Part shown: one piece after another, positions 1-64,000 of the stretch
Numbering within the stretch: position 1 is the stretch's first letter
Layout: each line of letters starts with the position of its first letter
Origin: Leuconostoc inhae
Lineage (GTDB): Bacteria > Bacillota > Bacilli > Lactobacillales > Lactobacillaceae
Direction: 5' to 3'
Length of the DNA: 64,000 nt
Assembly (NCBI RefSeq): GCF_019656015.1
Contig: NZ_BPKW01000005.1
Span: 1-64,000, forward strand
Notes under the pieces: generated by a model
The model's input: the letters and a program-made list of their open reading frames with translations, nothing else
What the model was told of the DNA's origin: nothing
Databases searched by the model: none
Translations under genes and position numbers: made by a program

Positions 1-37
1 TATTTAACCCCAGTGGCCTTTGAACAAAAATAGCAAA

Positions 38-1030
38 TCAAAGTAGAATGCGTGTCCGATTTATTGACGTAGATCCAGAGTTGAGTTTTAAATTGAATGA
101 TTTTTGCCATTCAGCTGTTAATGTGTTGACAAAAATATCGGCAGTTAAATGTGAATGCGAAATAATTGTGCCTAAAGAAATTGCATGATTCTCTTCAATG
201 AGGTTTGGTAATAGTAAATGAGTAAAAAAATTTAAGTAAAAAAATTCTACTTTGATAATGCTGTTATCTATCACTTTTTTTGAAAAAAACAACTTTTTAA
301 AAATATCATAATCGGATACGACGAATGTTTGTAGCAACGCTTGATCATATTCCGAAATTGGTTTTAAAAAATAACCTTTAGATAGTCGGAGTTTTAGTAT
401 AGCAAGTAATAAAGTGATTTCTGTTGTGAGTGGTGCTGCAAGTTTATTATTAGGACTTAACAAGTTGAAATTGGAAATTGTTTCAGCTTGAGAAATTGTT
501 GGGAAGGGCCAGCTTTTACGTGAAAAACAGTACTTAACGAATGAAAACATAAAAACTCTAATGTTGATTTCATTGCCAACAAAAACAGGAATTGTATTTG
601 AATCAATTGTAATATTAATATTGAACTGATCTAAGATGCTATTAAGTTGTTTTAATACACGATAGCAATGAGAGGTACTGATAGTAAATTTATCACATAA
701 GTTGTTAAAGGCTAGATGTCGGTGAGTAATAATTTCAGCACAAATTTGAAAAACTAATGAGTCATTAAGAAAATAAAATTCAAGTTGTTGATATAAATGC
801 ATATCATCGATATTAACTGTATAGTTATGCTTATTAGCGGTATTAACTAATTCTTGGTGTGCAATCATCCAAACAGTTTTGTTAATATCTTCAATATCAT
901 GTGTAAGTTGAACTTCTGTTATATTAAATTCTTTCACTAAATAAGGCAACCCATTGTTTGTGTTGGTAAAAAGTGACTGTAAAATAGCTAGCTGACGTTG
1001 CTTTTTTTTTGATAGAAAGTTAATTAACAT
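38..1030 (-). CDS. Mga-family transcriptional regulator, short
   Basis: A 330-residue protein resembling the Mga/AtxA class of regulators: an N-terminal helix-turn-helix region (about residues 15-60), an Mga-type second helix-turn-helix (about 70-130) and the beginning of a PRD-like region (about 165-300). Family members are usually near 500 residues, so the C-terminal EIIB-like part is missing. After the terminal NRTRILL the neighbouring frame reads YFDLLFLFK before stopping, so a small indel may have cut the gene. The start has a good GGAGG at 1035-1039. It is divergent from the Cna-B surface protein, which suggests, by analogy with Mga regulating adhesins, that it controls that gene; this is inference. 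Confidence 0.65.
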   Translation of the reverse strand: MLINFLSKKKQRQLAILQSLFTNTNNGLPYLVKEFNITEVQLTHDIEDINKTVWMIAHQELVNTANKHNYTVNIDDMHLYQQLEFYFLNDSLVFQICAEIITHRHLAFNNLCDKFTISTSHCYRVLKQLNSILDQFNINITIDSNTIPVFVGNEINIRVFMFSFVKYCFSRKSWPFPTISQAETISNFNLLSPNNKLAAPLTTEITLLLAILKLRLSKGYFLKPISEYDQALLQTFVVSDYDIFKKLFFSKKVIDNSIIKVEFFYLNFFTHLLLPNLIEENHAISLGTIISHSHLTADIFVNTLTAEWQKSFNLKLNSGSTSINRTRILL

Positions 1031-1282
1031 GGAACCTCCAAAAATTTTAGAACTGCGAAGACAACGCTAATGATAATCGAGTTCAGTATATAAGTCAACC
1101 AAAAAACGCGTATTATTTTTCGACGAGACATCGTCTAATTTGTTGATACTGGACTATAGTCAATTTTTAATGAGTTATAACTTATTCGCATAGAATTGTA
1201 AAAAATTAAAAAAAGAGGATAGATACAAGGGTTATGCAAGTGCAATAATATAAAGTATTGTCAACAAAATAAAGGAGAAAAC

Positions 1283-3238
1283 ATGCTTAAGAAAATAACA
1301 ACTTATTTTAGTCTTGTAGTCATAATAAGTACATTTTTAGCTACACCGATAACAGTTATGGCTGAAAGTACAAATTCAGAAACTATGTCAAAGGTCGCAC
1401 CGACGACTGGAGAAAGTAATTCATCAGTTGAAACATCAAGCACAACAAAAGAAGAACAAATTACACGTGAAAAAAGTACTTCAGAGTCAAAACAAAGGCA
1501 ATCAACGATTGATAGCCAATCAAATAAAAGTGAGGTTAAGATAAGCGAGGCAAAACCTCGCGCACCGTCTTTTAAATCAAATAAGGACTGGGGGGAACAA
1601 TTTATAACTAAATCTGAATTAGAAGATAAGGATGGAAATCCTCAAACGCATTTTGGCCTTTATGATGATATGCAAGCACATTGGGAATTCGATATTCCTG
1701 CTGGTACAAATGTTGTATCAGGCGATACAATGACTGTAAATGTTCCAGGCGTATTCACATTAGCTAATGATGTACTTTTTGATATTAAAGATGTTAATGG
1801 CAATGTGATAGGCCACGCTAAAGCTGATCATAAAACAGGTAAGGTAACAGTTACGCTTACTGATTATGCAGAGACAGCTGCTAAAAATGGCATTGCAGGA
1901 AGTATGAATATCTGGGTGCATTGGGATATGACGCAAGTTGATCAAGATACAATAGTTCCTGTTGATTGGGGGACAAATGGGAAAACCGATATTGATATAG
2001 ATCCTGGGAATGATCCAGTTCCTCCAGATGAGAAACTTTATAAATGGGGTTGGTATGATGAAAATGATCCAACAACCATTCACTGGCGGGTTCGTTTGAA
2101 CTATGCTAAATCGGATGTTAAGAATACAGTTTATACTGATTTTATAGGTGAAAACCAAACTTTAATTTCTAGTTCAATTCAAGCATACCATGTTGTTTAT
2201 GATTCCGAAGGAGCTAATTTTACAATAGCAAGCCACGTCCCACAATCTGATGTTTATGAGGATGGATCAACTGAGTTTCATATAAATTTACATGATATAA
2301 GTGACACAGTGGTTGTTGATTACGAAACAAAAATTATGGATGAAGGTAATGCTGGCAAGTATGAAAATTCAGGAACATTAACAGGGGACAATATTGAAAA
2401 ACAAACGGTTGATGTTTATTCACCAAATAATGGTGGCGGTGGTGATGGCAAGACCAAAACATCTGTTGATGGTACCAAGACATGGGACGATCAAAATAAT
2501 CAAGATGGGATACGCCCAGATTCGATAACGGTTCATTTGTTGGCTAATGGTAAAGAAGTAACGAAGAAGACAGTAACGGCAAAGGATAATTGGAAGTATT
2601 CATTCACAGGTTTACCAAAGTTCGATGAGAATGAAAAAGAAATCGTTTATACAATTACTGAGAATGTCGTCCCAAGCTATAATACAGAAACAAACGGGTA
2701 TAACTTAACAAATCACTACACACCTGGTAAAACAAGTGTGACAGTGACAAAGCGTTGGGATGATAAGAATAACCAAGATGGTGTCCGGCCAGAAGCAATC
2801 AAAGTTCAATTGTACGCAGACAGCAAAGCAATTGGTAGTGCAGTGACTTTGAATGATGGCAATAAATGGACAAACATCTGGAACAATTTGCCAAAGAAGG
2901 TAGATGGCAAAGCAATTGTTTATACAGTCAAAGAAGTTGGTAAAATAGATGGTTATGAGGCAACGGTGAGTGATGATAACCCAGGAAATATTATCATCAC
3001 TAATAAGCATGTACCAGAGACACCTGTTAATCCAATCATTCCAGATGATCCATTGAGACCAGAGACACCTGTCAAACCAATAATACCGGTGAAGCCAGTA
3101 ATACCATTGAACCAAAGTGTATTACCACACACATCGGCTAATTCAGCTGTATGGTGTGGTGTATATGCGATGTTATTTGTAGGATTAGTTGGTGCATTAA
3201 TTTATCTTAGTAGGAAAAGAAATGAAATGACTAAGTAA
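1283..3238 (+). CDS. LPxTG-type cell-wall adhesin with two Cna-B domains
   Basis: A 651-residue surface protein. Residues 1-27 form a signal peptide with probable cleavage after VMA. About 28-95 is a Ser/Thr/Glu-rich stalk, 96-380 an adhesin head (Ig-like, as in collagen or fibrinogen binders), and about 393-480 and 484-575 are two Cna-B repeats, each opening with a K-T/R-W-DD motif. A Pro-rich wall-spanning segment follows, then LPHTS at 614-618 (3122-3136), a hydrophobic segment and a basic RKRNEMTK tail. The arrangement is that of a sortase-anchored adhesin; the ligand cannot be predicted. The anchor motif ends in Ser instead of Gly. AAAGGAG precedes the ATG. Confidence 0.85.
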   Translation: MLKKITTYFSLVVIISTFLATPITVMAESTNSETMSKVAPTTGESNSSVETSSTTKEEQITREKSTSESKQRQSTIDSQSNKSEVKISEAKPRAPSFKSNKDWGEQFITKSELEDKDGNPQTHFGLYDDMQAHWEFDIPAGTNVVSGDTMTVNVPGVFTLANDVLFDIKDVNGNVIGHAKADHKTGKVTVTLTDYAETAAKNGIAGSMNIWVHWDMTQVDQDTIVPVDWGTNGKTDIDIDPGNDPVPPDEKLYKWGWYDENDPTTIHWRVRLNYAKSDVKNTVYTDFIGENQTLISSSIQAYHVVYDSEGANFTIASHVPQSDVYEDGSTEFHINLHDISDTVVVDYETKIMDEGNAGKYENSGTLTGDNIEKQTVDVYSPNNGGGGDGKTKTSVDGTKTWDDQNNQDGIRPDSITVHLLANGKEVTKKTVTAKDNWKYSFTGLPKFDENEKEIVYTITENVVPSYNTETNGYNLTNHYTPGKTSVTVTKRWDDKNNQDGVRPEAIKVQLYADSKAIGSAVTLNDGNKWTNIWNNLPKKVDGKAIVYTVKEVGKIDGYEATVSDDNPGNIIITNKHVPETPVNPIIPDDPLRPETPVKPIIPVKPVIPLNQSVLPHTSANSAVWCGVYAMLFVGLVGALIYLSRKRNEMTK

Positions 3239-3371
3239 GTGAACAAATTATTGGTTAAATGACTTGCTTTAACAAGCAGTGGGTATTTAATCAATCGAAT
3301 GCATTTTTAAGACTGGCTGGTTAAATTTTATTCACTGTAACTATCCAAATGTTTTGAAACTGTTAAAAAAA

Positions 3372-3418
3372 AATGCGTCTATATTGAAAATGATTTAAAT
3401 TTTCAATATAGACGCATT
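3372..3418 (-). terminator. 20-bp perfect hairpin, U-tract on the minus strand
   Basis: Arms 3372-3391 and 3399-3418 are perfectly complementary with a 7-nt loop. A run of nine A at 3365-3373 gives a U-tract only for a transcript read leftward; on the plus side the hairpin is followed by a mixed sequence. It may still slow transcription leaving the adhesin gene. Confidence 0.6.
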
Positions 3419-3485
3419 ATCGTTGATCTTATTAGAATTTAAACTGCATACGAATTTAACACGTTAACTAAAGGAGTTAATCATC

Positions 3486-4286
3486 ATGAAACCATCTACC
3501 ATCATTAGGTCTGTCGTTGCGGCTGCCGGTACAGTTGCTATTGCCGGCATTGCTTCTGTATCAGCTGACACAGTGACAGTTAAAGCAGGTGACACACTTA
3601 ATTCAATTGCTACAGCACATGGCACAAGCGTTGCTGAGTTAGCTAAAACCAATAATATTCAAAATACGAATTTAATTTTTATTGGGCAACAATTAACAAC
3701 ACCTGATTCTTCAAGTAACAATAATACACCAGTGCCAAACCCTGCTGATAATACGGACACATATACAGTTAAAGCAGGGGATAACTTGTATCGTATTGCA
3801 GCAGCACATAACATGTCAGTGACTGACTTAGCTAATATTAATAACATACAAAATGTGAATTATATTGCGGTTGGTCAAGTGTTGAAGTTATCAGCATCTG
3901 GTAATAACAACAATAACAACAATAACAACACATCTAATTGGCGTGATTTGGCTATGAGTTTGGTTGGCACACCGTATGTTTGGGGTGGCACAACACCTGC
4001 TGGATTTGATTGTTCAGGATTTGTTGCCTATGTATTAAACCATTCTGGTCGGACATCAAATTTCCCAAGCTATACGGTTTATCAAGAAGCGTTGGTACAA
4101 CAAAAATCAGTATCAGCAGCACAAGCTGGTGATTTACTATTTTGGGGTGGTCATGGCGAAACCTACCATGTCGGTATTTATCTAGGAAATAATCAATTTA
4201 TTGCCGCACCACAACCAGGAGATGTCGTTCGTGTACAAACATTGTATTCTGGATGGATGCCTAGTTTTGCCGGATCAGTCGATTAA
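3486..4286 (+). CDS. Secreted LysM-NlpC/P60 peptidoglycan endopeptidase
   Basis: A 266-residue exported wall hydrolase, expected to cut within or next to the peptide stem of peptidoglycan. A signal peptide covers about 1-27 (cleavage near VSA-DT). Two LysM modules bind glycan (about 30-73 and 91-134; both start with TVKAGD), joined by an Asn/Thr linker. A poly-Asn linker leads to a C-terminal NlpC/P60 domain (about 150-266) with the catalytic Cys in FDCSGFVAYVL and the His in YHVGIYLG. AAGGAG is placed well before the ATG. It is monocistronic, ending at a strong terminator. Family assignment is firm; the exact bond cut is not known. Confidence 0.92.
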   Translation: MKPSTIIRSVVAAAGTVAIAGIASVSADTVTVKAGDTLNSIATAHGTSVAELAKTNNIQNTNLIFIGQQLTTPDSSSNNNTPVPNPADNTDTYTVKAGDNLYRIAAAHNMSVTDLANINNIQNVNYIAVGQVLKLSASGNNNNNNNNNTSNWRDLAMSLVGTPYVWGGTTPAGFDCSGFVAYVLNHSGRTSNFPSYTVYQEALVQQKSVSAAQAGDLLFWGGHGETYHVGIYLGNNQFIAAPQPGDVVRVQTLYSGWMPSFAGSVD

Positions 4287-4324
4287 TTGGCCGATTCGTT
4301 AATCTAGCGATATAGTTTTACGTT

Positions 4325-4360
4325 GTCAGCCATCAGTAGGTTACTGGTGGCTGACTTTTT
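4325..4360 (+). terminator. Rho-independent terminator of the NlpC/P60 gene
   Basis: A 14-bp stem (4325-4338 with 4342-4355, one G-U pair), 3-nt loop and five T. Confidence 0.9.
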
Positions 4361-4609
4361 AGTGCTAACAAAACGTTTAAAGATGTCGTTTGCATCATTT
4401 TTTATTTTTACGATAAAATAGGATAATCGAACTAGGACTAGGCTATTCTAGTACATAATAAATGTGTTGCATAAGTTTTCCAGGTTGACCTTGTGTTCTT
4501 ATGTTATAGACCAAAAAGCACAAACCTCTCCACAAGTTGGTGCTCTCATATTGAACTGCCAAACTATTTTTCTAGGGCTGAATCCGAAATAATAAAGTAT
4601 AGGCACTTA
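4361..4609. other. Non-coding stretch, no gene seen
   Basis: AT-rich sequence between the NlpC/P60 terminator and the stop of the leftward pRiA4b ORF-3-like gene. No open frame with a credible ribosome site, no terminal inverted repeats and no clear terminator for the leftward gene were found. Confidence 0.5.
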
Positions 4610-5245
4610 TTATGCCCAATTCGCATTTTCATATTGCTGTTTTAAAAAGCCTACTTCATTTTTTAAGTAAGAATTTAACTCGTCCAAATCAAAGTGATCC
4701 ATATCAGGCAAGTTATCACCTAGCCAGTTATGGTACATGTCAAATGCTTCACCTTTTCCAGCTTTCATAGCTTGGGCGTAGTCTTCAAGCCCATGAGTAC
4801 CACCAATATTTTCAATAATACCAAAGCCGTCACCGTTTGAAACGAAGGGGATTTTTTGTAATGAAATGTCTTTCTTTTCGACGTTGACCACGGTGAGTGA
4901 AATTTCCCAAGCATCGCCATAATCATATACAAAGTTCAAGGTGTCATCTTTGTCTCGAAGAGATGTCTTTATTTTATTTGTGAATACATTATATATTTCT
5001 GACGCAAGTGGACCCGAATCATTAGGTGTGGGTATAGCAAACGTTATTTTTTTTGAATAGTCCTTTAGGATAGTAACTGTATCGTTGAATTCGAATAAAT
5101 GGCTACCAGACATTTCAAACATGGCCATGAGCGTGTAGCCTAGATAGGCTAAAGAGCGTTCACCATTAATGATAAAGCGCCGTCTTATTGTGGGTTTGAA
5201 GTCATTGAGTTGTGCTTCAATTTCGTAGATAGTATGCTCTGCCAT
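4610..5245 (-). CDS. pRiA4b ORF-3-like protein
   Basis: A 211-residue acidic cytoplasmic protein of the plasmid pRiA4b ORF-3-like (IS1096 TnpR-like) family. Visible hallmarks are the N-terminal IYEIEAQLNDFKPTIRRR, a central FVYDYGDAWEISLTV and the later GGTHGLEDYAQAM. The molecular function of the family is not established. Members are often carried by mobile DNA, but no transposase is present here. A TATAAT at 5278-5283 on the minus strand could be its promoter. It stands alone, next to a small RNA/peptide locus. Confidence 0.8.
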   Translation of the reverse strand: MAEHTIYEIEAQLNDFKPTIRRRFIINGERSLAYLGYTLMAMFEMSGSHLFEFNDTVTILKDYSKKITFAIPTPNDSGPLASEIYNVFTNKIKTSLRDKDDTLNFVYDYGDAWEISLTVVNVEKKDISLQKIPFVSNGDGFGIIENIGGTHGLEDYAQAMKAGKGEAFDMYHNWLGDNLPDMDHFDLDELNSYLKNEVGFLKQQYENANWA

Positions 5246-5314
5246 AATTTTTCCTTAATATTAAGTAGTAATAATGCTATTATACTATGAATTGGGTGAG
5301 TTAATGGGACGTGT

Positions 5315-5381
5315 GCTCCGATCTATATTATCTCGGATTACGCCCCAGAAAGAAAGTAGTCCGGAATTTCAGTATAGGAGC
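5315..5381. other. Structured non-coding element
   Basis: Nested inverted repeats: GCTCC 5315-5319 with GGAGC 5377-5381, and CGGATTAC 5334-5341 with GTAGTCCG 5356-5363 (one G-T mismatch), around a purine-rich loop. No U-tract. The role is unknown. Confidence 0.3.
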
Positions 5382-5430
5382 ATGTTAACCTGAATTGGTC
5401 CAGACTTTACTTGCTAATTTCAAATTAACT

Positions 5431-5605
5431 AACAATTGTTCGTTTTTCTTATAATTATGATATAATTGAGACATAAGAAAAAAGCACGTGCTAGATACAC
5501 GTACCTTTCAAATCACAAACCCGCTTAGGCGTTGGTGGTAATTTACTTAAAATAAAAATATTTAACGCAAACCCCTAGTACCTACCAAAGTTAAGGGGTT
5601 TTTGT
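5431..5605 (+). ncRNA. Candidate antitoxin RNA convergent to a 34-aa membrane peptide
   Basis: An extended -10 (TGATATAAT, 5458-5466) with a weak TTGTTC at 5436-5441 would start a transcript near 5473 that runs to the hairpin at 5569-5602 (about 130 nt). It contains no convincing ORF. CCTTTCA at 5504-5510 recurs at 5727-5733, where its complement is the Shine-Dalgarno of the opposing peptide gene, so the RNA could pair with that ribosome site. The layout resembles the par/fst class of type I systems. No expression evidence. Confidence 0.5.
5569..5603. terminator. Shared hairpin between the convergent transcripts
   Basis: AAACCCCT 5569-5576 pairs with AGGGGTTT 5594-5601, followed by T on the plus side; the minus side runs into a T-rich stretch. 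It lies just beyond the stop codon of the 34-residue peptide. Confidence 0.7.
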
Positions 5606-5609
5606 TTGG

Positions 5610-5714
5610 CTATTTTTTAGCCTTGTCAATCACGGCTACGACTAGTTCAACTACTTTCGTAGCCAAACCAACCAATGCTGTAACCAAAACAATTACCGTG
5701 GTCCAGAAGACCAT
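5610..5714 (-). CDS. Putative 34-residue membrane toxin (type I TA)
   Basis: A 34-residue peptide, MVFWTTVIVLVTAL... ending in IDKAKK: a hydrophobic helix followed by a charged, Lys-rich tail. This is the make-up of small membrane toxins of type I systems (Fst, TxpA, Hok-like or holin-like). AAAGGA at 5726-5731 is 11 nt upstream of the ATG, and the stop codon of a 10-codon leader ORF overlaps this site. The promoter is an extended -10 at 5810-5818 on the minus strand. It is convergent with a candidate antitoxin RNA. I do not recognise the exact family. An ordinary small membrane protein is the alternative. Confidence 0.55.
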   Translation of the reverse strand: MVFWTTVIVLVTALVGLATKVVELVVAVIDKAKK

Positions 5715-5722
5715 GTTGGGTG

Positions 5723-5755
5723 TTATCCTTTCATATAGCTAAAAGTATTGCTCAT
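5723..5755 (-). CDS. 10-residue leader ORF coupled to the small membrane peptide
   Basis: MSNTFSYMKG. GGAGG at 5764-5768 lies 8 nt before the ATG, a better site than the peptide gene itself has. Its TAA (5723-5725) directly follows the AAAGGA of the downstream peptide, so translation could be coupled in the way mok is coupled to hok. Too short to confirm by composition. Confidence 0.4.
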   Translation of the reverse strand: MSNTFSYMKG

Positions 5756-5809
5756 TAGCACCACCTCCAGCTATCAGACTCACCAACGCCCTAACTTGAT
5801 TGCCTATAT

Positions 5810-5818
5810 ATTATATCA
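5810..5818 (-). promoter_or_regulatory. Extended -10 promoter of the peptide transcript
   Basis: Read leftward the site is TGATATAAT inside ATTATGATATAAT. The same 13-nt core occurs in the plus-strand promoter at 5454-5466. The -35 is poor. Expected start near 5803. Confidence 0.55.
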
Positions 5819-5863
5819 TAATCCCATAACAGGCTTAGCTCTATCACCAATGATGGTGGCCGT

Positions 5864-6694
5864 TTAATTTTTTTCAATCATGATTAATTGGCTACCAAAA
5901 GGATCAGTTAACCAGATCTGCCCTGTTATTGTAGATGTGTTTCTGTTGCTTAAGTTTGACTGCAATAACTTAAAGTAGGGACTATCGACCGATACAGTCC
6001 AATTTAGTAAGCCATTATCTTGCTCACCACGCTGAGTAATATTGCGTCCTAGCCAGGTGTTATAAGCGTGATGGTGATGATAGCGGTTGTGTGAATAAAA
6101 ATGGGCGCTATTACCAATCGTTGCTGTTAATGCCATTTTTAGGGTATTAATGAAAAAATCATCACCTTGTGTGAGATCATTGCCAACAAAGTGAATATGG
6201 CCAATTGTCATACCCTTAGGAAATCCCGACCAATCACTTTTTTTTGTTTGTAGTAATGTTTGAACATCGACATCTTTCGTGCCCATTTTAATAAAATTAT
6301 TATCCCATTCCCAAAGTGTTTCAGGGCGGTCATGATACAATTCAATACCATTGCCATTGGGATCGTTTAAGTAAAACGCTTCACTAACATCATGATCTCC
6401 GGCCCCTAAAGGGTAGTCAATGAGAATCAGCCGTTCAATAAGACTGGCTAGGGAAGCAGTATCTGGGAAAAGCAATGCAAAATGATAAAGCCCTGCCTGT
6501 GGTTTGCCGGTTGTATGCCCATCAAAATTCAGCGTTAAAAATGGTGTATCTGAGCTTGTAAAAGCATACGAATAGCTATGACTGCTGGTTTGTATTTCAA
6601 TGAGGCCCAAAATATCACGATAAAAACTGCGCATTTTCATGTCATTGTCGGCCATTAGTGTCAGCTGTTCGATGTTATAATTGATATGTAGCAT
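5864..6694 (-). CDS. VOC-family dioxygenase-like protein (CatE-like)
   Basis: A 276-residue protein with two vicinal-oxygen-chelate modules (about 4-120 and 160-270), like catechol-2,3-dioxygenase/CatE and glyoxalase relatives. Metal-ligand candidates are His/Glu in LYHFALLF and GNGIELYHDRP in the first module and GHIHFVGNDL plus a C-terminal MIEKN Glu in the second. The substrate is unknown; aromatic ring cleavage would be surprising in this organism, so a detoxification role is as likely. GAGGAAAAAAC precedes the ATG. It stands alone, divergent from the thiamine operon. Confidence 0.8.
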   Translation of the reverse strand: MLHINYNIEQLTLMADNDMKMRSFYRDILGLIEIQTSSHSYSYAFTSSDTPFLTLNFDGHTTGKPQAGLYHFALLFPDTASLASLIERLILIDYPLGAGDHDVSEAFYLNDPNGNGIELYHDRPETLWEWDNNFIKMGTKDVDVQTLLQTKKSDWSGFPKGMTIGHIHFVGNDLTQGDDFFINTLKMALTATIGNSAHFYSHNRYHHHHAYNTWLGRNITQRGEQDNGLLNWTVSVDSPYFKLLQSNLSNRNTSTITGQIWLTDPFGSQLIMIEKN

Positions 6695-6772
6695 GTTTTT
6701 TCCTCTTTACTTACTATTTATAAGTAATGATAATGGTTTTTGACTGGTTTGTCTAGTGATAGTTGTTTAATA

Positions 6773-6801
6773 TTGACACATACAATGACGTGGTGTACTA
6801 T
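6773..6801 (+). promoter_or_regulatory. Promoter of the thi operon
   Basis: TTGACA 6773-6778, 17-nt spacer, TACTAT 6796-6801, just upstream of the TPP riboswitch. Confidence 0.8.
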
Positions 6802-6819
6802 GAACGTATAATTAAATAA

Positions 6820-6903
6820 AGATATCTGGGGTGCCAACTGTTTTACTGGCTGAGAAATACCCATATAACCTGATCAGATTAGAATCTGCGTAGGAAGATA
6901 TGA
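6820..6903 (+). ncRNA. TPP riboswitch (THI element)
   Basis: Contains the conserved THI-box elements in order: TCTGGGGTGCC, the GGCTGAGAAATACCC block (6848-6862), AACCTGATCAG and the closing GCGTAGGAAGAT. An expression platform follows; the AACTG at 6920-6924 and CAGTTTTTTT near 6954-6963 could form a terminator. It precedes thiE-thiS-thiF-thiG, so TPP is expected to repress the whole unit. Confidence 0.95.
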
Positions 6904-7003
6904 TTGATAATATTATTTGTCGAACTGTTTTTTGCGTGTTTTAACGTGAGGAGCAGTTTTTTTATGTTTGGAAATTGAAATGACGAAAAGAGGATAGATA
7001 GAT

Positions 7004-7639
7004 TTGGTTAATAAAAATATTGACTACTCATTGTACTTAGTTACAAATCGATATGATTATTCAGATGAACAATTTTTGAACATTGTCTTTGAAGCTTGTG
7101 ATAGTGGTGTGACACTTGTTCAACTAAGAGAAAAGGACGTTACGACGAAACGATATTTTGATTTAGCAGTTGCAGTAAAAAAGATCACGGATAAATTCAA
7201 CATACCGTTAATTATCGACGATCGTGTCGATATTTGTTTGGCTGTCAATGCAGCTGGCGTACATATCGGAGATAATGAATTGCCGATTAAGATCGTACGT
7301 CAGCTGATTGGCAAAGATAAAATTTTAGGTGTATCAGTCAAAGATGTTCAACATGCTAAAGAAGCTGAGGCACAGGGTGCCGATTATTTCGGTGTTGGTG
7401 CGATTTATCCAACGAAAACAAAGGTCATTACAAAACATACAACGATAGCAACATTAAAAGACATTGTTGATAACGTTGCCATACCAGTCAACGCTATTGG
7501 TGGGATTAAAGAAAATAATATTTTCAGTTTTAAAAATACAGGCATTTCAGGAGTTTGCATGGTCAGCGAACTCATGCAGGCAGAAGATGTGCGTACGAAA
7601 GTGACCAATTGTTTAAAAAATGTTGAACAACTGAGGTAA
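7004..7639 (+). CDS. thiE: Thiamine-phosphate synthase
   Basis: A 211-residue TIM-barrel enzyme that joins HMP-pyrophosphate and thiazole phosphate into thiamine monophosphate. Family motifs seen: [10 protein letters not shown] near the start, [37 protein letters not shown] and VNAIGGI. The length is normal. The start is a TTG at 7004 with AAGAGGA about 9 nt upstream; no in-frame ATG lies nearby. It is first in the TPP-controlled operon, 39 nt before thiS. No thiM, thiD or thiC is in this window, so precursors must come from elsewhere. Confidence 0.93.
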
Positions 7640-7678
7640 CAGTAGCTGTTCAATAAATAAAGAAAAGGTAGCGTGATT

Positions 7679-7879
7679 ATGATTACAGTGAACGGCAAGA
7701 TCGACACGGCAGCACATGCTGGGCAAAGCATATCGGAGTTGTTGAAACGCCTCGAGATGCAAACAGCGCGCGTTGTCGTTGAGCGCAATGGACTGATTAT
7801 CAAGCGAGAAGTATATGACAGTTTATTACTCGAGGATCAAGATGACATTGAAGTGATTTCTTTTGTCGGTGGTGGTTGA
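7679..7879 (+). CDS. thiS: Sulfur carrier protein ThiS
   Basis: A 66-residue ubiquitin-like carrier whose C-terminus (SFVGGG) ends in the Gly residues adenylated by ThiF and thiocarboxylated to give sulfur to the thiazole. ATG 7679 is 10 nt after AAAAGG; a GTG two codons earlier is possible. The stop overlaps the region where the thiF reading frame opens, so the two are tightly coupled. Confidence 0.92.
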   Translation: MITVNGKIDTAAHAGQSISELLKRLEMQTARVVVERNGLIIKREVYDSLLLEDQDDIEVISFVGGG

Positions 7880-7902
7880 GAAAAATGATGAGGATAAATA
7901 AC

Positions 7903-8550
7903 ATGGCAGAAATAAGTATAGATGGTGTATCAGTCGATGACATTTACAAACAAATGAAGACGCGGAATGTGGCAGGCACACAGGAAAAACTGGCACAAGC
8001 TCATGTTACGATTGCAGGATCAGGCGGTTTGGGTTCTAACATTGCGATTGCATTGGCACGTTCAGGCGTTGGCCATTTAACATTAATTGACTTTGATGTT
8101 GTTGATTATAGTAATTTGAACCGACAACAGTTTAAATTGAGTCAAGTTGGTGTGCCTAAAGTGATTGCTTTAAAGCAAAATATTTTAGAATTTAACCCGT
8201 TTATAGATATTACGACGGTGCAGACGCGAGTTACTTATGAAAACGTTGAAGAACTATTTGAGACGAGCGATGTTATCTGTGAGGCATTTGATGACCCAAC
8301 AAGTAAAGCGGTGATTTTGCAATCGGCACGTGAATTCTTTTCAGAAAAGCCGATTGTGATGGGAAATGGCTTGGCAGGTATACACAGTGCTAATAACATT
8401 GTTACCCGCAAAATGCGAGAAAATGTCTATATTTGTGGCGATCAAACAACGGCTGGGGTTGAAGGCCTGATGGCGCCACGTGTGATTATTTGTGCGGGAC
8501 ATCAAGCAAATATGATTTTACAGCTACTCGTCAATAAAATCGAAATCTAA
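7903..8550 (+). CDS. thiF: ThiF-family adenylyltransferase
   Basis: A 215-residue E1-like enzyme that activates the C-terminus of ThiS. The nucleotide-binding site is AGSGGLGSNIAIALARSG (about 40-57), followed by LIDFDVVDYSNLNRQQF, with Asp and Arg residues typical of E1 adenylation. It is short, as in the thiS-linked ThiF class of Firmicutes, and lacks a rhodanese domain. ATG 7903 is preferred because GAGGA lies about 8 nt upstream; earlier in-frame starts exist at 7885 and 7888. It lies between thiS and thiG. Confidence 0.9.
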   Translation: MAEISIDGVSVDDIYKQMKTRNVAGTQEKLAQAHVTIAGSGGLGSNIAIALARSGVGHLTLIDFDVVDYSNLNRQQFKLSQVGVPKVIALKQNILEFNPFIDITTVQTRVTYENVEELFETSDVICEAFDDPTSKAVILQSAREFFSEKPIVMGNGLAGIHSANNIVTRKMRENVYICGDQTTAGVEGLMAPRVIICAGHQANMILQLLVNKIEI

Positions 8551-8569
8551 TTTAAAAGGGAAAATAATA

Positions 8570-9351
8570 ATGGGACAGAATGATGATTTAATCATAGCAG
8601 GACACAAGTTTAGTTCTAGATTTATACTAGGATCAGGAAAATATTCGTACGACTTGATTGATTCTGCTATCAAGTATGCTGGTGCTCAGATTATTACGAT
8701 GGCGTTGCGCCGTTCGAATGCTGCAGCAGAAAATATTTTGGATTATATTCCAGATAATGTGACAATTCTACCAAACACTTCGGGGTGTCGTAATGCTGAA
8801 GAAACAATCCGAATGGCACGAATCGCGCGCGAACTTAGTGGTAGTGACTTTATTAAACTCGAAGTCATTCCGGATACAAAGTATTTGCTACCGGATGATT
8901 ATCAAACTTTAAAAGCGACTGAAGTGTTGGCAAATGAGGGATTTATTGTGATGCCCTACATGTTACCGGATTTGACGATTGCAAAGCAATTAGTGGATGC
9001 TGGTGCAGCGACTGTTATGCCACTAGGTGCACCAATTGGGACGAATAAAGGTTTGGCCAATAAAGATTTAATACAAATATTGATTGATGAAATCGATGTA
9101 CCAGTGATTATTGATGCAGGTATTGGTAAGCCAAGCCAAGCCAAGCAGCCGAAGCAATGGAAATGGGCGCTGATGCGATTATGGCAAATACAGCCATGGC
9201 CACAGCGGGTAATATACCGTTAATGTCTGAAGCCTTCAAATTAGCGATCGAAGCAGGACGGAAAGCCTATTTGGCCAAGCCAGGACGTGTGATTAATGGC
9301 AAAGCAGAGGCATCTTCTCCAACATCAGGTATTAGTCGTACAAAAGAATGA
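8570..9351 (+). pseudogene. thiG: Thiazole synthase, frameshifted
   Basis: ThiG makes the thiazole phosphate ring from deoxyxylulose phosphate, dehydroglycine and ThiS thiocarboxylate. The frame from 8570 matches ThiG through [14 protein letters not shown], including the Schiff-base Lys in DFIKLEVIPD. It is then lost and resumes in another frame as [20 protein letters not shown] to the natural end at 9351. The break is three copies of CCAAG at 9131-9145; two copies would restore a continuous protein of about 258 residues. The unshifted frame stops at 9223, removing the C-terminal phosphate-binding part of the barrel. A sequencing error cannot be excluded. Confidence 0.9.
9131..9145 (+). repeat. 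Pentanucleotide tandem repeat (CCAAG)3 in thiG
   Basis: Three perfect copies; the 5-nt unit shifts frame, and loss of one copy restores thiG. Slipped-strand mispairing is the likely origin. Confidence 0.9.
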
Positions 9352-10577
9352 CAACGACTAAAAAAGTAGCTGTTGATACTTATTGGCTCAAAATTGTAGC
9401 ACTAAATTTTTTTGGATGGGTATTTATTTATGCTGATCGTACAGTATTGAATCCGATTATGCCAGAAATTCAAAAGATCTTTGGCTTGAATAATGTCGCG
9501 TTAGGCATGATTTCTTCCGTGTTTTTTTTAACCTATACAGTCTCGCAAATACCTTTTGCTAAATTAGCCGACCGCGGTAATCAAAAGTGGCTTATTGGTC
9601 TAGGCTGTGTTTTTTTTGGAGTAATGACGGTTGTTTCAGGATTAGTCACCAGTTTTGGTTTGTTTTTAGTCTTACGTGCGTTAGTTGGCCTTGGTGAAGG
9701 GACGTTTTATGGCGCTTCTTTTGGTTTATCGTCACAAAATATACCTAACAAATATTTGACAATGGGTTTGGCAATTATTAATTCAGGTCAAGCAATTGGG
9801 CAAATTACTGGGACAATAATATCAAGTTACGTTGTGTTACAGTATCATATGCACTGGTCTTTACCATTTATTATTGTTGGCATACCAACGATAATTGTGG
9901 GTATTATGTATTTAACTGTGGTTAAACATACCCATTATTCGTTAAAAAATCGAATAGATAGGTCACAATCAAAGACGATTCATCACAAAATACATACTAC
10001 TCGTGCCTTATTTACAAAGCAGTTAATAGTCACCTATGTTATGCTATTTGCATCAATTTATGGTCAAATCACAATGCTGACTTGGTTACCTTTATTTTTA
10101 ACGACTTATCGACATGTTAGTGGATCTAATGTTGGTTGGATTGCTTCAATTGTGCCTTTTATTGCTGTACCAAGTGCGTTAATTTTTGCAAGATTAAACG
10201 ATAGAATCACTAACGCCAGACATTTACTTTTGATTCTTGTCCCTATTTCGAGTTTGTCACTTGTGATGGGAATGGTAAGTAATAGTCATATTGTGTTAGT
10301 TGTATCGCTTATTGTCTATGGTGTAACTGGGAAAATGACAATTGATCCTATTTTATTGTATACAGTGAAAAAAAACGCCCCCGATCATCAATTAGCGACA
10401 ACATTTGGTGTCTATAATTTTTTTGGTATGATAGCCTCAATTTTAGCACCAACCATCATGGGATTTTTGATGGATTGGACGGGTAGTATGGTGATGGGAT
10501 TTTATTTATCAGCAATATTACTACTTGTTGGCGTAGTTATGTTTAGTTTAACAATTTCTGAAAAAAGAAGTGTATAG
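9348..10577 (+). CDS. MFS transporter, possible thiamine-related substrate
   Basis: A 409-residue, about 12-helix major facilitator protein of the ACS/sugar-phosphate type. Near the N-terminus [13 protein letters not shown] and, after helix 2, [11 protein letters not shown] (the MFS A-loop signature) are visible. The ATG overlaps the thiG stop (ATGA), so it is cotranslated in the TPP-riboswitch operon. This context suggests uptake of thiamine, a thiamine precursor or a breakdown product, but the family alone does not say so. Confidence 0.85.
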
Positions 10578-10580
10578 CGT

Positions 10581-11792
10581 ATGGATAATGAAAAATTAAT
10601 GACACTATTGCATGAATTTAAACAATTGGGGGCTACGCCGATGGGCGGGGTCACCCGATGTGTTTATGATGATAATTGGTCATTAGCGCAAAAAAAATAT
10701 GTTGCAGTGGCTAACGATTACGGCTTGTATTGTTTTTGTGACAAAATGGGGACTATTTATGCCGCAACAAGTGATCATATTAGTCATAAACCAGTTATTT
10801 TGACGGGATCTCACATAGATACGGTGGTAAACGGGGGTTGGTTAGATGGCATTTACGGTGTTGTGTCTAGTGTTTTAGCTGTTGGACAATTGTTTCAGCA
10901 ATTTGGGACACCGAAAATACCGTTGTGTGCTGTTTCTTTTTCTGAAGAAGAGGGCTCACGGTTTGATGCCACCTTTACAGGCTCACGTTATCTGACACAT
11001 CAATTGGATGATGCTGTTTTTAACTTAAAAGATCACATGGGTACAACGTTTAACCAAGAGCGGGAAAATCGCGTGACTGAATTAAGACAAGTGGTGCCGG
11101 TAGGGAGACCTAATTTTAAAATTAGGTCATATATTGAATTGCATATTGAGCAAGGTAATACATTAGAACAATCGCCGGCTAACATTGCCGTTGTGACAGA
11201 CATTGTTGGGCAAAAACGACTACTGATAACAACAAAAGGTATCAGCAATCACGCAGGAACAACTCAAATGTTAGGACGCGTTGATGCCATGCAAAAAGCC
11301 GTTAAATTGATGACTCAAATCTATTCATCTTTGGGGCTGATGAAAGGGTTACGATTTACAATCGGAAAAATCATTGCTTTCCCAAATGTAGCGAATGTTA
11401 TACCAGAAAAAGTTGATATAGCATTAGACATCAGGCACATAGATCAGAATTTGTTGGATCACGCTTTTGAGAAGGTGACCCAGATCATTAATGCTGTTGG
11501 GGCAACTTATCGTTTAACAACAAATGTTGTAGCAACGCCTATGGATTATCAGTTACAACAACAAGTAATTCGTAGTATGAAACAAGAAAAATTAGTGGGG
11601 GAAAGATTGTTTTCAGGCGCAGGTCACGATGCACAAGTCATAGCAAATGGTAAGGTGCCCAGTGTGATGATTTTTGTGCCAAGTCAAGATGGGGTTAGTC
11701 ATGTGCCACAAGAAAATACGGCTGAGTCAGACCTTTTAGCAGGTCAGCGTGTGTTACAGAGATCGTTATATGATTTAGCCTATTGTAATTGA
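10581..11792 (+). CDS. M20-family amidohydrolase (carbamoylase/allantoate type)
   Basis: A 403-residue metal hydrolase like N-carbamoyl-L-amino-acid hydrolase (HyuC) and allantoate amidohydrolase (AllC). The two-metal site is visible: SHIDTVVNGGWLDG (His, Asp), SEEEGSRF (Glu pair), IELHIEQG (His) and SGAGHDAQ with the C-terminal SHVPQEN His. It removes carbamoyl, formyl or similar groups from amines. It begins 3 nt after the MFS gene, at the end of the TPP-controlled operon. By analogy with the M20 enzyme YlmB in Bacillus, it may deformylate or hydrolyse a pyrimidine thiamine-degradation product; this is inference. Confidence 0.88.
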   Translation: MDNEKLMTLLHEFKQLGATPMGGVTRCVYDDNWSLAQKKYVAVANDYGLYCFCDKMGTIYAATSDHISHKPVILTGSHIDTVVNGGWLDGIYGVVSSVLAVGQLFQQFGTPKIPLCAVSFSEEEGSRFDATFTGSRYLTHQLDDAVFNLKDHMGTTFNQERENRVTELRQVVPVGRPNFKIRSYIELHIEQGNTLEQSPANIAVVTDIVGQKRLLITTKGISNHAGTTQMLGRVDAMQKAVKLMTQIYSSLGLMKGLRFTIGKIIAFPNVANVIPEKVDIALDIRHIDQNLLDHAFEKVTQIINAVGATYRLTTNVVATPMDYQLQQQVIRSMKQEKLVGERLFSGAGHDAQVIANGKVPSVMIFVPSQDGVSHVPQENTAESDLLAGQRVLQRSLYDLAYCN

Positions 11793-11804
11793 TGTACGGG
11801 TTAG

Positions 11805-11832
11805 AAAGTTCACGTCACAAGTGGACTTTTTT
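11805..11832 (+). terminator. Terminator of the thi operon
   Basis: AAAGTTCAC (11805-11813) pairs with GTGGACTTT (11821-11829), followed by T residues. Confidence 0.85.
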
Positions 11833-12006
11833 AGTATAGATATAATAGCAATTGGGTGAAATAACAAAAATATGATAAACTAAAAGATATTATTGCTACC
11901 TTGTTCACATATGACATCGGATATTAATTATCTAACACTATAAACAAGAGGGCATCATGAGGAGACGTGTTTAAAGCACGTCAGAAATAACTGGGGGAAA
12001 TTGATT

Positions 12007-13632
12007 ATGACATTTAATAACAGGACGATATCTGTTGGCATTTTTGGGGGTAAAATCCAAACAAACAAGGCTTTTTTAAAGACAATATTAGTCCTATTTG
12101 TAGCAATAATTATGATTAATTTTAATCATATGACAGCACATGCTGACACGATATCACAGTCACCTTTAAAAGTTGAAAATGGCGTATTATATGGTTTTTC
12201 AGATGGGAAACCGCAACATATTGGGGCGACAGTAGTTATTCCGAGTAATGTGACGAGTATTGCTAATACAGCCTTTTATAATCAAGGTATTGGACGTGTT
12301 GATTTTAGCACGGCGACTAAATTAAAATCTATTGGCGATTTCGCCTTTGCTAAAAACCATTTGAGCACTGTTAATTATCCTAATCTTGATGATAATAATT
12401 TGGGATGGTATATATTTTATGATAATGCTATTAATTCAGTGACATTTGCCAATGGGGTAACGCACATTAATGATGGGGCATTTGCCAAAAATGTGAACCT
12501 TACAGCAATTAGTTTACCTTCAACTATCACAGCGATAGGCGATTGGGCTTTTTCTGGGGATCGTTTAAGTAACATTGATTTAACAACGATTAAAGATACT
12601 AATGATTTAAATGTTGGCTCAGGAGCATTCTATGGTAATCAAGCATCACGTGTTGCTGTTCTACCAAACAAGCGCTTAAACAGCAGTGGCAAGCAACCAA
12701 TTCGTTGGTATGGTTATGAAGCGTTTGGCCAAAATACTGGCCAAGCCAACAAGATAGCCAATCAATATGCGCTAAAACACCAAGCATATGGCACGGGCAC
12801 ACCAGGAAATATCAATGCGGCTAACAGTTTTACCTATGATACTCAGAATCCTTCTGTGATTACAGGCGTCAAGTCCGGGGTGACAACGCTTGGTAAAACG
12901 ATTGTTATACCAGCTAACGTAACGAAAATAGCTGACAATGCGTTTAAATCATTAGGAATCGTGGCAGTTGATTTTTCTAAAGCAGCAAAGCTGAAACAAA
13001 TCGGCAATTTTGCGTTCTATGATAATCAAATTTCAAATACGTTAACACTTCCTAATCGTTTGAATCCTGACATATCAGGTATTGGCTGGTATGCTTTTGC
13101 CTCGAATAATATTTCAAAAATTAACTTGCCAAATAACAATATGACGGCGTTAAATGATTTCATTTTTGCTAGTAATCAGTTAAGTGGTATTGATTTACCC
13201 AATACCTTGCAATCAATGGGGGATGGGACCTTTTTAGACAATCAAATAAAAGATGTGGCGCTACCATCAAGTTTACAACGCGTCGGTTCTGGTAGTTTTG
13301 TAGGTAACTTATTTAATCAGCAAAGATCAATCGCATTGACTGATGCTGTTAATCAAATGCCATCGGAAAAAGATTTTTCTGCTGTTTTGTACCCTTTTGG
13401 TGCCACAACTAGTCAGGCTAAAAGTCCAATAAAAAAGCGTTTTATGAAGATGCCAAATGGTGAGTGGCAGTACTTAGGCAATAAGGGTCTACCATTAACT
13501 GGACAACAGATTATTGACGGTCATACGTATTACTTTAATCCAGATGGGACACAGGTTAAAGGATATTCAGTTACCTTTAAGGATGGTAGTGTACATCAGT
13601 TTGACGCTAACAGTGGCGATAAATTAAATTAA
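12007..13632 (+). CDS. Secreted BspA-like leucine-rich-repeat surface protein
   Basis: A 541-residue exported protein. A long signal peptide (about 1-47, ending AHADT) is followed by two blocks of BspA/Treponema-type leucine-rich repeats (about 60-245 and 280-450), recognised by repeated units such as KLKSIGDFAFAKNHL, KLKQIGNFAFYDNQI and SLPSTITAIGDWAF. The C-terminus (about 478-541) carries glucan/choline-binding-like repeats: GEWQYLGNKGLPLTGQ and GHTYYFNPDGTQVKG. No sortase motif, so retention is probably by these repeats. ATG 12007 is chosen over TTG 12001 because GGGGG at 11993-11997 is well spaced from it. Likely adhesion or host/polysaccharide binding. Confidence 0.85.
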   Translation: MTFNNRTISVGIFGGKIQTNKAFLKTILVLFVAIIMINFNHMTAHADTISQSPLKVENGVLYGFSDGKPQHIGATVVIPSNVTSIANTAFYNQGIGRVDFSTATKLKSIGDFAFAKNHLSTVNYPNLDDNNLGWYIFYDNAINSVTFANGVTHINDGAFAKNVNLTAISLPSTITAIGDWAFSGDRLSNIDLTTIKDTNDLNVGSGAFYGNQASRVAVLPNKRLNSSGKQPIRWYGYEAFGQNTGQANKIANQYALKHQAYGTGTPGNINAANSFTYDTQNPSVITGVKSGVTTLGKTIVIPANVTKIADNAFKSLGIVAVDFSKAAKLKQIGNFAFYDNQISNTLTLPNRLNPDISGIGWYAFASNNISKINLPNNNMTALNDFIFASNQLSGIDLPNTLQSMGDGTFLDNQIKDVALPSSLQRVGSGSFVGNLFNQQRSIALTDAVNQMPSEKDFSAVLYPFGATTSQAKSPIKKRFMKMPNGEWQYLGNKGLPLTGQQIIDGHTYYFNPDGTQVKGYSVTFKDGSVHQFDANSGDKLN

Positions 13633-13652
13633 AGCAGTAGACGCTGTGCTAG

Positions 13653-13698
13653 CCTCTAACCAACCAATTCATTAGCGAGTTTATTGGTTAGGGGTTTT
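13653..13698 (+). terminator. Terminator of the LRR protein gene
   Basis: CCTCTAACCA 13653-13662 pairs with TGGTTAGGGG 13685-13694, then TTTT. Confidence 0.85.
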
Positions 13699-13751
13699 AC
13701 TCTATTGTTTGATGCGTCAGTTTAATGATAAAAGCATGATAGTTTACGCCG

Positions 13752-13780
13752 TTGACAATTTTATTAAATTAGGTCATACT
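13752..13780 (+). promoter_or_regulatory. Promoter of fabI
   Basis: TTGACA 13752-13757, 17-nt spacer, CATACT 13775-13780. Confidence 0.7.
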
Positions 13781-13818
13781 TTATATAATAAAATTTAAAA
13801 TTAAGAGGTGTTTTGACC

Positions 13819-14574
13819 ATGGGCTTTTTAGATAATAAAAAAATTATCATTATGGGGGTAGCAAATAAAAGTAGTTTAGCTTTTGGTTGTATGCAAGCAG
13901 TTATCAATCAAGGTGGCCAAGTTATTTTAACTTATCAAAATGATCGTATGAAGCGCAGTTTAGACCGATTCGTTGATGATTCAGTTTTAAAAGTTGAATG
14001 TGATGTCTCTAAGCCGGAAAATATAGAAGCTGCCTTTACAACTATTGTTCAAAAAGTTGGCAAAGTTGATGGTATTGTCCATGCGATTGCCTATGCTGAA
14101 AAGAGTGATTTAGATAATAAAGTTACTGATGGCACACTTGCCAGCTTTTCACTAGCTCAAAATATCAGTGTCTATTCATTAATCGCAGCTGCTAAGTATG
14201 GTCGTGAAATTATGAATGACAATAGTTCAATCGTAACCCTCACTTATATGGGATCTGAAAGAGCTATACCTAACTACAATGTTATGGGCATTGCTAAAGC
14301 AGGTCTTGAATCAGCAGTTCGCTACTTGGCGCGTGATTTAGCTGACAAAAATATTCGCGTTAACGCTATCTCAGCGGGTGCTGTTAAAACATTAGCCGTT
14401 ACTGGTGTTAAAAGTCATAATGATTTAATTAGAATCTCAGATGAACGTACTGTTGATGGTGTTGGCGTAACGATTGAAGAAGTTGGCAATACAGCGGCAT
14501 TCTTGTTAAGCTCGATTGCTAGCGGCATCGTTGGTGATACCATATACGTTGATAAAGGGACTCACCTTATTTAA
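13819..14574 (+). CDS. fabI: Enoyl-ACP reductase FabI
   Basis: A 252-residue short-chain dehydrogenase of the FabI type that reduces trans-2-enoyl-ACP with NAD(P)H in fatty acid elongation. The N-terminal nucleotide loop is GVANKSSLAFG, and the active site is Y-x6-K within NYNVMGIAKAG. YMGSERAIPNYN is typical of FabI, not of other SDRs. ATG 13819 is about 8 nt after AGAGGTG. The gene is monocistronic, away from any fab cluster, between its own promoter and a strong bidirectional terminator. Confidence 0.93.
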   Translation: MGFLDNKKIIIMGVANKSSLAFGCMQAVINQGGQVILTYQNDRMKRSLDRFVDDSVLKVECDVSKPENIEAAFTTIVQKVGKVDGIVHAIAYAEKSDLDNKVTDGTLASFSLAQNISVYSLIAAAKYGREIMNDNSSIVTLTYMGSERAIPNYNVMGIAKAGLESAVRYLARDLADKNIRVNAISAGAVKTLAVTGVKSHNDLIRISDERTVDGVGVTIEEVGNTAAFLLSSIASGIVGDTIYVDKGTHLI

Positions 14575-14656
14575 TTTAGTTGCCAGTAGGTCAGTAGTAA
14601 AGCAGACTGATTGGTCTCTAATGCTTGCGGTTAGCTTGTCACTTTACAATTTAATT

Positions 14657-14708
14657 AAAAAAGCATATCATGGGCGAAATTATTTTTGTCCCCATGATAT
14701 GCTTTTTT
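14657..14708. terminator. Bidirectional terminator between fabI and yeiH
   Basis: AAAAAAGCATATCATGGG (14657-14674 region) pairs with CCCATGATATGCTTTTTT (14691-14708), with A and T runs on both sides. Confidence 0.92.
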
Positions 14709-14721
14709 GATATCAAAACGA

Positions 14722-15720
14722 TTAATTAGATAAAAGATGAATTAAGATGACTGCTAGGATGACCTGTACAGCACCGGTCACTAGTCCATAGGTTAAGAAT
14801 TTGCCACCAGATTTTTTAATTGTGGCAACTTTAAGATTTAAACCAATTCCTGCTAAGTTAACGACACCAGTAAAACTAGAAATGGTTTTGGCACCACTAT
14901 TAACGAGGTTTGGTAATGAAATGAAACTGTTCACACAGAGTAAGATCACAAAGGCAATAATGAACCAAGGAATTTTAATGCCCTTACTAGGCGCCGCAAT
15001 TTGATTATTAGTATCGTCTTTTTGCGCCATCTTTGCAAATATTAAGACAACGACAGTGAGTAAAATAATGCGTAACATTTTAAATAGGGTAGCATAAGTG
15101 ACGACGGTTGGGTTAATCAAAGCAGCAGTACCAACAACTTGGCCAACTGACTGTACGACGCCACCAACTAATGCACCAAGCAGTAAATTGTTGTTACCAA
15201 CTAAGTAAGGGCCAATAACAGGTAGCACAAGAAGTAGTACGACACCAGTTAAGCTAACTGTTGCTACAGTCGTTCGACGTTGATCATCAGTTGCGCCAAT
15301 TGCAGGTGACACTGATGCAATAGCACTTGACCCACAAACAGCGTTACCAGCACCCATTAACATGGCGGACTGTTTTGATACCTTAAATATACGGCCACCT
15401 AACCAAAGGACAATAACAATTGTCAGAGCCATTTGAATTAAGATGAATAATAGACCATTAATACCTAATTTTTCTATTGTACGTAATGTTACTGTTAGAC
15501 CCATTAAGGCAATACCAATTTCAATTGGGAATTTTTCAGCCCATTTCATACCTGGTGCCCATGTCGCACCTGTTAAAACAGTATTCCCAAGTAATATACC
15601 AAGTAACATGGCAATGGCTTCGGCACCTAAAAACGGTAACCATATCGCTAAAATTTTAGCGACGATTGATAAAATAACGGTAGCAATAATACCGTTTAAC
15701 ATGTTAGCTTTTATTCTCAC
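14722..15720 (-). CDS. YeiH-family membrane protein (putative sulfate exporter)
   Basis: A 332-residue, roughly ten-helix membrane protein of the UPF0324/YeiH family (Pfam Cons_hypoth698). Characteristic segments are GILLGNTVL, FPIEIGIALMGLTVTL, AGNAVCGSSAIASVSPAIGA and GGVVQSVGQVVGTA. Members are annotated as putative sulfate or sulfonate exporters, with little direct proof. It is divergent from a LysR regulator, the arrangement found with YeiH/YeiE, so that regulator probably controls it. Confidence 0.88.
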   Translation of the reverse strand: MRIKANMLNGIIATVILSIVAKILAIWLPFLGAEAIAMLLGILLGNTVLTGATWAPGMKWAEKFPIEIGIALMGLTVTLRTIEKLGINGLLFILIQMALTIVIVLWLGGRIFKVSKQSAMLMGAGNAVCGSSAIASVSPAIGATDDQRRTTVATVSLTGVVLLLVLPVIGPYLVGNNNLLLGALVGGVVQSVGQVVGTAALINPTVVTYATLFKMLRIILLTVVVLIFAKMAQKDDTNNQIAAPSKGIKIPWFIIAFVILLCVNSFISLPNLVNSGAKTISSFTGVVNLAGIGLNLKVATIKKSGGKFLTYGLVTGAVQVILAVILIHLLSN

Positions 15721-15826
15721 AACTATTCTCCTAAATTACCCAATATTTTTTCGTTAATTCTTATGCTACGCGTTTATTTGCTATTTGTAAAATAAATGTT
15801 TATAATATATTCAATTAATAAACATA

Positions 15827-16666
15827 ATGGATAGGTCAATGCTTAAACTAATAAAAACATTTATTGCTGTGTATGAAACAAGATCCTTTTCCAAAGCAGC
15901 AGATCAACTTTTTATCTCGCAACCAACAGTTAGCGTTCATATTAAGCAGTTAGAAGAACAATTGCATGTCAAATTATTTGACCGTAACGGGCGTATGTTT
16001 TTATCACCGACATTAAATGCGCGTCGGTTTTATCAACATGCGACACAATTACTCGATGATTGGCAAGAAGCCACATCTAGTTTAGATTTAACAACAGGAA
16101 ATACGCGTACAAGTATTAGTATTGGCGCCTCACAAACGACGGCGACTGTTTTATTGCCCAAAATTATAGCACAATTATCAAAATCAGCGCTTAACAGCAT
16201 AAATTTAAAAGTTGAAATGCATAATTCGGAAGAAATCTTGGCTGGGGTATTGAATAAGCAATTTGATTTAGGTTTTATTGAAAAGCCTATCACAAATGAT
16301 TTTATTTTACGCCGTACATTGGCTAAAGATCAACTGGTATTAGCAGGAAATCTTGATTCTGACACGTGGCTCGTGAGAGAAAAAGGATCAGGCGTTTACC
16401 ATTACATGCAACAATATTTCAAACAACAAAATATTGTACCAGAACACTTTTTAACGATTACGAATAATGATATCATTGTCAAAATGCTGTCAGAAAATAT
16501 TGGTAAATCTATTGTCAGTAGTCAAACATTACCAAAAAATGTGCCATTTAAAAAGCTACCAGATAGTTTTAATCGTGATTTTTATTTAATTAATCACCAA
16601 CATAATAATCGCCCTGAGATTCAGGATTTTATTGTGACTTTAGAAAAAATTGCTAAAAAAATTTGA
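15827..16666 (+). CDS. LysR-family transcriptional regulator
   Basis: A 279-residue regulator. The N-terminal winged helix-turn-helix (about 1-60) contains SFSKAADQLFISQPTVSVHI, followed by a linker helix and a periplasmic-binding-like effector domain (about 90-279). It is of the CysL/YeiE type by context and is divergent from the yeiH-like gene across a 106-nt shared promoter region. No good Shine-Dalgarno precedes the ATG at 15827, so translation may be weak. The effector is unknown. Confidence 0.88.
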   Translation: MDRSMLKLIKTFIAVYETRSFSKAADQLFISQPTVSVHIKQLEEQLHVKLFDRNGRMFLSPTLNARRFYQHATQLLDDWQEATSSLDLTTGNTRTSISIGASQTTATVLLPKIIAQLSKSALNSINLKVEMHNSEEILAGVLNKQFDLGFIEKPITNDFILRRTLAKDQLVLAGNLDSDTWLVREKGSGVYHYMQQYFKQQNIVPEHFLTITNNDIIVKMLSENIGKSIVSSQTLPKNVPFKKLPDSFNRDFYLINHQHNNRPEIQDFIVTLEKIAKKI

Positions 16667-16806
16667 ACGATGTCAGTTAGTTGCTAATTCAGTTAACATG
16701 ACAATATGTGGTATCAATTAAACATATCAGGCGAATAAGTGACATTTTGGTATTGTTCGGATAGAAAGGTGCTACAATGGGGAAGTCAATATGACAAATA
16801 AAAAAA

Positions 16807-16926
16807 GGGGTAGATATCTGCGCGTTAAGTGTGAGGGAGACGGAATGTGATCCTTCAACGAAATAAAAAATGCTATGTGGTAAAACCATGTTGTAATTTT
16901 TTGTGCGATGCAGATATCACATTCAC
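16807..16926 (+). ncRNA. THF (folate) riboswitch
   Basis: Matches the folT/folE tetrahydrofolate class: GCGTTAAGTGTG (16822-16833), GGAATGTGATCC and CAACGAA, then a variable hairpin and the distal strand GCAGATATCAC, which closes the outer helix with ATATCTGC at 16814-16821. Just downstream, CTCC (16950-16953) can pair with GGAG (16958-16961) of the folT ribosome site, a likely translational off-state. It precedes folT. Confidence 0.88.
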
Positions 16927-16971
16927 CAATATATGTTTTGCGGTGAGCGCTCCACTCGGAGGTTCAGAACT

Positions 16972-17550
16972 ATGGCAGTTCAAAACACAACGCCTGTTAA
17001 AGGCACTTGGTCACTACCCAAATTAGACGTGAGTCAATTTGTGGTACTTGCTTTACTTATCGGGCTTCATATAGTCTTAGGTAAATTAACTGTTGGTACA
17101 AACGTTCTCAAAATTAGTTTTGTGTTTGTGGCAATGTCGTTAATTGCTAAATGGTATGGTCCAATATGGACCATGATGATTGCAACTATCTTAGATGTAG
17201 TTGGTGCAACAATTATTAATCCAAGCGGTGCATTTTTTCCAGGATTTACCTTATCAGCAATTACAGGTGGGCTGATCTACGCTTTGTTTTATTACAATCA
17301 GTTACATGTCAGTTGGGTTAGAATTCTGATAGCAGTTGGCTTAGTAACGTTCATTGTTAATGCTGGTATGAATACATTGTGGCTCTTCATTATGTACTCT
17401 CAGGTGCATACATGGGATTCATTTGTTACATTCCTTATGCCACGTTTAATTAAATCGATTATGATGTATCCAATACAAGTTATTGTGACGTATGTTTTTT
17501 TGAATAATCCTGCAGTTAAACAAGCCACTAAAAAAATTTTTAAACAATAA
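16972..17550 (+). CDS. folT: Folate ECF transporter S component
   Basis: A 192-residue, six-helix membrane protein that binds folate and works with the shared ECF module (EcfA, EcfA', EcfT; not in this window). The family is visible in VLALLIGLHIVLGKLTVG, the central AKWYGPIWTMMIATILDVVG and FPGFTLSAITGGLIYALF. ATG 16972 is chosen: CGGAGG at 16957-16962 is well spaced, and the frame further upstream runs through the riboswitch. The THF riboswitch ahead confirms the substrate class. Confidence 0.92.
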   Translation: MAVQNTTPVKGTWSLPKLDVSQFVVLALLIGLHIVLGKLTVGTNVLKISFVFVAMSLIAKWYGPIWTMMIATILDVVGATIINPSGAFFPGFTLSAITGGLIYALFYYNQLHVSWVRILIAVGLVTFIVNAGMNTLWLFIMYSQVHTWDSFVTFLMPRLIKSIMMYPIQVIVTYVFLNNPAVKQATKKIFKQ

Positions 17551-17557
17551 AAATCAG

Positions 17558-17577
17558 ACAGCTTCGGCTGTTTTTTA
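17558..17577 (+). terminator. Terminator of folT
   Basis: ACAGC-TTCG-GCTGT tetraloop hairpin followed by T residues. Confidence 0.85.
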
Positions 17578-17633
17578 TTGCCAATAAAAGGAGATAATGG
17601 TAAACTTGAAAAAATGGTATAGGGGATATCTTT

Positions 17634-18113
17634 ATGACAGCTTGGGGTGCATTAATAGATTTTTTTAAACAATATAAACGATTTATTGGTACAAGTTCGA
17701 GAAGTGCGTTTAATTGGATGACTTGGTTCTGGGGTATTATTTATTGGATCATCGCTATATTAATCGTATGTGTCGCTGGTTTGGGTGCTTTTTTTGGTAA
17801 GCGTGGTGATACGATGACTGATACGACACCGCTGTTAGGCACAATTATTTTAGTGGTTGCGATTTCTGTGGTGTTATCAATAATAATTATTATTCCTAAT
17901 TTAGCGTTATATGCCAGACGGCTACATGATATGGGTTATTCAGGTTGGTGGCAACTTATAATAATTATTGTCAATGCGGCGACAATATTAGTCGCTGTTA
18001 TAAATCCAGGCATCAATGAAGATATACTTTATGGGATTCAAACGATTAGTAGCTTATGCTTTACGCTCTGGCTATCGTTTGGACCATCAAAGTTAAATAC
18101 TAAGTACAATTAA
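17634..18113 (+). CDS. DUF805 membrane protein
   Basis: A 159-residue DUF805 protein. The N-terminus begins with an amphipathic FFKQYKRFIGTSSRSAFNW, then about four membrane helices and the family signature ARRLHDMGYSGWWQL (about 97-111). Function unknown; inhibitor or stress roles proposed for relatives are not transferable. AGGGGAT precedes ATG 17634. It ends inside a 24-bp palindrome shared with the convergent gene. Confidence 0.85.
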   Translation: MTAWGALIDFFKQYKRFIGTSSRSAFNWMTWFWGIIYWIIAILIVCVAGLGAFFGKRGDTMTDTTPLLGTIILVVAISVVLSIIIIIPNLALYARRLHDMGYSGWWQLIIIIVNAATILVAVINPGINEDILYGIQTISSLCFTLWLSFGPSKLNTKYN

Positions 18114-18160
18114 AAAGTGTTGATCAGCTAATATGTTAGCTGATCAACACTTTTTAATTG
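18107..18160. terminator. Perfect 24-bp bidirectional terminator
   Basis: Arms 18107-18130 and 18137-18160 are perfectly complementary with a 6-nt loop, with A/T runs on both ends. It overlaps the stop codons of both convergent genes. Confidence 0.93.
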
Positions 18161-18834
18161 CCTCTAACGTCACCATGGACAAGATGCTTGAAAATATATT
18201 TATCTGACCAGGCAATGTTGCGACCTTGGAAGAAAAAAGATAAGACTGTACCAATTCCCAGTGCGACAAATTGATGGCTAAAAATAAAAGCGACAATTGA
18301 TAGACCAATTGCAGCAGCAAAGTTACTCATTTGTGCTTTAGAGGCGTTGCCGTGAAAATAATCGAAACGTAAAATATTTGTGAGGTCATCTAGGGGATGC
18401 AAAATCCAGTTGACACGTTGATAGATAGAAATCGCGACCCCGATGGTCCAGATAGCAAAAAAATCAATGGGTATACGTACCCACCAAGCAAGTGAGTGAA
18501 TACCAATGCTAACAAAATAATTAGCAAAAAAGCTGACTAAAAAACTAAATGATAAACCAAAAATAATATTGCCAATTAGACGGGGCCAATTGAAGTTCAT
18601 GGCAAGAAACATGTTTAAAAAGGCAATTGAAATAGCGACTAATGCTAAAAAAATACCAATTGGTAAACCACTTGCATTGGATAAATTGGCAGCACTAGCA
18701 GTCCAAGGTGCTGAACCCATGGTAGAGGCAACGCTTAATCCATTGCCAAATGAATTAACAATGAGCGAAATAACGAAAAAACTAATTTTTTGTTTTAAAC
18801 CAAGTTGATAAAATTGACCATCGATGTAGTACAT
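18154..18834 (-). CDS. YczE/YyaS-family membrane protein
   Basis: A 226-residue integral membrane protein of the YczE/YyaS/YitT-like group with about five helices. ASTMGSAPWTASAANLS and RIPIDFFAIWTIGVAISI are typical segments, and WILHPLDDLTNILR sits between helices. No substrate or partner is established for the family. Monocistronic, convergent with the DUF805 gene. Confidence 0.82.
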   Translation of the reverse strand: MYYIDGQFYQLGLKQKISFFVISLIVNSFGNGLSVASTMGSAPWTASAANLSNASGLPIGIFLALVAISIAFLNMFLAMNFNWPRLIGNIIFGLSFSFLVSFFANYFVSIGIHSLAWWVRIPIDFFAIWTIGVAISIYQRVNWILHPLDDLTNILRFDYFHGNASKAQMSNFAAAIGLSIVAFIFSHQFVALGIGTVLSFFFQGRNIAWSDKYIFKHLVHGDVRGN

Positions 18835-18991
18835 GCCATTCTCCCAAGAACCATAATATTTTCATTATAACAATACCAGCACGTAATAACCATTTTTTTA
18901 GAAAAGTGATTAAATTAATTAGTTTACTTATTCACAAACTAGGCGTATATTATTACTTGTAAAGTCGTATGACTAAGAAAGGAACTTAATT

Positions 18992-19762
18992 ATGAGTAAA
19001 GTAGCATTAGTAACAGGCGCCGGTCAAGGCATTGGTGAGGCAATTGCCCATCGTCTAGTGAAAGATGGCTTTCAGGTAGCCTTGGTTGGTCGACATTTGG
19101 AAAAAGTGCAACGCGTAGCAAATGACATTAAGGCGCAAGGTGGTGACGCTATTGCCATTAAAGCAGATGTTGCGAAACGTGATGAAGTTTTTGCGGCAGT
19201 GGCAGCGACAAAATCAGAGTTTGGTGATTTGAATGTCATTGTTAACAACGCCGGTGTGGCACCAACGACACCAATCATGGACGTCACAGAAGACGACATG
19301 AATTGGACTTGGGGTATTAATGTTAACGGTGTTGTATGGGGAACGCAGGCTGCTACAGAAGTATTCAAAGAATTGGGACATGGTGGTAAAATCATTAACG
19401 CGACATCACAAGCTGGTGTTGAAGGGAACCCTAATTTAACTGTTTACGGTTCAACAAAGTTTGCTATTCGTGGTATCACACAAACAACAGCTAAAGAATT
19501 AGCCCAATTTGGCATCACAGTTAATGCCTTTGCACCAGGAATTGTCAAAACACCAATGATGTGGGATATTGCCCATGAGGTCGGTCAAAATGCTGGTAAA
19601 GATGATGAATGGGGTATGGCACAATTCTCAGATGGCATCTCTCTAGGTCGTTTGAGTGAGCCTGAAGAAATTGCTAGTGTTGTTGGATTTTTAGCTAGTG
19701 ATGATTCAAATTATGTGACAGGTCAAACAATCATTGTGGATGGTGGCATGGTTTTCCGTTGA
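18992..19762 (+). CDS. butA: Diacetyl/acetoin reductase (S-acetoin forming)
   Basis: A 256-residue short-chain dehydrogenase that reduces diacetyl to acetoin and acetoin to 2,3-butanediol with NADH. Features: [12 protein letters not shown] (Rossmann glycine loop), NNAGVAP, catalytic Ser in [19 protein letters not shown] (Y-x3-K) and the C-terminal [13 protein letters not shown] shared with Lactococcus/Leuconostoc ButA. AAAGGAA lies before the ATG. It sits a short way upstream of the citrate cluster, whose excess pyruvate feeds this pathway. A Rex-like half site lies near 18919-18937. Confidence 0.9.
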
Positions 19763-19823
19763 TCACTTGACTAACATGCAATATTTGTGTTGTAATAAAG
19801 AAAGTTATTTTAATTAGCATTAT

Positions 19824-19859
19824 AATCGGAATAAACATTAATGTTTATTCCGATTTTTG
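19824..19859 (+). terminator. Terminator of butA
   Basis: A perfect palindrome 19825-19854 (AATCGGAATAAACAT and its complement) followed by TTTTT. Confidence 0.9.
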
Positions 19860-19885
19860 TCATTGATAAAGCATTTAAGGAAAAT

Positions 19886-20377
19886 ATGTTAAAACATTAT
19901 TTAAAATCTGAAAAAATCAAATATTTATTTTGGGGCATCGTCACAACGTTGGTCTATTTTGTGGTACGATTTGTAGCTATGGCACTATTACATCAGGCTA
20001 TGTTGCCTGTATTAATTGCACAAATTGTGACGGTTTTGTTTGCATTTGTGGTCAATAAGTTTTTTGTGTTTGCAGATAATCAAAGTCGGCATGTTTTAGC
20101 GCAGTTGTTGAGATTTATAGCTGGCAGATTGTTTGTGGCGGGAATTGATTTTTTGTTAACTTATATCATGATTGAACGGTATAGTAGGTTTTTCATTCAC
20201 TTGTTGCGACTGGATATCATTAATTTCCAAACATTTCCTTTTGGATTATCTTGGTCGTGGTTACATGGCTGGATTCATGATAGTGTCTCACTCAATGCGG
20301 TGATTGCAGTTATCTTAATACAGATAATTGCGGTTGTTGTTAATTATTTCATCTCTAAATTTATGATTTTTGATTAA
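19886..20377 (+). CDS. GtrA-like membrane protein
   Basis: A 163-residue, four-helix GtrA-like protein: LFWGIVTTLVYFVVRF, ALVNKFFVF-like VVNKFFVFADN and the C-terminal VVNYFISKFMIFD are the family's marks. GtrA-like proteins are thought to move lipid-linked sugars across the membrane or to assist glycosyltransferases. ATG 19886 with AAGG at 19877-19880 is preferred; an in-frame ATG at 19841 lies inside the butA terminator stem. No glycosyltransferase gene is next to it. Confidence 0.78.
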   Translation: MLKHYLKSEKIKYLFWGIVTTLVYFVVRFVAMALLHQAMLPVLIAQIVTVLFAFVVNKFFVFADNQSRHVLAQLLRFIAGRLFVAGIDFLLTYIMIERYSRFFIHLLRLDIINFQTFPFGLSWSWLHGWIHDSVSLNAVIAVILIQIIAVVVNYFISKFMIFD

Positions 20378-20439
20378 TTGTCTGCTTTCAATTAAAAAAT
20401 AGCAAAGTAATCCCAACATTATCAGTTATCATAATATTA

Positions 20440-20488
20440 AAAAATCACCCAATAAGTGAGACTTTACCTCACTTATTGGGTGATTTTT
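20440..20488. terminator. Bidirectional terminator between gtrA-like gene and citI
   Basis: A perfect 21-bp stem (20440-20460 with 20468-20488) with a 7-nt loop. Confidence 0.92.
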
Positions 20489-20493
20489 TGACG

Positions 20494-21438
20494 TTATTTT
20501 AATATATGTTCATTCAAAATTCTGTAGGCCATGGCTTCACTGAGAATGATGTCAGTAATTAATTGACCACGCAGTGCGCCAATAACAGCTTGATATTTTG
20601 ATTTACCCCGAACTAAACAAATGCGTTTTGGCACTTGTAGTATTTCTGCAACTGGTAATCCGACAATTTTATCATCGCCTTGATTTAAAAATCGGCCATT
20701 AATATCATACGGTCGACCAAAAATCATACCTACCACACTTTTAACGTTCACTGAAGGAAAAATGCCATTTAAATTATTATGCCAAATTGGAATTGAGTCT
20801 AGTGAGCGAATTGTTCCGACACCTGTAATCAGAAAATCCATGTGATTTGCCAGCGCTAAAGTGTTTTGCAGCGAGGGCTCAGAATATAAGCCACCACGCA
20901 CAATGTCATTAAGAATGTAAAGTGGCGCTGGTAATGTTAAAAATTCACCAGAAACTTTTTTTGCAGCACGTTCAACCATTCGCATTGATCCAGCGGTGGA
21001 ATTATATTTCATGTTTTCACCTAAAAATTGTGTAAATTTAACACGATCTAGGGGTGTGCTTTTTAAGCTGTCTATCATACTGTAGATTGTTTCGCCCCAA
21101 GTTAAGCCGACAACTTTATTATTCGTTTGTAATAATTCACCAACAAACTCAGCAGCAAAATTGGATAAATGAGTTGATGTCGTGATGTTGTTAATGTCAT
21201 CTTGTACGACATAAAAATTAACATTAGGAAACTTATCTTGTAGGATGTGTTCTAATTGTGAATTACGATGAGAGTTTTCGGTAATTTCAATCTTAACAAT
21301 CCCACTTTTAACAGCTTCGTTGAAATATTTATTGACTAAATAACGACTAATATTATATTTTTTTGAGATATCCCCGAATGGTAACTTGTTGAGGTAATAA
21401 TCTTGAGAAATTTGAGAAAGTAATGCACGATCGACCAT
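20494..21438 (-). CDS. citI: Citrate cluster regulator CitI (SorC family)
   Basis: A 314-residue SorC/DeoR-type regulator: N-terminal helix-turn-helix (about 18-45; FGDISKKYNISRYLVNKYF) and a large C-terminal sugar-binding-like effector domain with GLTWGETIYSMI and FLITGVGTI. It is divergent from citM, as in the Weissella/Leuconostoc citI-citMCDEFGRP locus, where CitI activates the operon in response to citrate. GGAGGA precedes the ATG. Symbol given from position and family. Confidence 0.88.
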   Translation of the reverse strand: MVDRALLSQISQDYYLNKLPFGDISKKYNISRYLVNKYFNEAVKSGIVKIEITENSHRNSQLEHILQDKFPNVNFYVVQDDINNITTSTHLSNFAAEFVGELLQTNNKVVGLTWGETIYSMIDSLKSTPLDRVKFTQFLGENMKYNSTAGSMRMVERAAKKVSGEFLTLPAPLYILNDIVRGGLYSEPSLQNTLALANHMDFLITGVGTIRSLDSIPIWHNNLNGIFPSVNVKSVVGMIFGRPYDINGRFLNQGDDKIVGLPVAEILQVPKRICLVRGKSKYQAVIGALRGQLITDIILSEAMAYRILNEHILK

Positions 21439-21477
21439 GAAATCCTCCGTATAAATATAGTTTACTAGTATTTTACT

Positions 21478-21497
21478 AATTAAACAATCGTTTAATT
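21478..21497. promoter_or_regulatory. Candidate CitI operator
   Basis: AATTAAAC (21478-21485) and GTTTAATT (21490-21497) form a perfect 8-bp inverted repeat in the very AT-rich region between citI and citM. CitI is known to bind AT-rich operators in this region in a relative; exact sites were not derived here. Confidence 0.45.
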
Positions 21498-21604
21498 AAT
21501 TGAACAAATTTTAAAAATTTTAATTTAAAAAAATTAAGTGATTTTAAATATTTAAAAAAATTAATATTTTATGGCTTTTATTTTAAAATTAGTAATAAAA
21601 ATCA

Positions 21605-21633
21605 TTGACTTGATTTCAGGTAATTACTAGAAT
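21605..21633 (+). promoter_or_regulatory. Promoter of the cit operon
   Basis: TTGACT 21605-21610, 17-nt spacer, TAGAAT 21628-21633. Confidence 0.8.
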
Positions 21634-21698
21634 GAGACTTGTTAACAACTGTACATGAGTACATGCAAGTAAAACTTAAATTAGAAAAGAGGAAGATT

Positions 21699-22844
21699 TT
21701 GGTAGATATGAAAGAAGTGCTGTCAATTCATGAGGCACATACCGGGGTTTTAGATATAGAGTCACAATTTGATATTACAACACCATCAGCATTGAGTGAG
21801 GCTTATACGCCAGGAGTTGCCGGTTTAGCGAAATTAATTGCTAAAGATGAATCGCAAAAAAATATTTATACCATGAGTGGCAAATTAATTCCAGTGATTA
21901 CTGATGGCTCAGCTGTACTAGGATTGGGGAACATTGGCCCTGCGGCTGGGTTGCCTATCGTTGAAGGTAAGGCGCTTATTTATAAAAACTTTGCTAATGT
22001 GAATGCTTTGCCGATGGCATTGAATCAGGTCAGTGTTGATGAATTTGTCAAGGCAGTTAAAGCTATGGCACCATCATTTGCAGGCATTCATTTAGAAGAT
22101 ATTGGTGCGCCACGTGTATTTGAAATTGAACGACGCTTGAGTGAGGAGCTTGATATTCCCGTATACCATGATGATCAAACAGGCACAGCCATTGTTGTTC
22201 TTGCGGGTCTTATTAATGCCGCAAAAGTTGTTGGAAAAGATTTACAACAATTAAAAGTGGTGGTCAATGGTATTGGTGCGGCAGGTGTTGCCACAACTAA
22301 AATTTTATTGGCAGCAGGCTTAAAAAACATCACATTAGTGGACATTGATGGTGTGGTACGGTCAGCTAATCAAAAATACAATAGTTATCAACGTGAATTA
22401 GCGACGCAAGTAAATCAAAGTGATGGTAAAAAGCTTGATGACGTTATTTTAAATCAAGACGTGTTTATTGGTTTGTCGGATGCAAATGTGCTAACTGGTA
22501 GTCAAGTGAAACGTATGGCCAAGAAGCCAATTGTCTTTGCATTAGCTAATCCCGTGCCAGAAATAGCACCAGAAGTTGCTATTGATGCTGGTGCAGCGGT
22601 TGTGGCAACCGGATCTTCACAATGGCCGAACCAAGTGAATAATGTTTTGGTATTTCCTGGCTTATTTAAAGGGTTGTTATCAAGTGGTCTGAAACATGTT
22701 GATATGCCATTACAGATACGTGTGGCACACGCATTGGCTGATATGATTAAAAATCCCGATGCCACACATGTTGTTCCTGGTGTTTTTGGTAAAGGAATTG
22801 TGCATGCAGTGGAACAGTCAGTTTTAGAGTATGCCAAACAATAA
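21699..22844 (+). CDS. citM: Oxaloacetate decarboxylase / malic enzyme CitM
   Basis: A 381-residue malic-enzyme-family protein. In citrate-fermenting lactic acid bacteria it decarboxylates oxaloacetate to pyruvate. Features: SEAYTPGVAGLAKLIAKDE, TDGSAVLGLGNIGP, catalytic VEGKALIYKNFA, metal-site HLEDIGAPRVFEIER and YHDDQTGTAIVVLAGL, and the nucleotide loop GIGAAGVATTKILLAAG. A TTG at 21699 has AGAGGA 5 nt upstream; ATG 21708, three codons later, is the alternative. First gene of the cit operon; the product relation to malate cannot be decided from sequence alone. Confidence 0.88.
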   Translation: MVDMKEVLSIHEAHTGVLDIESQFDITTPSALSEAYTPGVAGLAKLIAKDESQKNIYTMSGKLIPVITDGSAVLGLGNIGPAAGLPIVEGKALIYKNFANVNALPMALNQVSVDEFVKAVKAMAPSFAGIHLEDIGAPRVFEIERRLSEELDIPVYHDDQTGTAIVVLAGLINAAKVVGKDLQQLKVVVNGIGAAGVATTKILLAAGLKNITLVDIDGVVRSANQKYNSYQRELATQVNQSDGKKLDDVILNQDVFIGLSDANVLTGSQVKRMAKKPIVFALANPVPEIAPEVAIDAGAAVVATGSSQWPNQVNNVLVFPGLFKGLLSSGLKHVDMPLQIRVAHALADMIKNPDATHVVPGVFGKGIVHAVEQSVLEYAKQ

Positions 22845-22859
22845 GTGGTAATTAAGGTC

Positions 22860-23921
22860 ATGACAAATACAGTGCAAGATATTCATATGTCAAATGTCAC
22901 TCAAAAAAAGAATTGGCAAGCATTTTTGAGTAAACTTGGCATTACTAAATTTAATGATCAAGAGTTAGATGCGATTGAGCAAACAATTGGTATTTACGAT
23001 GATGAGCAACTAGTCGCAACGGGATCGATTGCAGGAAACATTATAAAATATGTCGGAGTTTGTGCTATTGGTGAAACATCAAAGGGTGCGAGATTTAACC
23101 AACTGATGACGGCTTTAGAAAATCGTATGGCTTTGTTAGAACGATTTCATCAATTTGTTTATACGAAACCACTATATGTGCAAAGTTTTGAACATGTTGG
23201 CTTTAAGTTGTTAGCTGATTCAAGTGCAGGTGTTCTTCTTGAGAAAGGATCACCCGATGTCCAAAACTTTTTAAATGCGATTCCAAAAGCGCTACAAGGG
23301 GTTCAAACAATAGGGAGCGTTGTTGTCAATGCAAATCCATTTACGATAGGGCATCAATACTTAATTGAGAAAGCAGCTAATGAAAATGACTTAGTCTATG
23401 TATTTGTGGTTAACCAAGATGTTTCATTATTTCGAACGGCGGAACGTTTTGATCTCGTTAAGCAGGGGGTTAAAAATTTTAAAAATGTTATCGTTGTTGC
23501 CGGTGGCGACTATATCATTAGCTATTTAACTTTTCCGTCGTATTTTATAACCAACACACAGCAGGTTATCAATTACCAAACGACAATCGATGCGCGTATT
23601 TTTAAGAATATTATTGCGCCAGCATTGGCTATTCAGAGGCGCTATGTCGGTAGTGAACCACTTTCTCATACAACTAATTTATACAATCAAACATTGGTAC
23701 GTGAATTAGAACCAGAAATAAAGTTGATAATCGTACCCAGAATAGCGCAAGACAATCAAACAGAAATAGTATCAGCGCGTAAAGTACGGCAGGCGATTGC
23801 TGAAAATGACTTTGAAGCGTGGTCTGAGATAGTGCCTGAGACCACAAAAAAATTTATTAACCAACATTTAGCTGAATTGCAAATGCGCATTAGAAAGGGA
23901 CAAAAGATTAATGGAAATTAA
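22860..23921 (+). CDS. citC: [Citrate (pro-3S)-lyase] ligase
   Basis: About 353 residues. CitC acetylates the prosthetic group thiol of citrate lyase with ATP and acetate, switching the enzyme on. An N-terminal GNAT-like half (about 15-120) precedes a nucleotidyltransferase domain with NANPFTIGHQYLIEKAA (HxGH-like TIGH) and SARKVRQAIAEND. The start is uncertain: ATG 22860 has only a weak AAGG; GTG 22845 abuts the citM stop. Overlaps citD by 11 nt. Confidence 0.9.
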   Translation: MTNTVQDIHMSNVTQKKNWQAFLSKLGITKFNDQELDAIEQTIGIYDDEQLVATGSIAGNIIKYVGVCAIGETSKGARFNQLMTALENRMALLERFHQFVYTKPLYVQSFEHVGFKLLADSSAGVLLEKGSPDVQNFLNAIPKALQGVQTIGSVVVNANPFTIGHQYLIEKAANENDLVYVFVVNQDVSLFRTAERFDLVKQGVKNFKNVIVVAGGDYIISYLTFPSYFITNTQQVINYQTTIDARIFKNIIAPALAIQRRYVGSEPLSHTTNLYNQTLVRELEPEIKLIIVPRIAQDNQTEIVSARKVRQAIAENDFEAWSEIVPETTKKFINQHLAELQMRIRKGQKINGN

Positions 23922-24204
23922 GAAAACCGCAATAGCGGGAACATTGGAATCGTCTGATGTTCAAATTATGTTAACTCAGGGAACGGATGGCATTGTATTT
24001 GATTTAGTATCAGATGTTGCTAAACAATTTGATGATGCAATTAAGCAAACAATTAATCAAGTCCTGTCAGAATATGGCATTCAAAATGTCATTGTCAAAG
24101 TGGTAGATAAGGGCGCCTTGGATATGGTCATTAAAGCGCGGACTGTTGCAGTAGTACAACGGGCTCTCGATACTGTAGGTGAACCTAAGTGGGAGGTGCT
24201 GTAA
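23911..24204 (+). CDS. citD: Citrate lyase acyl-carrier protein (gamma)
   Basis: A 97-residue acyl-carrier subunit that carries phosphoribosyl-dephospho-CoA on the Ser in AGTLESSDVQ (about 11-20). Length and the SEYGIQNV and AVVQRALDTV motifs fit CitD. AGAAAGGGAC precedes the ATG; the stop overlaps the citE start (TAATG). Confidence 0.94.
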   Translation: MEIKKTAIAGTLESSDVQIMLTQGTDGIVFDLVSDVAKQFDDAIKQTINQVLSEYGIQNVIVKVVDKGALDMVIKARTVAVVQRALDTVGEPKWEVL

Positions 24205-25115
24205 TGGCTATAGAAGAAAAGTTACGTCGTACCATGATGTTTGTGCCAGGAAATAATCCAGCAATGGTTAAGGACGCGGGTATATTTGGGGCTGATTCTA
24301 TTATGTTTGATCTGGAAGATGCCGTATCGCTTTCGGAAAAAGATGCTGCGCGATATTTAGTATATGAAGCCTTGAAAACAGTTGATTATGGTCGCTCTGA
24401 ACTCGTTGTTCGTATCAATGGATTGGACACACCTTTTTATCATAATGATATTAAAGCGATGGTCAAAGCCGGAATTGATGTGATTCGTTTGCCTAAAGTT
24501 GAAACGGCAGATATGATACGAAATCTTGAAAAACTAGTCGTTGAAGCTGAGATAGAATTTGGCCGTGAAGTTGGCACAACTCATCTGATGGCTGCGATCG
24601 AGTCTGCTCGTGGCGTTGTTAATGCAAATGAAATTGCACAAGCTTCCAAACGAATGATTGGCATTGCGCTGTCAGCTGAAGATTATACAACAGATATGAA
24701 AACACATCGATATCCCGATGGACAAGAGTTATTGTATGCACGAAATGTGATTTTACATGCAGCTAGAGCTGCTGGCATTGCTGCCTTTGATACTGTATTT
24801 ACTAATTTGAATGATGAAGCAGGATTCAAACGTGAAACTGAGTTGATTCATCAACTTGGCTTTGATGGTAAATCATTAATTAATCCACGACAAATTGACC
24901 TAGTTAATCAGGTATATCAACCATTGAAAAAAGAAATTATAACGGCTCAAAATGTCATTGCAGCTATTGAGGATGCCAAACAAAAAGGGTCAGGTGTGAT
25001 TTCTATGAATGGACAGATGGTTGACAGACCAGTTGTATTACGTGCTGAACGTGTCATGCGCTTGGCTAAAGCTAATAATTTAGTTGATGAGGAGGGAAAT
25101 TACATTGAAAAATAA
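24204..25115 (+). CDS. citE: Citrate lyase beta subunit
   Basis: A 303-residue HpcH/HpaI-type lyase that cleaves citryl-ACP into oxaloacetate and acetyl-ACP. [34 protein letters not shown] (metal-binding Glu/Asp), [11 protein letters not shown] and [11 protein letters not shown] match CitE. ATG 24204 has GGGAGGTG about 7 nt upstream; it shares one base with the citD stop. Confidence 0.95.
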
Positions 25116-26643
25116 AGTGGAACGTGACATACCTGACGACATTTTAAAACAATCAAAACGTCAAATATTTAAAGGTGTTGACTATGGTCAACCAACGATT
25201 CAACGTGTGGCGCCTAAAGTCAAAGCAACAACCGGTCAAAATAAAATTTTAGATTCAATAGATGACGTTGTGACGCAAACTATCAAAGATGGTATGACAA
25301 TATCATTTCATCATCATTTTCGTGAAGGTGATTATGTCTTCAATAAAGTCATGCGCAGTATTATCGATCATGGCTATCAAAATATCACGTTAGCACCATC
25401 GTCTTTGACAAATGTGATGAATGATATTGTCGTTGAAGCCATTCAAAAGGGTGTCGTAACTGAGATTACTTCGTCTGGCATGCGTGGTAGTTTGGGCGAT
25501 GCTGTGTCACATGGTATTTTGCAAAAGCCTGTTGTATTTAGATCTCATGGTAATCGTGCCCGTGCTATAGAAAACGGGGAAATCAAAATTGACGTTGCCT
25601 TTCTGGGTGTACCAAACACTGATGATATGGGTAACGCTAATGGTAGGGATGGTGTAGCGGCCTTTGGTTCATTAGGATATGCCTTAATTGATGCTCAATA
25701 TGCGAATACATTAGTACTAATTACGGATAACATTAAGCCTTATCCTAACACACCGGCATCTATTAAGCAGACGCAGGTTGATTACATTGTGCAAGTAGAT
25801 GAAGTGGGTAATCCAGATAAAATCGGCTCAGGTGCAACGAGATTTACTAAAGATCCCAAAGAACTCAAAATTGCTAAAACGGTTAACGACGTCATTGTTA
25901 ATTCAAAGTACTTTAAAAATGGTTTTTCATTTCAAACAGGTTCAGGCGGTGCGGCGTTAGCAGTAACAAGGTTTTTACGTACAGCGATGATTGAACAAGG
26001 CATTAAAGCAGCTTTTGCATTAGGGGGTATCACTAAACCAACGGTTGACTTGTTAAATGAGGGTCTCGTTGCCAAGGTGATGGATGTTCAAGATTTTGAT
26101 AAAGGTGCAGCTGAATCAATGAAAGATAATCAATACCAACAAGAAATTGATGCTTCTTGGTATGCTGATCCAGCCAATAAAGGCGCTATGGTTGACAAAT
26201 TAGATGTGGCCATTTTATCTGCTTTGGAAATTGACACACAGTTTAATGTTAACGTGATGTCCGGCTCGGATGGCATCATTCGTGGTGCTATTGGTGGACA
26301 TCAAGACGCAGCAACGGCTAAATTAACCATTATTTCAGCGCCACTTGTTCGCGGACGCATTGCAACAATTGTACCTGAAGTTACTACAGTTATTACACCA
26401 GGTGACTCAATTGATGTGATTGTCACAGAGGTTGGTATTGCGATTAATCCAAAACGTCAAGACCTAATAGATCAATTAAAAGATGTGCCAGGGTTACCTC
26501 TTTACACAATTGAAGCACTACAAGAACAAGCGGCAAAAATTGTTGGGACACCAAAACCATTACAGTTTACAGATCGTGTTGTTGCAGTTGCTGAATATCG
26601 CGATGGCACATTAATTGATGTTATTAAACAAGTAAAAGAATGA
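25105..26643 (+). CDS. citF: Citrate lyase alpha subunit
   Basis: A 512-residue citrate:acetyl-ACP transferase that swaps acetyl for citryl on CitD. Seen: [70 protein letters not shown] and [20 protein letters not shown] at 25105 with GGAGGGA 8 nt upstream is the best start; it overlaps the citE stop by 11 nt. Length matches CitF. Confidence 0.95.
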
Positions 26644-26653
26644 TTTTAAACAA

Positions 26654-26669
26654 CGAACCTTAAGGTTCG
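26654..26669. repeat. Palindrome between citF and citXG
   Basis: CGAACCTTAAGGTTCG is a perfect 16-nt palindrome 10 nt after the citF stop, without a T-run. It may mark mRNA processing or adjust downstream expression. Confidence 0.5.
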
Positions 26670-26704
26670 CGTACATAGATTTAAAAATGAGAAGAGGCAG
26701 TAAC

Positions 26705-28102
26705 ATGAACGTCTTTGCAAATGGTCAATCAGTTGACCTGATGACTGTATTAAATAATAAGGAATGGCGCAGTCACTATCAAGAAAGCTTAAAAATACAG
26801 TATCCAACGGCAATCATTATCAGTATCAAATTAAATATACCCGGACCCATTAAAAGTAGTCCCCTACTCAAAGATAGTTATCATCGTGGTTTGCGTGATA
26901 TTAAACATGATTTAAAGCAATTTGAAACCGTTCATGAACAACTATTTATTGAAAGGATAACTGGTCCTGAAGGATTTTTGGTGGTTTTAGGAGATTTGAA
27001 AGCGGTTAAATTAGCGACAATCTCATTTGAGGAAAAAAGTATTATTGGGCGCTTGTTTGATATAGACATTATGACTGAAAAAGATGATCAGCAATTGTCG
27101 CGACGTCGTTTAGGGTATCCTGCACGGACTTGCCTTATTTGCGATAAAGACGCAAAAATATGTATTAAACAAGGGGCGCATACACTTGAATCAGGTTATG
27201 ACGCAATTAATAAAATTTGTACAATATATATGAAAAAACAAATAACGATTCCAAAACAGTCACAAAATCAGCTTGTGCAAGCTGCTATGACAGGATTACT
27301 GTATGAAGTATCATTGAATCCAAAACCGGGGTTAGTGGATCCTGTTAGTAACGGCGCACACAGTGATATGACGGTTTTCACATTTATAGATAGCAGTCTG
27401 GCGTTACAACAGTATTTTAATCAAGCTTACGCCCTAGCACATGATTTTTCAGGGGATGATTTAACAGTCATGTTTGAAACATTAAGGCAGTTGGGTGTAC
27501 ATGCTGAAGCCGAAATGTTTGAGGCAACACATGATGTTAATACACATAAAGGGGCAATATTTTCGTTGGGTATTTTAATTTCAGCGATTGCTTATGGTAC
27601 GAGAGTTAGTGGTGTCACTGTAGATGATTTACAGAAAATTATCACAAAAATGACAGCTGGTTTAGTACAGCGTGATTTTAAAAAATTATATGAGAAAAAA
27701 CAAAAATTAACTGCTGGTGAAAGACAATATCAACAATACCAGTTACCTGGTATTCGTGGCGAAGCTGCAGCTGGCTTTCCGATGGTGATGGATACGGCGT
27801 TGCCGTTTTTATTAAAATCAGTAGGGACAACGAGCCAACGTTTACTTGATACACTGATGAAAATTGCTGGATCTATTGTTGATACTAACTTAATTAAGCG
27901 CGCAGGCAGTCCTGATATCTTAAAAGAACTCAATCAATGGTCGACGATGTACTTTTCGTTGGGTGGTAGCCAAACTGCTGCTGGGATAACTTATTTAGAA
28001 AAATTAGATACTGAGTTTGTGCAACGGCATTTAAGCATAGGTGGCACAGCGGATAACTTGATTTCAACGATTTTCCTTGCAAGATTGGTTGGTGGCATAT
28101 GA
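26705..28102 (+). CDS. citG: CitX-CitG fusion, citrate lyase prosthetic group synthesis
   Basis: A 465-residue fusion. The N-terminal part (about 1-185) is CitX, which attaches the prosthetic group to apo-CitD, with GRLFDIDIM and GYPARTCLIC. The C-terminal part (about 190-465) is CitG, triphosphoribosyl-dephospho-CoA synthase, with EVSLNPKPGLVDPVSNGAHSDM and RGEAAAGFP. CitX and CitG are separate genes in enterobacteria; the fusion is typical of lactic acid bacteria. ATG 26705 follows AGAAGAGG by 7 nt. Overlaps the next gene by 4 nt. Confidence 0.93.
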   Translation: MNVFANGQSVDLMTVLNNKEWRSHYQESLKIQYPTAIIISIKLNIPGPIKSSPLLKDSYHRGLRDIKHDLKQFETVHEQLFIERITGPEGFLVVLGDLKAVKLATISFEEKSIIGRLFDIDIMTEKDDQQLSRRRLGYPARTCLICDKDAKICIKQGAHTLESGYDAINKICTIYMKKQITIPKQSQNQLVQAAMTGLLYEVSLNPKPGLVDPVSNGAHSDMTVFTFIDSSLALQQYFNQAYALAHDFSGDDLTVMFETLRQLGVHAEAEMFEATHDVNTHKGAIFSLGILISAIAYGTRVSGVTVDDLQKIITKMTAGLVQRDFKKLYEKKQKLTAGERQYQQYQLPGIRGEAAAGFPMVMDTALPFLLKSVGTTSQRLLDTLMKIAGSIVDTNLIKRAGSPDILKELNQWSTMYFSLGGSQTAAGITYLEKLDTEFVQRHLSIGGTADNLISTIFLARLVGGI

Positions 28103-28887
28103 CAAGTTTTGTAACAAGTGACAAAATCAAGCTATCTTATACAGATCAGGGCAAGGGTCAGGCGGTTATTTTGTTAAATGGCTACGCTGGCGTCAAAGAA
28201 GAATGGTATTACCAATCGATATATTTACTCAAATGTGGTTTTCGGGTAATTACCTTAGATTGGCGTAGCCATGGTGCCTCAACGCGTACCACAAAAAACT
28301 TAAAAATTATGCGATTAGCCGCAGACTTACATGAATTAATTGAAAATTTAAAGTTAACAAGTGTCGAATTAATAGGACACTCCATGGGCGCCAGTGTGAT
28401 ATGGGCGTATACAGTACTTTTTGGTGATCAAATCATTGATCGCATGGTAACAATAGACGAGTCGCCTAAATTGTTAAATGATGAGAGATGGTCAGGTGGT
28501 TTAGCTAACTTAAAATGGGACAACTTTTGGCTGATTTCTGAACAAATTCCCTTCTTAAAAATGAACAAACAGCCAATATCTGATGAGTTACGGGAAATAT
28601 TGAATCGTGTTAAAAAAGAAACCCCTTTTGATGTTGATTTAGGTCATGAATTGCTGATTGACCATTTATTGCAAGATTGGCGTCAGGCAATTAGAGATAT
28701 TAAAGTACCACAGTTATTTGTAAAAGGCGCCTGTACAAAAATATGGGGTGATGATTATTCTATTTATTGTGAAAAAATAAACAATAAATATTCGAAATTA
28801 ATAACCATTGATAATGTTGGCCATATGCCGCAAGTAGAAGACTATAAGTCCTTTAATAAAGCCATTTTTAACTTTTTAAAAGCGTAA
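28099..28887 (+). CDS. Alpha/beta hydrolase within the cit operon
   Basis: A 262-residue alpha/beta-hydrolase-fold protein. The nucleophile elbow is IGHSMGAS (Ser near 95), LDWRSHGAST follows strand 4, the acid is likely Asp in the PQLFVKGACTKIWGDD region, and the His is in VGHMPQVED. The ATG overlaps the citXG stop (ATGA), so it is cotranslated. Published cit clusters of this group have a gene called citR between citG and citP; I cannot confirm that this is it. The substrate is unknown; hydrolysis of an ester or thioester linked to citrate lyase activity is only a guess. Confidence 0.85.
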   Translation: MTSFVTSDKIKLSYTDQGKGQAVILLNGYAGVKEEWYYQSIYLLKCGFRVITLDWRSHGASTRTTKNLKIMRLAADLHELIENLKLTSVELIGHSMGASVIWAYTVLFGDQIIDRMVTIDESPKLLNDERWSGGLANLKWDNFWLISEQIPFLKMNKQPISDELREILNRVKKETPFDVDLGHELLIDHLLQDWRQAIRDIKVPQLFVKGACTKIWGDDYSIYCEKINNKYSKLITIDNVGHMPQVEDYKSFNKAIFNFLKA

Positions 28888-28995
28888 ATAAATAAAAATA
28901 TAACTAAGAAGGTGATTGCTATAAAGCGATGAGTCTGGCGATTTTTTCAACCTTTTGTGAATTTTATAACTAATGAATAATGGAGAATTTAAACG

Positions 28996-30321
28996 ATGTT
29001 AGACAATAATGACAGCAAAATTACGAGGCATAACTGGCGCAGCCGACTTGCCCAATTAGATGCAATTCAAATCAGTGGTATTGGTATGGTTGCTTATATT
29101 TTAATGGCTATTTTGCTAATCGTAGCGATAGAGACACATACTTTACCGAATACAATGATTGGTGCTATTCTAGCTTTAGTTTTGATGGGGCATATTTTTT
29201 ATTACTTAGGCGCACATCTACCTATCTTTAAGTCTTACTTGGGTGGCGGATCAGTATTTACTATTTTTGCAACAGCTATTTTAGCCACGACAGGTATTAT
29301 TCCTCAATCAGTTGTTCATACTGCTTCAGGTTTTATTAACGGTATGGATTTTCTAGGATTGTATATTGTATCACTGATTGGTTCATCAATTTTTAAAATG
29401 AATCGTAAAATTTTGTTAGGTGCTGCCATTAGATTCTTACCCGTTGCGTTTATTTCAATGGCAATCACATTCTTTGGTGTTGGCTTAATGGGCATGTTGA
29501 TTGGTGAAGGATTTGATCATTCGGTGTTGTACGTCAGTTTGCCAATTATGGCAGGTGGCGTCGGCGCAGGTATTGTTCCTTTATCAGGTATCTATGCGCA
29601 TGCATTTGGACATCCAGCTGCAGCTATATTATCCCAATTATTTCCAGCAGTTATTTTTGGTAACTTATTAGCTATTATTAGTGCAGGTTTAGTTTCTAAA
29701 CTATTTATGACGAGTAAGTACAATGGGCACGGCGAGTTGTTACATAGTAAAAATAGCAGTGAAAAAGCCGCAAAAGAGTTGAAGCCGGACTATATTCAAA
29801 TGGGTGTTGGCCTTGTGATTTCAGTGTCATTCTTTGTATTTGGTACAATGTTGAGTGCCATTTTCCCAAGTATTAATGCCTATGCCTTTATTATTTTAAC
29901 AATCGTATTGATTAAGGCACTCGGCTTGTTACCCACTTATTATGAAGAATCAGTGATTATGTTTGGGCAATTGGTCGTAAAAAATATGACACATGCTTTA
30001 CTGGCTGGTGTCGGATTATCATTGTTGAATATTAAATTACTATTGAGTGCATTGTCATGGCAGTTTGTTGTTTTATGTGTCACCAGTATTATTATCATAT
30101 CATTAGCAAGTGCTTTCTTAGGTAAAATTTTCGGACTTTATCCAGTCGAATCAGTTATTACAGCTGGATTGGCTAACAATAGCATGGGGGGCACTGGAAA
30201 CGTTGCAGTTTTAGCTGCATCAAATCGTATGCATTTGATCGCTTTTGCACAGATGGGCAATCGAATTGGTGGTGCACTCGTTTTGGTTATTGCAGGCATT
30301 TTAGTATCATTTATGAAATAA
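28996..30321 (+). CDS. citP: Citrate/lactate exchanger CitP
   Basis: A 441-residue, 11-helix 2-hydroxycarboxylate transporter that imports citrate against lactate and so generates membrane potential. Seen are the two family loops GGVGAGIVPLSGIYAHAFG and GLANNSMGGTGNVAVL; the R in the C-terminal AFAQMGNRIGG is the substrate-binding position. AATGGAG precedes the ATG. 108 nt after the hydrolase gene, last of the cluster, followed by a terminator. Confidence 0.95.
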   Translation: MLDNNDSKITRHNWRSRLAQLDAIQISGIGMVAYILMAILLIVAIETHTLPNTMIGAILALVLMGHIFYYLGAHLPIFKSYLGGGSVFTIFATAILATTGIIPQSVVHTASGFINGMDFLGLYIVSLIGSSIFKMNRKILLGAAIRFLPVAFISMAITFFGVGLMGMLIGEGFDHSVLYVSLPIMAGGVGAGIVPLSGIYAHAFGHPAAAILSQLFPAVIFGNLLAIISAGLVSKLFMTSKYNGHGELLHSKNSSEKAAKELKPDYIQMGVGLVISVSFFVFGTMLSAIFPSINAYAFIILTIVLIKALGLLPTYYEESVIMFGQLVVKNMTHALLAGVGLSLLNIKLLLSALSWQFVVLCVTSIIIISLASAFLGKIFGLYPVESVITAGLANNSMGGTGNVAVLAASNRMHLIAFAQMGNRIGGALVLVIAGILVSFMK

Positions 30322-30367
30322 GCTATAAATATATCAGACAGAGAAGCTATTTATAGCTTCTTTTTTT
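30320..30367 (+). terminator. Terminator of the cit operon
   Basis: AAGCTATAAAT (30320-30330) pairs with ATTTATAGCTT (30349-30359), then seven T. Confidence 0.88.
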
Positions 30368-30448
30368 GTAAAGGTGTACTATGAGTTTAACGAATAATAG
30401 CTATTTTATAGGTTTATTGTAAAATAATACACAATCAATAATTTTTAT

Positions 30449-30462
30449 AGAAAACGCTTACA
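30449..30462. promoter_or_regulatory. Candidate cre (CcpA) site of adhE
   Basis: AGAAAACGCTTACA differs from the cre consensus TGWAARCGYTWNCA at one position. It lies 43 nt upstream of the adhE -35. Confidence 0.55.
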
Positions 30463-30504
30463 AAACCTTTTAAAATAGCGTTTAAAAAACTTTTATAAAA
30501 ATAC

Positions 30505-30533
30505 TTGCTTTTTATAAAAAGGTGTTATATACT
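30505..30533 (+). promoter_or_regulatory. Promoter of adhE
   Basis: TTGCTT 30505-30510, 17-nt spacer, TATACT 30528-30533. Confidence 0.8.
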
Positions 30534-30537
30534 TATA

Positions 30538-30555
30538 TTGTTAATAAATGAGCAA
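30538..30555. promoter_or_regulatory. Candidate Rex operator of adhE
   Basis: TTGTTAATAAATGAGCAA resembles the Rex box (TTGTGA-N6-TCACAA type) and lies exactly over the expected transcription start, so binding by Rex at low NADH would block adhE. Confidence 0.6.
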
Positions 30556-30577
30556 ACAAAAAAGGAGCACATTGATT

Positions 30578-33280
30578 ATGGTAGAAACAATTACAAAGAA
30601 GCCTGCAAAGAAGGTTTTAACACCTGAAGAAAAAGCAGAGCTACAAACACAAGCAGAAAATATGGTAGCAAAATTAGTTGAAAAATCAGAAAAAGCTTTA
30701 GTAGAATTTTCAACATTTACACAAGCACAAGTTGATAAAATTGTAGCAGCAATGGCGTTAGCTGGTTCAGAAAATTCACTTATACTTGCCCATGCCGCTC
30801 ATGACGAAACTGGTCGTGGTGTGGTTGAAGATAAAGACACAAAGAACCGTTTTGCTTCTGAATCTGTATACAACGCTATTAAATTTGATAAAACAGTTGG
30901 CGTAATTAGTGAAGATAAAATTCAGGGTAAGGTTGAATTAGCTGCACCACTTGGTGTGCTTGCTGGTATTGTACCAACAACCAACCCAACATCAACAACA
31001 CTTTTCAAGGCCATGTTGACGGCTAAAACACGTAATACAATTATCTTTGCATTCCACCCACAGGCACAAAAATCATCAGCGCTTGCCGCAAAAATAGTTT
31101 ATGATGCCGCTGTTAAGGCTGGTGCACCTGAAAACTTTGTCCAATGGATTGAAAAGCCATCACTTTATGGCACAAGTGCACTTATTCAAAACAAAGGTAT
31201 TGCCTCAATCTTGGCAACTGGTGGACCAGCAATGGTTAACGCAGCCTTGAAGTCAGGAAACCCTTCAATGGGTGTTGGTGCTGGAAACGGTGCGATTTAT
31301 CTTGATGCAACTGTTGATACTGATCGTGCTGTATCTGACTTACTTTTGTCAAAACGCTTTGATAACGGTATGATTTGCGCAACTGAAAACTCAGCAGTCA
31401 TCCAAGCACCGATTTATGATGAAGTGCTACAAAAGATGCAAGAACAAGGGGCATATTTAGTTCCTAAAAAAGATTACAAGAAAATTGCTGATTACGTGTT
31501 CAAGCCAAATGCTGAAGGATTTGGGGTAGCTGGACCAGTAGCAGGTATGTCAGGTCGTTGGATTGCTGAACAAGCGGGCGTTAATATTCCTGAAGGCAAA
31601 GATGTTTTGTTGTTCGAGCTGGATCAAAAAAACATTGGTGAAGCCTTATCATCAGAAAAGTTATCACCTTTGCTATCAATTTACAAAGTTGAAAAACGTG
31701 AAGAAGCTATCAAAACAGTACAATCATTGTTAAATTATCAAGGTGCAGGTCATAACGCCGCTATTCAAATTGGCTCACAAGATGACCCATTTATTAAAGA
31801 ATATGCGGATGCCATTGGTGCCTCACGTATTTTAGTTAATCAACCCGACTCTATGGGTGGCCTTGGAGATTTGTATTCAGATGCTATGCGTCCTTCTTTG
31901 ACGCTTGGTACCGGATCATGGGGGAAAAATTCATTGTCTCACAACTTATCAACATACGACTTACTCAATATTAAGACAGTTGCCCGTCGTCGTAATCGCC
32001 CACAATGGGTTCGTTTACCTAAGGAAGTTTATTACGAAGCCAATGCAATTACTTACCTACAAGATTTGCCATCAGTTAAGCGTGCCTTTATTGTTGCTGA
32101 TCCTGGTATGGTGCAGTTTGGATTTGTTGGCAAAGTATTGAGCCAACTTGAGTTACGTCAAGAACAAGTTGAAACAAATATCTATGGTTCAGTTAAGCCT
32201 GATCCAACTTTGTCACAAGCGGTTGATATTGCTCGTCAAATGGCTTCATTCAAACCAGATACTGTTATTTTGCTCGGTGGTGGTTCAGCACTTGATGCCG
32301 GAAAGATTGCGCGTTTCTTGTATGAATATTCAACACGTAACGAAGGTATTTTAGAAGATGAAGACGGTATCAAAGAGTTGTTCATGGAATTGCAACAAAA
32401 GTTCATGGATATTCGTAAGCGTATCGTGAAATTCTATCATGCCCGTTTGACACAAATGGTTGCCATTCCAACAACATCTGGTACTGGTTCAGAAGTAACC
32501 CCATTCGCGGTTATTACTGATGACCAAACGCATGTTAAGTACCCATTGGCTGATTATGAATTGACACCTGAAGTAGCGATTATTGATCCAGAGTTTGTCA
32601 TGACTGTGCCAAAGCGCACAGTAGCATTCTCAGGATTGGATGCTTTGTCACATGCGTTTGAGTCGTATGTTTCAGTTATGGCGTCAGAATTTACACGTCC
32701 TTGGGCTTTGCAAGCGATCAAGTTGGTTTTTGAAAATTTGACAACGTCATACAAATATGACCCAAAGAATCCAACAAAAGAAGGTCAAAACGCCCGTTCA
32801 AAGATGCACTATGCTTCAACATTAGCTGGTATGTCATTTGCCAATGCATTCTTGGGAATTAACCATTCGCTAGCCCACAAAACTGGTGGTGAGTTCGGTT
32901 TGCCTCATGGCTTGGCTATTGCCATTGCGATGCCTCATGTCATTAAGTTTAATGCCGTGACAGGTAACGTTAAGCGTACGCCTTATCCACGTTATGAGAC
33001 ATACACAGCGCAAAAAGATTATGCTGATATCGCACGTTACCTTGGCTTAAAGGGTAACACAGATGCCGAATTGGTTGATGCTTTGATTGCAGCTGTAAAA
33101 ACGCTAGCTAAGTCAGTTGAAGTTGACCAAACTTTGACAGGTAATGGTGTTAAAAAGGCAGATCTAGAAAATAACATTGATCAGTTGACAGACCTAGTCT
33201 ACAACGATCAGTGCACACCTGGAAATCCTCGCCAACCTAGTCTAGAAGAAATCAAACAATTGTTGAGAGATCAACTTTAA
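30578..33280 (+). CDS. adhE: Bifunctional acetaldehyde-CoA/alcohol dehydrogenase
   Basis: A 900-residue fusion that reduces acetyl-CoA to acetaldehyde and then ethanol, regenerating two NAD+. The N-terminal aldehyde dehydrogenase half (about 1-440) has the catalytic Cys in NGMICATENSAV. The C-terminal iron alcohol dehydrogenase half (about 460-900) has GGGSALDAGK (NADH) and His ligands in INHSLAHKTGGEFGLPHG. ATG 30578 is 10 nt after AAAGGAG. Central to heterolactic fermentation. Its promoter carries Rex-like and cre-like sites. Codon use looks highly adapted. Confidence 0.96.
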   Translation: MVETITKKPAKKVLTPEEKAELQTQAENMVAKLVEKSEKALVEFSTFTQAQVDKIVAAMALAGSENSLILAHAAHDETGRGVVEDKDTKNRFASESVYNAIKFDKTVGVISEDKIQGKVELAAPLGVLAGIVPTTNPTSTTLFKAMLTAKTRNTIIFAFHPQAQKSSALAAKIVYDAAVKAGAPENFVQWIEKPSLYGTSALIQNKGIASILATGGPAMVNAALKSGNPSMGVGAGNGAIYLDATVDTDRAVSDLLLSKRFDNGMICATENSAVIQAPIYDEVLQKMQEQGAYLVPKKDYKKIADYVFKPNAEGFGVAGPVAGMSGRWIAEQAGVNIPEGKDVLLFELDQKNIGEALSSEKLSPLLSIYKVEKREEAIKTVQSLLNYQGAGHNAAIQIGSQDDPFIKEYADAIGASRILVNQPDSMGGLGDLYSDAMRPSLTLGTGSWGKNSLSHNLSTYDLLNIKTVARRRNRPQWVRLPKEVYYEANAITYLQDLPSVKRAFIVADPGMVQFGFVGKVLSQLELRQEQVETNIYGSVKPDPTLSQAVDIARQMASFKPDTVILLGGGSALDAGKIARFLYEYSTRNEGILEDEDGIKELFMELQQKFMDIRKRIVKFYHARLTQMVAIPTTSGTGSEVTPFAVITDDQTHVKYPLADYELTPEVAIIDPEFVMTVPKRTVAFSGLDALSHAFESYVSVMASEFTRPWALQAIKLVFENLTTSYKYDPKNPTKEGQNARSKMHYASTLAGMSFANAFLGINHSLAHKTGGEFGLPHGLAIAIAMPHVIKFNAVTGNVKRTPYPRYETYTAQKDYADIARYLGLKGNTDAELVDALIAAVKTLAKSVEVDQTLTGNGVKKADLENNIDQLTDLVYNDQCTPGNPRQPSLEEIKQLLRDQL

Positions 33281-33289
33281 TAAACGATG

Positions 33290-33317
33290 AAAAACATCAA
33301 AATTTGATGTTTTTTTA
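33290..33317 (+). terminator. Terminator of adhE
   Basis: AAAACATC pairs with GATGTTTT, followed by T residues. Confidence 0.8.
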
Positions 33318-33318
33318 T

Positions 33319-33347
33319 TTGCAAAATTCTCTAACCGTGTATATAAT
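33319..33347 (+). promoter_or_regulatory. Promoter of the YhgE-like gene
   Basis: TTGCAA 33319-33324, 17-nt spacer, TATAAT 33342-33347, overlapping the end of the adhE terminator. Confidence 0.8.
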
Positions 33348-33391
33348 ATATCCATAGACATTTGAAGTACACGAAAAAGAAGGTTGAATAC

Positions 33392-35761
33392 ATGAAGTTT
33401 TGGAAAAGCGCAGAGTGGCAACGTATTGGTAAATTACGTGGTTTAAAATTACTATTAATTGGGATTACTTTTATTCCTAGTATCTATGCAGTCATTTTTT
33501 TGTCATCAATATGGGATGCTTATGGCAATGTAAATAATTTACCAGTAGCTGTGGTCAATCAAGATAAAGCAGCTAAAATTAATGGAAAAACCGAGCATCT
33601 AGGATCTGATTTATCAGATAAATTAGTGAAGGATCAACCTTTAAAAATAAGTGACGTATCATCTAAAAAAGCGCAAGCTGGTTTAAAGCAAGGTAAATAT
33701 TACATGACAATCACTATTCCAAGTGATTTTACAAGTAATGCTGGTACACTGCTAAGTGGCAAACCAAATGCGTCTAAAATTGCCATTGCACATAATACAG
33801 GACAAGGTTTTATCGCTGAAAAAATGACGAGTTCAGCAGCCGATAAAATTCAAGCGAGTGTCACGAAATCCTTACAAACAGTTTATAATGAAACAATTTT
33901 ATCAGCGACTAAATCATCACAAAAAGGCTTGCAAGCAGGTGCTGATGGTGCAGGTCAACTGAATAATGGTTTAGGGCAACTATCTGATGGCACTAAAAAA
34001 CTTAATGATGGTGCGCAATCATTAACATCAGGCACATCTACTTTAGCCAGTGGTTTGAACCAGTACACGAATGGTGTGTCGCAAGTCAATAATGGCTCAT
34101 CACAACTCACCACGGGTGCTAATTCTGCTGCCACCGGTGCAAACCAACTAGCTTCAGGGACATCACAATTAGCACAAAGCACACCACAATTAGAAGCCGG
34201 TAGCCAACAATTAGCTGCGGGGGCACAAGAACTAGCAAAAAAGTTGCAAGAAGTGAGTCAAGGAATCACAGATGGACAGAATAATAAAGAAACTGTCGCA
34301 CAGCTGAAAGCATCAGAAACAGCATTGACAAACGATATGACTGAAATAGGAGAATTATTAAATAAAATACCAAATATTAACGTAGATGATTCAAATGCAG
34401 CAATGACCAGTACTGGTGAAAATTTGAAAAATGGCTTGGTTGGTGCTGGCGGTGATGTGGCAAAGATGGCTAATGACCCTGAATTTAAAACATTTTTGGC
34501 AGAGCCAGAACATAAGGATTTGAAAAATGAGTTCAACGATTTACAATCAAATTTGAGCAGCAGTTCGGATGCAGCAGGTACATTGGACACACAATTAAAT
34601 CAAGTAAAAACGGAATTAAATAGTTTGAAAGATTTACAGAATGATTTGAAAACATATATGCAGAATTTAGAAAATGATAGTTCAACAGCAGCGACTAACA
34701 ATGGTGTTGCGATGAATAAATTGAATGATAGTTTGACGAAGATTAGTCAGGTGCTATCACAACAATTTGTACCAGCTGCTAATCAGCTCGCCACTGGCGC
34801 AGCCACATTAAATGCAGGTCAAAAACAAGTCACTGCTGCCTCATCACAACTCAGCAGTGGTGCTAGTCAATTAGCCAACGGTAATTCACAACTGGCAACT
34901 GGTGCCAGTCAATTAAATAGTGGCTTGGGACAGCTAGCTAGTAAGGGTGGTGCTTTAAACAGTGGCGCCGGTCAATTAACTCAAGGGGCACAACAATTAA
35001 CGGCAGGAACAGCACAAGCTGCATCTGCATTAGGTCAAGCACAAACTGGGACGAAAACGCTAGCAGCTAAATTAGCTGATGGCGCTGTGAAACTTGAAGC
35101 AGTACACGGTACTAAAAATAATGTTAATGCGTTAACAAGTCCTGTTAAAAGCGCACAAACGAATTTATCAACTGTACAAAATAACGGTACAGGAATGGCA
35201 CCTTATATGATGTCAGTTGGTTTGTTTGTGGGAATGATTACATTAAGTACAATTTATGACTTTATGACTGTCGCTAAGAAGCCACGGAGCGGTTTTGCGT
35301 GGTGGGCAGATAAACAAACAGTTAACTTCCCTGTATGGATTGGTCAAGCGCTGGTGATGACGACGTTGTTAGTACTGATAGACGGACTTAATTCAGCACG
35401 ACCTGTTATGGTGTTTGTTGTCGCTTTGGTAGCAGCGTTCTCATTTAACCAATTAGTTCTGTTTTTCAATGTCTTGTTTGGGAAACTGGGTTCAGGTATT
35501 ATGTTAGTTCTGATGGTACTGCAATTGAGTGCTAGTGCAGGATCATATCCAATCGAATTATCAAATGAATTCTTTAGAGCAATCCATCCATGGATGCCGA
35601 TGACCTATTCTGTACATGCGTTCCGTGAAGCGATTTCTATTGGTGGCAGTGTCGCTACGGATTTGACGGTACTATTATCAGTTGGAATTGTATCAATGGT
35701 CTTGACTTGGGGTGTTTATCATTGGAAGTTGCGACATAATCAAATGCTTTGGGCAGCCTAA
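33392..35761 (+). CDS. YhgE/Pip-domain membrane protein
   Basis: A 789-residue membrane protein of the YhgE/Pip (ABC-2-like) family. A first helix (about 20-42) is followed by a YhgE N-terminal domain, VAVVNQDKAAKINGK, then a very long extracellular part with two blocks of 7-residue repeats of the type LxxGxxQ (about 190-290 and 465-570) around a coiled coil (about 300-455), and about five C-terminal helices. Relatives include phage receptors (Pip) and ESX-linked proteins. AGAAGG precedes ATG 33392. Cotranscribed with an Rrf2 regulator. Function uncertain: export or surface scaffold. Confidence 0.85.
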   Translation: MKFWKSAEWQRIGKLRGLKLLLIGITFIPSIYAVIFLSSIWDAYGNVNNLPVAVVNQDKAAKINGKTEHLGSDLSDKLVKDQPLKISDVSSKKAQAGLKQGKYYMTITIPSDFTSNAGTLLSGKPNASKIAIAHNTGQGFIAEKMTSSAADKIQASVTKSLQTVYNETILSATKSSQKGLQAGADGAGQLNNGLGQLSDGTKKLNDGAQSLTSGTSTLASGLNQYTNGVSQVNNGSSQLTTGANSAATGANQLASGTSQLAQSTPQLEAGSQQLAAGAQELAKKLQEVSQGITDGQNNKETVAQLKASETALTNDMTEIGELLNKIPNINVDDSNAAMTSTGENLKNGLVGAGGDVAKMANDPEFKTFLAEPEHKDLKNEFNDLQSNLSSSSDAAGTLDTQLNQVKTELNSLKDLQNDLKTYMQNLENDSSTAATNNGVAMNKLNDSLTKISQVLSQQFVPAANQLATGAATLNAGQKQVTAASSQLSSGASQLANGNSQLATGASQLNSGLGQLASKGGALNSGAGQLTQGAQQLTAGTAQAASALGQAQTGTKTLAAKLADGAVKLEAVHGTKNNVNALTSPVKSAQTNLSTVQNNGTGMAPYMMSVGLFVGMITLSTIYDFMTVAKKPRSGFAWWADKQTVNFPVWIGQALVMTTLLVLIDGLNSARPVMVFVVALVAAFSFNQLVLFFNVLFGKLGSGIMLVLMVLQLSASAGSYPIELSNEFFRAIHPWMPMTYSVHAFREAISIGGSVATDLTVLLSVGIVSMVLTWGVYHWKLRHNQMLWAA

Positions 35762-35793
35762 AGCAACTAGATTGGCAACGTTTGGAGAAAATT

Positions 35794-36300
35794 ATGAAAA
35801 TGTCACATGCAGTAGAACAAAGTTTAGTCGTCCTCGTGATGCTGGCTTTGCAAAAAGATGACTTACCGGTTAAAAGTTATTTATTGAGTGATCGACTAGA
35901 AGTTTCTGAATCATATTTGAAAAAGACGATGCGAAAGCTAGTTGTGGCTGGTATTGTCGAGGCAATTGCTAGCAAAGAAGGTGGCTTCAAATTGGCACGT
36001 CCAATTTCTCAGATTACATTATTGGATGTTTATCAAGCGATTGAAGGCATGGGAAGCTTTATTCACTCAACACAACTCGCGGACCGAATTTTTTTAAACC
36101 AAAAATCTAACAAGCGTATAGAAGATGTCCAGCAAGCCTTAGAAGTTGCTACAAACGATGTATTGACGGTGTTCAATGAAGCGGAGCAGGATTTTAAAAA
36201 TAGATTACAAAACTATACAATTGCTAAACTTTTAGGACATATTAATGTTGATGCGTTTGGAAAAATTGATTGGCGACAAGCTCATATTACTGCTGAATAA
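35794..36300 (+). CDS. Rrf2-family transcriptional regulator without cysteines
   Basis: A 168-residue Rrf2-type winged helix protein: N-terminal helix-turn-helix (about 1-75; LSDRLEVSESYLKKTMRKLV), then a beta wing, KEGGFKLARPISQITLLDVYQAIEG. It contains no Cys, so it cannot bind the Fe-S cluster of IscR or NsrR. ATG 35794 follows TGGAG; the frame is also open further upstream. It lies 32 nt after the YhgE-like gene and probably regulates it (autoregulatory operon). Confidence 0.85.
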   Translation: MKMSHAVEQSLVVLVMLALQKDDLPVKSYLLSDRLEVSESYLKKTMRKLVVAGIVEAIASKEGGFKLARPISQITLLDVYQAIEGMGSFIHSTQLADRIFLNQKSNKRIEDVQQALEVATNDVLTVFNEAEQDFKNRLQNYTIAKLLGHINVDAFGKIDWRQAHITAE

Positions 36301-36327
36301 AAAAGCGACCATCAGGTCGCTTTTTTA
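36298..36327 (+). terminator. Terminator of the YhgE-Rrf2 operon
   Basis: AAAAGCGACC-ATCA-GGTCGCTTTT hairpin (36301-36324). Confidence 0.92.
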
Positions 36328-36471
36328 TTACGTTAAGATTGAACTGTTTACTGGAACTAGTAAGCTTTATTAAGACAATGACTGATTCTGTTTTTAATAT
36401 AAATCAGCATATAAATAGATGTTTCATGGTAGACTTATGATATGTATTTTTAAGAAAAAGAGGATAGTTAA

Positions 36472-36831
36472 ATGTTAGCATACTTTATTACTGGATTAGT
36501 GGCAGTAGAGGCCATTGGTATCATGTTTATTGAAATATTTGGTTCACCAAAACAACAAGCGAAAGCATTTGATTTAGATGAATCTTTTGTCAAAATACCG
36601 GCTACTAAATCATTACTCGGTAATCAAGGGATTTATAATGGCTTACTTGGCGTGTTGATATTTGGCACAATGTTCTTGCTAGACGGGCCACAACAGATTT
36701 TAATGCTAGAAATGGAGATGGCATTCATCATTATTGCTGCAATCTATGGCGGCTTAACGGCAACACGTAAAATCATTCTGATACAAGGGTTACCAGCAAT
36801 GATTGCCTTAATTGCTCTGTACTTGAAATAA
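36472..36831 (+). CDS. DUF1304 membrane protein
   Basis: A 119-residue DUF1304 protein with four membrane helices. ITGLVAVEAIGIMFIEIF at the N-terminus and SLLGNQGIYNGLLG in the loop before the second helix are family marks. No function is established. AAGAGGATAG precedes the ATG. It stands alone. Confidence 0.88.
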   Translation: MLAYFITGLVAVEAIGIMFIEIFGSPKQQAKAFDLDESFVKIPATKSLLGNQGIYNGLLGVLIFGTMFLLDGPQQILMLEMEMAFIIIAAIYGGLTATRKIILIQGLPAMIALIALYLK

Positions 36832-36884
36832 AGCATTGACTTTGTAAGAATTATATGTGAAAATAATAAAATAGTTTAATATTT

Positions 36885-37183
36885 CGATGAAAGAAAGAGT
36901 AGAATACACTAGCTAGCTTAGTGAATACCGTGTAGTGAAAAGGTATCTGGTGTGTATTTGAAAGTAGTTCTGGAGAATATTGGTACGATGTTTTATAAAA
37001 AAGACAAAGTGCTGATCGGTAACGACCGTTAGAGCGTATGGCTATCGAAACTAATGTGTTTTCACAAAAGTTTCCGTAGTTAAGAGACGATCAGCGTGCT
37101 ATAGAACGCTGATTACTAAACGGTGGTACCGCGAGAATTCGCCCGTTATTTGTATTGATTTAATACAAATAACGGGCTTTTTT
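36885..37183 (+). ncRNA. T-box leader of brnQ
   Basis: The conserved T-box GGTGGTACCGCG is at 37122-37133 with the antiterminator arm before it. The terminator hairpin is 37141-37178 with six T. The first helix pairs AATACAC (36903-36909) with GTGTATT (36952-36958); ATC at 36945-36947 on its descending side is a candidate isoleucine specifier. Uncharged tRNA would allow transcription of the branched-chain amino acid carrier. No gene lies in this 400-nt gap. Confidence 0.9.
37141..37183 (+). terminator. Regulated terminator of the T-box
   Basis: A stem of about 16 bp from GCCCGTTATTTGTATT and its complement, followed by TTTTTT. Confidence 0.92.
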
Positions 37184-37235
37184 AATTGAATTAATATGGG
37201 CTAATTGATACGTTGTGAGAGAAGAGGGAATAAGA

Positions 37236-38579
37236 ATGAAAAAACTAGATTTTAAACAAACGATGTTGTTGTCTTCCTTAATATTTGGTATGTTTTTTGG
37301 GGCAGGAAATTTAATTTTCCCAGTACACTTGGGACAATTAGCTGGAGGACATTGGCTAACTGCCACAATTGCCTTTTTGTTAAGTGCGACAGTTATCCCA
37401 CTGTTAGCCTTAATTGCGTTATCACAAACGAGGTCGGCGGGCGTCTATGATTTAGCAAAACCATTAGGCAGCGGCTTTGCAATTTTTTTCTTGATAGCAG
37501 CACACGTGTCGCTTGGGCCAATGATTGCAACGCCACGTACTGCGACAGTAGCTTACTCGTTGAGTTTTGGTAATTGGTTACCTCAAGGTATGCAGCAAAT
37601 AGGCTTGTTTATTTTTTCAGCCATATTTTTTATGACAGTATTTTGGTTGGGCTCTCGTGAAAAAAACGTGACCAAATATATTGGTAAGTATTTAAATCCG
37701 ATTTTTGTCATTTTAATTGGCATCATATTTTTAATTGCGGTGATTCATCCTATGGGCGGATTAGCACATACACCAACATCAGCGTATCAAACCAGTGCCT
37801 TTTCATCCGCTTTTTTGGAAGGTTATAATACACTTGATGCGATAGCTGCTCTAACATTTGGCATCAGTATTGTTAGAGCAATTCAAGGACTTGGCTTTTT
37901 AGACAGCGGAACGATTGCTAAAATCACAGCCAAAACCGGTATTATTGCTATTGGTGGTATTGCAGTGATGTATATTGGTTTAATTTTACTTGGAGCAACA
38001 TCATTATCACGTTTTAATTTATCTGAGAATGGCACGATAGCGCTTATGCAAATCACAACGTATTACTTAGGTGATTTAGGTGGTGCATTCTTAGCTGTTA
38101 TGGGTATTCTGGCTGTTTTAACCACTGCTATTGGATTAACAGCATCGTTCGCACAGGATTTTCATCGTATTTTTCCAAAATTATCCTATAAAAAATGGTT
38201 ATTTGTCACAATATTTTTGTCATTTATCGCGTCAAATTTTGGTTTGGATACAATTATTAGTTGGGCATTACCAGTGTTAATGTTTTTATATCCAATTGCA
38301 ATTACCTTAATATTATTGGGCGTACTATCACCACTGTTTAATAATGCGCGTATTGTGTACTTACCCACAATGATATTAACATTTATTCCGGCTATTTTAG
38401 ATGGTATAAAAAACTTGCCAGCTCATATTTCTGGGAGTGCGACTATCGAACCTTTAGTATCGTGGTATACAAATCATATACCATTAGCTGATGTTGGCCT
38501 AGAGTGGGTCATCACAACGATAGTTGGCTTTGTTATTGGCTTTGTTTTGTATAAAATTCAAAGCCAAAGGCTGCTTTAA
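37236..38579 (+). CDS. brnQ: Branched-chain amino acid carrier
   Basis: A 447-residue, 12-helix LIVCS-family carrier importing Leu, Ile and Val with a cation. The N-terminal SSLIFGMFFGAGNLIFPVHLG and, in the second helix pair, LGPMIATPRTATVAYSLSFG are family hallmarks. ATG 37236 follows AGAGGGA. It is controlled by the upstream T-box and followed by a strong terminator. Confidence 0.95.
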   Translation: MKKLDFKQTMLLSSLIFGMFFGAGNLIFPVHLGQLAGGHWLTATIAFLLSATVIPLLALIALSQTRSAGVYDLAKPLGSGFAIFFLIAAHVSLGPMIATPRTATVAYSLSFGNWLPQGMQQIGLFIFSAIFFMTVFWLGSREKNVTKYIGKYLNPIFVILIGIIFLIAVIHPMGGLAHTPTSAYQTSAFSSAFLEGYNTLDAIAALTFGISIVRAIQGLGFLDSGTIAKITAKTGIIAIGGIAVMYIGLILLGATSLSRFNLSENGTIALMQITTYYLGDLGGAFLAVMGILAVLTTAIGLTASFAQDFHRIFPKLSYKKWLFVTIFLSFIASNFGLDTIISWALPVLMFLYPIAITLILLGVLSPLFNNARIVYLPTMILTFIPAILDGIKNLPAHISGSATIEPLVSWYTNHIPLADVGLEWVITTIVGFVIGFVLYKIQSQRLL

Positions 38580-38617
38580 AATGAGCGCAATATAGATGAC
38601 GCAATAAAATTTAATTG

Positions 38618-38663
38618 ATAGTGGATAACAATGCCTTTAGTTGCGTGTTATCCACTATTTTTA
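38618..38663 (+). terminator. Terminator of brnQ
   Basis: ATAGTGGATAACA (38618-38630) pairs with TGTTATCCACTAT (38646-38658), then five T. Confidence 0.92.
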
Positions 38664-38776
38664 TAGTCAACGGTAACAACTAAATTGTCATCTGCCTAAG
38701 TAAAAAAGATCGAATTAAAACCATCCTTGCGGTAGAATATAAGGGTTGGTAAATTTAAAAAAATAGGTGTTTAAAT

Positions 38777-40024
38777 ATGGTGTTTGATCGATATAAAAAT
38801 AATATTATTTTAGCCATTTCAACTATCGTACTTGGCTTGATAGTTGGTTTGAGTTCTATGTTATTGGGGTTGTTTCTGGATTTAATAGAGCATTTATTCT
38901 TGCGTTATGAAGAAACTGCAAAAATACCAGCACCAGTGGGGACAATGCCTATTGATCGGTTATTTTCAGTAGTCATTGGTGCCGTCGTTGTTGCAGTGAT
39001 TTGGTGGTTTTTACGAACTAAAACAAAAGCGCCAGTGAGTATAAAAAAAGCGCTCAATGGCGAACAAATGCCATTTTGGCAAACAGTCTTACATGTTACC
39101 ACACAAATATTTTTTGTGGGTACGGGTGGTTCTGTTGGTCGAGAACTCGCACCTCGAGAAGCAGGCGCCTTATTGGCTCAAAAATGGGATAACTTATTGC
39201 AGAAGTTGCATGTACCAGCACTATCACAGTCAGATCGGCGATTATTAATGACGGCAGCGGCAGGTGCAGGATTTGCTGGTATATATATTGCGCCGTTTAC
39301 TGGCATGCTCTTTTCTGTTGAAGTATTATTTAAAAAATTGACCTTACGTACAGTGGCTGTCAGTTTGACTATGTCAACGATTGCGATGTTTGTAGGGTCT
39401 TTAGTGAAAGGATTTCATCCTTACTATCTCGTAGGGGATGCCAAATTTTCGGTCATTAGTTTTGCGCTTATTTTTATTTTAGCGCCAATTGCCGGTGTAG
39501 CTGGTGCACTATTTAGAAAATTATGTCAGTGGGCTGAAGGAAATCAAACAAAAAATAAGCAAATATTGTGGCAGTTGCCGGCTATGGGGTTGATAACTGG
39601 TTTAATTGCTTTAATATTTCCTGAAATCATGGGAAATGGGCGGTCATTAGCACAATTAGCAATTAGTAGCAGCAGTCAAAAAATGATGATGATTTTATTA
39701 ATTGGCAGTATGCTAAAGGTAATTGTCACGGTACTAACGATTCGTGCTGGCACTTCAGGTGGTACATTAACACCAGCAATAGCCATTGGTGCAGCTATTG
39801 GTGCAATTATAGGGTTAATGCTCATGCCGTGGCTACCGGCGGTGTCCATTTGGCAATGTGCGATAATAGGCGCTGGGACACTACTAGCTGCGTCCCAACA
39901 AGCACCGTTTATGGCTATGTTCATGCTAATTGAAATTTGTCATTTGGATTCGTCGGCCTTACTACCAATGGGAGTGGGTATTTTAATAGCAACTGCTGTA
40001 TCGAAAAAAATATTGGCTAAGTAG
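38777..40024 (+). CDS. ClC-family chloride channel/antiporter
   Basis: A 415-residue ClC protein with about ten membrane helices. The three anion-site loops are recognisable: GTGGSVGRELAPREAGA (GRE, carrying the gating Glu), AGAGFAGIYIAPFTGMLFSVEV, and GTSGGTLTPAIAIGA. No C-terminal CBS domains. The role is probably chloride/proton or fluoride exchange in acid or halide stress; which cannot be told. Monocistronic. Confidence 0.9.
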   Translation: MVFDRYKNNIILAISTIVLGLIVGLSSMLLGLFLDLIEHLFLRYEETAKIPAPVGTMPIDRLFSVVIGAVVVAVIWWFLRTKTKAPVSIKKALNGEQMPFWQTVLHVTTQIFFVGTGGSVGRELAPREAGALLAQKWDNLLQKLHVPALSQSDRRLLMTAAAGAGFAGIYIAPFTGMLFSVEVLFKKLTLRTVAVSLTMSTIAMFVGSLVKGFHPYYLVGDAKFSVISFALIFILAPIAGVAGALFRKLCQWAEGNQTKNKQILWQLPAMGLITGLIALIFPEIMGNGRSLAQLAISSSSQKMMMILLIGSMLKVIVTVLTIRAGTSGGTLTPAIAIGAAIGAIIGLMLMPWLPAVSIWQCAIIGAGTLLAASQQAPFMAMFMLIEICHLDSSALLPMGVGILIATAVSKKILAK

Positions 40025-40132
40025 ATTACGTATCGTATCAACTTTAATCAGGTTACCTCATAGTGCAATCCGATTAAAGTTGATGTATCAGCCTTTTAGT
40101 AGATGATAATCAGCTATTAGCAATCTATCCGT

Positions 40133-40163
40133 GCGCAATTAAAGGTTGCTAATTGCGGTTTTT
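40133..40163 (+). terminator. Probable terminator after the ClC gene
   Basis: CGCAATT 40134-40140 pairs with AATTGCG 40151-40157, then T residues. A second inverted repeat at about 40041-40083 lacks a T-run. Confidence 0.6.
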
Positions 40164-40244
40164 AGTGGCTTAATTGCTATACTTTTCTTGCCTAATACAG
40201 CATAATTAGGTTGAGTTAAATAACTAGAAATGAGGATTGATGTG

Positions 40245-40643
40245 ATGGCTAATTTATTACCGCAGCAGCTCAAAAAGTATCGCTCTGATTTAAACATGTC
40301 ACAAGAGGATGTCGCCGATAAGTTATTTGTTTCGCGACAAGCTGTATCACGCTGGGAATCTGGAGATGCAACACCAGACTTAACGAACCTGATTAAATTA
40401 ACTGAGATATTTAAGTGTTCCCTTGACAGTTTGGTGCTAGGAATCGAAGAAAATAAGGCCAATTCTAGTGAGCCTGAAATCGACAGTAATGAATTTACTT
40501 TTGACCCACGTCACGGGGAATATGTGCGCCGCCATAAGAATATGAACTTTTGGGAATTTTTAGCCGGTTATTGGTGGCTGATTTTTCCTGTTGGGGCATT
40601 CTTGAGTTGGTTTGTACCGGCGATCGTTGAAGCTTTTAGATAG
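40245..40643 (+). CDS. XRE-family regulator with a membrane segment
   Basis: A 132-residue protein. An N-terminal XRE helix-turn-helix (about 8-62) with LNMSQEDVADKLFVSRQAVSRWE is joined to a C-terminal hydrophobic segment (about 108-128). Such membrane-tethered XRE proteins are common in Lactobacillales; the target is unknown. ATG 40245 follows GAGG by 9 nt. Confidence 0.85.
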   Translation: MANLLPQQLKKYRSDLNMSQEDVADKLFVSRQAVSRWESGDATPDLTNLIKLTEIFKCSLDSLVLGIEENKANSSEPEIDSNEFTFDPRHGEYVRRHKNMNFWEFLAGYWWLIFPVGAFLSWFVPAIVEAFR

Positions 40644-40653
40644 TTTAAACACC

Positions 40654-40688
40654 AAAAAGGATCAAACATTTTTTGTTTGATCCTTTTT
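40654..40688. terminator. Bidirectional terminator
   Basis: A 15-bp perfect stem (40654-40668 with 40674-40688) between convergent genes. Confidence 0.92.
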
Positions 40689-40692
40689 AAAC

Positions 40693-41025
40693 TTATTTAT
40701 TTGCTTCTAAAGTAATCACATTGCCCTCGGAATCTTTGATTTTAAAAGCAATTTTATTACCAAAGCGTTCCTCAGGGTTGCCGATAATAGGGATGAAGTT
40801 ATTACGTAGATGCTTAAGTAGATCTTCTTGACGATCTCTAACTAATAGTTCAAGTGTATCAGTCGGTTTGCCAGTAACAAAAGTAATGTCGTTACCGTCT
40901 AGCATCAAATGTCTACCACTTTCATGACCTGATTGAGGTAAATCGAAAACATCACGCCAAAAACGATAGGCGCGATTGATATCAGTTGCTGGAATTGTTT
41001 TAATGTTAAGTTTACGTGGTTTCAT
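40693..41025 (-). CDS. VOC (glyoxalase-fold) protein
   Basis: A 110-residue single-domain VOC protein: KTIPATDINRAYRFWRDVF at the N-terminus and KIKDSEGNVITLEANK at the C-terminus, as in bleomycin-resistance/glyoxalase relatives. The C-terminal Glu is kept, but other metal ligands are not evident. Substrate unknown. Divergent from the ABC-F gene. Confidence 0.8.
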   Translation of the reverse strand: MKPRKLNIKTIPATDINRAYRFWRDVFDLPQSGHESGRHLMLDGNDITFVTGKPTDTLELLVRDRQEDLLKHLRNNFIPIIGNPEERFGNKIAFKIKDSEGNVITLEANK

Positions 41026-41126
41026 AATATCTATAAGTATAGCTGAATTGAATTAGTTTTCAAGATATTTATTGATAATAAGATTTCTAGCGACATATCA
41101 ACTGAAAATATGTTATACTCAAAGCT

Positions 41127-42683
41127 ATGGCATTATTAGAAATCAGTGGGCTTTCAATGGCCTACGCAGAAAAAACTTTATATGAAGACGCAGCATTCGA
41201 GTTGCAACAAGGCGAGCACATGGGAATTGTCGGCCAAAACGGTGCTGGTAAGTCAACGCTTATCAAAATCGTTACGGGTCAAGAATTACCTTTGTCTGGT
41301 AAAATCGAATGGCAAAAAGGCCTCAAAATTGGCTATTTGGATCAATATGCAGAGATTCCAGATGGTATGGATTTGATTGCTTTTTTGCATACTGCTTATC
41401 AAGACCTTTATGATAAACAAGATCGCATAACAGACCTTTATAATGAATACGCGGAATCAATGAACGATAAATTGTTGGAACGCGCTGGACGTATGCAAGA
41501 AGAACTTGATGCGGCTGGATTTTATGATGTCGACACAAAGATTGAACGTGTCATTTCTGGACTTGGTTTAGAGGCAATTGGACGTGATCGCGAGTTGGAT
41601 CAAATGTCTGGTGGCCAACGTGCTAAAGTTATTCTGGCAAAATTGTTGCTTGAAAATGATGATGTGATTATTTTAGATGAACCAACGAACTATTTAGATG
41701 TAGCTCATATTGAATGGTTAGAAGATTTTTTGCAGAGTTACGAAGGCTCAGCCATGATCATTTCTCATGATTTTGACTTTTTAGACAAAGTAACTAATGC
41801 TATCATTGATTTGTCATTCGGGAAAATCACCAAGTTCCGTGGTTCGTTTAAAAAAGCGATGCGTCAAAAAGAGGAACGTTCAGAGCAACAATTACGCCAA
41901 TATGAAAAGCAACAAGGCGAGATTGAAAAAGCACAAAAGTTTATTGCCAAAAACAAAGCACGTGCCTCAACATCTAAACAAGCCAAGTCACGTGAAAAGA
42001 TGTTGGCGCGTATGGATAAGGTTGATCCACCGTCTGAAGCACTGCAAGCTAAGTTTAACTTCCCTTATGTGAATTCACAGTCTGCTAATGCTTTGGCCGT
42101 CAATGATTTATCAGTGGGTTATGTTACACCAGTTTTGGAACCAGTCACATTTTCAATTACGACAGGACAAAAGCTTGTCTTCAAAGGATTTAATGGGGCT
42201 GGTAAGTCAACACTGATTAAGTCGATTTTAGGTCTTATTCCATCACTACATGGGGAAGCTGAATTCTCACCATCGGCCATTGTCAATTATTTTGATCAAG
42301 ACTTAGAATGGGATGACGATACCAAGACACCACTAAGAGAGATGCAAGATCGGTTCCCTAAGCTAGAGCCAAAGGCATTACGGACACGTTTAGCAGCTGC
42401 TGGTATCAACGCAGAGAATGCACAGAAACAAATGCAATTACTTTCCGGTGGTGAACAGACTAAGGTTAAGTTGGCCATTATGGAAATGAAGCCAAGTAAT
42501 TTCTTGATTTTAGATGAACCAACCAACCATTTGGATGAAGTTACAAAAAACGCACTTCGTTCAGCAATCGATAAATTTCCAGGGAATGTCATTATTGTTT
42601 CCCATGAGGTCAGTTTTACTAAGGGTCTTGGAGACCGTGAGTTAAACGTTGCTGCTTTATCATTTAAAAAAGAATCAGAATAG
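41127..42683 (+). CDS. ABC-F family ATPase
   Basis: A 518-residue soluble protein with two ABC domains and no membrane part. Domain 1: GQNGAGKSTLIKI, MSGGQRAKVILAKLL, VIILDEPTNYLD. Domain 2: GFNGAGKSTLIKSIL, LSGGEQTKVKLAIM, FLILDEPTNHLD. A charged linker (about 240-310) joins them. The YkpA/YbiT-like architecture suggests a ribosome-associated translation factor, not a transporter. Resistance to a drug is not implied. Monocistronic. Confidence 0.9.
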   Translation: MALLEISGLSMAYAEKTLYEDAAFELQQGEHMGIVGQNGAGKSTLIKIVTGQELPLSGKIEWQKGLKIGYLDQYAEIPDGMDLIAFLHTAYQDLYDKQDRITDLYNEYAESMNDKLLERAGRMQEELDAAGFYDVDTKIERVISGLGLEAIGRDRELDQMSGGQRAKVILAKLLLENDDVIILDEPTNYLDVAHIEWLEDFLQSYEGSAMIISHDFDFLDKVTNAIIDLSFGKITKFRGSFKKAMRQKEERSEQQLRQYEKQQGEIEKAQKFIAKNKARASTSKQAKSREKMLARMDKVDPPSEALQAKFNFPYVNSQSANALAVNDLSVGYVTPVLEPVTFSITTGQKLVFKGFNGAGKSTLIKSILGLIPSLHGEAEFSPSAIVNYFDQDLEWDDDTKTPLREMQDRFPKLEPKALRTRLAAAGINAENAQKQMQLLSGGEQTKVKLAIMEMKPSNFLILDEPTNHLDEVTKNALRSAIDKFPGNVIIVSHEVSFTKGLGDRELNVAALSFKKESE

Positions 42684-42691
42684 GAATTATC

Positions 42692-42717
42692 AAAAACGCT
42701 TTTGAGCGTTTTTTTTG
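42692..42717 (+). terminator. Terminator of the ABC-F gene
   Basis: AAAACGCT-TTTG-AGCGTTTT with a T-run. Confidence 0.88.
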
Positions 42718-42727
42718 TATGTTTAGG

Positions 42728-42756
42728 TTGACATTTGAAACATAGTAAACCATAAT
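42728..42756 (+). promoter_or_regulatory. Promoter of birA-bioY
   Basis: TTGACA 42728-42733, 17-nt spacer, CATAAT 42751-42756; the -10 lies between the arms of the BirA-like operator. Confidence 0.75.
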
Positions 42757-42773
42757 TATATAATAAGTTTACT
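42744..42773. promoter_or_regulatory. Candidate BirA operator
   Basis: AGTAAAC (42744-42750) and GTTTACT (42767-42773) are inverted 7-bp arms spaced by 16 bp, the geometry of Gram-positive BirA boxes. It overlaps the promoter, so biotinyl-AMP-BirA would repress its own operon. Confidence 0.65.
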
Positions 42774-42802
42774 TTAAAGTATGATACAAATGAGGAAAAA
42801 AT

Positions 42803-43783
42803 ATGAAAACAGATGAGCGTATTCTACAATTTTTTGCCGAACATGAAGGAGAATATTTAAGTGGCGAGACTTTAGCTAAAAATTTAGATATTAGCCGCGC
42901 AGCCGTATGGAAAGTTATTAAAAAATTGACAGAGCAAGGACATACGATTGATAGTCAGCACCATGTTGGCTATCGTTACCAAAGTGGTAACGTTTTGAGT
43001 ATACCGATGATTAGACAATTGGCGCATAGCGACTGGCAAATAAAGCTGTTTGATTCCATTGATTCAACAAATACCTATGCAAAAGAGGCGTTGACTCGTG
43101 GTGATGTGACGGTACCTACTATGATTGTTGCTAATCAGCAAATTGGTGGTCGTGGGCGTTTAGGTCGTACTTTTGTATCACCCTCAGACACAGGTTTGTA
43201 CATATCGTTTGCTTTACCACTACCATTGGGAACATCGGTAGTACCTGGATTATTGACAACTGGTACTGCTGTTGCGGTTTCACGGGCTATTAAGCAAACG
43301 ATTGGCATTGAATTAGACTTTAAATGGGTTAATGATTTGTTATTTGAAAATCGCAAAGTTGGTGGTATTTTAACTGAAGCAGTGATGGATTTTGAAAGTC
43401 AGCAAGTATCAGCAATTATTGTAGGTATTGGGTTGAATTTACGACAACCGTATAATTTAGATGCCACATTAGAAAATAAAGTTGGTGGCATGGTTGAACA
43501 CTTGACTGTATCACGTAATGTGATTGTCGCTGCATTACTCGATGAATTTGTTAAATTGTATGCGGAATACACTGATGGCTCATTTTTAACAGCATATCGT
43601 CAACGTAATATTGTCATAAATCAAACTGTAACACTGAAATATGGTAAAGAAATCGTAACAGGTATAGTAAAAGAAATTGATGATCAAGGACAATTGCTTG
43701 TAGATACAGGTGATGATATCAGAACGATTAATTCTGGGGAAGTATTGAAAGTACAATTGCCAAATAATAGCTATCGTGGTTAA
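42803..43783 (+). CDS. birA: Biotin-protein ligase / biotin repressor
   Basis: A 326-residue bifunctional BirA. An N-terminal winged helix (about 1-65; SGETLAKNLDISRAAVWKVI) binds DNA. The ligase domain has QIGGRGRLGRTFVSP (biotinyl-AMP loop), KWVNDLLFENRKVGGILTE and a C-terminal SH3-like part. It attaches biotin to acetyl-CoA carboxylase carrier protein. AATGAGGA precedes the ATG; bioY follows after 32 nt. Confidence 0.94.
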   Translation: MKTDERILQFFAEHEGEYLSGETLAKNLDISRAAVWKVIKKLTEQGHTIDSQHHVGYRYQSGNVLSIPMIRQLAHSDWQIKLFDSIDSTNTYAKEALTRGDVTVPTMIVANQQIGGRGRLGRTFVSPSDTGLYISFALPLPLGTSVVPGLLTTGTAVAVSRAIKQTIGIELDFKWVNDLLFENRKVGGILTEAVMDFESQQVSAIIVGIGLNLRQPYNLDATLENKVGGMVEHLTVSRNVIVAALLDEFVKLYAEYTDGSFLTAYRQRNIVINQTVTLKYGKEIVTGIVKEIDDQGQLLVDTGDDIRTINSGEVLKVQLPNNSYRG

Positions 43784-43815
43784 TTATCAACAGACTAGAA
43801 AAAATTGGAGAAAAA

Positions 43816-44352
43816 ATGAATTCAAATACACAACGCATTGCTATTACTGCGGTACTAACAGCACTATTACTTGCTGTCGGACCATTAGCGATTAATATTG
43901 GACCAATTCCAATGACTTTACAAACACTCATTATTGCCTTAGTAGCCTCGGTGTCGTCAACGCGTGTGAGTTTAACAGCTATTGGCTTGTATTTATTATT
44001 GGGTGCTTTTGGATTGCCAGTATTTGCTGGTTTCAAAGGTGGTTTTGTTTTCTTAGTCGGACCAACAGCTGGTTATTTATGGTCATTTCTGCTGTTCGCA
44101 CCAATTATCGGTCTATCTTTTAAAAAATGGGACAATGTGTGGGGATTAATTGTGACAAATATTTTAGCTTCAGTGGTTAACTTAACAATAGGTACGATTT
44201 GGTTAATTATGAATATGCATATGTCCATTGCAGCAGGTATTGCAGCTGGAATGACACCGTTTGTGCTATCGAGTGCTTTTAAAATTACGATCGTTGTGAT
44301 CGTTGCGTTGGCAGTCAGAAAAGTACAAACACGAACATCGCTAGCGTTTTAA
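43816..44352 (+). CDS. bioY: Biotin ECF transporter S component
   Basis: A 178-residue, six-helix BioY. PIPMTLQTLIIALVAS, LLLGAFGLPVFAGFKGG and GPTAGYLWSF are the family motifs. It imports biotin, probably with the shared ECF module encoded elsewhere. Cotranscribed with birA, so repressed when biotin is sufficient. Confidence 0.94.
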   Translation: MNSNTQRIAITAVLTALLLAVGPLAINIGPIPMTLQTLIIALVASVSSTRVSLTAIGLYLLLGAFGLPVFAGFKGGFVFLVGPTAGYLWSFLLFAPIIGLSFKKWDNVWGLIVTNILASVVNLTIGTIWLIMNMHMSIAAGIAAGMTPFVLSSAFKITIVVIVALAVRKVQTRTSLAF

Positions 44353-44404
44353 AAAAATAGTTTAAGTTTTGTGGTATACTCATTAGCAAAAGTGAGGTTG
44401 AACT

Positions 44405-44923
44405 ATGTTGCGTTCCGTTTTAATTTTTCCTAATTTGAGTCAGATGACAGATGTTAACAAGATTCGTCGCTGTTATGATAATTTGTATCAACACATTGCA
44501 CCACATATCTCACTTGTTTTTCCTTTTGACAATGACTTGGCGGACGAAAAAATTGTTCAAGTTGTGACTGATGTCATTAAGAGACAGCAACAATTTAATA
44601 TACGACTGACTGCCATTTCGGGAGATCCTGAGCATGGCTATGTTTGGTTAGTGGTTGATCAAGGATCAAAAATATTAACTGAGTTACATGATGCCTTATA
44701 TGCTGAACCAATTCTTAATTCTTATTACCGAGAAGATCTGCCTTATCAACCGCATGTCACTGTTGCACAGGGATTATCGTTTCTGCAAGCTGAACATCTG
44801 ATGACAGCACTGCAAAAAGAAACGTATGACTTAACAGCGACAGTCACAGAAGTAGCGATTGAACATATATTAGAGAACAATGATTCAGCTGTTTTCACTA
44901 CGATTGTTTTAGATGAAAATTAG
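44405..44923 (+). CDS. 2'-5' RNA ligase-like 2H phosphoesterase
   Basis: A 172-residue protein of the 2H phosphoesterase/YjcG type. The two catalytic histidine motifs are HISLVFPF (about 38-45) and HVTVAQGL (about 119-126). Members cleave or form 2',5'-phosphodiester or cyclic phosphate bonds; the real substrate is not known. Overlaps the next gene by 11 nt. Confidence 0.85.
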   Translation: MLRSVLIFPNLSQMTDVNKIRRCYDNLYQHIAPHISLVFPFDNDLADEKIVQVVTDVIKRQQQFNIRLTAISGDPEHGYVWLVVDQGSKILTELHDALYAEPILNSYYREDLPYQPHVTVAQGLSFLQAEHLMTALQKETYDLTATVTEVAIEHILENNDSAVFTTIVLDEN

Positions 44924-45365
44924 AATTATTGGCCCAGTTGGTAGTGGAAAAACAACCTTGGCACATAAAATAGCAAGTACTGAGCATTATCCAGTGACAT
45001 CACTAGATGACTTAAACTGGGAACGACATGCAACGGGAGATAGGCATCGTACGTCATCAGAAATACAAGTTTTACTACAAGTGATTATCGAGCAAAATGA
45101 CTGGATAATTGAAGGCGCTCAGTTCCGTGAAGGTCAGGACTGTTTTGCTTGGGCTGATGTCATTTATGTGTCGGATCCGCCTTACTACAAAAATTTATAT
45201 TATATCTTGAAAAGATGGCTCAGCAATCGTTTACATGGCGGTCCTAAACAATATCGGCACTTACGGTTATTTTTTAAATGGCAAAACAATTGGCTTAAAA
45301 ATGATCGTAATGAGGTATATCGGCTATTAAAAAATTATAATAAAAAAGTAATAATCATACGATGA
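44913..45365 (+). CDS. P-loop kinase-like protein (FlaR/topology-modulation type)
   Basis: A 150-residue adenylate-kinase-like P-loop protein. Walker A is GPVGSGKTTLAHKIA (about 6-20), followed by SLDDLNWERHATGDRH and a lid-like Arg region with RWLSNRLHG. Annotated in relatives as a DNA topology modulation protein, with weak support. The end, near 45365, is a few residues shorter than typical. Confidence 0.8.
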   Translation: MKIRIIGPVGSGKTTLAHKIASTEHYPVTSLDDLNWERHATGDRHRTSSEIQVLLQVIIEQNDWIIEGAQFREGQDCFAWADVIYVSDPPYYKNLYYILKRWLSNRLHGGPKQYRHLRLFFKWQNNWLKNDRNEVYRLLKNYNKKVIIIR

Positions 45366-45373
45366 AACAAAGT

Positions 45374-45402
45374 TTGACAAAATAAAAAAATTAGAATAAA
45401 AT
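45374..45402 (+). promoter_or_regulatory. Promoter of the lysine-riboswitch operon
   Basis: TTGACA 45374-45379, 17-nt spacer, TAAAAT 45397-45402. Confidence 0.75.
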
Positions 45403-45420
45403 AAAAACAATAAGAAAATC

Positions 45421-45576
45421 ATAGAGGTTGCCATAACCAAAAGTCACTCGTGGAGTATTGATAGATACTGTGAAACGGGCAAAAGGGGCTGTGGCCGAAG
45501 CGCTGATACTATCATATCAGTAAGCTGGGTCATTAGTTAATAACTAATGGACTGTCGCGTTTGCGGGGTGCTATGA
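45421..45576 (+). ncRNA. Lysine riboswitch (L box)
   Basis: Matches the L box in order: ATAGAGGTTGC at the 5' side, GGGGCTGTGGCCGAAGCG (45485-45502 region), GCTGGGTCATTAG and the closing GGACTGTC (45549-45556), ending with GGGGTGCTAT, which pairs with the 5' side. A terminator follows at 45599-45637. It controls alr and asd. Confidence 0.9.
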
Positions 45577-45598
45577 CAGAAACGATTGTTTTATTGCG

Positions 45599-45637
45599 AT
45601 CCGTGACTGCCATACTTGGCAATCACGGATTTTTATT
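45599..45637 (+). terminator. Regulated terminator of the lysine riboswitch
   Basis: ATCCGTGACTGCCA (45599-45612) pairs with TGGCAATCACGGAT (45617-45630; one A-C mismatch), then TTTT. Confidence 0.9.
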
Positions 45638-45658
45638 TTAGATGAAAAGAGTACAAAA

Positions 45659-46771
45659 ATGGTAGAAGCAATTACGCGACCAACGCAAATAGAAATTTCT
45701 AAAAAGGCTTTAAAGCATAATGTTGCTGTTGTTAAGCAAGTATCTGGTGCCGATAAAATATTTTTGGCAGTCAAATCAAACGCCTACGGATTAGGTTTGG
45801 TACCAACATCTCAGGCGGCTGTTGCAGGTGGGGTCTATGGTTTGGCTGTGGCTGTCATTGATGAGGCGCTGGCACTACGACATGAACGTATTACTGAACC
45901 AATTCTTATTTTAGGAATTTCACCAGCAAAATATTCTGAATTAATGGCCGTGGAACATATTATGGTAACTGTTGTATCGTTATCATGGTTAAAAGAAGCA
46001 ACACAATATTTAACTGGTGAACAACGGTTGCATATTACGTTGGGTGTGGATACAGGGATGGGTCGCATCGGCTTTCGTTCTCGAGAGTCTTTAGCAGAAG
46101 CAATCGCCTATCTGCAAGCACATGACGATATTTTTGATTATGTTGGCTTATCAACACATTTTGCTGAATCAGATTCTGCTGAGACGGATTACTTTTATAT
46201 GCAACTTAAGCGGTGGCACGATATAACAGATGGTTTACCAGAGCCTGAATTTTATCATGTGGCAAATTCAGGTGCAGCAATGTATCACGCTGATGAAGTA
46301 CCCCATGAGGTGATTCGTGTTGGGACTGTGTTATATGGTGTTGAGCCTTCTCGTGGTGAGTTAGCAGATGGCAAAAACTTACAACCGGTGATGGCACTGC
46401 GTAGTGAAATGAATTTTGTCAAGCAATTACCAGCTGGTGAAGGCATTAGTTATTCACATAAATACACGACAAGCGGTGACGAGTGGATAGGCACTGTACC
46501 AATTGGGTATGGTGATGGTTGGTTACGTAAAATGTCTGGATTTAACGTCATTGTTGACGGACAATACGCACCAATAGTTGGTCAAGTTGCAATGGATCAA
46601 TTAATGATCAAGTTGCCACATGAGTATCCTGTTGGGACAAAAGTGACATTCATTGGCAAGGATGGCGGACTTGAAAATACGCTTGAAGATGTTGCACAAT
46701 ACGCTGATTTAGCACCCTGGGAGATTATGACAGGCTTGCAAGATCGATTACACCGTGTGCTTGTTGATTAA
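45659..46771 (+). CDS. alr: Alanine racemase-family PLP enzyme
   Basis: A 370-residue fold-III PLP enzyme. The PLP lysine is in AVKSNAYGLGLVP (Lys near 38), the other catalytic Tyr in EGISYSHKYTTSGDEWIGT, and PIGYGDGWLR follows. Alanine racemase makes D-Ala for the wall. Being first behind a lysine riboswitch, with asd next, is unusual; a lysine racemase activity cannot be excluded from sequence, though the overall pattern is that of Alr. The ATG at 45659 has GATGAAAAGAG upstream. Confidence 0.85.
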   Translation: MVEAITRPTQIEISKKALKHNVAVVKQVSGADKIFLAVKSNAYGLGLVPTSQAAVAGGVYGLAVAVIDEALALRHERITEPILILGISPAKYSELMAVEHIMVTVVSLSWLKEATQYLTGEQRLHITLGVDTGMGRIGFRSRESLAEAIAYLQAHDDIFDYVGLSTHFAESDSAETDYFYMQLKRWHDITDGLPEPEFYHVANSGAAMYHADEVPHEVIRVGTVLYGVEPSRGELADGKNLQPVMALRSEMNFVKQLPAGEGISYSHKYTTSGDEWIGTVPIGYGDGWLRKMSGFNVIVDGQYAPIVGQVAMDQLMIKLPHEYPVGTKVTFIGKDGGLENTLEDVAQYADLAPWEIMTGLQDRLHRVLVD

Positions 46772-46823
46772 TATCATTAGCTAATTCAAGGGAAATGTTT
46801 AAAATTGAGGAGAAAAAATAAAC

Positions 46824-47918
46824 ATGACAGAACGGACATATAATATTGCTATACTTGGTGCAACCGGCGCAGTTGGCACACGTTTGATTGAGCAATTAGA
46901 AGACTCAACGATACCAGTTAACAGTTTGAAATTACTTGCTTCAGTACGGTCGGCTGGTAAAAAGCTCATCTTTAAGGGGCAAGAAATAACTGTTGAAGAG
47001 GCGACAGCAGACAGTTTTATTGGCATTGATTTGGTATTGGCTTCGGGCGGTGGTTCTGTCTCACGACGCTTTGCGCCAGAAGCAGTTAAACGTGGTGCGG
47101 TTGTAGTAGATAATTCAAGTTTTTGGCGCATGAATGATAATGTGCCACTTGTTGTACCGGAAGTTAACGAAGCTGATTTACAAGCGCATAACGGTATTAT
47201 TGCCAACCCAAATTGTTCAACAACTCAAATGGTAGTGGCACTTGAACCGGTACGCCGCGCGTTTGGTTTGCGTCGTGTCATTGTGTCTACTTATCAAGCA
47301 GCATCTGGCGCTGGACAGTCCGCTTGGGAAGAGTTAGTAGCCCAAACAGAAGCTCATAATGCTGGTGAAGAAATGGTTGCAAATATTTTGCCTGTCAAGG
47401 GGGCTGATAAACATTACCCATTAGCTTATAATTTATTACCACAAATTGATGTGTTTGAAGATGACGGTTATACACATGAAGAATGGAAAATGATTCATGA
47501 AACTAAAAAAATCATGTTCGGAGACAAAAACTCTAAGGCAGTTAAAGTAACAGGCACAGCTGTCCGTGTACCTGTACCAGTAGGTCATGGTGAGACTGTT
47601 TATTTTGAAACAGAGCCAAATACTGGTGCTACAGCTGCTGGCATTCAACAAGCATTAAGTCAAGCACCTGGTGTCATCTTAGAAGATAATCCTAAAGAAC
47701 AAATCTATCCTCAGCCTTTAAATGCTGAAGGAAAACGTGAAACTTTTGTCGGACGTGTTCGTCCAGATTTGGAAAATGACGATTCTTTCCATATGTGGGT
47801 TGTATCTGACAACTTGTTGAAAGGTGCAGCATGGAACACAGTTCAAATTGCTGAACGACTGGTTGATTTAGACTTAGTTCGTGTGCCAGCGGATGCTGCA
47901 GGTAAATTTGAAGTCTAA
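46824..47918 (+). CDS. asd: Aspartate-semialdehyde dehydrogenase
   Basis: A 364-residue enzyme that converts aspartyl phosphate to aspartate semialdehyde for lysine/DAP, threonine and methionine. Nucleotide loop [16 protein letters not shown], catalytic Cys in [13 protein letters not shown], and substrate His in [22 protein letters not shown] precedes the ATG. 52 nt after alr, in the lysine-riboswitch operon. Confidence 0.94.
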
Positions 47919-47938
47919 TAGCATGTTACAATAAGCCT

Positions 47939-48889
47939 ATGGAAATATTTTTATTTTTAACGATAATCGTATTAGGATTATCTTTATACTACCAAGTGCA
48001 ACAAAATCCCGCGACAATGAAAATTGGTACGCTTGGGATTTTTATTGTTATTGGTATCGTTATTTTTATGTGTGATTTTTTTAATATCACATCAAAAAAT
48101 TTAAAATTAATGCATCAAATTGGCTACAGTATAGCTGTTATTTTTGGTATTTTGTTGTTATTGAGTATGGTACGACATAGTTGGAAAAAATCGCATCAAC
48201 TGGGACTACCTTTATTAGTTGGTATTTACCTGACGAGTTTGGTCGTGCTTAGCCAGTGGCCATTATGGTGGTTGAGTGCGCCATGGTTGATGTTATATTT
48301 TGTATGGCAATTTTGTCGCTTTATTGTGAGCAGTGTCATTTATGGTTATCAAAGTAAAGCACCAACTCACGGACCTTTGGTCGTGCTTGGTGGTGGTTTG
48401 GCAGAAGGTTATAAAGTTGGGAACATAGTCGATCAGCGCATTCAAGCAGCAGTGACGGATGCTAATAAAATGTCAGAATATCCAATGATTGTTTTTTCTG
48501 GTGGGCAGGGGGATGATCAGTTAATTAGTGAAGCTGAAGCGATGCGTGACTGGTCTGTCGCACATTATGGTGTGCCACTTGAAAAAACACAACTAGAAAA
48601 TCGTTCACGAAATACCTATCAGAATTTACAATATTCATCTCAATTGCTTTCTCAGCAACCATTCACATTTTATACGAGTGGTTATCATGTTTTTAGAGGT
48701 GTTTTGCTAGCTAAGCAACAAAATATTATTGCGCAAGGGCGTGGCGGCTTTGTACCGTTAGTTTATCGTATACCGGCTTTTTTTAGAGAATTTGCTGGTG
48801 TGATGAGCATGAATATAAGGCGTCAAATATTATGGGCAATAGTTTGGGGTATGATTGCATTTGTAGTCAATAAGATTATTACATACTAG
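47939..48889 (+). CDS. YdcF/DUF218 membrane protein
   Basis: A 316-residue protein with about four N-terminal helices (up to about 135) and a C-terminal DUF218 domain (about 140-290): VVLGGGLAEGYKVGN, FSGGQGDDQLISEAEAM and LENRSRNTYQNLQYS. Members may act in wall or vancomycin-related processes, but function is not settled. The start has no clear Shine-Dalgarno. Confidence 0.85.
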   Translation: MEIFLFLTIIVLGLSLYYQVQQNPATMKIGTLGIFIVIGIVIFMCDFFNITSKNLKLMHQIGYSIAVIFGILLLLSMVRHSWKKSHQLGLPLLVGIYLTSLVVLSQWPLWWLSAPWLMLYFVWQFCRFIVSSVIYGYQSKAPTHGPLVVLGGGLAEGYKVGNIVDQRIQAAVTDANKMSEYPMIVFSGGQGDDQLISEAEAMRDWSVAHYGVPLEKTQLENRSRNTYQNLQYSSQLLSQQPFTFYTSGYHVFRGVLLAKQQNIIAQGRGGFVPLVYRIPAFFREFAGVMSMNIRRQILWAIVWGMIAFVVNKIITY

Positions 48890-48961
48890 TTGTATGTTAT
48901 AATTTTTTTTATCTTATTTTTAGCGAATATAGTAATCTTGAATATAAAATTGGAGATGTGT

Positions 48962-50740
48962 ATGACTGTTTTTGGAAAATTAATGTGGTTTTTCCGTCAA
49001 AATAAACGCCTTTATGTTTTAGGACTGTTTTTTTTATTTTTGACGGAAATTTCTCAAATGGTGTCACCCGCCTTGATTGGCCGTTTTACAGATCAAGTTG
49101 TATCACGGACGCTAACAGTAGAAAACTTAGTATTTTATGCTGGTGGCATTTTTTTATTTGCGATATTAATGTATATTTTTAGATATGCATGGATTACGCA
49201 TATCTTTCAGGGATCTGCTTTACTTGAAAAAACATTGCGTCAGCAATTGTTTGATCATTATATGACTATGGATACCACTTTTTATCAACGCCATCGCACG
49301 GGTGATTTGATGGCACATGCGACAAATGATTTATCAGCGATACAACGTGTTGCCTCTGGTGGTATTTTAATGTTAGTTGACTCAGTTGTTGTGATTATTT
49401 TTACTGTCATTTCCATGATTATTGTTGTCGATTGGCGGCTTACCTTGGTTGGCGTTTTACCCTTACCACTTTTAGTTTTAGGTGTACGATATTTGTCACC
49501 AAAAATGCGTCAGGCATTTACCTCAGCCCAGGAAGCTTTTTCACGTTTATCAAACAAGTCTCAAGAATCAATTGCTGGCATTAAAGCTATTAAAACTTTA
49601 GGACAAGAAACGGCTGATGTTGCTGCTTTTGAATCGCAAGTCAAAGATACGATTCAAGTCAATAAAAAGGTGGCATTAATTGATTCATTGTTTGGACCAA
49701 TGGCTACCGTTATTATGACAATTAGTTTCGTTATTATGATGACGTATGGTGGATCACTTGTGCTTAATGATCAAATCACAATTGGTCAATTAGTCTCATT
49801 TTCGACCTATTTGGGTTTACTTGTTTGGCCAATGTTTGGATTAGGGCAACTGTTTAATGTACTTGAACGTGGTAATGCATCGTATATACGTGTACAAAAT
49901 ATTTTGTCAGAACAATCAGCCATTATTGAAGATGAAAATGGTGTGGCTGAGCAGGCTAAAGGTGATTTAACTATTAATATTGACCAGTTTATTTATCCAG
50001 ACAGCGAGCATATAAAGCCTGCATTACAAAATGTTCATATTACGATTAAGGCAGGTGAAACACTTGGCATTGTTGGTCGTGTTGGTGCTGGGAAAACAAC
50101 CTTAATTAAACTGTTATTACGTCAATTTGATGGTTATACAGGTGATATGCGAATTGGTGATGTGAATATTAAGGCGTATACATTAGGGGCCTATTTGAAA
50201 TCAATTGGGTATGTGGCACAAGAGAATTTTTTGTTTTCAACAACGATTCGAGATAATATTCGCTTTTCTGATATCAATAAAAGTCAACATGATGTGATGT
50301 TAGCTGCTCAAAAAGCTGATTTCAATGACGATGTTTTGTCATTTCCAGAAGGATATGATACTGAGGTCGGCGAGCAGGGAGTTAGTTTATCTGGCGGTCA
50401 AAAACAACGCTTAGCTATTGCGCGCGCATTGATTACTAATCCAGAAATATTGATTCTAGATGATGCACTTTCGGCTGTCGATGCATTGACGGAAAAACAT
50501 ATTTTGGGAACCTTAAAGTCTGAGCGTCGTAAAAAAACAACTATTATTGCAGCACATCGCATTAGTTCAGTGATGAATGCCGATGAGATTGTTGTATTTG
50601 ATCATGGTGAAATTAGAGAGCGAGGCACGCACGCGTCGTTAATTGCACAAAATGGCTGGTATGCTCAAATGTATCAACAACAGCAACTAGCAACGAAACT
50701 TGAAGATAAACTAAGTGGCAAGGCGGTTAACAATGTCTGA
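48962..50740 (+). CDS. Heterodimeric ABC exporter subunit with degenerate ATPase site
   Basis: A 592-residue half transporter (six helices, then one ABC domain), of the YheI/BmrC/LmrC type. Walker A GRVGAGKTTLIKLLL, signature LSGGQKQRLAIARA, Walker B ILILDDALSAVD. The catalytic Glu after Walker B is Asp, as in one half of heterodimeric exporters. ATG 48962 follows TTGGAGATG. Overlaps its partner by 8 nt. Confidence 0.9.
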   Translation: MTVFGKLMWFFRQNKRLYVLGLFFLFLTEISQMVSPALIGRFTDQVVSRTLTVENLVFYAGGIFLFAILMYIFRYAWITHIFQGSALLEKTLRQQLFDHYMTMDTTFYQRHRTGDLMAHATNDLSAIQRVASGGILMLVDSVVVIIFTVISMIIVVDWRLTLVGVLPLPLLVLGVRYLSPKMRQAFTSAQEAFSRLSNKSQESIAGIKAIKTLGQETADVAAFESQVKDTIQVNKKVALIDSLFGPMATVIMTISFVIMMTYGGSLVLNDQITIGQLVSFSTYLGLLVWPMFGLGQLFNVLERGNASYIRVQNILSEQSAIIEDENGVAEQAKGDLTINIDQFIYPDSEHIKPALQNVHITIKAGETLGIVGRVGAGKTTLIKLLLRQFDGYTGDMRIGDVNIKAYTLGAYLKSIGYVAQENFLFSTTIRDNIRFSDINKSQHDVMLAAQKADFNDDVLSFPEGYDTEVGEQGVSLSGGQKQRLAIARALITNPEILILDDALSAVDALTEKHILGTLKSERRKKTTIIAAHRISSVMNADEIVVFDHGEIRERGTHASLIAQNGWYAQMYQQQQLATKLEDKLSGKAVNNV

Positions 50741-52529
50741 AAAAAATAGTTCTGTATGGGCAAAAAGTATCCCGATTAAAGAACAAGTAAACGTTATTGT
50801 GACATTGATTAGAATGGCTAAACCTTTTCGAAAAATGTTTTTTGGCGCATTGGCCATTGGTGCTGCTTTTGCGTTATTACAAGCAGCAGCACCGCGTATT
50901 ATTGCTTATTATATGACCACGTATTTACAACAACGTGATAATGTTACTATGCAAGTCATGATTAGTTTCGCAGTTTTAGTAGCAGTTATTAGGATAAGTC
51001 AAGCTGTGGCAGATGCATTAAATGCCTACTACTTTACAGTAGCTGCTGAGTATGCACTGGAAGATATAAGAATTCAAGTATTTCGTAAGCTACACACCTT
51101 AGGTATGAGATTTTTCGACCAAGTACCAGCTGGTTCCTTAGTCACTCGTGTTAACAATGACACAGCCTCACTTGCTGATTTTTGGCGATTTTTCATGCAA
51201 TTAACATTTGTTGTCATGAGCATGATTGGCGCTTATATTGGTATGCTGACGGTAAGTGTCAAAGCAACGTTGCTGATGCTTATTGTTGTCCCTTTTATTG
51301 TTGGGTCAGTGATTTTATATCAACGTTTTTCATCCAGCTTGTTTCGGCATATGCGTGAACGGCTATCACATTTAAATGCTAAAATCGCAGAAAGTATTAC
51401 AGGTATTGATGTCATTCAGGAGTTTTATCAAGAAGATAGATTTAAAAAATCGTTTGCTAAAGTCAATGGTGAATACTTTAATGCACGTTTTCGTATGGTA
51501 AAAGCAGATGCATTACTGCTGGAACCAATGGTCGATATGTTATTAGGTGCAGCTATGGTATTAGTATTTTGGTACTTTGGTGTGATGTCGATGTCAACAG
51601 TTGTTTCTGCGGGTGTCATTTATGCTTTTACAACGTATTTAAATAACATATTTAGTCCATTAGAAAGTGTTATGAATTTATTTAGTCCGTTTCAAGAAGG
51701 GCTGGTGTCAGGTTATCGTATATTAGGTATTTTAGCTGATACTACTTACGCACCAGCACAAAATAGTGATGCTGAGCAGGATATTATAGCAGGAAAAATT
51801 GCGTTTCAACACGTTGATTTTAGTTATGACGGGCAGCATCAAATCTTAAAAGATCTGAGTTTTACGGCTAATCCAGGGGATACCGTTGCACTTGTTGGTC
51901 ATACTGGATCCGGCAAGTCTTCAACAATCAATACACTGATGCGATTCTATGACTTTCAGTCTGGAAATATTTTAATTGATGATCATGATATTCGAGATAT
52001 TGATTTAAAAAATATGCGTCAAAAAATGGGATTAGTTTTGCAGGATCCTTTCATGTTTTTTGGTGATATTGCATCTAATATTCGTATGTATGATGACACG
52101 ATTACAGATGACCAAGTCAAAGCAGCAGCTGAATTTGTTGGAGCTGATAAGTTTATATCTGCGCTGCCAGGTAACTATCATGCCAAAGTGCAAGAAGGCG
52201 GGTCAGGATTTTCCGCTGGGGAAAAGCAATTGATTAGTTTTGCACGGGCAATTGTTAAAGATCCAAAAATTTTAATACTGGACGAAGCAACGGCAAATGT
52301 GGATACCGAAACAGAGGCTTTGATTCAAAAATCATTACTAAAAATGCGCCAAAATCGTACGACAATCGCTATCGCACATCGGTTGTCAACAATTAAGGAT
52401 GCTGATTTAATTTTAGTATTAGATAAAGGAAGCATTATTGAACAGGGGACACATGAGGAATTACTGCAATTGCAGGGGCAATATTATGACTTATATCGGC
52501 TACAAGGCATAGATAAGGATAATGACTAA
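50733..52529 (+). CDS. Heterodimeric ABC exporter subunit, catalytic half
   Basis: A 598-residue partner of the YheH/BmrD/LmrD type with six helices and an ABC domain: Walker A GHTGSGKSSTINTLM, signature FSAGEKQLISFARA, Walker B ILILDEATANVD with the catalytic Glu. ATG 50733 with AAGGCGG upstream. The pair probably exports drugs or lipids; the substrate is not known. Confidence 0.9.
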   Translation: MSEKNSSVWAKSIPIKEQVNVIVTLIRMAKPFRKMFFGALAIGAAFALLQAAAPRIIAYYMTTYLQQRDNVTMQVMISFAVLVAVIRISQAVADALNAYYFTVAAEYALEDIRIQVFRKLHTLGMRFFDQVPAGSLVTRVNNDTASLADFWRFFMQLTFVVMSMIGAYIGMLTVSVKATLLMLIVVPFIVGSVILYQRFSSSLFRHMRERLSHLNAKIAESITGIDVIQEFYQEDRFKKSFAKVNGEYFNARFRMVKADALLLEPMVDMLLGAAMVLVFWYFGVMSMSTVVSAGVIYAFTTYLNNIFSPLESVMNLFSPFQEGLVSGYRILGILADTTYAPAQNSDAEQDIIAGKIAFQHVDFSYDGQHQILKDLSFTANPGDTVALVGHTGSGKSSTINTLMRFYDFQSGNILIDDHDIRDIDLKNMRQKMGLVLQDPFMFFGDIASNIRMYDDTITDDQVKAAAEFVGADKFISALPGNYHAKVQEGGSGFSAGEKQLISFARAIVKDPKILILDEATANVDTETEALIQKSLLKMRQNRTTIAIAHRLSTIKDADLILVLDKGSIIEQGTHEELLQLQGQYYDLYRLQGIDKDND

Positions 52530-52748
52530 AAAGTAAGTAATATATGGAAACTGTTAAATAATTCACATTTATATGTTATGTTTGCTGTCATGAATATGGC
52601 GACAATGACTTAAAACAGGTACAATGGAAGCAGAACATAATTAGGTGAGCAGACTTAAAATACGAAAAAGTACTTTAAGTGCTACCTTTTTACAGTTAAT
52701 AGATGTATGCGCTAGGGTTAATACGCATGAATAAGGAGAGATTTACGT

Positions 52749-53486
52749 ATGTCAATGATCGAGTTTAAAAATGTAGAGAAGTATTACGGTGACTTCCACG
52801 CACTAAAAAATGTTAATTTAAAGATTGATGAAGGTGAAACAGTTGTTTTGATTGGCCCTTCTGGGTCAGGAAAGTCAACATTGATTCGTACTGTTAATGG
52901 TTTGGAAGAAATCGAAGAAGGACAGTTACTAGTTAACGGATTTGATTTACACGATCCTAAAACCGATATGAATCGTATTCGTAAAAATGTCGGTATGGTG
53001 TTTCAGCATTTCAATCTATATGATAATAAAACAACATTAGAAAATGTCATGTTAGCACCACGTTTGGTTTTGAAACGTGATGAAGCTGAAAATAAGAAAT
53101 TAGCGATGGAATTATTGGAAAAAGTTGGCTTGGCTGATAAAGCAGCTAACATGCCATCAGAATTATCTGGTGGGCAAAAACAACGTGCGGCAATTGCGCG
53201 TTCTTTAGCTATGCAACCAAAAGCATTATTGTTTGATGAACCAACTTCGGCTTTAGATCCTGAAATGATTGGGGATGTGCTAGATGTCATGCGTGATATT
53301 GCTAAAGATTCTGCAATGACAATGCTTGTTGTCACACACGAAATGAGTTTTGCCAAGGCCGTGGCAGATCGTGTTATTTTCATGGCTGAGGGACAAATTT
53401 TAGAAGATAGCACAACGAAAGAATTCTTTGAAAAGCCAAAGGAAGTTCGTGCACAAAAGTTTTTGAGTCAAGTTGAACATCACTAA
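52749..53486 (+). CDS. Polar amino acid ABC transporter ATPase (GlnQ-like)
   Basis: A 245-residue ATPase of the PAAT family: Walker A GPSGSGKSTLIRTVNGLEE, signature LSGGQKQRAAIARSL, Walker B ALLFDEPTSALDPEM. AAGGAGAG precedes the ATG. First of four genes that form an importer for a polar amino acid, perhaps glutamine or glutamate; the order ATPase-binding protein-permease-permease supports this. Confidence 0.92.
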   Translation: MSMIEFKNVEKYYGDFHALKNVNLKIDEGETVVLIGPSGSGKSTLIRTVNGLEEIEEGQLLVNGFDLHDPKTDMNRIRKNVGMVFQHFNLYDNKTTLENVMLAPRLVLKRDEAENKKLAMELLEKVGLADKAANMPSELSGGQKQRAAIARSLAMQPKALLFDEPTSALDPEMIGDVLDVMRDIAKDSAMTMLVVTHEMSFAKAVADRVIFMAEGQILEDSTTKEFFEKPKEVRAQKFLSQVEHH

Positions 53487-53572
53487 AATAGGGAGGAATT
53501 GCGCTTGCTGAAACCTATGATTTGATTGGTATACAATTAAGTCATAGGCTAGATGCGCGACGTATATATATT

Positions 53573-54439
53573 ATGGAAAAAGCTAAAAAGCGACAATTTG
53601 GTATTATAGCTACAATTGTCTTGGCTGCCGCTATTGTTCTCGGTTTAATGTGGGCAACAGCAACAGCTAATAAAAATGCAGAACATCAAGATACACTCGC
53701 TCGTGTTGAAAAACTAGGCCGAATTGTGTGGGGTGTGAAAGCTGATACACGATTATTTGGCCTAATGGATACAAAAACTGGCGTACCAAAAGGATTTGAT
53801 ATTGACATCGCTAAGGCTCTGACAGTTCAAATTTCAAAACAAACTGGTGTACCCATGTCTGCTGAATTTGTACCAGTTTCAACAGCATCAAAAATGCAAC
53901 TATTGAAAAACACAAATATTGATGGTTCTGTATCAACAATGACAATTACGCCAGAACGTGAAAAAATTATTGACTTTACTAATCAATATTTTGATGCAGG
54001 ACAGTCAATCTTAGTTAAAAAAGATTCTGGTATTAACTCAATAAAAGATATGAATAGTTCTAAATATACAGTTATTGTAGTTGTTGGTACAACAGCGGCT
54101 ACTGAAACAGCAAAATTTGCACCAAAGGCAAAACTGTTAGCTGTTCAGGATTATGCAACAGGTATGCAGGCGCTAAAGAGTGGTCAAGGTCAAGCAATGT
54201 CAACAGATAATGCTATTTTGTATGGCTTTGCCACGGAAAACCCTGATTATCATATTGCTGGTGGTACATTCACACATGGTCCTTATGGTATTGCCTTTGA
54301 TAATAATCAAAAGCCAATGATTAAGGAAACGAATGCGGCGTTGGCTACCATTAAAGAAAATGGTATTTATAACCAGCTCATTAAGAAGTGGTTTAGCAAC
54401 GTTCCGGGTCTTGATTGGCGCAGTTTGGAGGCGAAATAA
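53573..54439 (+). CDS. Amino acid ABC transporter substrate-binding protein, membrane-anchored
   Basis: A 288-residue solute-binding protein (SBP family 3): IVWGVKADTRLFGLM, GFDIDIAKALT and SVSTMTITPERE near the ligand site. The N-terminal helix (about 9-28) has no lipobox Cys, so it may be an uncleaved anchor or a secreted form. ATG 53573 has no Shine-Dalgarno; GGAGG at 53492-53496 instead serves an 8-codon frame that stops at 53523. Overlaps the next gene by one base. Confidence 0.85.
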   Translation: MEKAKKRQFGIIATIVLAAAIVLGLMWATATANKNAEHQDTLARVEKLGRIVWGVKADTRLFGLMDTKTGVPKGFDIDIAKALTVQISKQTGVPMSAEFVPVSTASKMQLLKNTNIDGSVSTMTITPEREKIIDFTNQYFDAGQSILVKKDSGINSIKDMNSSKYTVIVVVGTTAATETAKFAPKAKLLAVQDYATGMQALKSGQGQAMSTDNAILYGFATENPDYHIAGGTFTHGPYGIAFDNNQKPMIKETNAALATIKENGIYNQLIKKWFSNVPGLDWRSLEAK

Positions 54440-55080
54440 TGGCATTATTACAAAATAATTTCCCAACATTCTTGCAAGGATTTGGTTATACATTACTTTC
54501 TAGTATCATTGCATTGATTGGATCAATGATTCTTGGCACTGGTTTTGCAATTATGCAAATTCTGCCACAAAAATGGGCGCAAGTAATTGGCAATGTTTAT
54601 GTACAAGTTTTTCGAAATATCCCCTTATTGATTATTACCTTTTTCTTTTTTCTAGTCGTTTCAAAGTATGTTAAGATGAGTGGCTTTACATCTGGAACGG
54701 TTGCGTTAATGTTGTATACGTCAGCATTTATTGCTGAAACAGTTAGAGCGGGTATTTTATCAGTTGATGGTGGACAAATGGAAGGTGCACGTGCCAATGG
54801 CTTGTCGTTTGCACAAGCTATGCAGCATATTATCTTACCTCAAGCCTTTCGAATTGCTTTACCTTCATTGGGAAATCAATTCATTAATTTGGTAAAAAAT
54901 TCATCTATCTTAGCATTCGTTGGTGGATTGGACTTGATGTATCAAGGGAATATGGTTGCAGCAAATACATTTGATACCTTTAGCACATATATTATTGTGG
55001 CAATCTTCTATCTAATTCTCACATTACCGTTAAGCTACTATATACAACACCTTGAGCACAAGCTTAAGCGCGCATTGTAA
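54439..55080 (+). CDS. Amino acid ABC transporter permease 1
   Basis: A 213-residue HisM-type permease, about five helices. VFRNIPLLIITFFFF, AFIAETVRAGILSV and the EAA-loop EGARANGLSFAQAMQHIILP are typical. Start overlaps the previous stop (TAATG). Pairs with the next permease. Confidence 0.92.
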   Translation: MALLQNNFPTFLQGFGYTLLSSIIALIGSMILGTGFAIMQILPQKWAQVIGNVYVQVFRNIPLLIITFFFFLVVSKYVKMSGFTSGTVALMLYTSAFIAETVRAGILSVDGGQMEGARANGLSFAQAMQHIILPQAFRIALPSLGNQFINLVKNSSILAFVGGLDLMYQGNMVAANTFDTFSTYIIVAIFYLILTLPLSYYIQHLEHKLKRAL

Positions 55081-55089
55081 GGAGGAATT

Positions 55090-55749
55090 ATGGTTACATT
55101 AGGAATATTTAGCGCCTTCACACCACAAAACGTCCTTTATCTGTTGGGCGGTTTGGGTATTACCGTGGGTGTATCAGTTATATCAGTTATTTTAAGTTTA
55201 ATCTTTGGTTCGATTGTTGGCATTATTCAATTTGAACGGTTGCCTTACTTTTCTAAATTTGTTGGGACAATTAACAACATTATTCGTAATTTACCTTTGT
55301 TATTAATTATCTTTTTTGTATATTTTGCGCTACCAAAAATAGGCATTCATTTACCCATTTTTTGGGCTACAGTTATTGCAATGAGCACCTTTGAATCAGC
55401 CATGTTAGCAGAAATTGTGCGTGGTGGATTAGAATCAGTTGATAATGGTCAATTTGAAGGTGCCCGTGCGAACGGGTTGAGCAATATGCAAACTATGATT
55501 TATATCGTTTTGCCGCAAGCCTACAAAAAAATGATTCCACCAATTATTTCTCAGTTGATTTCATTAGTGAAAGATACAAGTTTGGCATTAGGAATTGTGT
55601 TATCTGAAATGACTTATCGTGGTCAGATTGTTTATGCACAAAATTCAACATATATTGTGCCTGTATTAATTGCTATTACGCTGGTTTATTTCTTACTCAA
55701 TTATGGCTTGTCTCTATTAGCAAAATGGGCTGATCATAAATTAGCTTAG
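55090..55749 (+). CDS. Amino acid ABC transporter permease 2
   Basis: A 219-residue permease of the same family: IIRNLPLLLIIFFVYF, SAMLAEIVRGGLESVDNGQ and EGARANGLSNMQTMIYIVLP. AAGGAGG lies before the ATG. Together with permease 1 it forms the membrane channel. Confidence 0.92.
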   Translation: MVTLGIFSAFTPQNVLYLLGGLGITVGVSVISVILSLIFGSIVGIIQFERLPYFSKFVGTINNIIRNLPLLLIIFFVYFALPKIGIHLPIFWATVIAMSTFESAMLAEIVRGGLESVDNGQFEGARANGLSNMQTMIYIVLPQAYKKMIPPIISQLISLVKDTSLALGIVLSEMTYRGQIVYAQNSTYIVPVLIAITLVYFLLNYGLSLLAKWADHKLA

Positions 55750-55828
55750 CTACAAGCGATCTATCAAAATTGATTATCTGTTTCTGTTAACTATGTAATT
55801 AAGGTATTTTAAAATAATTTTACAAAAT

Positions 55829-55930
55829 ATAACGATTAAATATTAGTTGTATATGAGAAAAATAAGTGATATACTTGTTTTTACAATGTAATATTTTAAA
55901 ATAACTGACATATCTCGGGAGGATATTAGT
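55829..55930 (+). repeat. Duplicated oppA upstream region, copy 1
   Basis: About 100 bp ahead of oppA1 that recurs, with scattered changes, at 57681-57787 ahead of oppA2. The most similar parts are the AACGATTAAATATTAGTTGT area and the GGGAGGATATTAGT ribosome site. Confidence 0.85.
55847..55875 (+). promoter_or_regulatory. Promoter of oppA1
   Basis: TTGTAT 55847-55852, 17-nt spacer, TATACT 55870-55875. Confidence 0.75.
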
Positions 55931-57568
55931 ATGGATACATGGAAAAAAGTGGCTATCGGCGCAGCAGCTGTTGTGGTTGTTGGCGGTGGTACACGTGCAG
56001 CAGGTCTCTGGGGCGGCAGCTCATCAGGAAGTAATAAGAATTTGTCATTTCAGCTGCCAACGCCTATTCAAACGTTAGATATTTCTAAGAATACGGATAC
56101 TTATTCTGGAACAATCATTGGTAACTCTGGTTCAAACCTAATGCGTGTTGACGCTAAAGGGAAAGCTAAATTAGAATTAGCTAAGTCTGTGAAAGTCTCT
56201 GATGATGGTTTGAAATATACAGTTGTCTTGAAAAATGGTTTGAAGTGGTCTGACGGATCAAAGTTGACAGCACAAGATTTTGTTTACTCATGGCAACGCA
56301 TAGTTGATCCTAAAACAGCTTCTCAATACGCCTATCTCGCATCAGGAGTGAAGAATGCTGACAAAATTGCTGCAGGAAAAGCTGATGTTGATACATTGGG
56401 TGTGACAGCTAAGGGAAACACAATTACTTTTGACTTGGAACGACCATTACCACAATTTGAATATCTCTTAACATTTTCTAACTTTATGCCACAAAAAGAA
56501 AGTTTTGTGACTAAAGAAGGTAAAAAATATGCCACAACCGCAGCAACGTCACTTTATTCAGGTCCTTATAAGGTTGAGGGTTGGAATGGAACTAACAACA
56601 CCTTTAAGTTAATTAAGAATGATAATTATTGGGATGCCAAAAATATCAAGACAAAGCAAATTGATGTACAGGTTGTTCAAAAACCAGAAACAGCTGTACA
56701 ATTGTATAAACAGGGTAAGATTGATCGTGTATCTATTGCTAATACACCTGAGTTATACAAAGCTAACAAAAATAATAAAGATGTGACAAAAGCACTCGAA
56801 GCAACTACAGCATACTTACAATATAATCAAACAGGTAAGAACAAATTCTTAGCCAATGCTAAGATTCGTGAAGCTTTGAACTTAGCCACTAATCGTAAAG
56901 AATTAACGGATCAAGTGACTGCAGGTATTTCAACGCCAGCGACTGGTTTGGCACCACAAGGCCTTGCTAAGACAGATTCTGGCGAAGACTTAGCAAAGTT
57001 TGTTGCACCTGGTTATAAGTTTGATCCTAAAAAAGCTGCCACTTTGTTCCAAGAAGGATTGAAAGAAGTTGGTGAAACTAAAGCAACATTTACTGTTACT
57101 TCAGATGCAGATTCACCAGCAGCTAAATCAACATTAGACTACTTGCAAGGATCATGGGAAAAGGCTTTGCCAGGTTTGAAGATCAATCAAAAATTCGTGC
57201 CATTTTCACAACGTATTAAAGATTCACAAACACAAAACTTTGATATTGTCGTATCATTATGGGGTGGCGATTATCCAGAAGGATCGACATATTACGATAT
57301 CTTTAAGACAGATGCTTCAAATAATAATGGTCAATTCAAAAATGCAGCCTATGACGCTGCAGTTAATAAGGCTGAATCAACCGATGCATTAAAAGAGTCT
57401 GCCCGTGATAACGATTACAAGGTGGCTGAAGCAGCATTGTTGAAGGATAGCAATTTTAACCCATTGTATTTCCGTTCAGGTTATTCATTACAAAATCCTA
57501 AGGTGACAGGTATTATTCTTAATACAACTGGATTGAATCAAGACTGGAAGTTAGCTGTTAAAAAGTAA
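55931..57568 (+). CDS. oppA: Oligopeptide-binding protein OppA, copy 1
   Basis: A 545-residue SBP family 5 peptide-binding protein: LKNGLKWSDGSKLTAQDFVYSW, AYLASGVKNADKI, YSGPYKVEGWNG, KPETAVQLYKQG and LWGGDYPEGSTY. The N-terminus is a helix (GAAAVVVVGGGTRAAG) with no Cys, so the usual lipobox is missing. GGGAGG precedes the ATG. It delivers oligopeptides to OppBCDF. A second, broken copy follows. Confidence 0.93.
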   Translation: MDTWKKVAIGAAAVVVVGGGTRAAGLWGGSSSGSNKNLSFQLPTPIQTLDISKNTDTYSGTIIGNSGSNLMRVDAKGKAKLELAKSVKVSDDGLKYTVVLKNGLKWSDGSKLTAQDFVYSWQRIVDPKTASQYAYLASGVKNADKIAAGKADVDTLGVTAKGNTITFDLERPLPQFEYLLTFSNFMPQKESFVTKEGKKYATTAATSLYSGPYKVEGWNGTNNTFKLIKNDNYWDAKNIKTKQIDVQVVQKPETAVQLYKQGKIDRVSIANTPELYKANKNNKDVTKALEATTAYLQYNQTGKNKFLANAKIREALNLATNRKELTDQVTAGISTPATGLAPQGLAKTDSGEDLAKFVAPGYKFDPKKAATLFQEGLKEVGETKATFTVTSDADSPAAKSTLDYLQGSWEKALPGLKINQKFVPFSQRIKDSQTQNFDIVVSLWGGDYPEGSTYYDIFKTDASNNNGQFKNAAYDAAVNKAESTDALKESARDNDYKVAEAALLKDSNFNPLYFRSGYSLQNPKVTGIILNTTGLNQDWKLAVKK

Positions 57569-57680
57569 ACAATGTGAATGAGTAGATTAAGAATTGACGT
57601 GAGTTGATTCTTATTTTATTTAAGAGACGATCCGACATTGCAATATATAGTCAAGTGATTCAGTTTAAAAATAAGCTCAT

Positions 57681-57787
57681 GAAATATAACAATTAAATAT
57701 TAGTTGTATATGAGAATATTAAATGATATAGTATTATTTACTAATGTGTATTTAAAAAAGACTGACATATCTTGGGAGGATATTAGT
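57681..57787 (+). repeat. Duplicated oppA upstream region, copy 2
   Basis: Homologous to 55829-55930. It carries TTGTAT 57704-57709 and a less consensus -10, TATAGT 57727-57732, with the same 17-nt spacer. Confidence 0.85.
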
Positions 57788-59421
57788 ATGGATACATGGA
57801 AAAAAGTAGCTATCGGCGCAGCAGCTGTTGTGGTTGTTGTTGGTGGTACACGTGCAGCAGGTCTCTGGGGTGGTCAAAAAGCTGCCGCAAAAGGGACATT
57901 AAATTATTCACTACCAACAGATATTCAAACGTTAGATATTTCAAAAAATACAGATCAATATTCTAATCAGATTATTGGCAATTCTGGCTCTAACTTGCTG
58001 CGAGTTGATGCTAAAGGCAAGGCTATTCCTGATCTAGCTAAATCTATTAAGGTATCAAGCGATGGTCTTACGTACACTGCTACATTACGTAGCGGGTTAA
58101 AGTGGTCTGACGGATCAAAGTTAACAGCACAAGATTTTGTTTATTCATGGCAAAGAATTGTCGATCCCAAGACTGCTTCGCAATATGCTTATCTGGCGTC
58201 AGGCGTTAAAAACGCAGATAAAATTGTTGCTGGTAAAGAAAAAGTAGATGAATTAGGTGTTACCTCTAAAGGTAATACAGTTACCTTTAATTTAGAACAC
58301 CCAATGCCACATTTTGAATACTTACTAACTTTTTCAAACTTTATGCCGCAAAAGGAATCATTTGTTACTAAGCAAGGTAAATCTTATGGTACAACATCTG
58401 AAAAACAGTTATATTCAGGCCTTACACTTTTAAGGGTTGGAATGGGACTAATGGCACCTTTGAACTTGTGAAGAACAAAAATTATTGGGATGCTAAAAAT
58501 GTCAAAACGCAAACATTGACATACCAAGTTGTCAAGAAGCCTGAAACGGCTGTTCAGTTGTACAAACAGGGTAAATTGGATGAAGCACCATTAACCACAA
58601 CAGAGCTTTATAGCGCAAATAAGAGTAGTAAGAACAGTGTTAAGGTACCAGAGGTACGGACGGATTATATTGAGTATAATCAAACGGGCACTAACAAGTT
58701 CTTAGCCAACACTAAAATCCGACAGGCTTTGAATTTAGCTACAAACCGTGATGAACTCGTTAAAGAAGTAACAGGTGGTGTGTCTACAGCTGGAACAGCC
58801 TTAGTACCAACAGGGTTAGCTAAAACAGCAAATGGTACCGATTTGGCTAAATATGTTGCACCTGGATATACTTATGATAAAAATCAGGCAGCTAAATTGT
58901 TTGCTGAAGGATTGAAAGAACTTGGCGAAACAAAAGCCACTTTGACGATTGAAGCAGCTTCAGATCAGCCAGCCAACAAAGTCGTTGTTGATTATTTGCA
59001 GGGTTCTTGGCAGAAAGCTTTGCCAGGGCTGACAATCAATCAAAAATTTGTACCATTTAAGCAAAGATTGCAAGATGCTCAGAATCAAAATTTTGAAATC
59101 TTGCTAACGGCGTGGGGTGGTGATTATCCAGAAGGCTCAACCTTCTATGATTTATTTAAAAATAATGGTGCTTATAATGATGGTAAATTTATCAATAACA
59201 CATATACTGATGCCGTTAATAAAGCTGAAACAACAGATGCATTAAACCAAGCAAATCGTGATACGGATTACAAAAATGCAGAAGAATCTTTGTTTAAAAA
59301 TGCTAATTATAGCCCATTGATGTTCAGGGCACATTATGCTTTACAAAATCCTGATGTCAAGGGCGTTGTAACAAATACAACAGGTCTGATTCAAGACTTC
59401 AAGTATGCATATCGTAAGTAA
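57788..59421 (+). pseudogene. oppA: Oligopeptide-binding protein OppA, copy 2, frameshifted
   Basis: A tandem copy of oppA1. The first frame runs from ATG 57788 to a stop at 58471; the second resumes about 58422 and ends at 59421. One base is missing at about 58418-58422 compared with oppA1: adding one base after TATTCAGG gives YSG-PYTFKGWNGTNGTFELVK, matching copy 1. The whole would be about 544 residues. It also has no lipobox Cys. No slippery sequence was seen, so a mutation or sequencing error is more likely than programmed shifting. Confidence 0.9.
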
Positions 59422-59448
59422 TGATAGATCGTAAAAAATATTTAATTT

Positions 59449-59482
59449 CAAATAAGAATTAGCACAGGTTAGTTCTTATTTG
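59449..59482 (+). repeat. Hairpin between oppA2 and oppB
   Basis: CAAATAAGAA (59449-59458) pairs with TTCTTATTTG (59473-59482), with no T-run; may protect or separate oppA mRNA from oppBCDF. Confidence 0.6.
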
Positions 59483-59499
59483 TATAGGAAGATGATATT

Positions 59500-60417
59500 A
59501 TGTGGAAATATATTTTAAAACGACTGCTATTACTTATCTTTACGCTTTTCTTAGTGGTTACTGCGACATTCTTCTTGATGCAAATCATGCCTGGAACGCC
59601 GTTTACTAACCCTAAATTGACGCCGGAAGCAATAGCACAATTGAAATCAACGTATGGGTTAGATCTACCGCTTTGGCAACAATATTTGAATTACTTAATT
59701 GGTGCCGCTCATGGTGATTTTGGCATATCGTTTCAATATCAAAATCAACCAGTTAGTATGTTAATTGGTCAGCGCTTGCCGATATCTGCACAATTGGGTG
59801 CGCAAGCATTGGTGGTGGGCGTTATTGCAGGACTATTTATGGGTGCTGCATCAGCACGTAATAAAAATAATAAAATTGATGGTACTTTAGGTATTATCTC
59901 AACACTTGGTATCTCAATACCAAGTTTCATCTTAGGCATTATTTTGGTTTATTTGTTTGGATTTAAGTGGCCACTTTTCCCAGTTTCAGGTTGGGGTGAT
60001 TCATTTTCACAAACCATTTTACCAACCCTTGCTTTGGCTATGAGCCCAGCAGCTATTACGACACGTTTTGTTCGTTCAGAAATGATTGAATCATTAAGTT
60101 CAGATTATGTGCAGTTGGCTAAAGCTAAAGGATTGAGTGCTAAAGAAGTTGTTAATCAGCATGCTTATCGTAATTCTATGATTCCAGTTCTGACACTCAT
60201 TGGGCCAATGGCTGCAGGTTTGTTGACAGGATCAACGTTGATTGAGCAGATTTTCTCAATACCTGGTATTGGTCAGCAATTCGTTTTGTCAATTCCGTCC
60301 AAGGATTTTCCAGTTATTATGGGAACCACAATCGTTTATTCAGCCATGTTGATGGTTATGATTTTGATTACGGATATCTTGACAGCAATTATTGATCCGC
60401 GTGTTCGTTTGCAATAA
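59500..60417 (+). CDS. oppB: Oligopeptide ABC transporter permease OppB
   Basis: A 305-residue permease, six helices. MQIMPGTPFTNPKLTPEAI near the N-terminus, DYVQLAKAKGLSAKEVVNQH (EAA loop) and EQIFSIPGIGQQFV are typical. AGGAAGATG upstream. Followed by oppC after 11 nt. Confidence 0.94.
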   Translation: MWKYILKRLLLLIFTLFLVVTATFFLMQIMPGTPFTNPKLTPEAIAQLKSTYGLDLPLWQQYLNYLIGAAHGDFGISFQYQNQPVSMLIGQRLPISAQLGAQALVVGVIAGLFMGAASARNKNNKIDGTLGIISTLGISIPSFILGIILVYLFGFKWPLFPVSGWGDSFSQTILPTLALAMSPAAITTRFVRSEMIESLSSDYVQLAKAKGLSAKEVVNQHAYRNSMIPVLTLIGPMAAGLLTGSTLIEQIFSIPGIGQQFVLSIPSKDFPVIMGTTIVYSAMLMVMILITDILTAIIDPRVRLQ

Positions 60418-60428
60418 GGAGGCTTATG

Positions 60429-61460
60429 ATGGCAGCAAATACTGAAGATTTTGTCATCGTTGGCGCACAAAATTCTGAAGCCAACGAACATATCTCAAAG
60501 CCGGCCTTGTCGTTTTGGCAAGATGCTTGGCGTCGCCTCAAGCTTAATAAGCTTGCGGTTATCTCACTGTGGTTCTTAATATTTATTTTGGCTTTTGCGG
60601 TCTTGTCAAATATATTTGTGCCACAAAAAAATGCTAACGCATTTAACTCTGATAAAGTCGGAGTATATAAGAATTTACCACCAAATTCTGGCTTACCAAT
60701 TCCTGGGTGGAATGGTAAAATCAAAGCACCTGGTGATACAACAGCGACTAACGTTTACGAGTCGCAAGGTGTACCTGAAAACAAAAAGTTTATTTTAGGA
60801 ACAGACAATATCGGTCGTTCAGTCGCCAAGCGTGTAACAGTCGGTTTGCGTATTTCCTTGTTAGTTGCTATTGTTGCGACTTTGATTGATTTGTTTGTTG
60901 GTGTTGCCTATGGTGTCTTTTCAGGTTGGAAAGGCGGATGGATTGATAATGTGATGCAACGTATTATTGAAATCTTGTCTTCTATTCCAAACTTGATTAT
61001 TGTTACTATGCTTGGTCTGTTGCTCGGTGGCGGTGTGTTATCAATTATATTAGCGATTGCTATGACGGGCTGGCTTGGTATGGCACGTCAGGTGCGTAAT
61101 ATGACGCTAACACTGAAAGAACGTGATTATGTTTTGGCAGCAAAGTCGTTGGGTGAAAGCTCATTTAAGATTGCAATCAAACATTTAATACCAAATATGG
61201 CTGGTACGATTATTGTTCAAATTATGATGACAGTACCTAGTGCCATTATGTTTGAAGCCGTATTATCGGCAATTAACTTGGGTGTTAAACCACCAACTGC
61301 GTCTTTGGGTTCATTGATTTCTGATGCACAAGCTATGTTGCAATTCTATCCTTATCAAATATTAATTCCATCAGCAGTGCTGGTCTTAGTATCATTAGCT
61401 TTCATTCTGTTAGGTGATGGCTTACGTGATGCTTTTGATCCACGTGCGAGTGAAGACTAA
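60429..61460 (+). CDS. oppC: Oligopeptide ABC transporter permease OppC
   Basis: A 343-residue permease with an N-terminal cytoplasmic tail, one early helix and five more. GTDNIGRSVAKRVTVGLRIS, ERDYVLAAKSLGESSFKI (EAA loop) and AVLSAINLGVKPP identify it. ATG 60429 is preferred over 60426 by spacing from AGGAGG. Confidence 0.94.
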   Translation: MAANTEDFVIVGAQNSEANEHISKPALSFWQDAWRRLKLNKLAVISLWFLIFILAFAVLSNIFVPQKNANAFNSDKVGVYKNLPPNSGLPIPGWNGKIKAPGDTTATNVYESQGVPENKKFILGTDNIGRSVAKRVTVGLRISLLVAIVATLIDLFVGVAYGVFSGWKGGWIDNVMQRIIEILSSIPNLIIVTMLGLLLGGGVLSIILAIAMTGWLGMARQVRNMTLTLKERDYVLAAKSLGESSFKIAIKHLIPNMAGTIIVQIMMTVPSAIMFEAVLSAINLGVKPPTASLGSLISDAQAMLQFYPYQILIPSAVLVLVSLAFILLGDGLRDAFDPRASED

Positions 61461-61474
61461 GAGGTGTGCAGATT

Positions 61475-62530
61475 ATGAGTAATCCAATTTTAAAAGTTGA
61501 AAATTTGCACGTAAACTTCAATACTTACGCAGGAACAGTGCAAGCAATTCGTGACGTATCGTTTGATCTAAACCAAGGCGAGACTTTGGCCATTGTTGGT
61601 GAATCTGGATCTGGCAAGTCAGTGACGACAAAAACATTAATGGGATTGAATGCAAAAAATGCTTTGATTCCAGATAATTCACGATTAATGTTTAAAGATC
61701 GTAACTTACTTGATTTGACGGAAGAAGAATGGCAATCTGTCCGTGGCAATGAAATTGCTATGATTTTCCAAGATCCTATGACTAGCCTTGATCCAACGAT
61801 GAGAATCGGCATGCAAATTGCTGAACCGCTGATGAAACATCGTAAAATGAAAAAAGAGGCAGCGTTGGCACGTGCATTAGAGTTGATGAAAGGTGTTGGT
61901 ATCCCCAATGCTGAAGAACATATCAATGATTATCCACATCAATGGTCTGGTGGTATGCGACAACGTGCGGTTATTGCTATTGCGTTGGCAGTTGATCCTG
62001 AAATTTTGATTGCTGATGAGCCAACGACTGCACTGGATGTAACCATTCAGGCACAAATCTTAAATTTAATGAAAGAATTACAAAAAGATACGGGTAGCTC
62101 AATTATTTTTATTACCCATGATTTGGGTGTTGTTGCTGGTATGGCTAATCGTGTGGCAGTAATGTATGCTGGTAAAATTGTTGAATATGGCACAGTTGAT
62201 GAAATATTCTTTAATCCACAGCACCCCTACACTTGGGGATTGTTAAACTCCATGCCAACAACTGATACCAAAGTTGGCTCTTTGGTTGCTATTCCTGGCA
62301 CGCCACCAGATTTATTAGATCCACCAACTGGTGATGCCTTTGCCTCACGTAACGAATACGCTTTAGCTATTGATTTAAAGGAAGAGCCACCGTTCTTTCG
62401 AGTAAGTGATACACATTATGCAGCGACTTGGTTGCTTGATGAACGTGCACCTAAAGTGACACCACCGGTACAAATTCAAAAACGTTGGACACGATGGCTA
62501 GAAATTCAAGGACAGGGGGCTCAATCATGA
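61475..62530 (+). CDS. oppD: Oligopeptide ABC transporter ATPase OppD
   Basis: A 351-residue ATPase: Walker A GESGSGKSVTTKTLMGL, signature WSGGMRQRAVIAIALA, Walker B ILIADEPTTALDVTIQ, and the C-terminal peptide-transporter extension with GTPPDLLDPP. It lacks the usual four-Cys iron-sulfur motif. ATG 61475 follows GAGGTG by 8 nt. Overlaps oppF by 4 nt. Confidence 0.94.
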   Translation: MSNPILKVENLHVNFNTYAGTVQAIRDVSFDLNQGETLAIVGESGSGKSVTTKTLMGLNAKNALIPDNSRLMFKDRNLLDLTEEEWQSVRGNEIAMIFQDPMTSLDPTMRIGMQIAEPLMKHRKMKKEAALARALELMKGVGIPNAEEHINDYPHQWSGGMRQRAVIAIALAVDPEILIADEPTTALDVTIQAQILNLMKELQKDTGSSIIFITHDLGVVAGMANRVAVMYAGKIVEYGTVDEIFFNPQHPYTWGLLNSMPTTDTKVGSLVAIPGTPPDLLDPPTGDAFASRNEYALAIDLKEEPPFFRVSDTHYAATWLLDERAPKVTPPVQIQKRWTRWLEIQGQGAQS

Positions 62531-63465
62531 CTGAAGAAACACCGAAGAAGTTAGTTGAGCTTAAAGACTTGCAACTTTATTTTAATAAAGGTAAGGCTAA
62601 TGAAGTTCGTGCTATTGACCATGTGACTTTTGATATTTACGAGGGTGAAATATTTGGCTTAGTTGGCGAATCAGGTTCTGGTAAGACAACAATTGGTCGT
62701 GCAATTTTGAAATTACATGAGCCGACTGCAGGCGAAATATTGTTTAATGGTGAAGATGTCACGCACTTGAAAGGCAAGGCATTATTGGAATTTCGTAAAA
62801 GTGCCCAAATGATTTTCCAAGATCCGCAAGCAAGTTTAAATGGTCGTATGAAAGTACGTGATATCATTGCTGAAGGTATTGATATCAATAAGCTGGCTAA
62901 AAATAAGTCGGAACGTGATGAGAAGGTTCAGCAATTATTAAAATTAGTTGGTTTAAATGAGGACCATGCCTCACGTTATCCACATGAATTTTCAGGCGGT
63001 CAAAGGCAACGTATCGGGATTGCACGGGCATTAGCCGTTGATCCTAAATTCATCATAGCTGACGAACCTATTTCAGCTTTGGACGTTTCTATCCAAGCGC
63101 AAGTTGTTAATTTAATGAAAGAGTTGCAAAAGAGACATTCACTAACTTATCTATTCATTGCCCATGATTTGTCGATGGTGAAGTATATTTCTGATCGTAT
63201 TGGTGTGATGCATTGGGGTAAGTTACTTGAGATTGGCTCAGCTGACGCAGTATATAACCACCCGCTACATCCATATACTAAGAGTTTGTTATCTGCTATT
63301 CCAGTGCCAGATCCAGAAGTTGAAAGTTTGAGAAAACACGTTGCGTACGATACAACGGTCGAGACAGACGGTAAAGAGCGGCATATGATTGAAGCAAATC
63401 CAGGCCATTTTGTTTTGGCAACAGATGAAGAAGCCGCGTTATATAAATCACAACAAAGTCTATAA
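62527..63465 (+). CDS. oppF: Oligopeptide ABC transporter ATPase OppF
   Basis: A 312-residue ATPase: Walker A GESGSGKTTIGRAILKL, signature FSGGQRQRIGIARALA, Walker B FIIADEPISALDVSIQ. ATG 62527 overlaps the oppD stop (ATGA). Last opp gene before the terminator and pepO. Confidence 0.94.
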   Translation: MTEETPKKLVELKDLQLYFNKGKANEVRAIDHVTFDIYEGEIFGLVGESGSGKTTIGRAILKLHEPTAGEILFNGEDVTHLKGKALLEFRKSAQMIFQDPQASLNGRMKVRDIIAEGIDINKLAKNKSERDEKVQQLLKLVGLNEDHASRYPHEFSGGQRQRIGIARALAVDPKFIIADEPISALDVSIQAQVVNLMKELQKRHSLTYLFIAHDLSMVKYISDRIGVMHWGKLLEIGSADAVYNHPLHPYTKSLLSAIPVPDPEVESLRKHVAYDTTVETDGKERHMIEANPGHFVLATDEEAALYKSQQSL

Positions 63466-63471
63466 ACTATT

Positions 63472-63503
63472 AAAAGCTGTCATGAAGTTATGACAGCTTT
63501 TAT
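63472..63503 (+). terminator. Hairpin after oppF
   Basis: AAAAGCTGTCAT (63472-63483) pairs with ATGACAGCTTTT (63490-63501). The T-run is short, so some read-through into pepO is possible. Confidence 0.75.
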
Positions 63504-63578
63504 ATTGCACATTATCATGAAATTAAAATGAAAAATGTGTATAATTAACATGAGTTATTAATGAGAAAGTAGGATAAT

Positions 63579-64000
63579 ATGGTACGATTACAAGATAATT
63601 TTTTTGAAGCAATTAACGGTGATTGGGAGCAGACAGCAGTCATTCCTAATGATAAGCCACGTACAGGTGGGTTCAGTGATTTGTCTGACGAAATTGAACA
63701 ATGGTTGGTAACAACAACCAAAAATTGGCAAAACGGGGACGATGTACCTGAAACAGCTATTTTAAAAAACTTTGTTGCGTATCATCGTTTGGCAGCTGAC
63801 ACAAAAACACGAGATGCACTTGGAACATCCCCTGTGCAGCCACTAATTGAAAAATATCAAAGCTACACGTCGTTTGCGGATTTTGCAAGTCATATTGTTG
63901 AACTAGAAAAATCAGGTTTTCCTAATGCTTTGCCGTTAGGCGTTGAACCAGATTTCAAAGATGCGCAAACAAATGTTTTATGGGCGGGTGCTTTGAGTAT
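63579..64000 (+). CDS. pepO: M13 endopeptidase PepO, 5' part
   Basis: The first 140 residues of an M13 (neprilysin-like) metallopeptidase, cut by the window edge; the HExxH site would lie beyond. QDNFFEAINGDWE near the start and FADFASHIVELEKSG match PepO. AAAGTAGGATAAT precedes the ATG. In lactic acid bacteria pepO often follows opp, where it cleaves imported oligopeptides. Confidence 0.88.
   Translation, partial: MVRLQDNFFEAINGDWEQTAVIPNDKPRTGGFSDLSDEIEQWLVTTTKNWQNGDDVPETAILKNFVAYHRLAADTKTRDALGTSPVQPLIEKYQSYTSFADFASHIVELEKSGFPNALPLGVEPDFKDAQTNVLWAGALS

Follow-up and report, generated by a model that had tools for sequence, protein, structure and literature searches.

The alanine racemase-like gene that stands between a lysine riboswitch and asd in Leuconostoc inhae, referred to here as alr2, is likely to encode a PLP diaminopimelate epimerase that takes the place of DapF and is switched off by lysine, and the label 'alanine racemase' is probably wrong for it. 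Directly supported are the riboswitch, the gene order, the existence of a paralogous alr in the same genome, the lack of dapF or ddh matches over cut-off, the co-occurrence pattern, the shared operon in other genera and the residues connected with specificity. The window analysed is a stretch of 64,000 nucleotides (positions 1 to 64,000 of contig NZ_BPKW01000005.1, assembly GCF_019656015.1), the source genome of which amounts to 1.96 Mb, spread over 35 contigs. With its counterparts in L. gelidum and L. inhae the alr2 protein shares 92% identity.

The riboswitch-alr2-asd locus and its leader

The features of the locus, given in window coordinates, are as follows.

45374..45402, + strand: promoter-like site TTGACA-17-TAAAAT directly upstream of the aptamer, matching 11 of 12 consensus positions in the scan (a consensus match only)
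45414..45581, + strand: lysine riboswitch aptamer, RF00168 (cmscan, 95.4 bits)
45571-45576, + strand: 3' strand of P1, pairing with 45419-45424
45572-45579, + strand: antiterminator proposed from folding, overlapping the P1 3' strand and pairing with 45607-45614 in the 5' half of the terminator
45598..45631, + strand: intrinsic terminator hairpin followed by a T run, about -21 kcal/mol
45659..46771, + strand: alr2, alr-family PLP enzyme (TIGR00492, 316 bits, cut-off 168)
46824..47918, + strand: asd, aspartate-semialdehyde dehydrogenase (TIGR01296, 430 bits, cut-off 324)

The first-pass annotation had described a lysine riboswitch followed by alr and then asd, and the profile matches bear this out. 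The RF00168 match covers the full model (1-182) with an E-value of 5e-24, its score standing well above the gathering score of 30. Three RF00168 copies are present in the source genome: one heads alr2-asd, another lysA-dapH-hipO-dapA-dapB, and the third an amino acid permease gene. The consensus scan for promoter-like sites returned 14 sites against 10.4 expected by chance, so that any single site is weak. On the + strand it returned none between the aptamer and alr, and thus no sign of the promoter bypassing the terminator that the annotation had named as the observation that would speak against riboswitch control. The 52-bp gap between alr and asd holds no terminator-like site in the scan, and the two genes are probably co-transcribed. 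The simple terminator scan listed two terminator-like sites against 2.3 expected, which is chance level, and missed the hairpin at 45598-45631, probably on account of an internal mismatch in its stem.

The leader folds to -69.6 kcal/mol with P1 and the terminator, and to -65.5 kcal/mol when the antiterminator is forced. Each of the 14 Leuconostoc leaders inspected has a hairpin followed by a U-tract (-9.1 to -25.8 kcal/mol). The best duplex between P1 and the terminator amounts to -5.7 kcal/mol in the window and to between -4.7 and -10.9 kcal/mol over the 14 leaders, in a register that varies by species; the search that yields these values always returns some pairing and had no shuffled control. 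This anatomy fits the usual lysine-OFF attenuation, and we infer the OFF direction from it. At low lysine, transcription would read through the leader into alr2 and asd, and at high lysine the bound aptamer would, through P1, keep the strand that could otherwise open the terminator, so that transcription would stop before alr2. With its full aptamer, P1, terminator with T run and downstream lysine pathway genes, the RNA is an ordinary lysine riboswitch (L box, RF00168) of the attenuation type; what sets the locus apart is that the controlled gene is labelled alr.

In all 19 genomes of the genus, one alr copy is immediately preceded by a lysine riboswitch, according to a comparison of coordinates made by hand. 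The riboswitch-alr-asd order, the conservation of which within Leuconostoc had been proposed as a check on the annotation, was found in 13/13 named Leuconostoc loci.

Lysine synthesis without dapF

In the source genome, lysA, dapD_Ac/dapH, a gene for a hipO-type amidohydrolase, dapA and dapB form a single riboswitch-led cluster. The matches to DapD_Ac (334 bits) and to the hipO-type amidohydrolase (289 bits) place the pathway on the acetylase branch. This branch yields LL-diaminopimelate (LL-DAP), and LysA requires the meso form. No genome of the genus (0/19) has a dapF (PF01678) match over cut-off, as opposed to nine controls that do. Matches below the cut-off occur in four of the 19; that of the source genome is a PhzF protein (PF02567, 182 bits), and a dapF hidden behind this weak match was accordingly rejected. 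The shortcut through ddh was rejected as well, PF16654 being over cut-off in 0/35 genomes and in two controls, with three sub-cut-off matches at 13 bits. Since the branch produces LL-DAP, LysA needs meso-DAP and neither dapF nor ddh is found, the epimerase is missing. Oenococcus oeni is listed as able to grow in vivo when no lysine is supplied, yet its annotation offered no diaminopimelate epimerase, and that step had to be inserted in the metabolic model (PMC5372704).

To see how alr2, lysA and dapF are distributed, 151 genomes of the family (at least 95% completeness requested) were searched, lysA being counted only over its curated cut-off, which it exceeded in 108. Among these 108, 84 had dapF and one alr, two had dapF and at least two alr, and none had neither; the remaining 22 had no dapF, and every one of them (22/22) carried an extra alr, at least two copies in all. 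The 43 genomes without lysA over cut-off comprised 36 with neither, three with at least two alr and no dapF, and four with dapF and one alr; three genomes with weaker lysA matches (G031, G049 and G163, the last of which has dapF) are counted here. When the window protein was searched against the 21 non-Leuconostoc genomes with at least two alr, an orthologue at 50-59% identity was retrieved from 19, and all 16 non-Leuconostoc genomes among the 22 with lysA and no dapF hold such an orthologue. The two dapF-bearing genomes with several alr copies (G026 and G061) hold none, their best matches being 38-39% identical over the full length. In two single-alr, lysA-less genomes of alr2-bearing genera the best match reaches just 36% and 44%; therefore, lysA and alr2 seem to have been lost together there. 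The Fisher p of 6e-21 overstates the association, as the genomes are not independent and the state with alr2 and no dapF corresponds to five genera in the 151-genome set. Because the genomes are related, we read the pattern as replacement of dapF in five genera and not as 22 independent cases.

The surroundings of alr2 were compared in loci retrieved from further genomes. Eighty were obtained, of which the 48 with at least 50% identity (L120-L166 and L177) were counted; left uncounted were L167 (39% identity, beside acpS) and 31 more distant loci. Riboswitches were sought with cmscan (RF00168) in 16 of 18 context loci and, with an nhmmer profile built from known matches, in all 18 and in the 80, nhmmer being less sensitive than the covariance model. 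In 28 of the 48 loci alr2 directly precedes lysA-dapH-hipO-dapA-dapB. A riboswitch was found upstream by nhmmer in 27 of these 28, and asd follows further downstream in 24, the four without it there being from Fructobacillus. These lysA-type loci come from Weissella, Periweissella, Fructobacillus, five Lacticaseibacillus species (sharpeae, hulanensis, songhuajiangensis, thailandensis and pantheris) and two Lactobacillaceae MAGs, with some species repeated. Another 13 loci have the split form, riboswitch-alr2-asd, of Leuconostoc. Thus, alr2 is co-localised with lysine genes in 41 of the 48 loci (28 before lysA, 13 before asd). It lies apart from other lysine-synthesis genes in the other seven, namely two from Oenococcus, three from Schleiferilactobacillus, one from Weissella oryzae and one from a MAG labelled Bifidobacteriaceae. 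In Weissella oryzae the order is riboswitch-alr2 and then riboswitch-permease; beside the Oenococcus alr2 there is no adjoining lysine gene, and no riboswitch was found nearby.

From the 48 loci, 27 genomes were drawn, with Leuconostoc and near-duplicates left out. None of these 27 (genome completeness not given) has PF01678 over cut-off, and one has a weaker match. Twenty-three have lysA over cut-off, one has it in two pieces, and three (the MAG labelled Bifidobacteriaceae, S. perolens and Weissella oryzae) have no lysA. What weighs most against a strictly epimerase function is the set of lineages that have alr2 and no lysA: neither lysA nor dapF is over cut-off in three Schleiferilactobacillus genomes that keep alr2, in Weissella oryzae, which keeps both alr2 and its riboswitch, or in the MAG labelled Bifidobacteriaceae, in which alr2 is present. 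In such genomes the enzyme must act otherwise or be a remnant. Lactococcus lactis, one of the control genomes, matches lysA (cut-off status not given) and alr and does not match PF01678; going by this genome, a related family might solve the missing dapF in some other way.

Alr2 among the racemases

In Pfam the window protein matches only two Ala_racemase domains and has no PF01678 DapF domain. It is a member of the alanine racemase family by profile (TIGR00492) and keeps K39 and Y265, which we take to be the catalytic pair of Alr. A tree was built from 70 proteins: 31 alr2, two extra Periweissella copies and 37 others. All 31 alr2 and the two extra copies form one clade (100/98), apart from other Alr. 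Twelve of the 84 single-alr, dapF-bearing genomes were placed in the tree (L209-L220), together with G026 and G061, and all 14 Alr from these dapF-bearing genomes lie outside the alr2 clade. The clade is also distinguished by two residues. W354 is found in 31/31 alr2, in both Periweissella extras and in 0/37 others, and T223 in 28/31 alr2 and in 0/37 others. Every one of the 29 Alr1 and single-copy sequences in the tree has Y, H or D at position 354. Tyr at this position is reported to matter for the choice of substrate, and alr2 has W there; given that Alr1 copies have H in 6/15 and D in 2/15, Y at 354 alone does not define Alr.

The closest solved structure to an AlphaFold model of the window protein (mean pLDDT 84, with 12 sequences in the alignment) is PDB 3co8, which ranks first in Foldseek with a TM of 0.92 and is named there as an Oenococcus oeni entry. 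The O. oeni alr2 is identical to 3co8 over residues 3 to 371. Numbered on its own sequence, it carries T224 and W355, the counterparts of T223 and W354 in the window enzyme; in the other Alr of O. oeni these columns hold Q230 and D363. The lysine racemase described from O. oeni is reported to act on Lys, Arg and Orn and not on Ala, with a Km of 11 mM for L-Lys, and substitution of T224 and W355 accounted for part of the difference (PMC6955911). By these residue numbers, 3co8 appears to be that racemase, and orthology, with membership of the same clade, suggests that the window enzyme would behave like it. The two differ in that the Oenococcus gene has neither an adjoining lysine gene nor a riboswitch found nearby, and in that the O. 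oeni enzyme is named for its activity on Lys.

The first-pass annotation had offered, as one of two possibilities, that the racemase acts on lysine. Alr2 would then be a genuine racemase of lysine, or of basic amino acids broadly, making D-Lys or handling D-amino acids, and its link to the operon would lie in lysine as substrate. The part of the suggestion that holds is that an orthologue is reported as a racemase of Lys, Orn and Arg that spares Ala (PMC6955911), and the retention of alr2 in lysA-less Schleiferilactobacillus, W. oryzae and one MAG would suit such an activity too. However, a lysine-OFF switch would silence the enzyme when its substrate is plentiful, the reported Km for L-Lys is high, and the missing epimerase would stay unexplained in 22/22 family genomes with lysA and no dapF. 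We regard this reading as unlikely. The lysine-OFF switch, the association with lysA and the lack of dapF all indicate LL-diaminopimelate instead as the probable natural substrate of Alr2.

The other possibility, that the operon couples D-Ala supply to the lysine level, makes Alr2 an ordinary second alanine racemase serving the wall. Wall synthesis requires D-Ala and, in lysine-type walls, Lys, and the TIGR00492 score, nearly twice its cut-off, and the retained K39 and Y265 agree with such a role. A search of the genome for a second alr had been put forward as a check, and another alr was indeed found, with at least two copies in each of the 19 genomes of the genus; alr2 as the sole D-Ala source was rejected on this ground. 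In the source genome the second alr, 39% identical to alr2, lies between acpS and a PemK/MazF-family gene. Among the Leuconostoc loci fetched, acpS adjoins the second-type alr in 11/11, and a riboswitch was found near it in 0/11. This canonical Alr, which could supply D-Ala, shares with alr2 the fold, the PLP lysine and the catalytic tyrosine, and differs from it in overall sequence, in having Y, H or D and not W at 354, in its neighbours and in the lack of a riboswitch found beside the gene. A third alr copy occurs in six of the 19 genomes; the one that was tested matches histidine racemase 5zl6 (591 bits), listed by Foldseek as L. mesenteroides, and the three third copies in the tree form one group (support 100/100).

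The coupling of D-Ala supply to lysine is thus not supported, the genus having another, acpS-linked alr with no riboswitch near it. The Alr-like DapF2 of S. aureus, discussed below, is presumably its alr2. In that species, whose alr2 may or may not be kin to the Leuconostoc gene, a dat alr1 mutant is reported to need D-Ala, in contrast to dat alr2, which has no need for it, although the same study also infers some second racemase activity in that strain (PMC5955480). W354, present in 31/31 alr2, is moreover shared with the O. oeni enzyme, which reportedly does not act on Ala (PMC6955911), and an alanine racemase would leave the absence of dapF without explanation. We hold this role for Alr2 to be very improbable.

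Relation to earlier proposals and the role of Alr2

The riboswitch-alr-asd order of Leuconostoc was published in 2017 in a paper that described alr as a single-copy gene of unrelated function (PMC5584792). Both descriptions are contradicted, the former by the operon order in other genera and the latter by the alr counts of the genus. The account published there for Leuconostoc, in which an unrelated alr was inserted into a lysA-dapD-dapA-dapB-asd operon and split it, with the second riboswitch arising later (PMC5584792), is scarcely credible, since the intact operon begins with alr2 in four other genera and in two MAGs (28/48 loci), alr is present in at least two copies in 19/19 genus genomes, and the splitting of an operon that already began with alr2 requires no unrelated insertion.

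An epimerase of this kind is already known as a prediction. A paper of 2022 put forward an Alr-like DapF2 in Staphylococcus, Gemella and Peptostreptococcus, its prediction covering 125 gut genomes that were mainly Staphylococcus (PMC9026213). As described there, DapF2 resembles alr2 in being Alr-like, in lying beside lysine genes under a lysine riboswitch and in occurring in genomes without dapF. Its similarity to the O. oeni enzyme is given as 27% (PMC9026213), and with this figure DapF2 perhaps represents a separate recruitment. In the open-access literature searched we found no extension of the DapF2 idea to Lactobacillaceae or the O. oeni enzyme, nor an assignment of this role in Leuconostoc or Weissella. 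The idea may have been put forward earlier, given the 'dapX-type diaminopimelate epimerase' named for Exiguobacterium (PMC2615787); the name dapX is used elsewhere for an aminotransferase (PMC10644037).

On this reading the window holds a lysine-pathway operon, one among those of this Leuconostoc. Asd provides the aspartate semialdehyde that feeds DapA. Alr2, with an alanine-racemase fold and distinct from the main alanine racemase of the cell, would convert the LL-diaminopimelate arising from DapH and HipO to the meso form, which LysA would then decarboxylate. Through the riboswitch on alr2, lysine would shut off a step towards its own precursor. On balance, and with less confidence than for the window enzyme itself, we favour a wider scheme, in which Alr2 supplies the missing epimerase not just in Leuconostoc but also in Weissella, Periweissella, Fructobacillus, Oenococcus and some Lacticaseibacillus, the enzyme called 'lysine racemase' in O. 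oeni is actually this same epimerase, and those lineages that lost lysine synthesis and retained the gene repurposed it for another amino acid.

If this is true, Alr2 would fill the step that was added without a gene to the published metabolic model of O. oeni, and would account for the natural function of a characterised enzyme that is poorly matched to the substrate it is named for. It would likewise correct the TIGR00492 'alanine racemase' label on genes of lysine operons, a case in which the target of a riboswitch can expose a wrong gene name.

alr2 outside the genus

In Schleiferilactobacillus (loci L102–L104, L148, L154 and L164), alr2, the alr-family gene that probably encodes a diaminopimelate epimerase, is retained, and neither lysA nor dapF gave a match over the cut-off. 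A lysine riboswitch lies at a distance of 1–3 kb from these alr2 genes; in L102 it precedes a solute-binding/ABC permease gene. A riboswitch of another class was found by cmscan in L103, from Schleiferilactobacillus perolens:

L103:1144-1242, azaaromatic (yjdF) riboswitch

In Weissella oryzae (L151), riboswitch and alr2 are followed by another lysine riboswitch with a permease, and a search of this genome for lysA found none. Additional alr2-like copies, 47–53% identical to the window protein, are present in Periweissella (L115, L116 and L117), one of them ∼800 bp past the asd gene of the lysine operon. Several lysine-operon genes, including alr2, are seemingly fragmented in Lacticaseibacillus thailandensis (L165) and L. 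pantheris (L166), which appears to reflect frameshifts or sequencing errors. In the control sets, lysA and alr were matched by the control genome Lactococcus lactis and PF01678, the dapF profile, was not.

A third alr-family copy

Six of the 19 genus genomes carry a third alr-family copy, for example L206 (G016), L207 (G003) and L208 (G018). The match of L206 to the histidine racemase 5zl6 scored 591 bits.

Other features of the window

Covariance-model scans revealed two further riboswitches, and profile matches a birA-like gene with a BioY-family neighbour (PF02632, 113 bits in the Pfam profile search):

6817-6913, TPP riboswitch
16804-16930, THF riboswitch
42803-44352, birA-like biotin ligase/repressor gene and adjoining BioY-family gene
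47939-48889, DUF218 gene

The DUF218 gene starts 20 bp past the end of asd and may be included in the same transcript.
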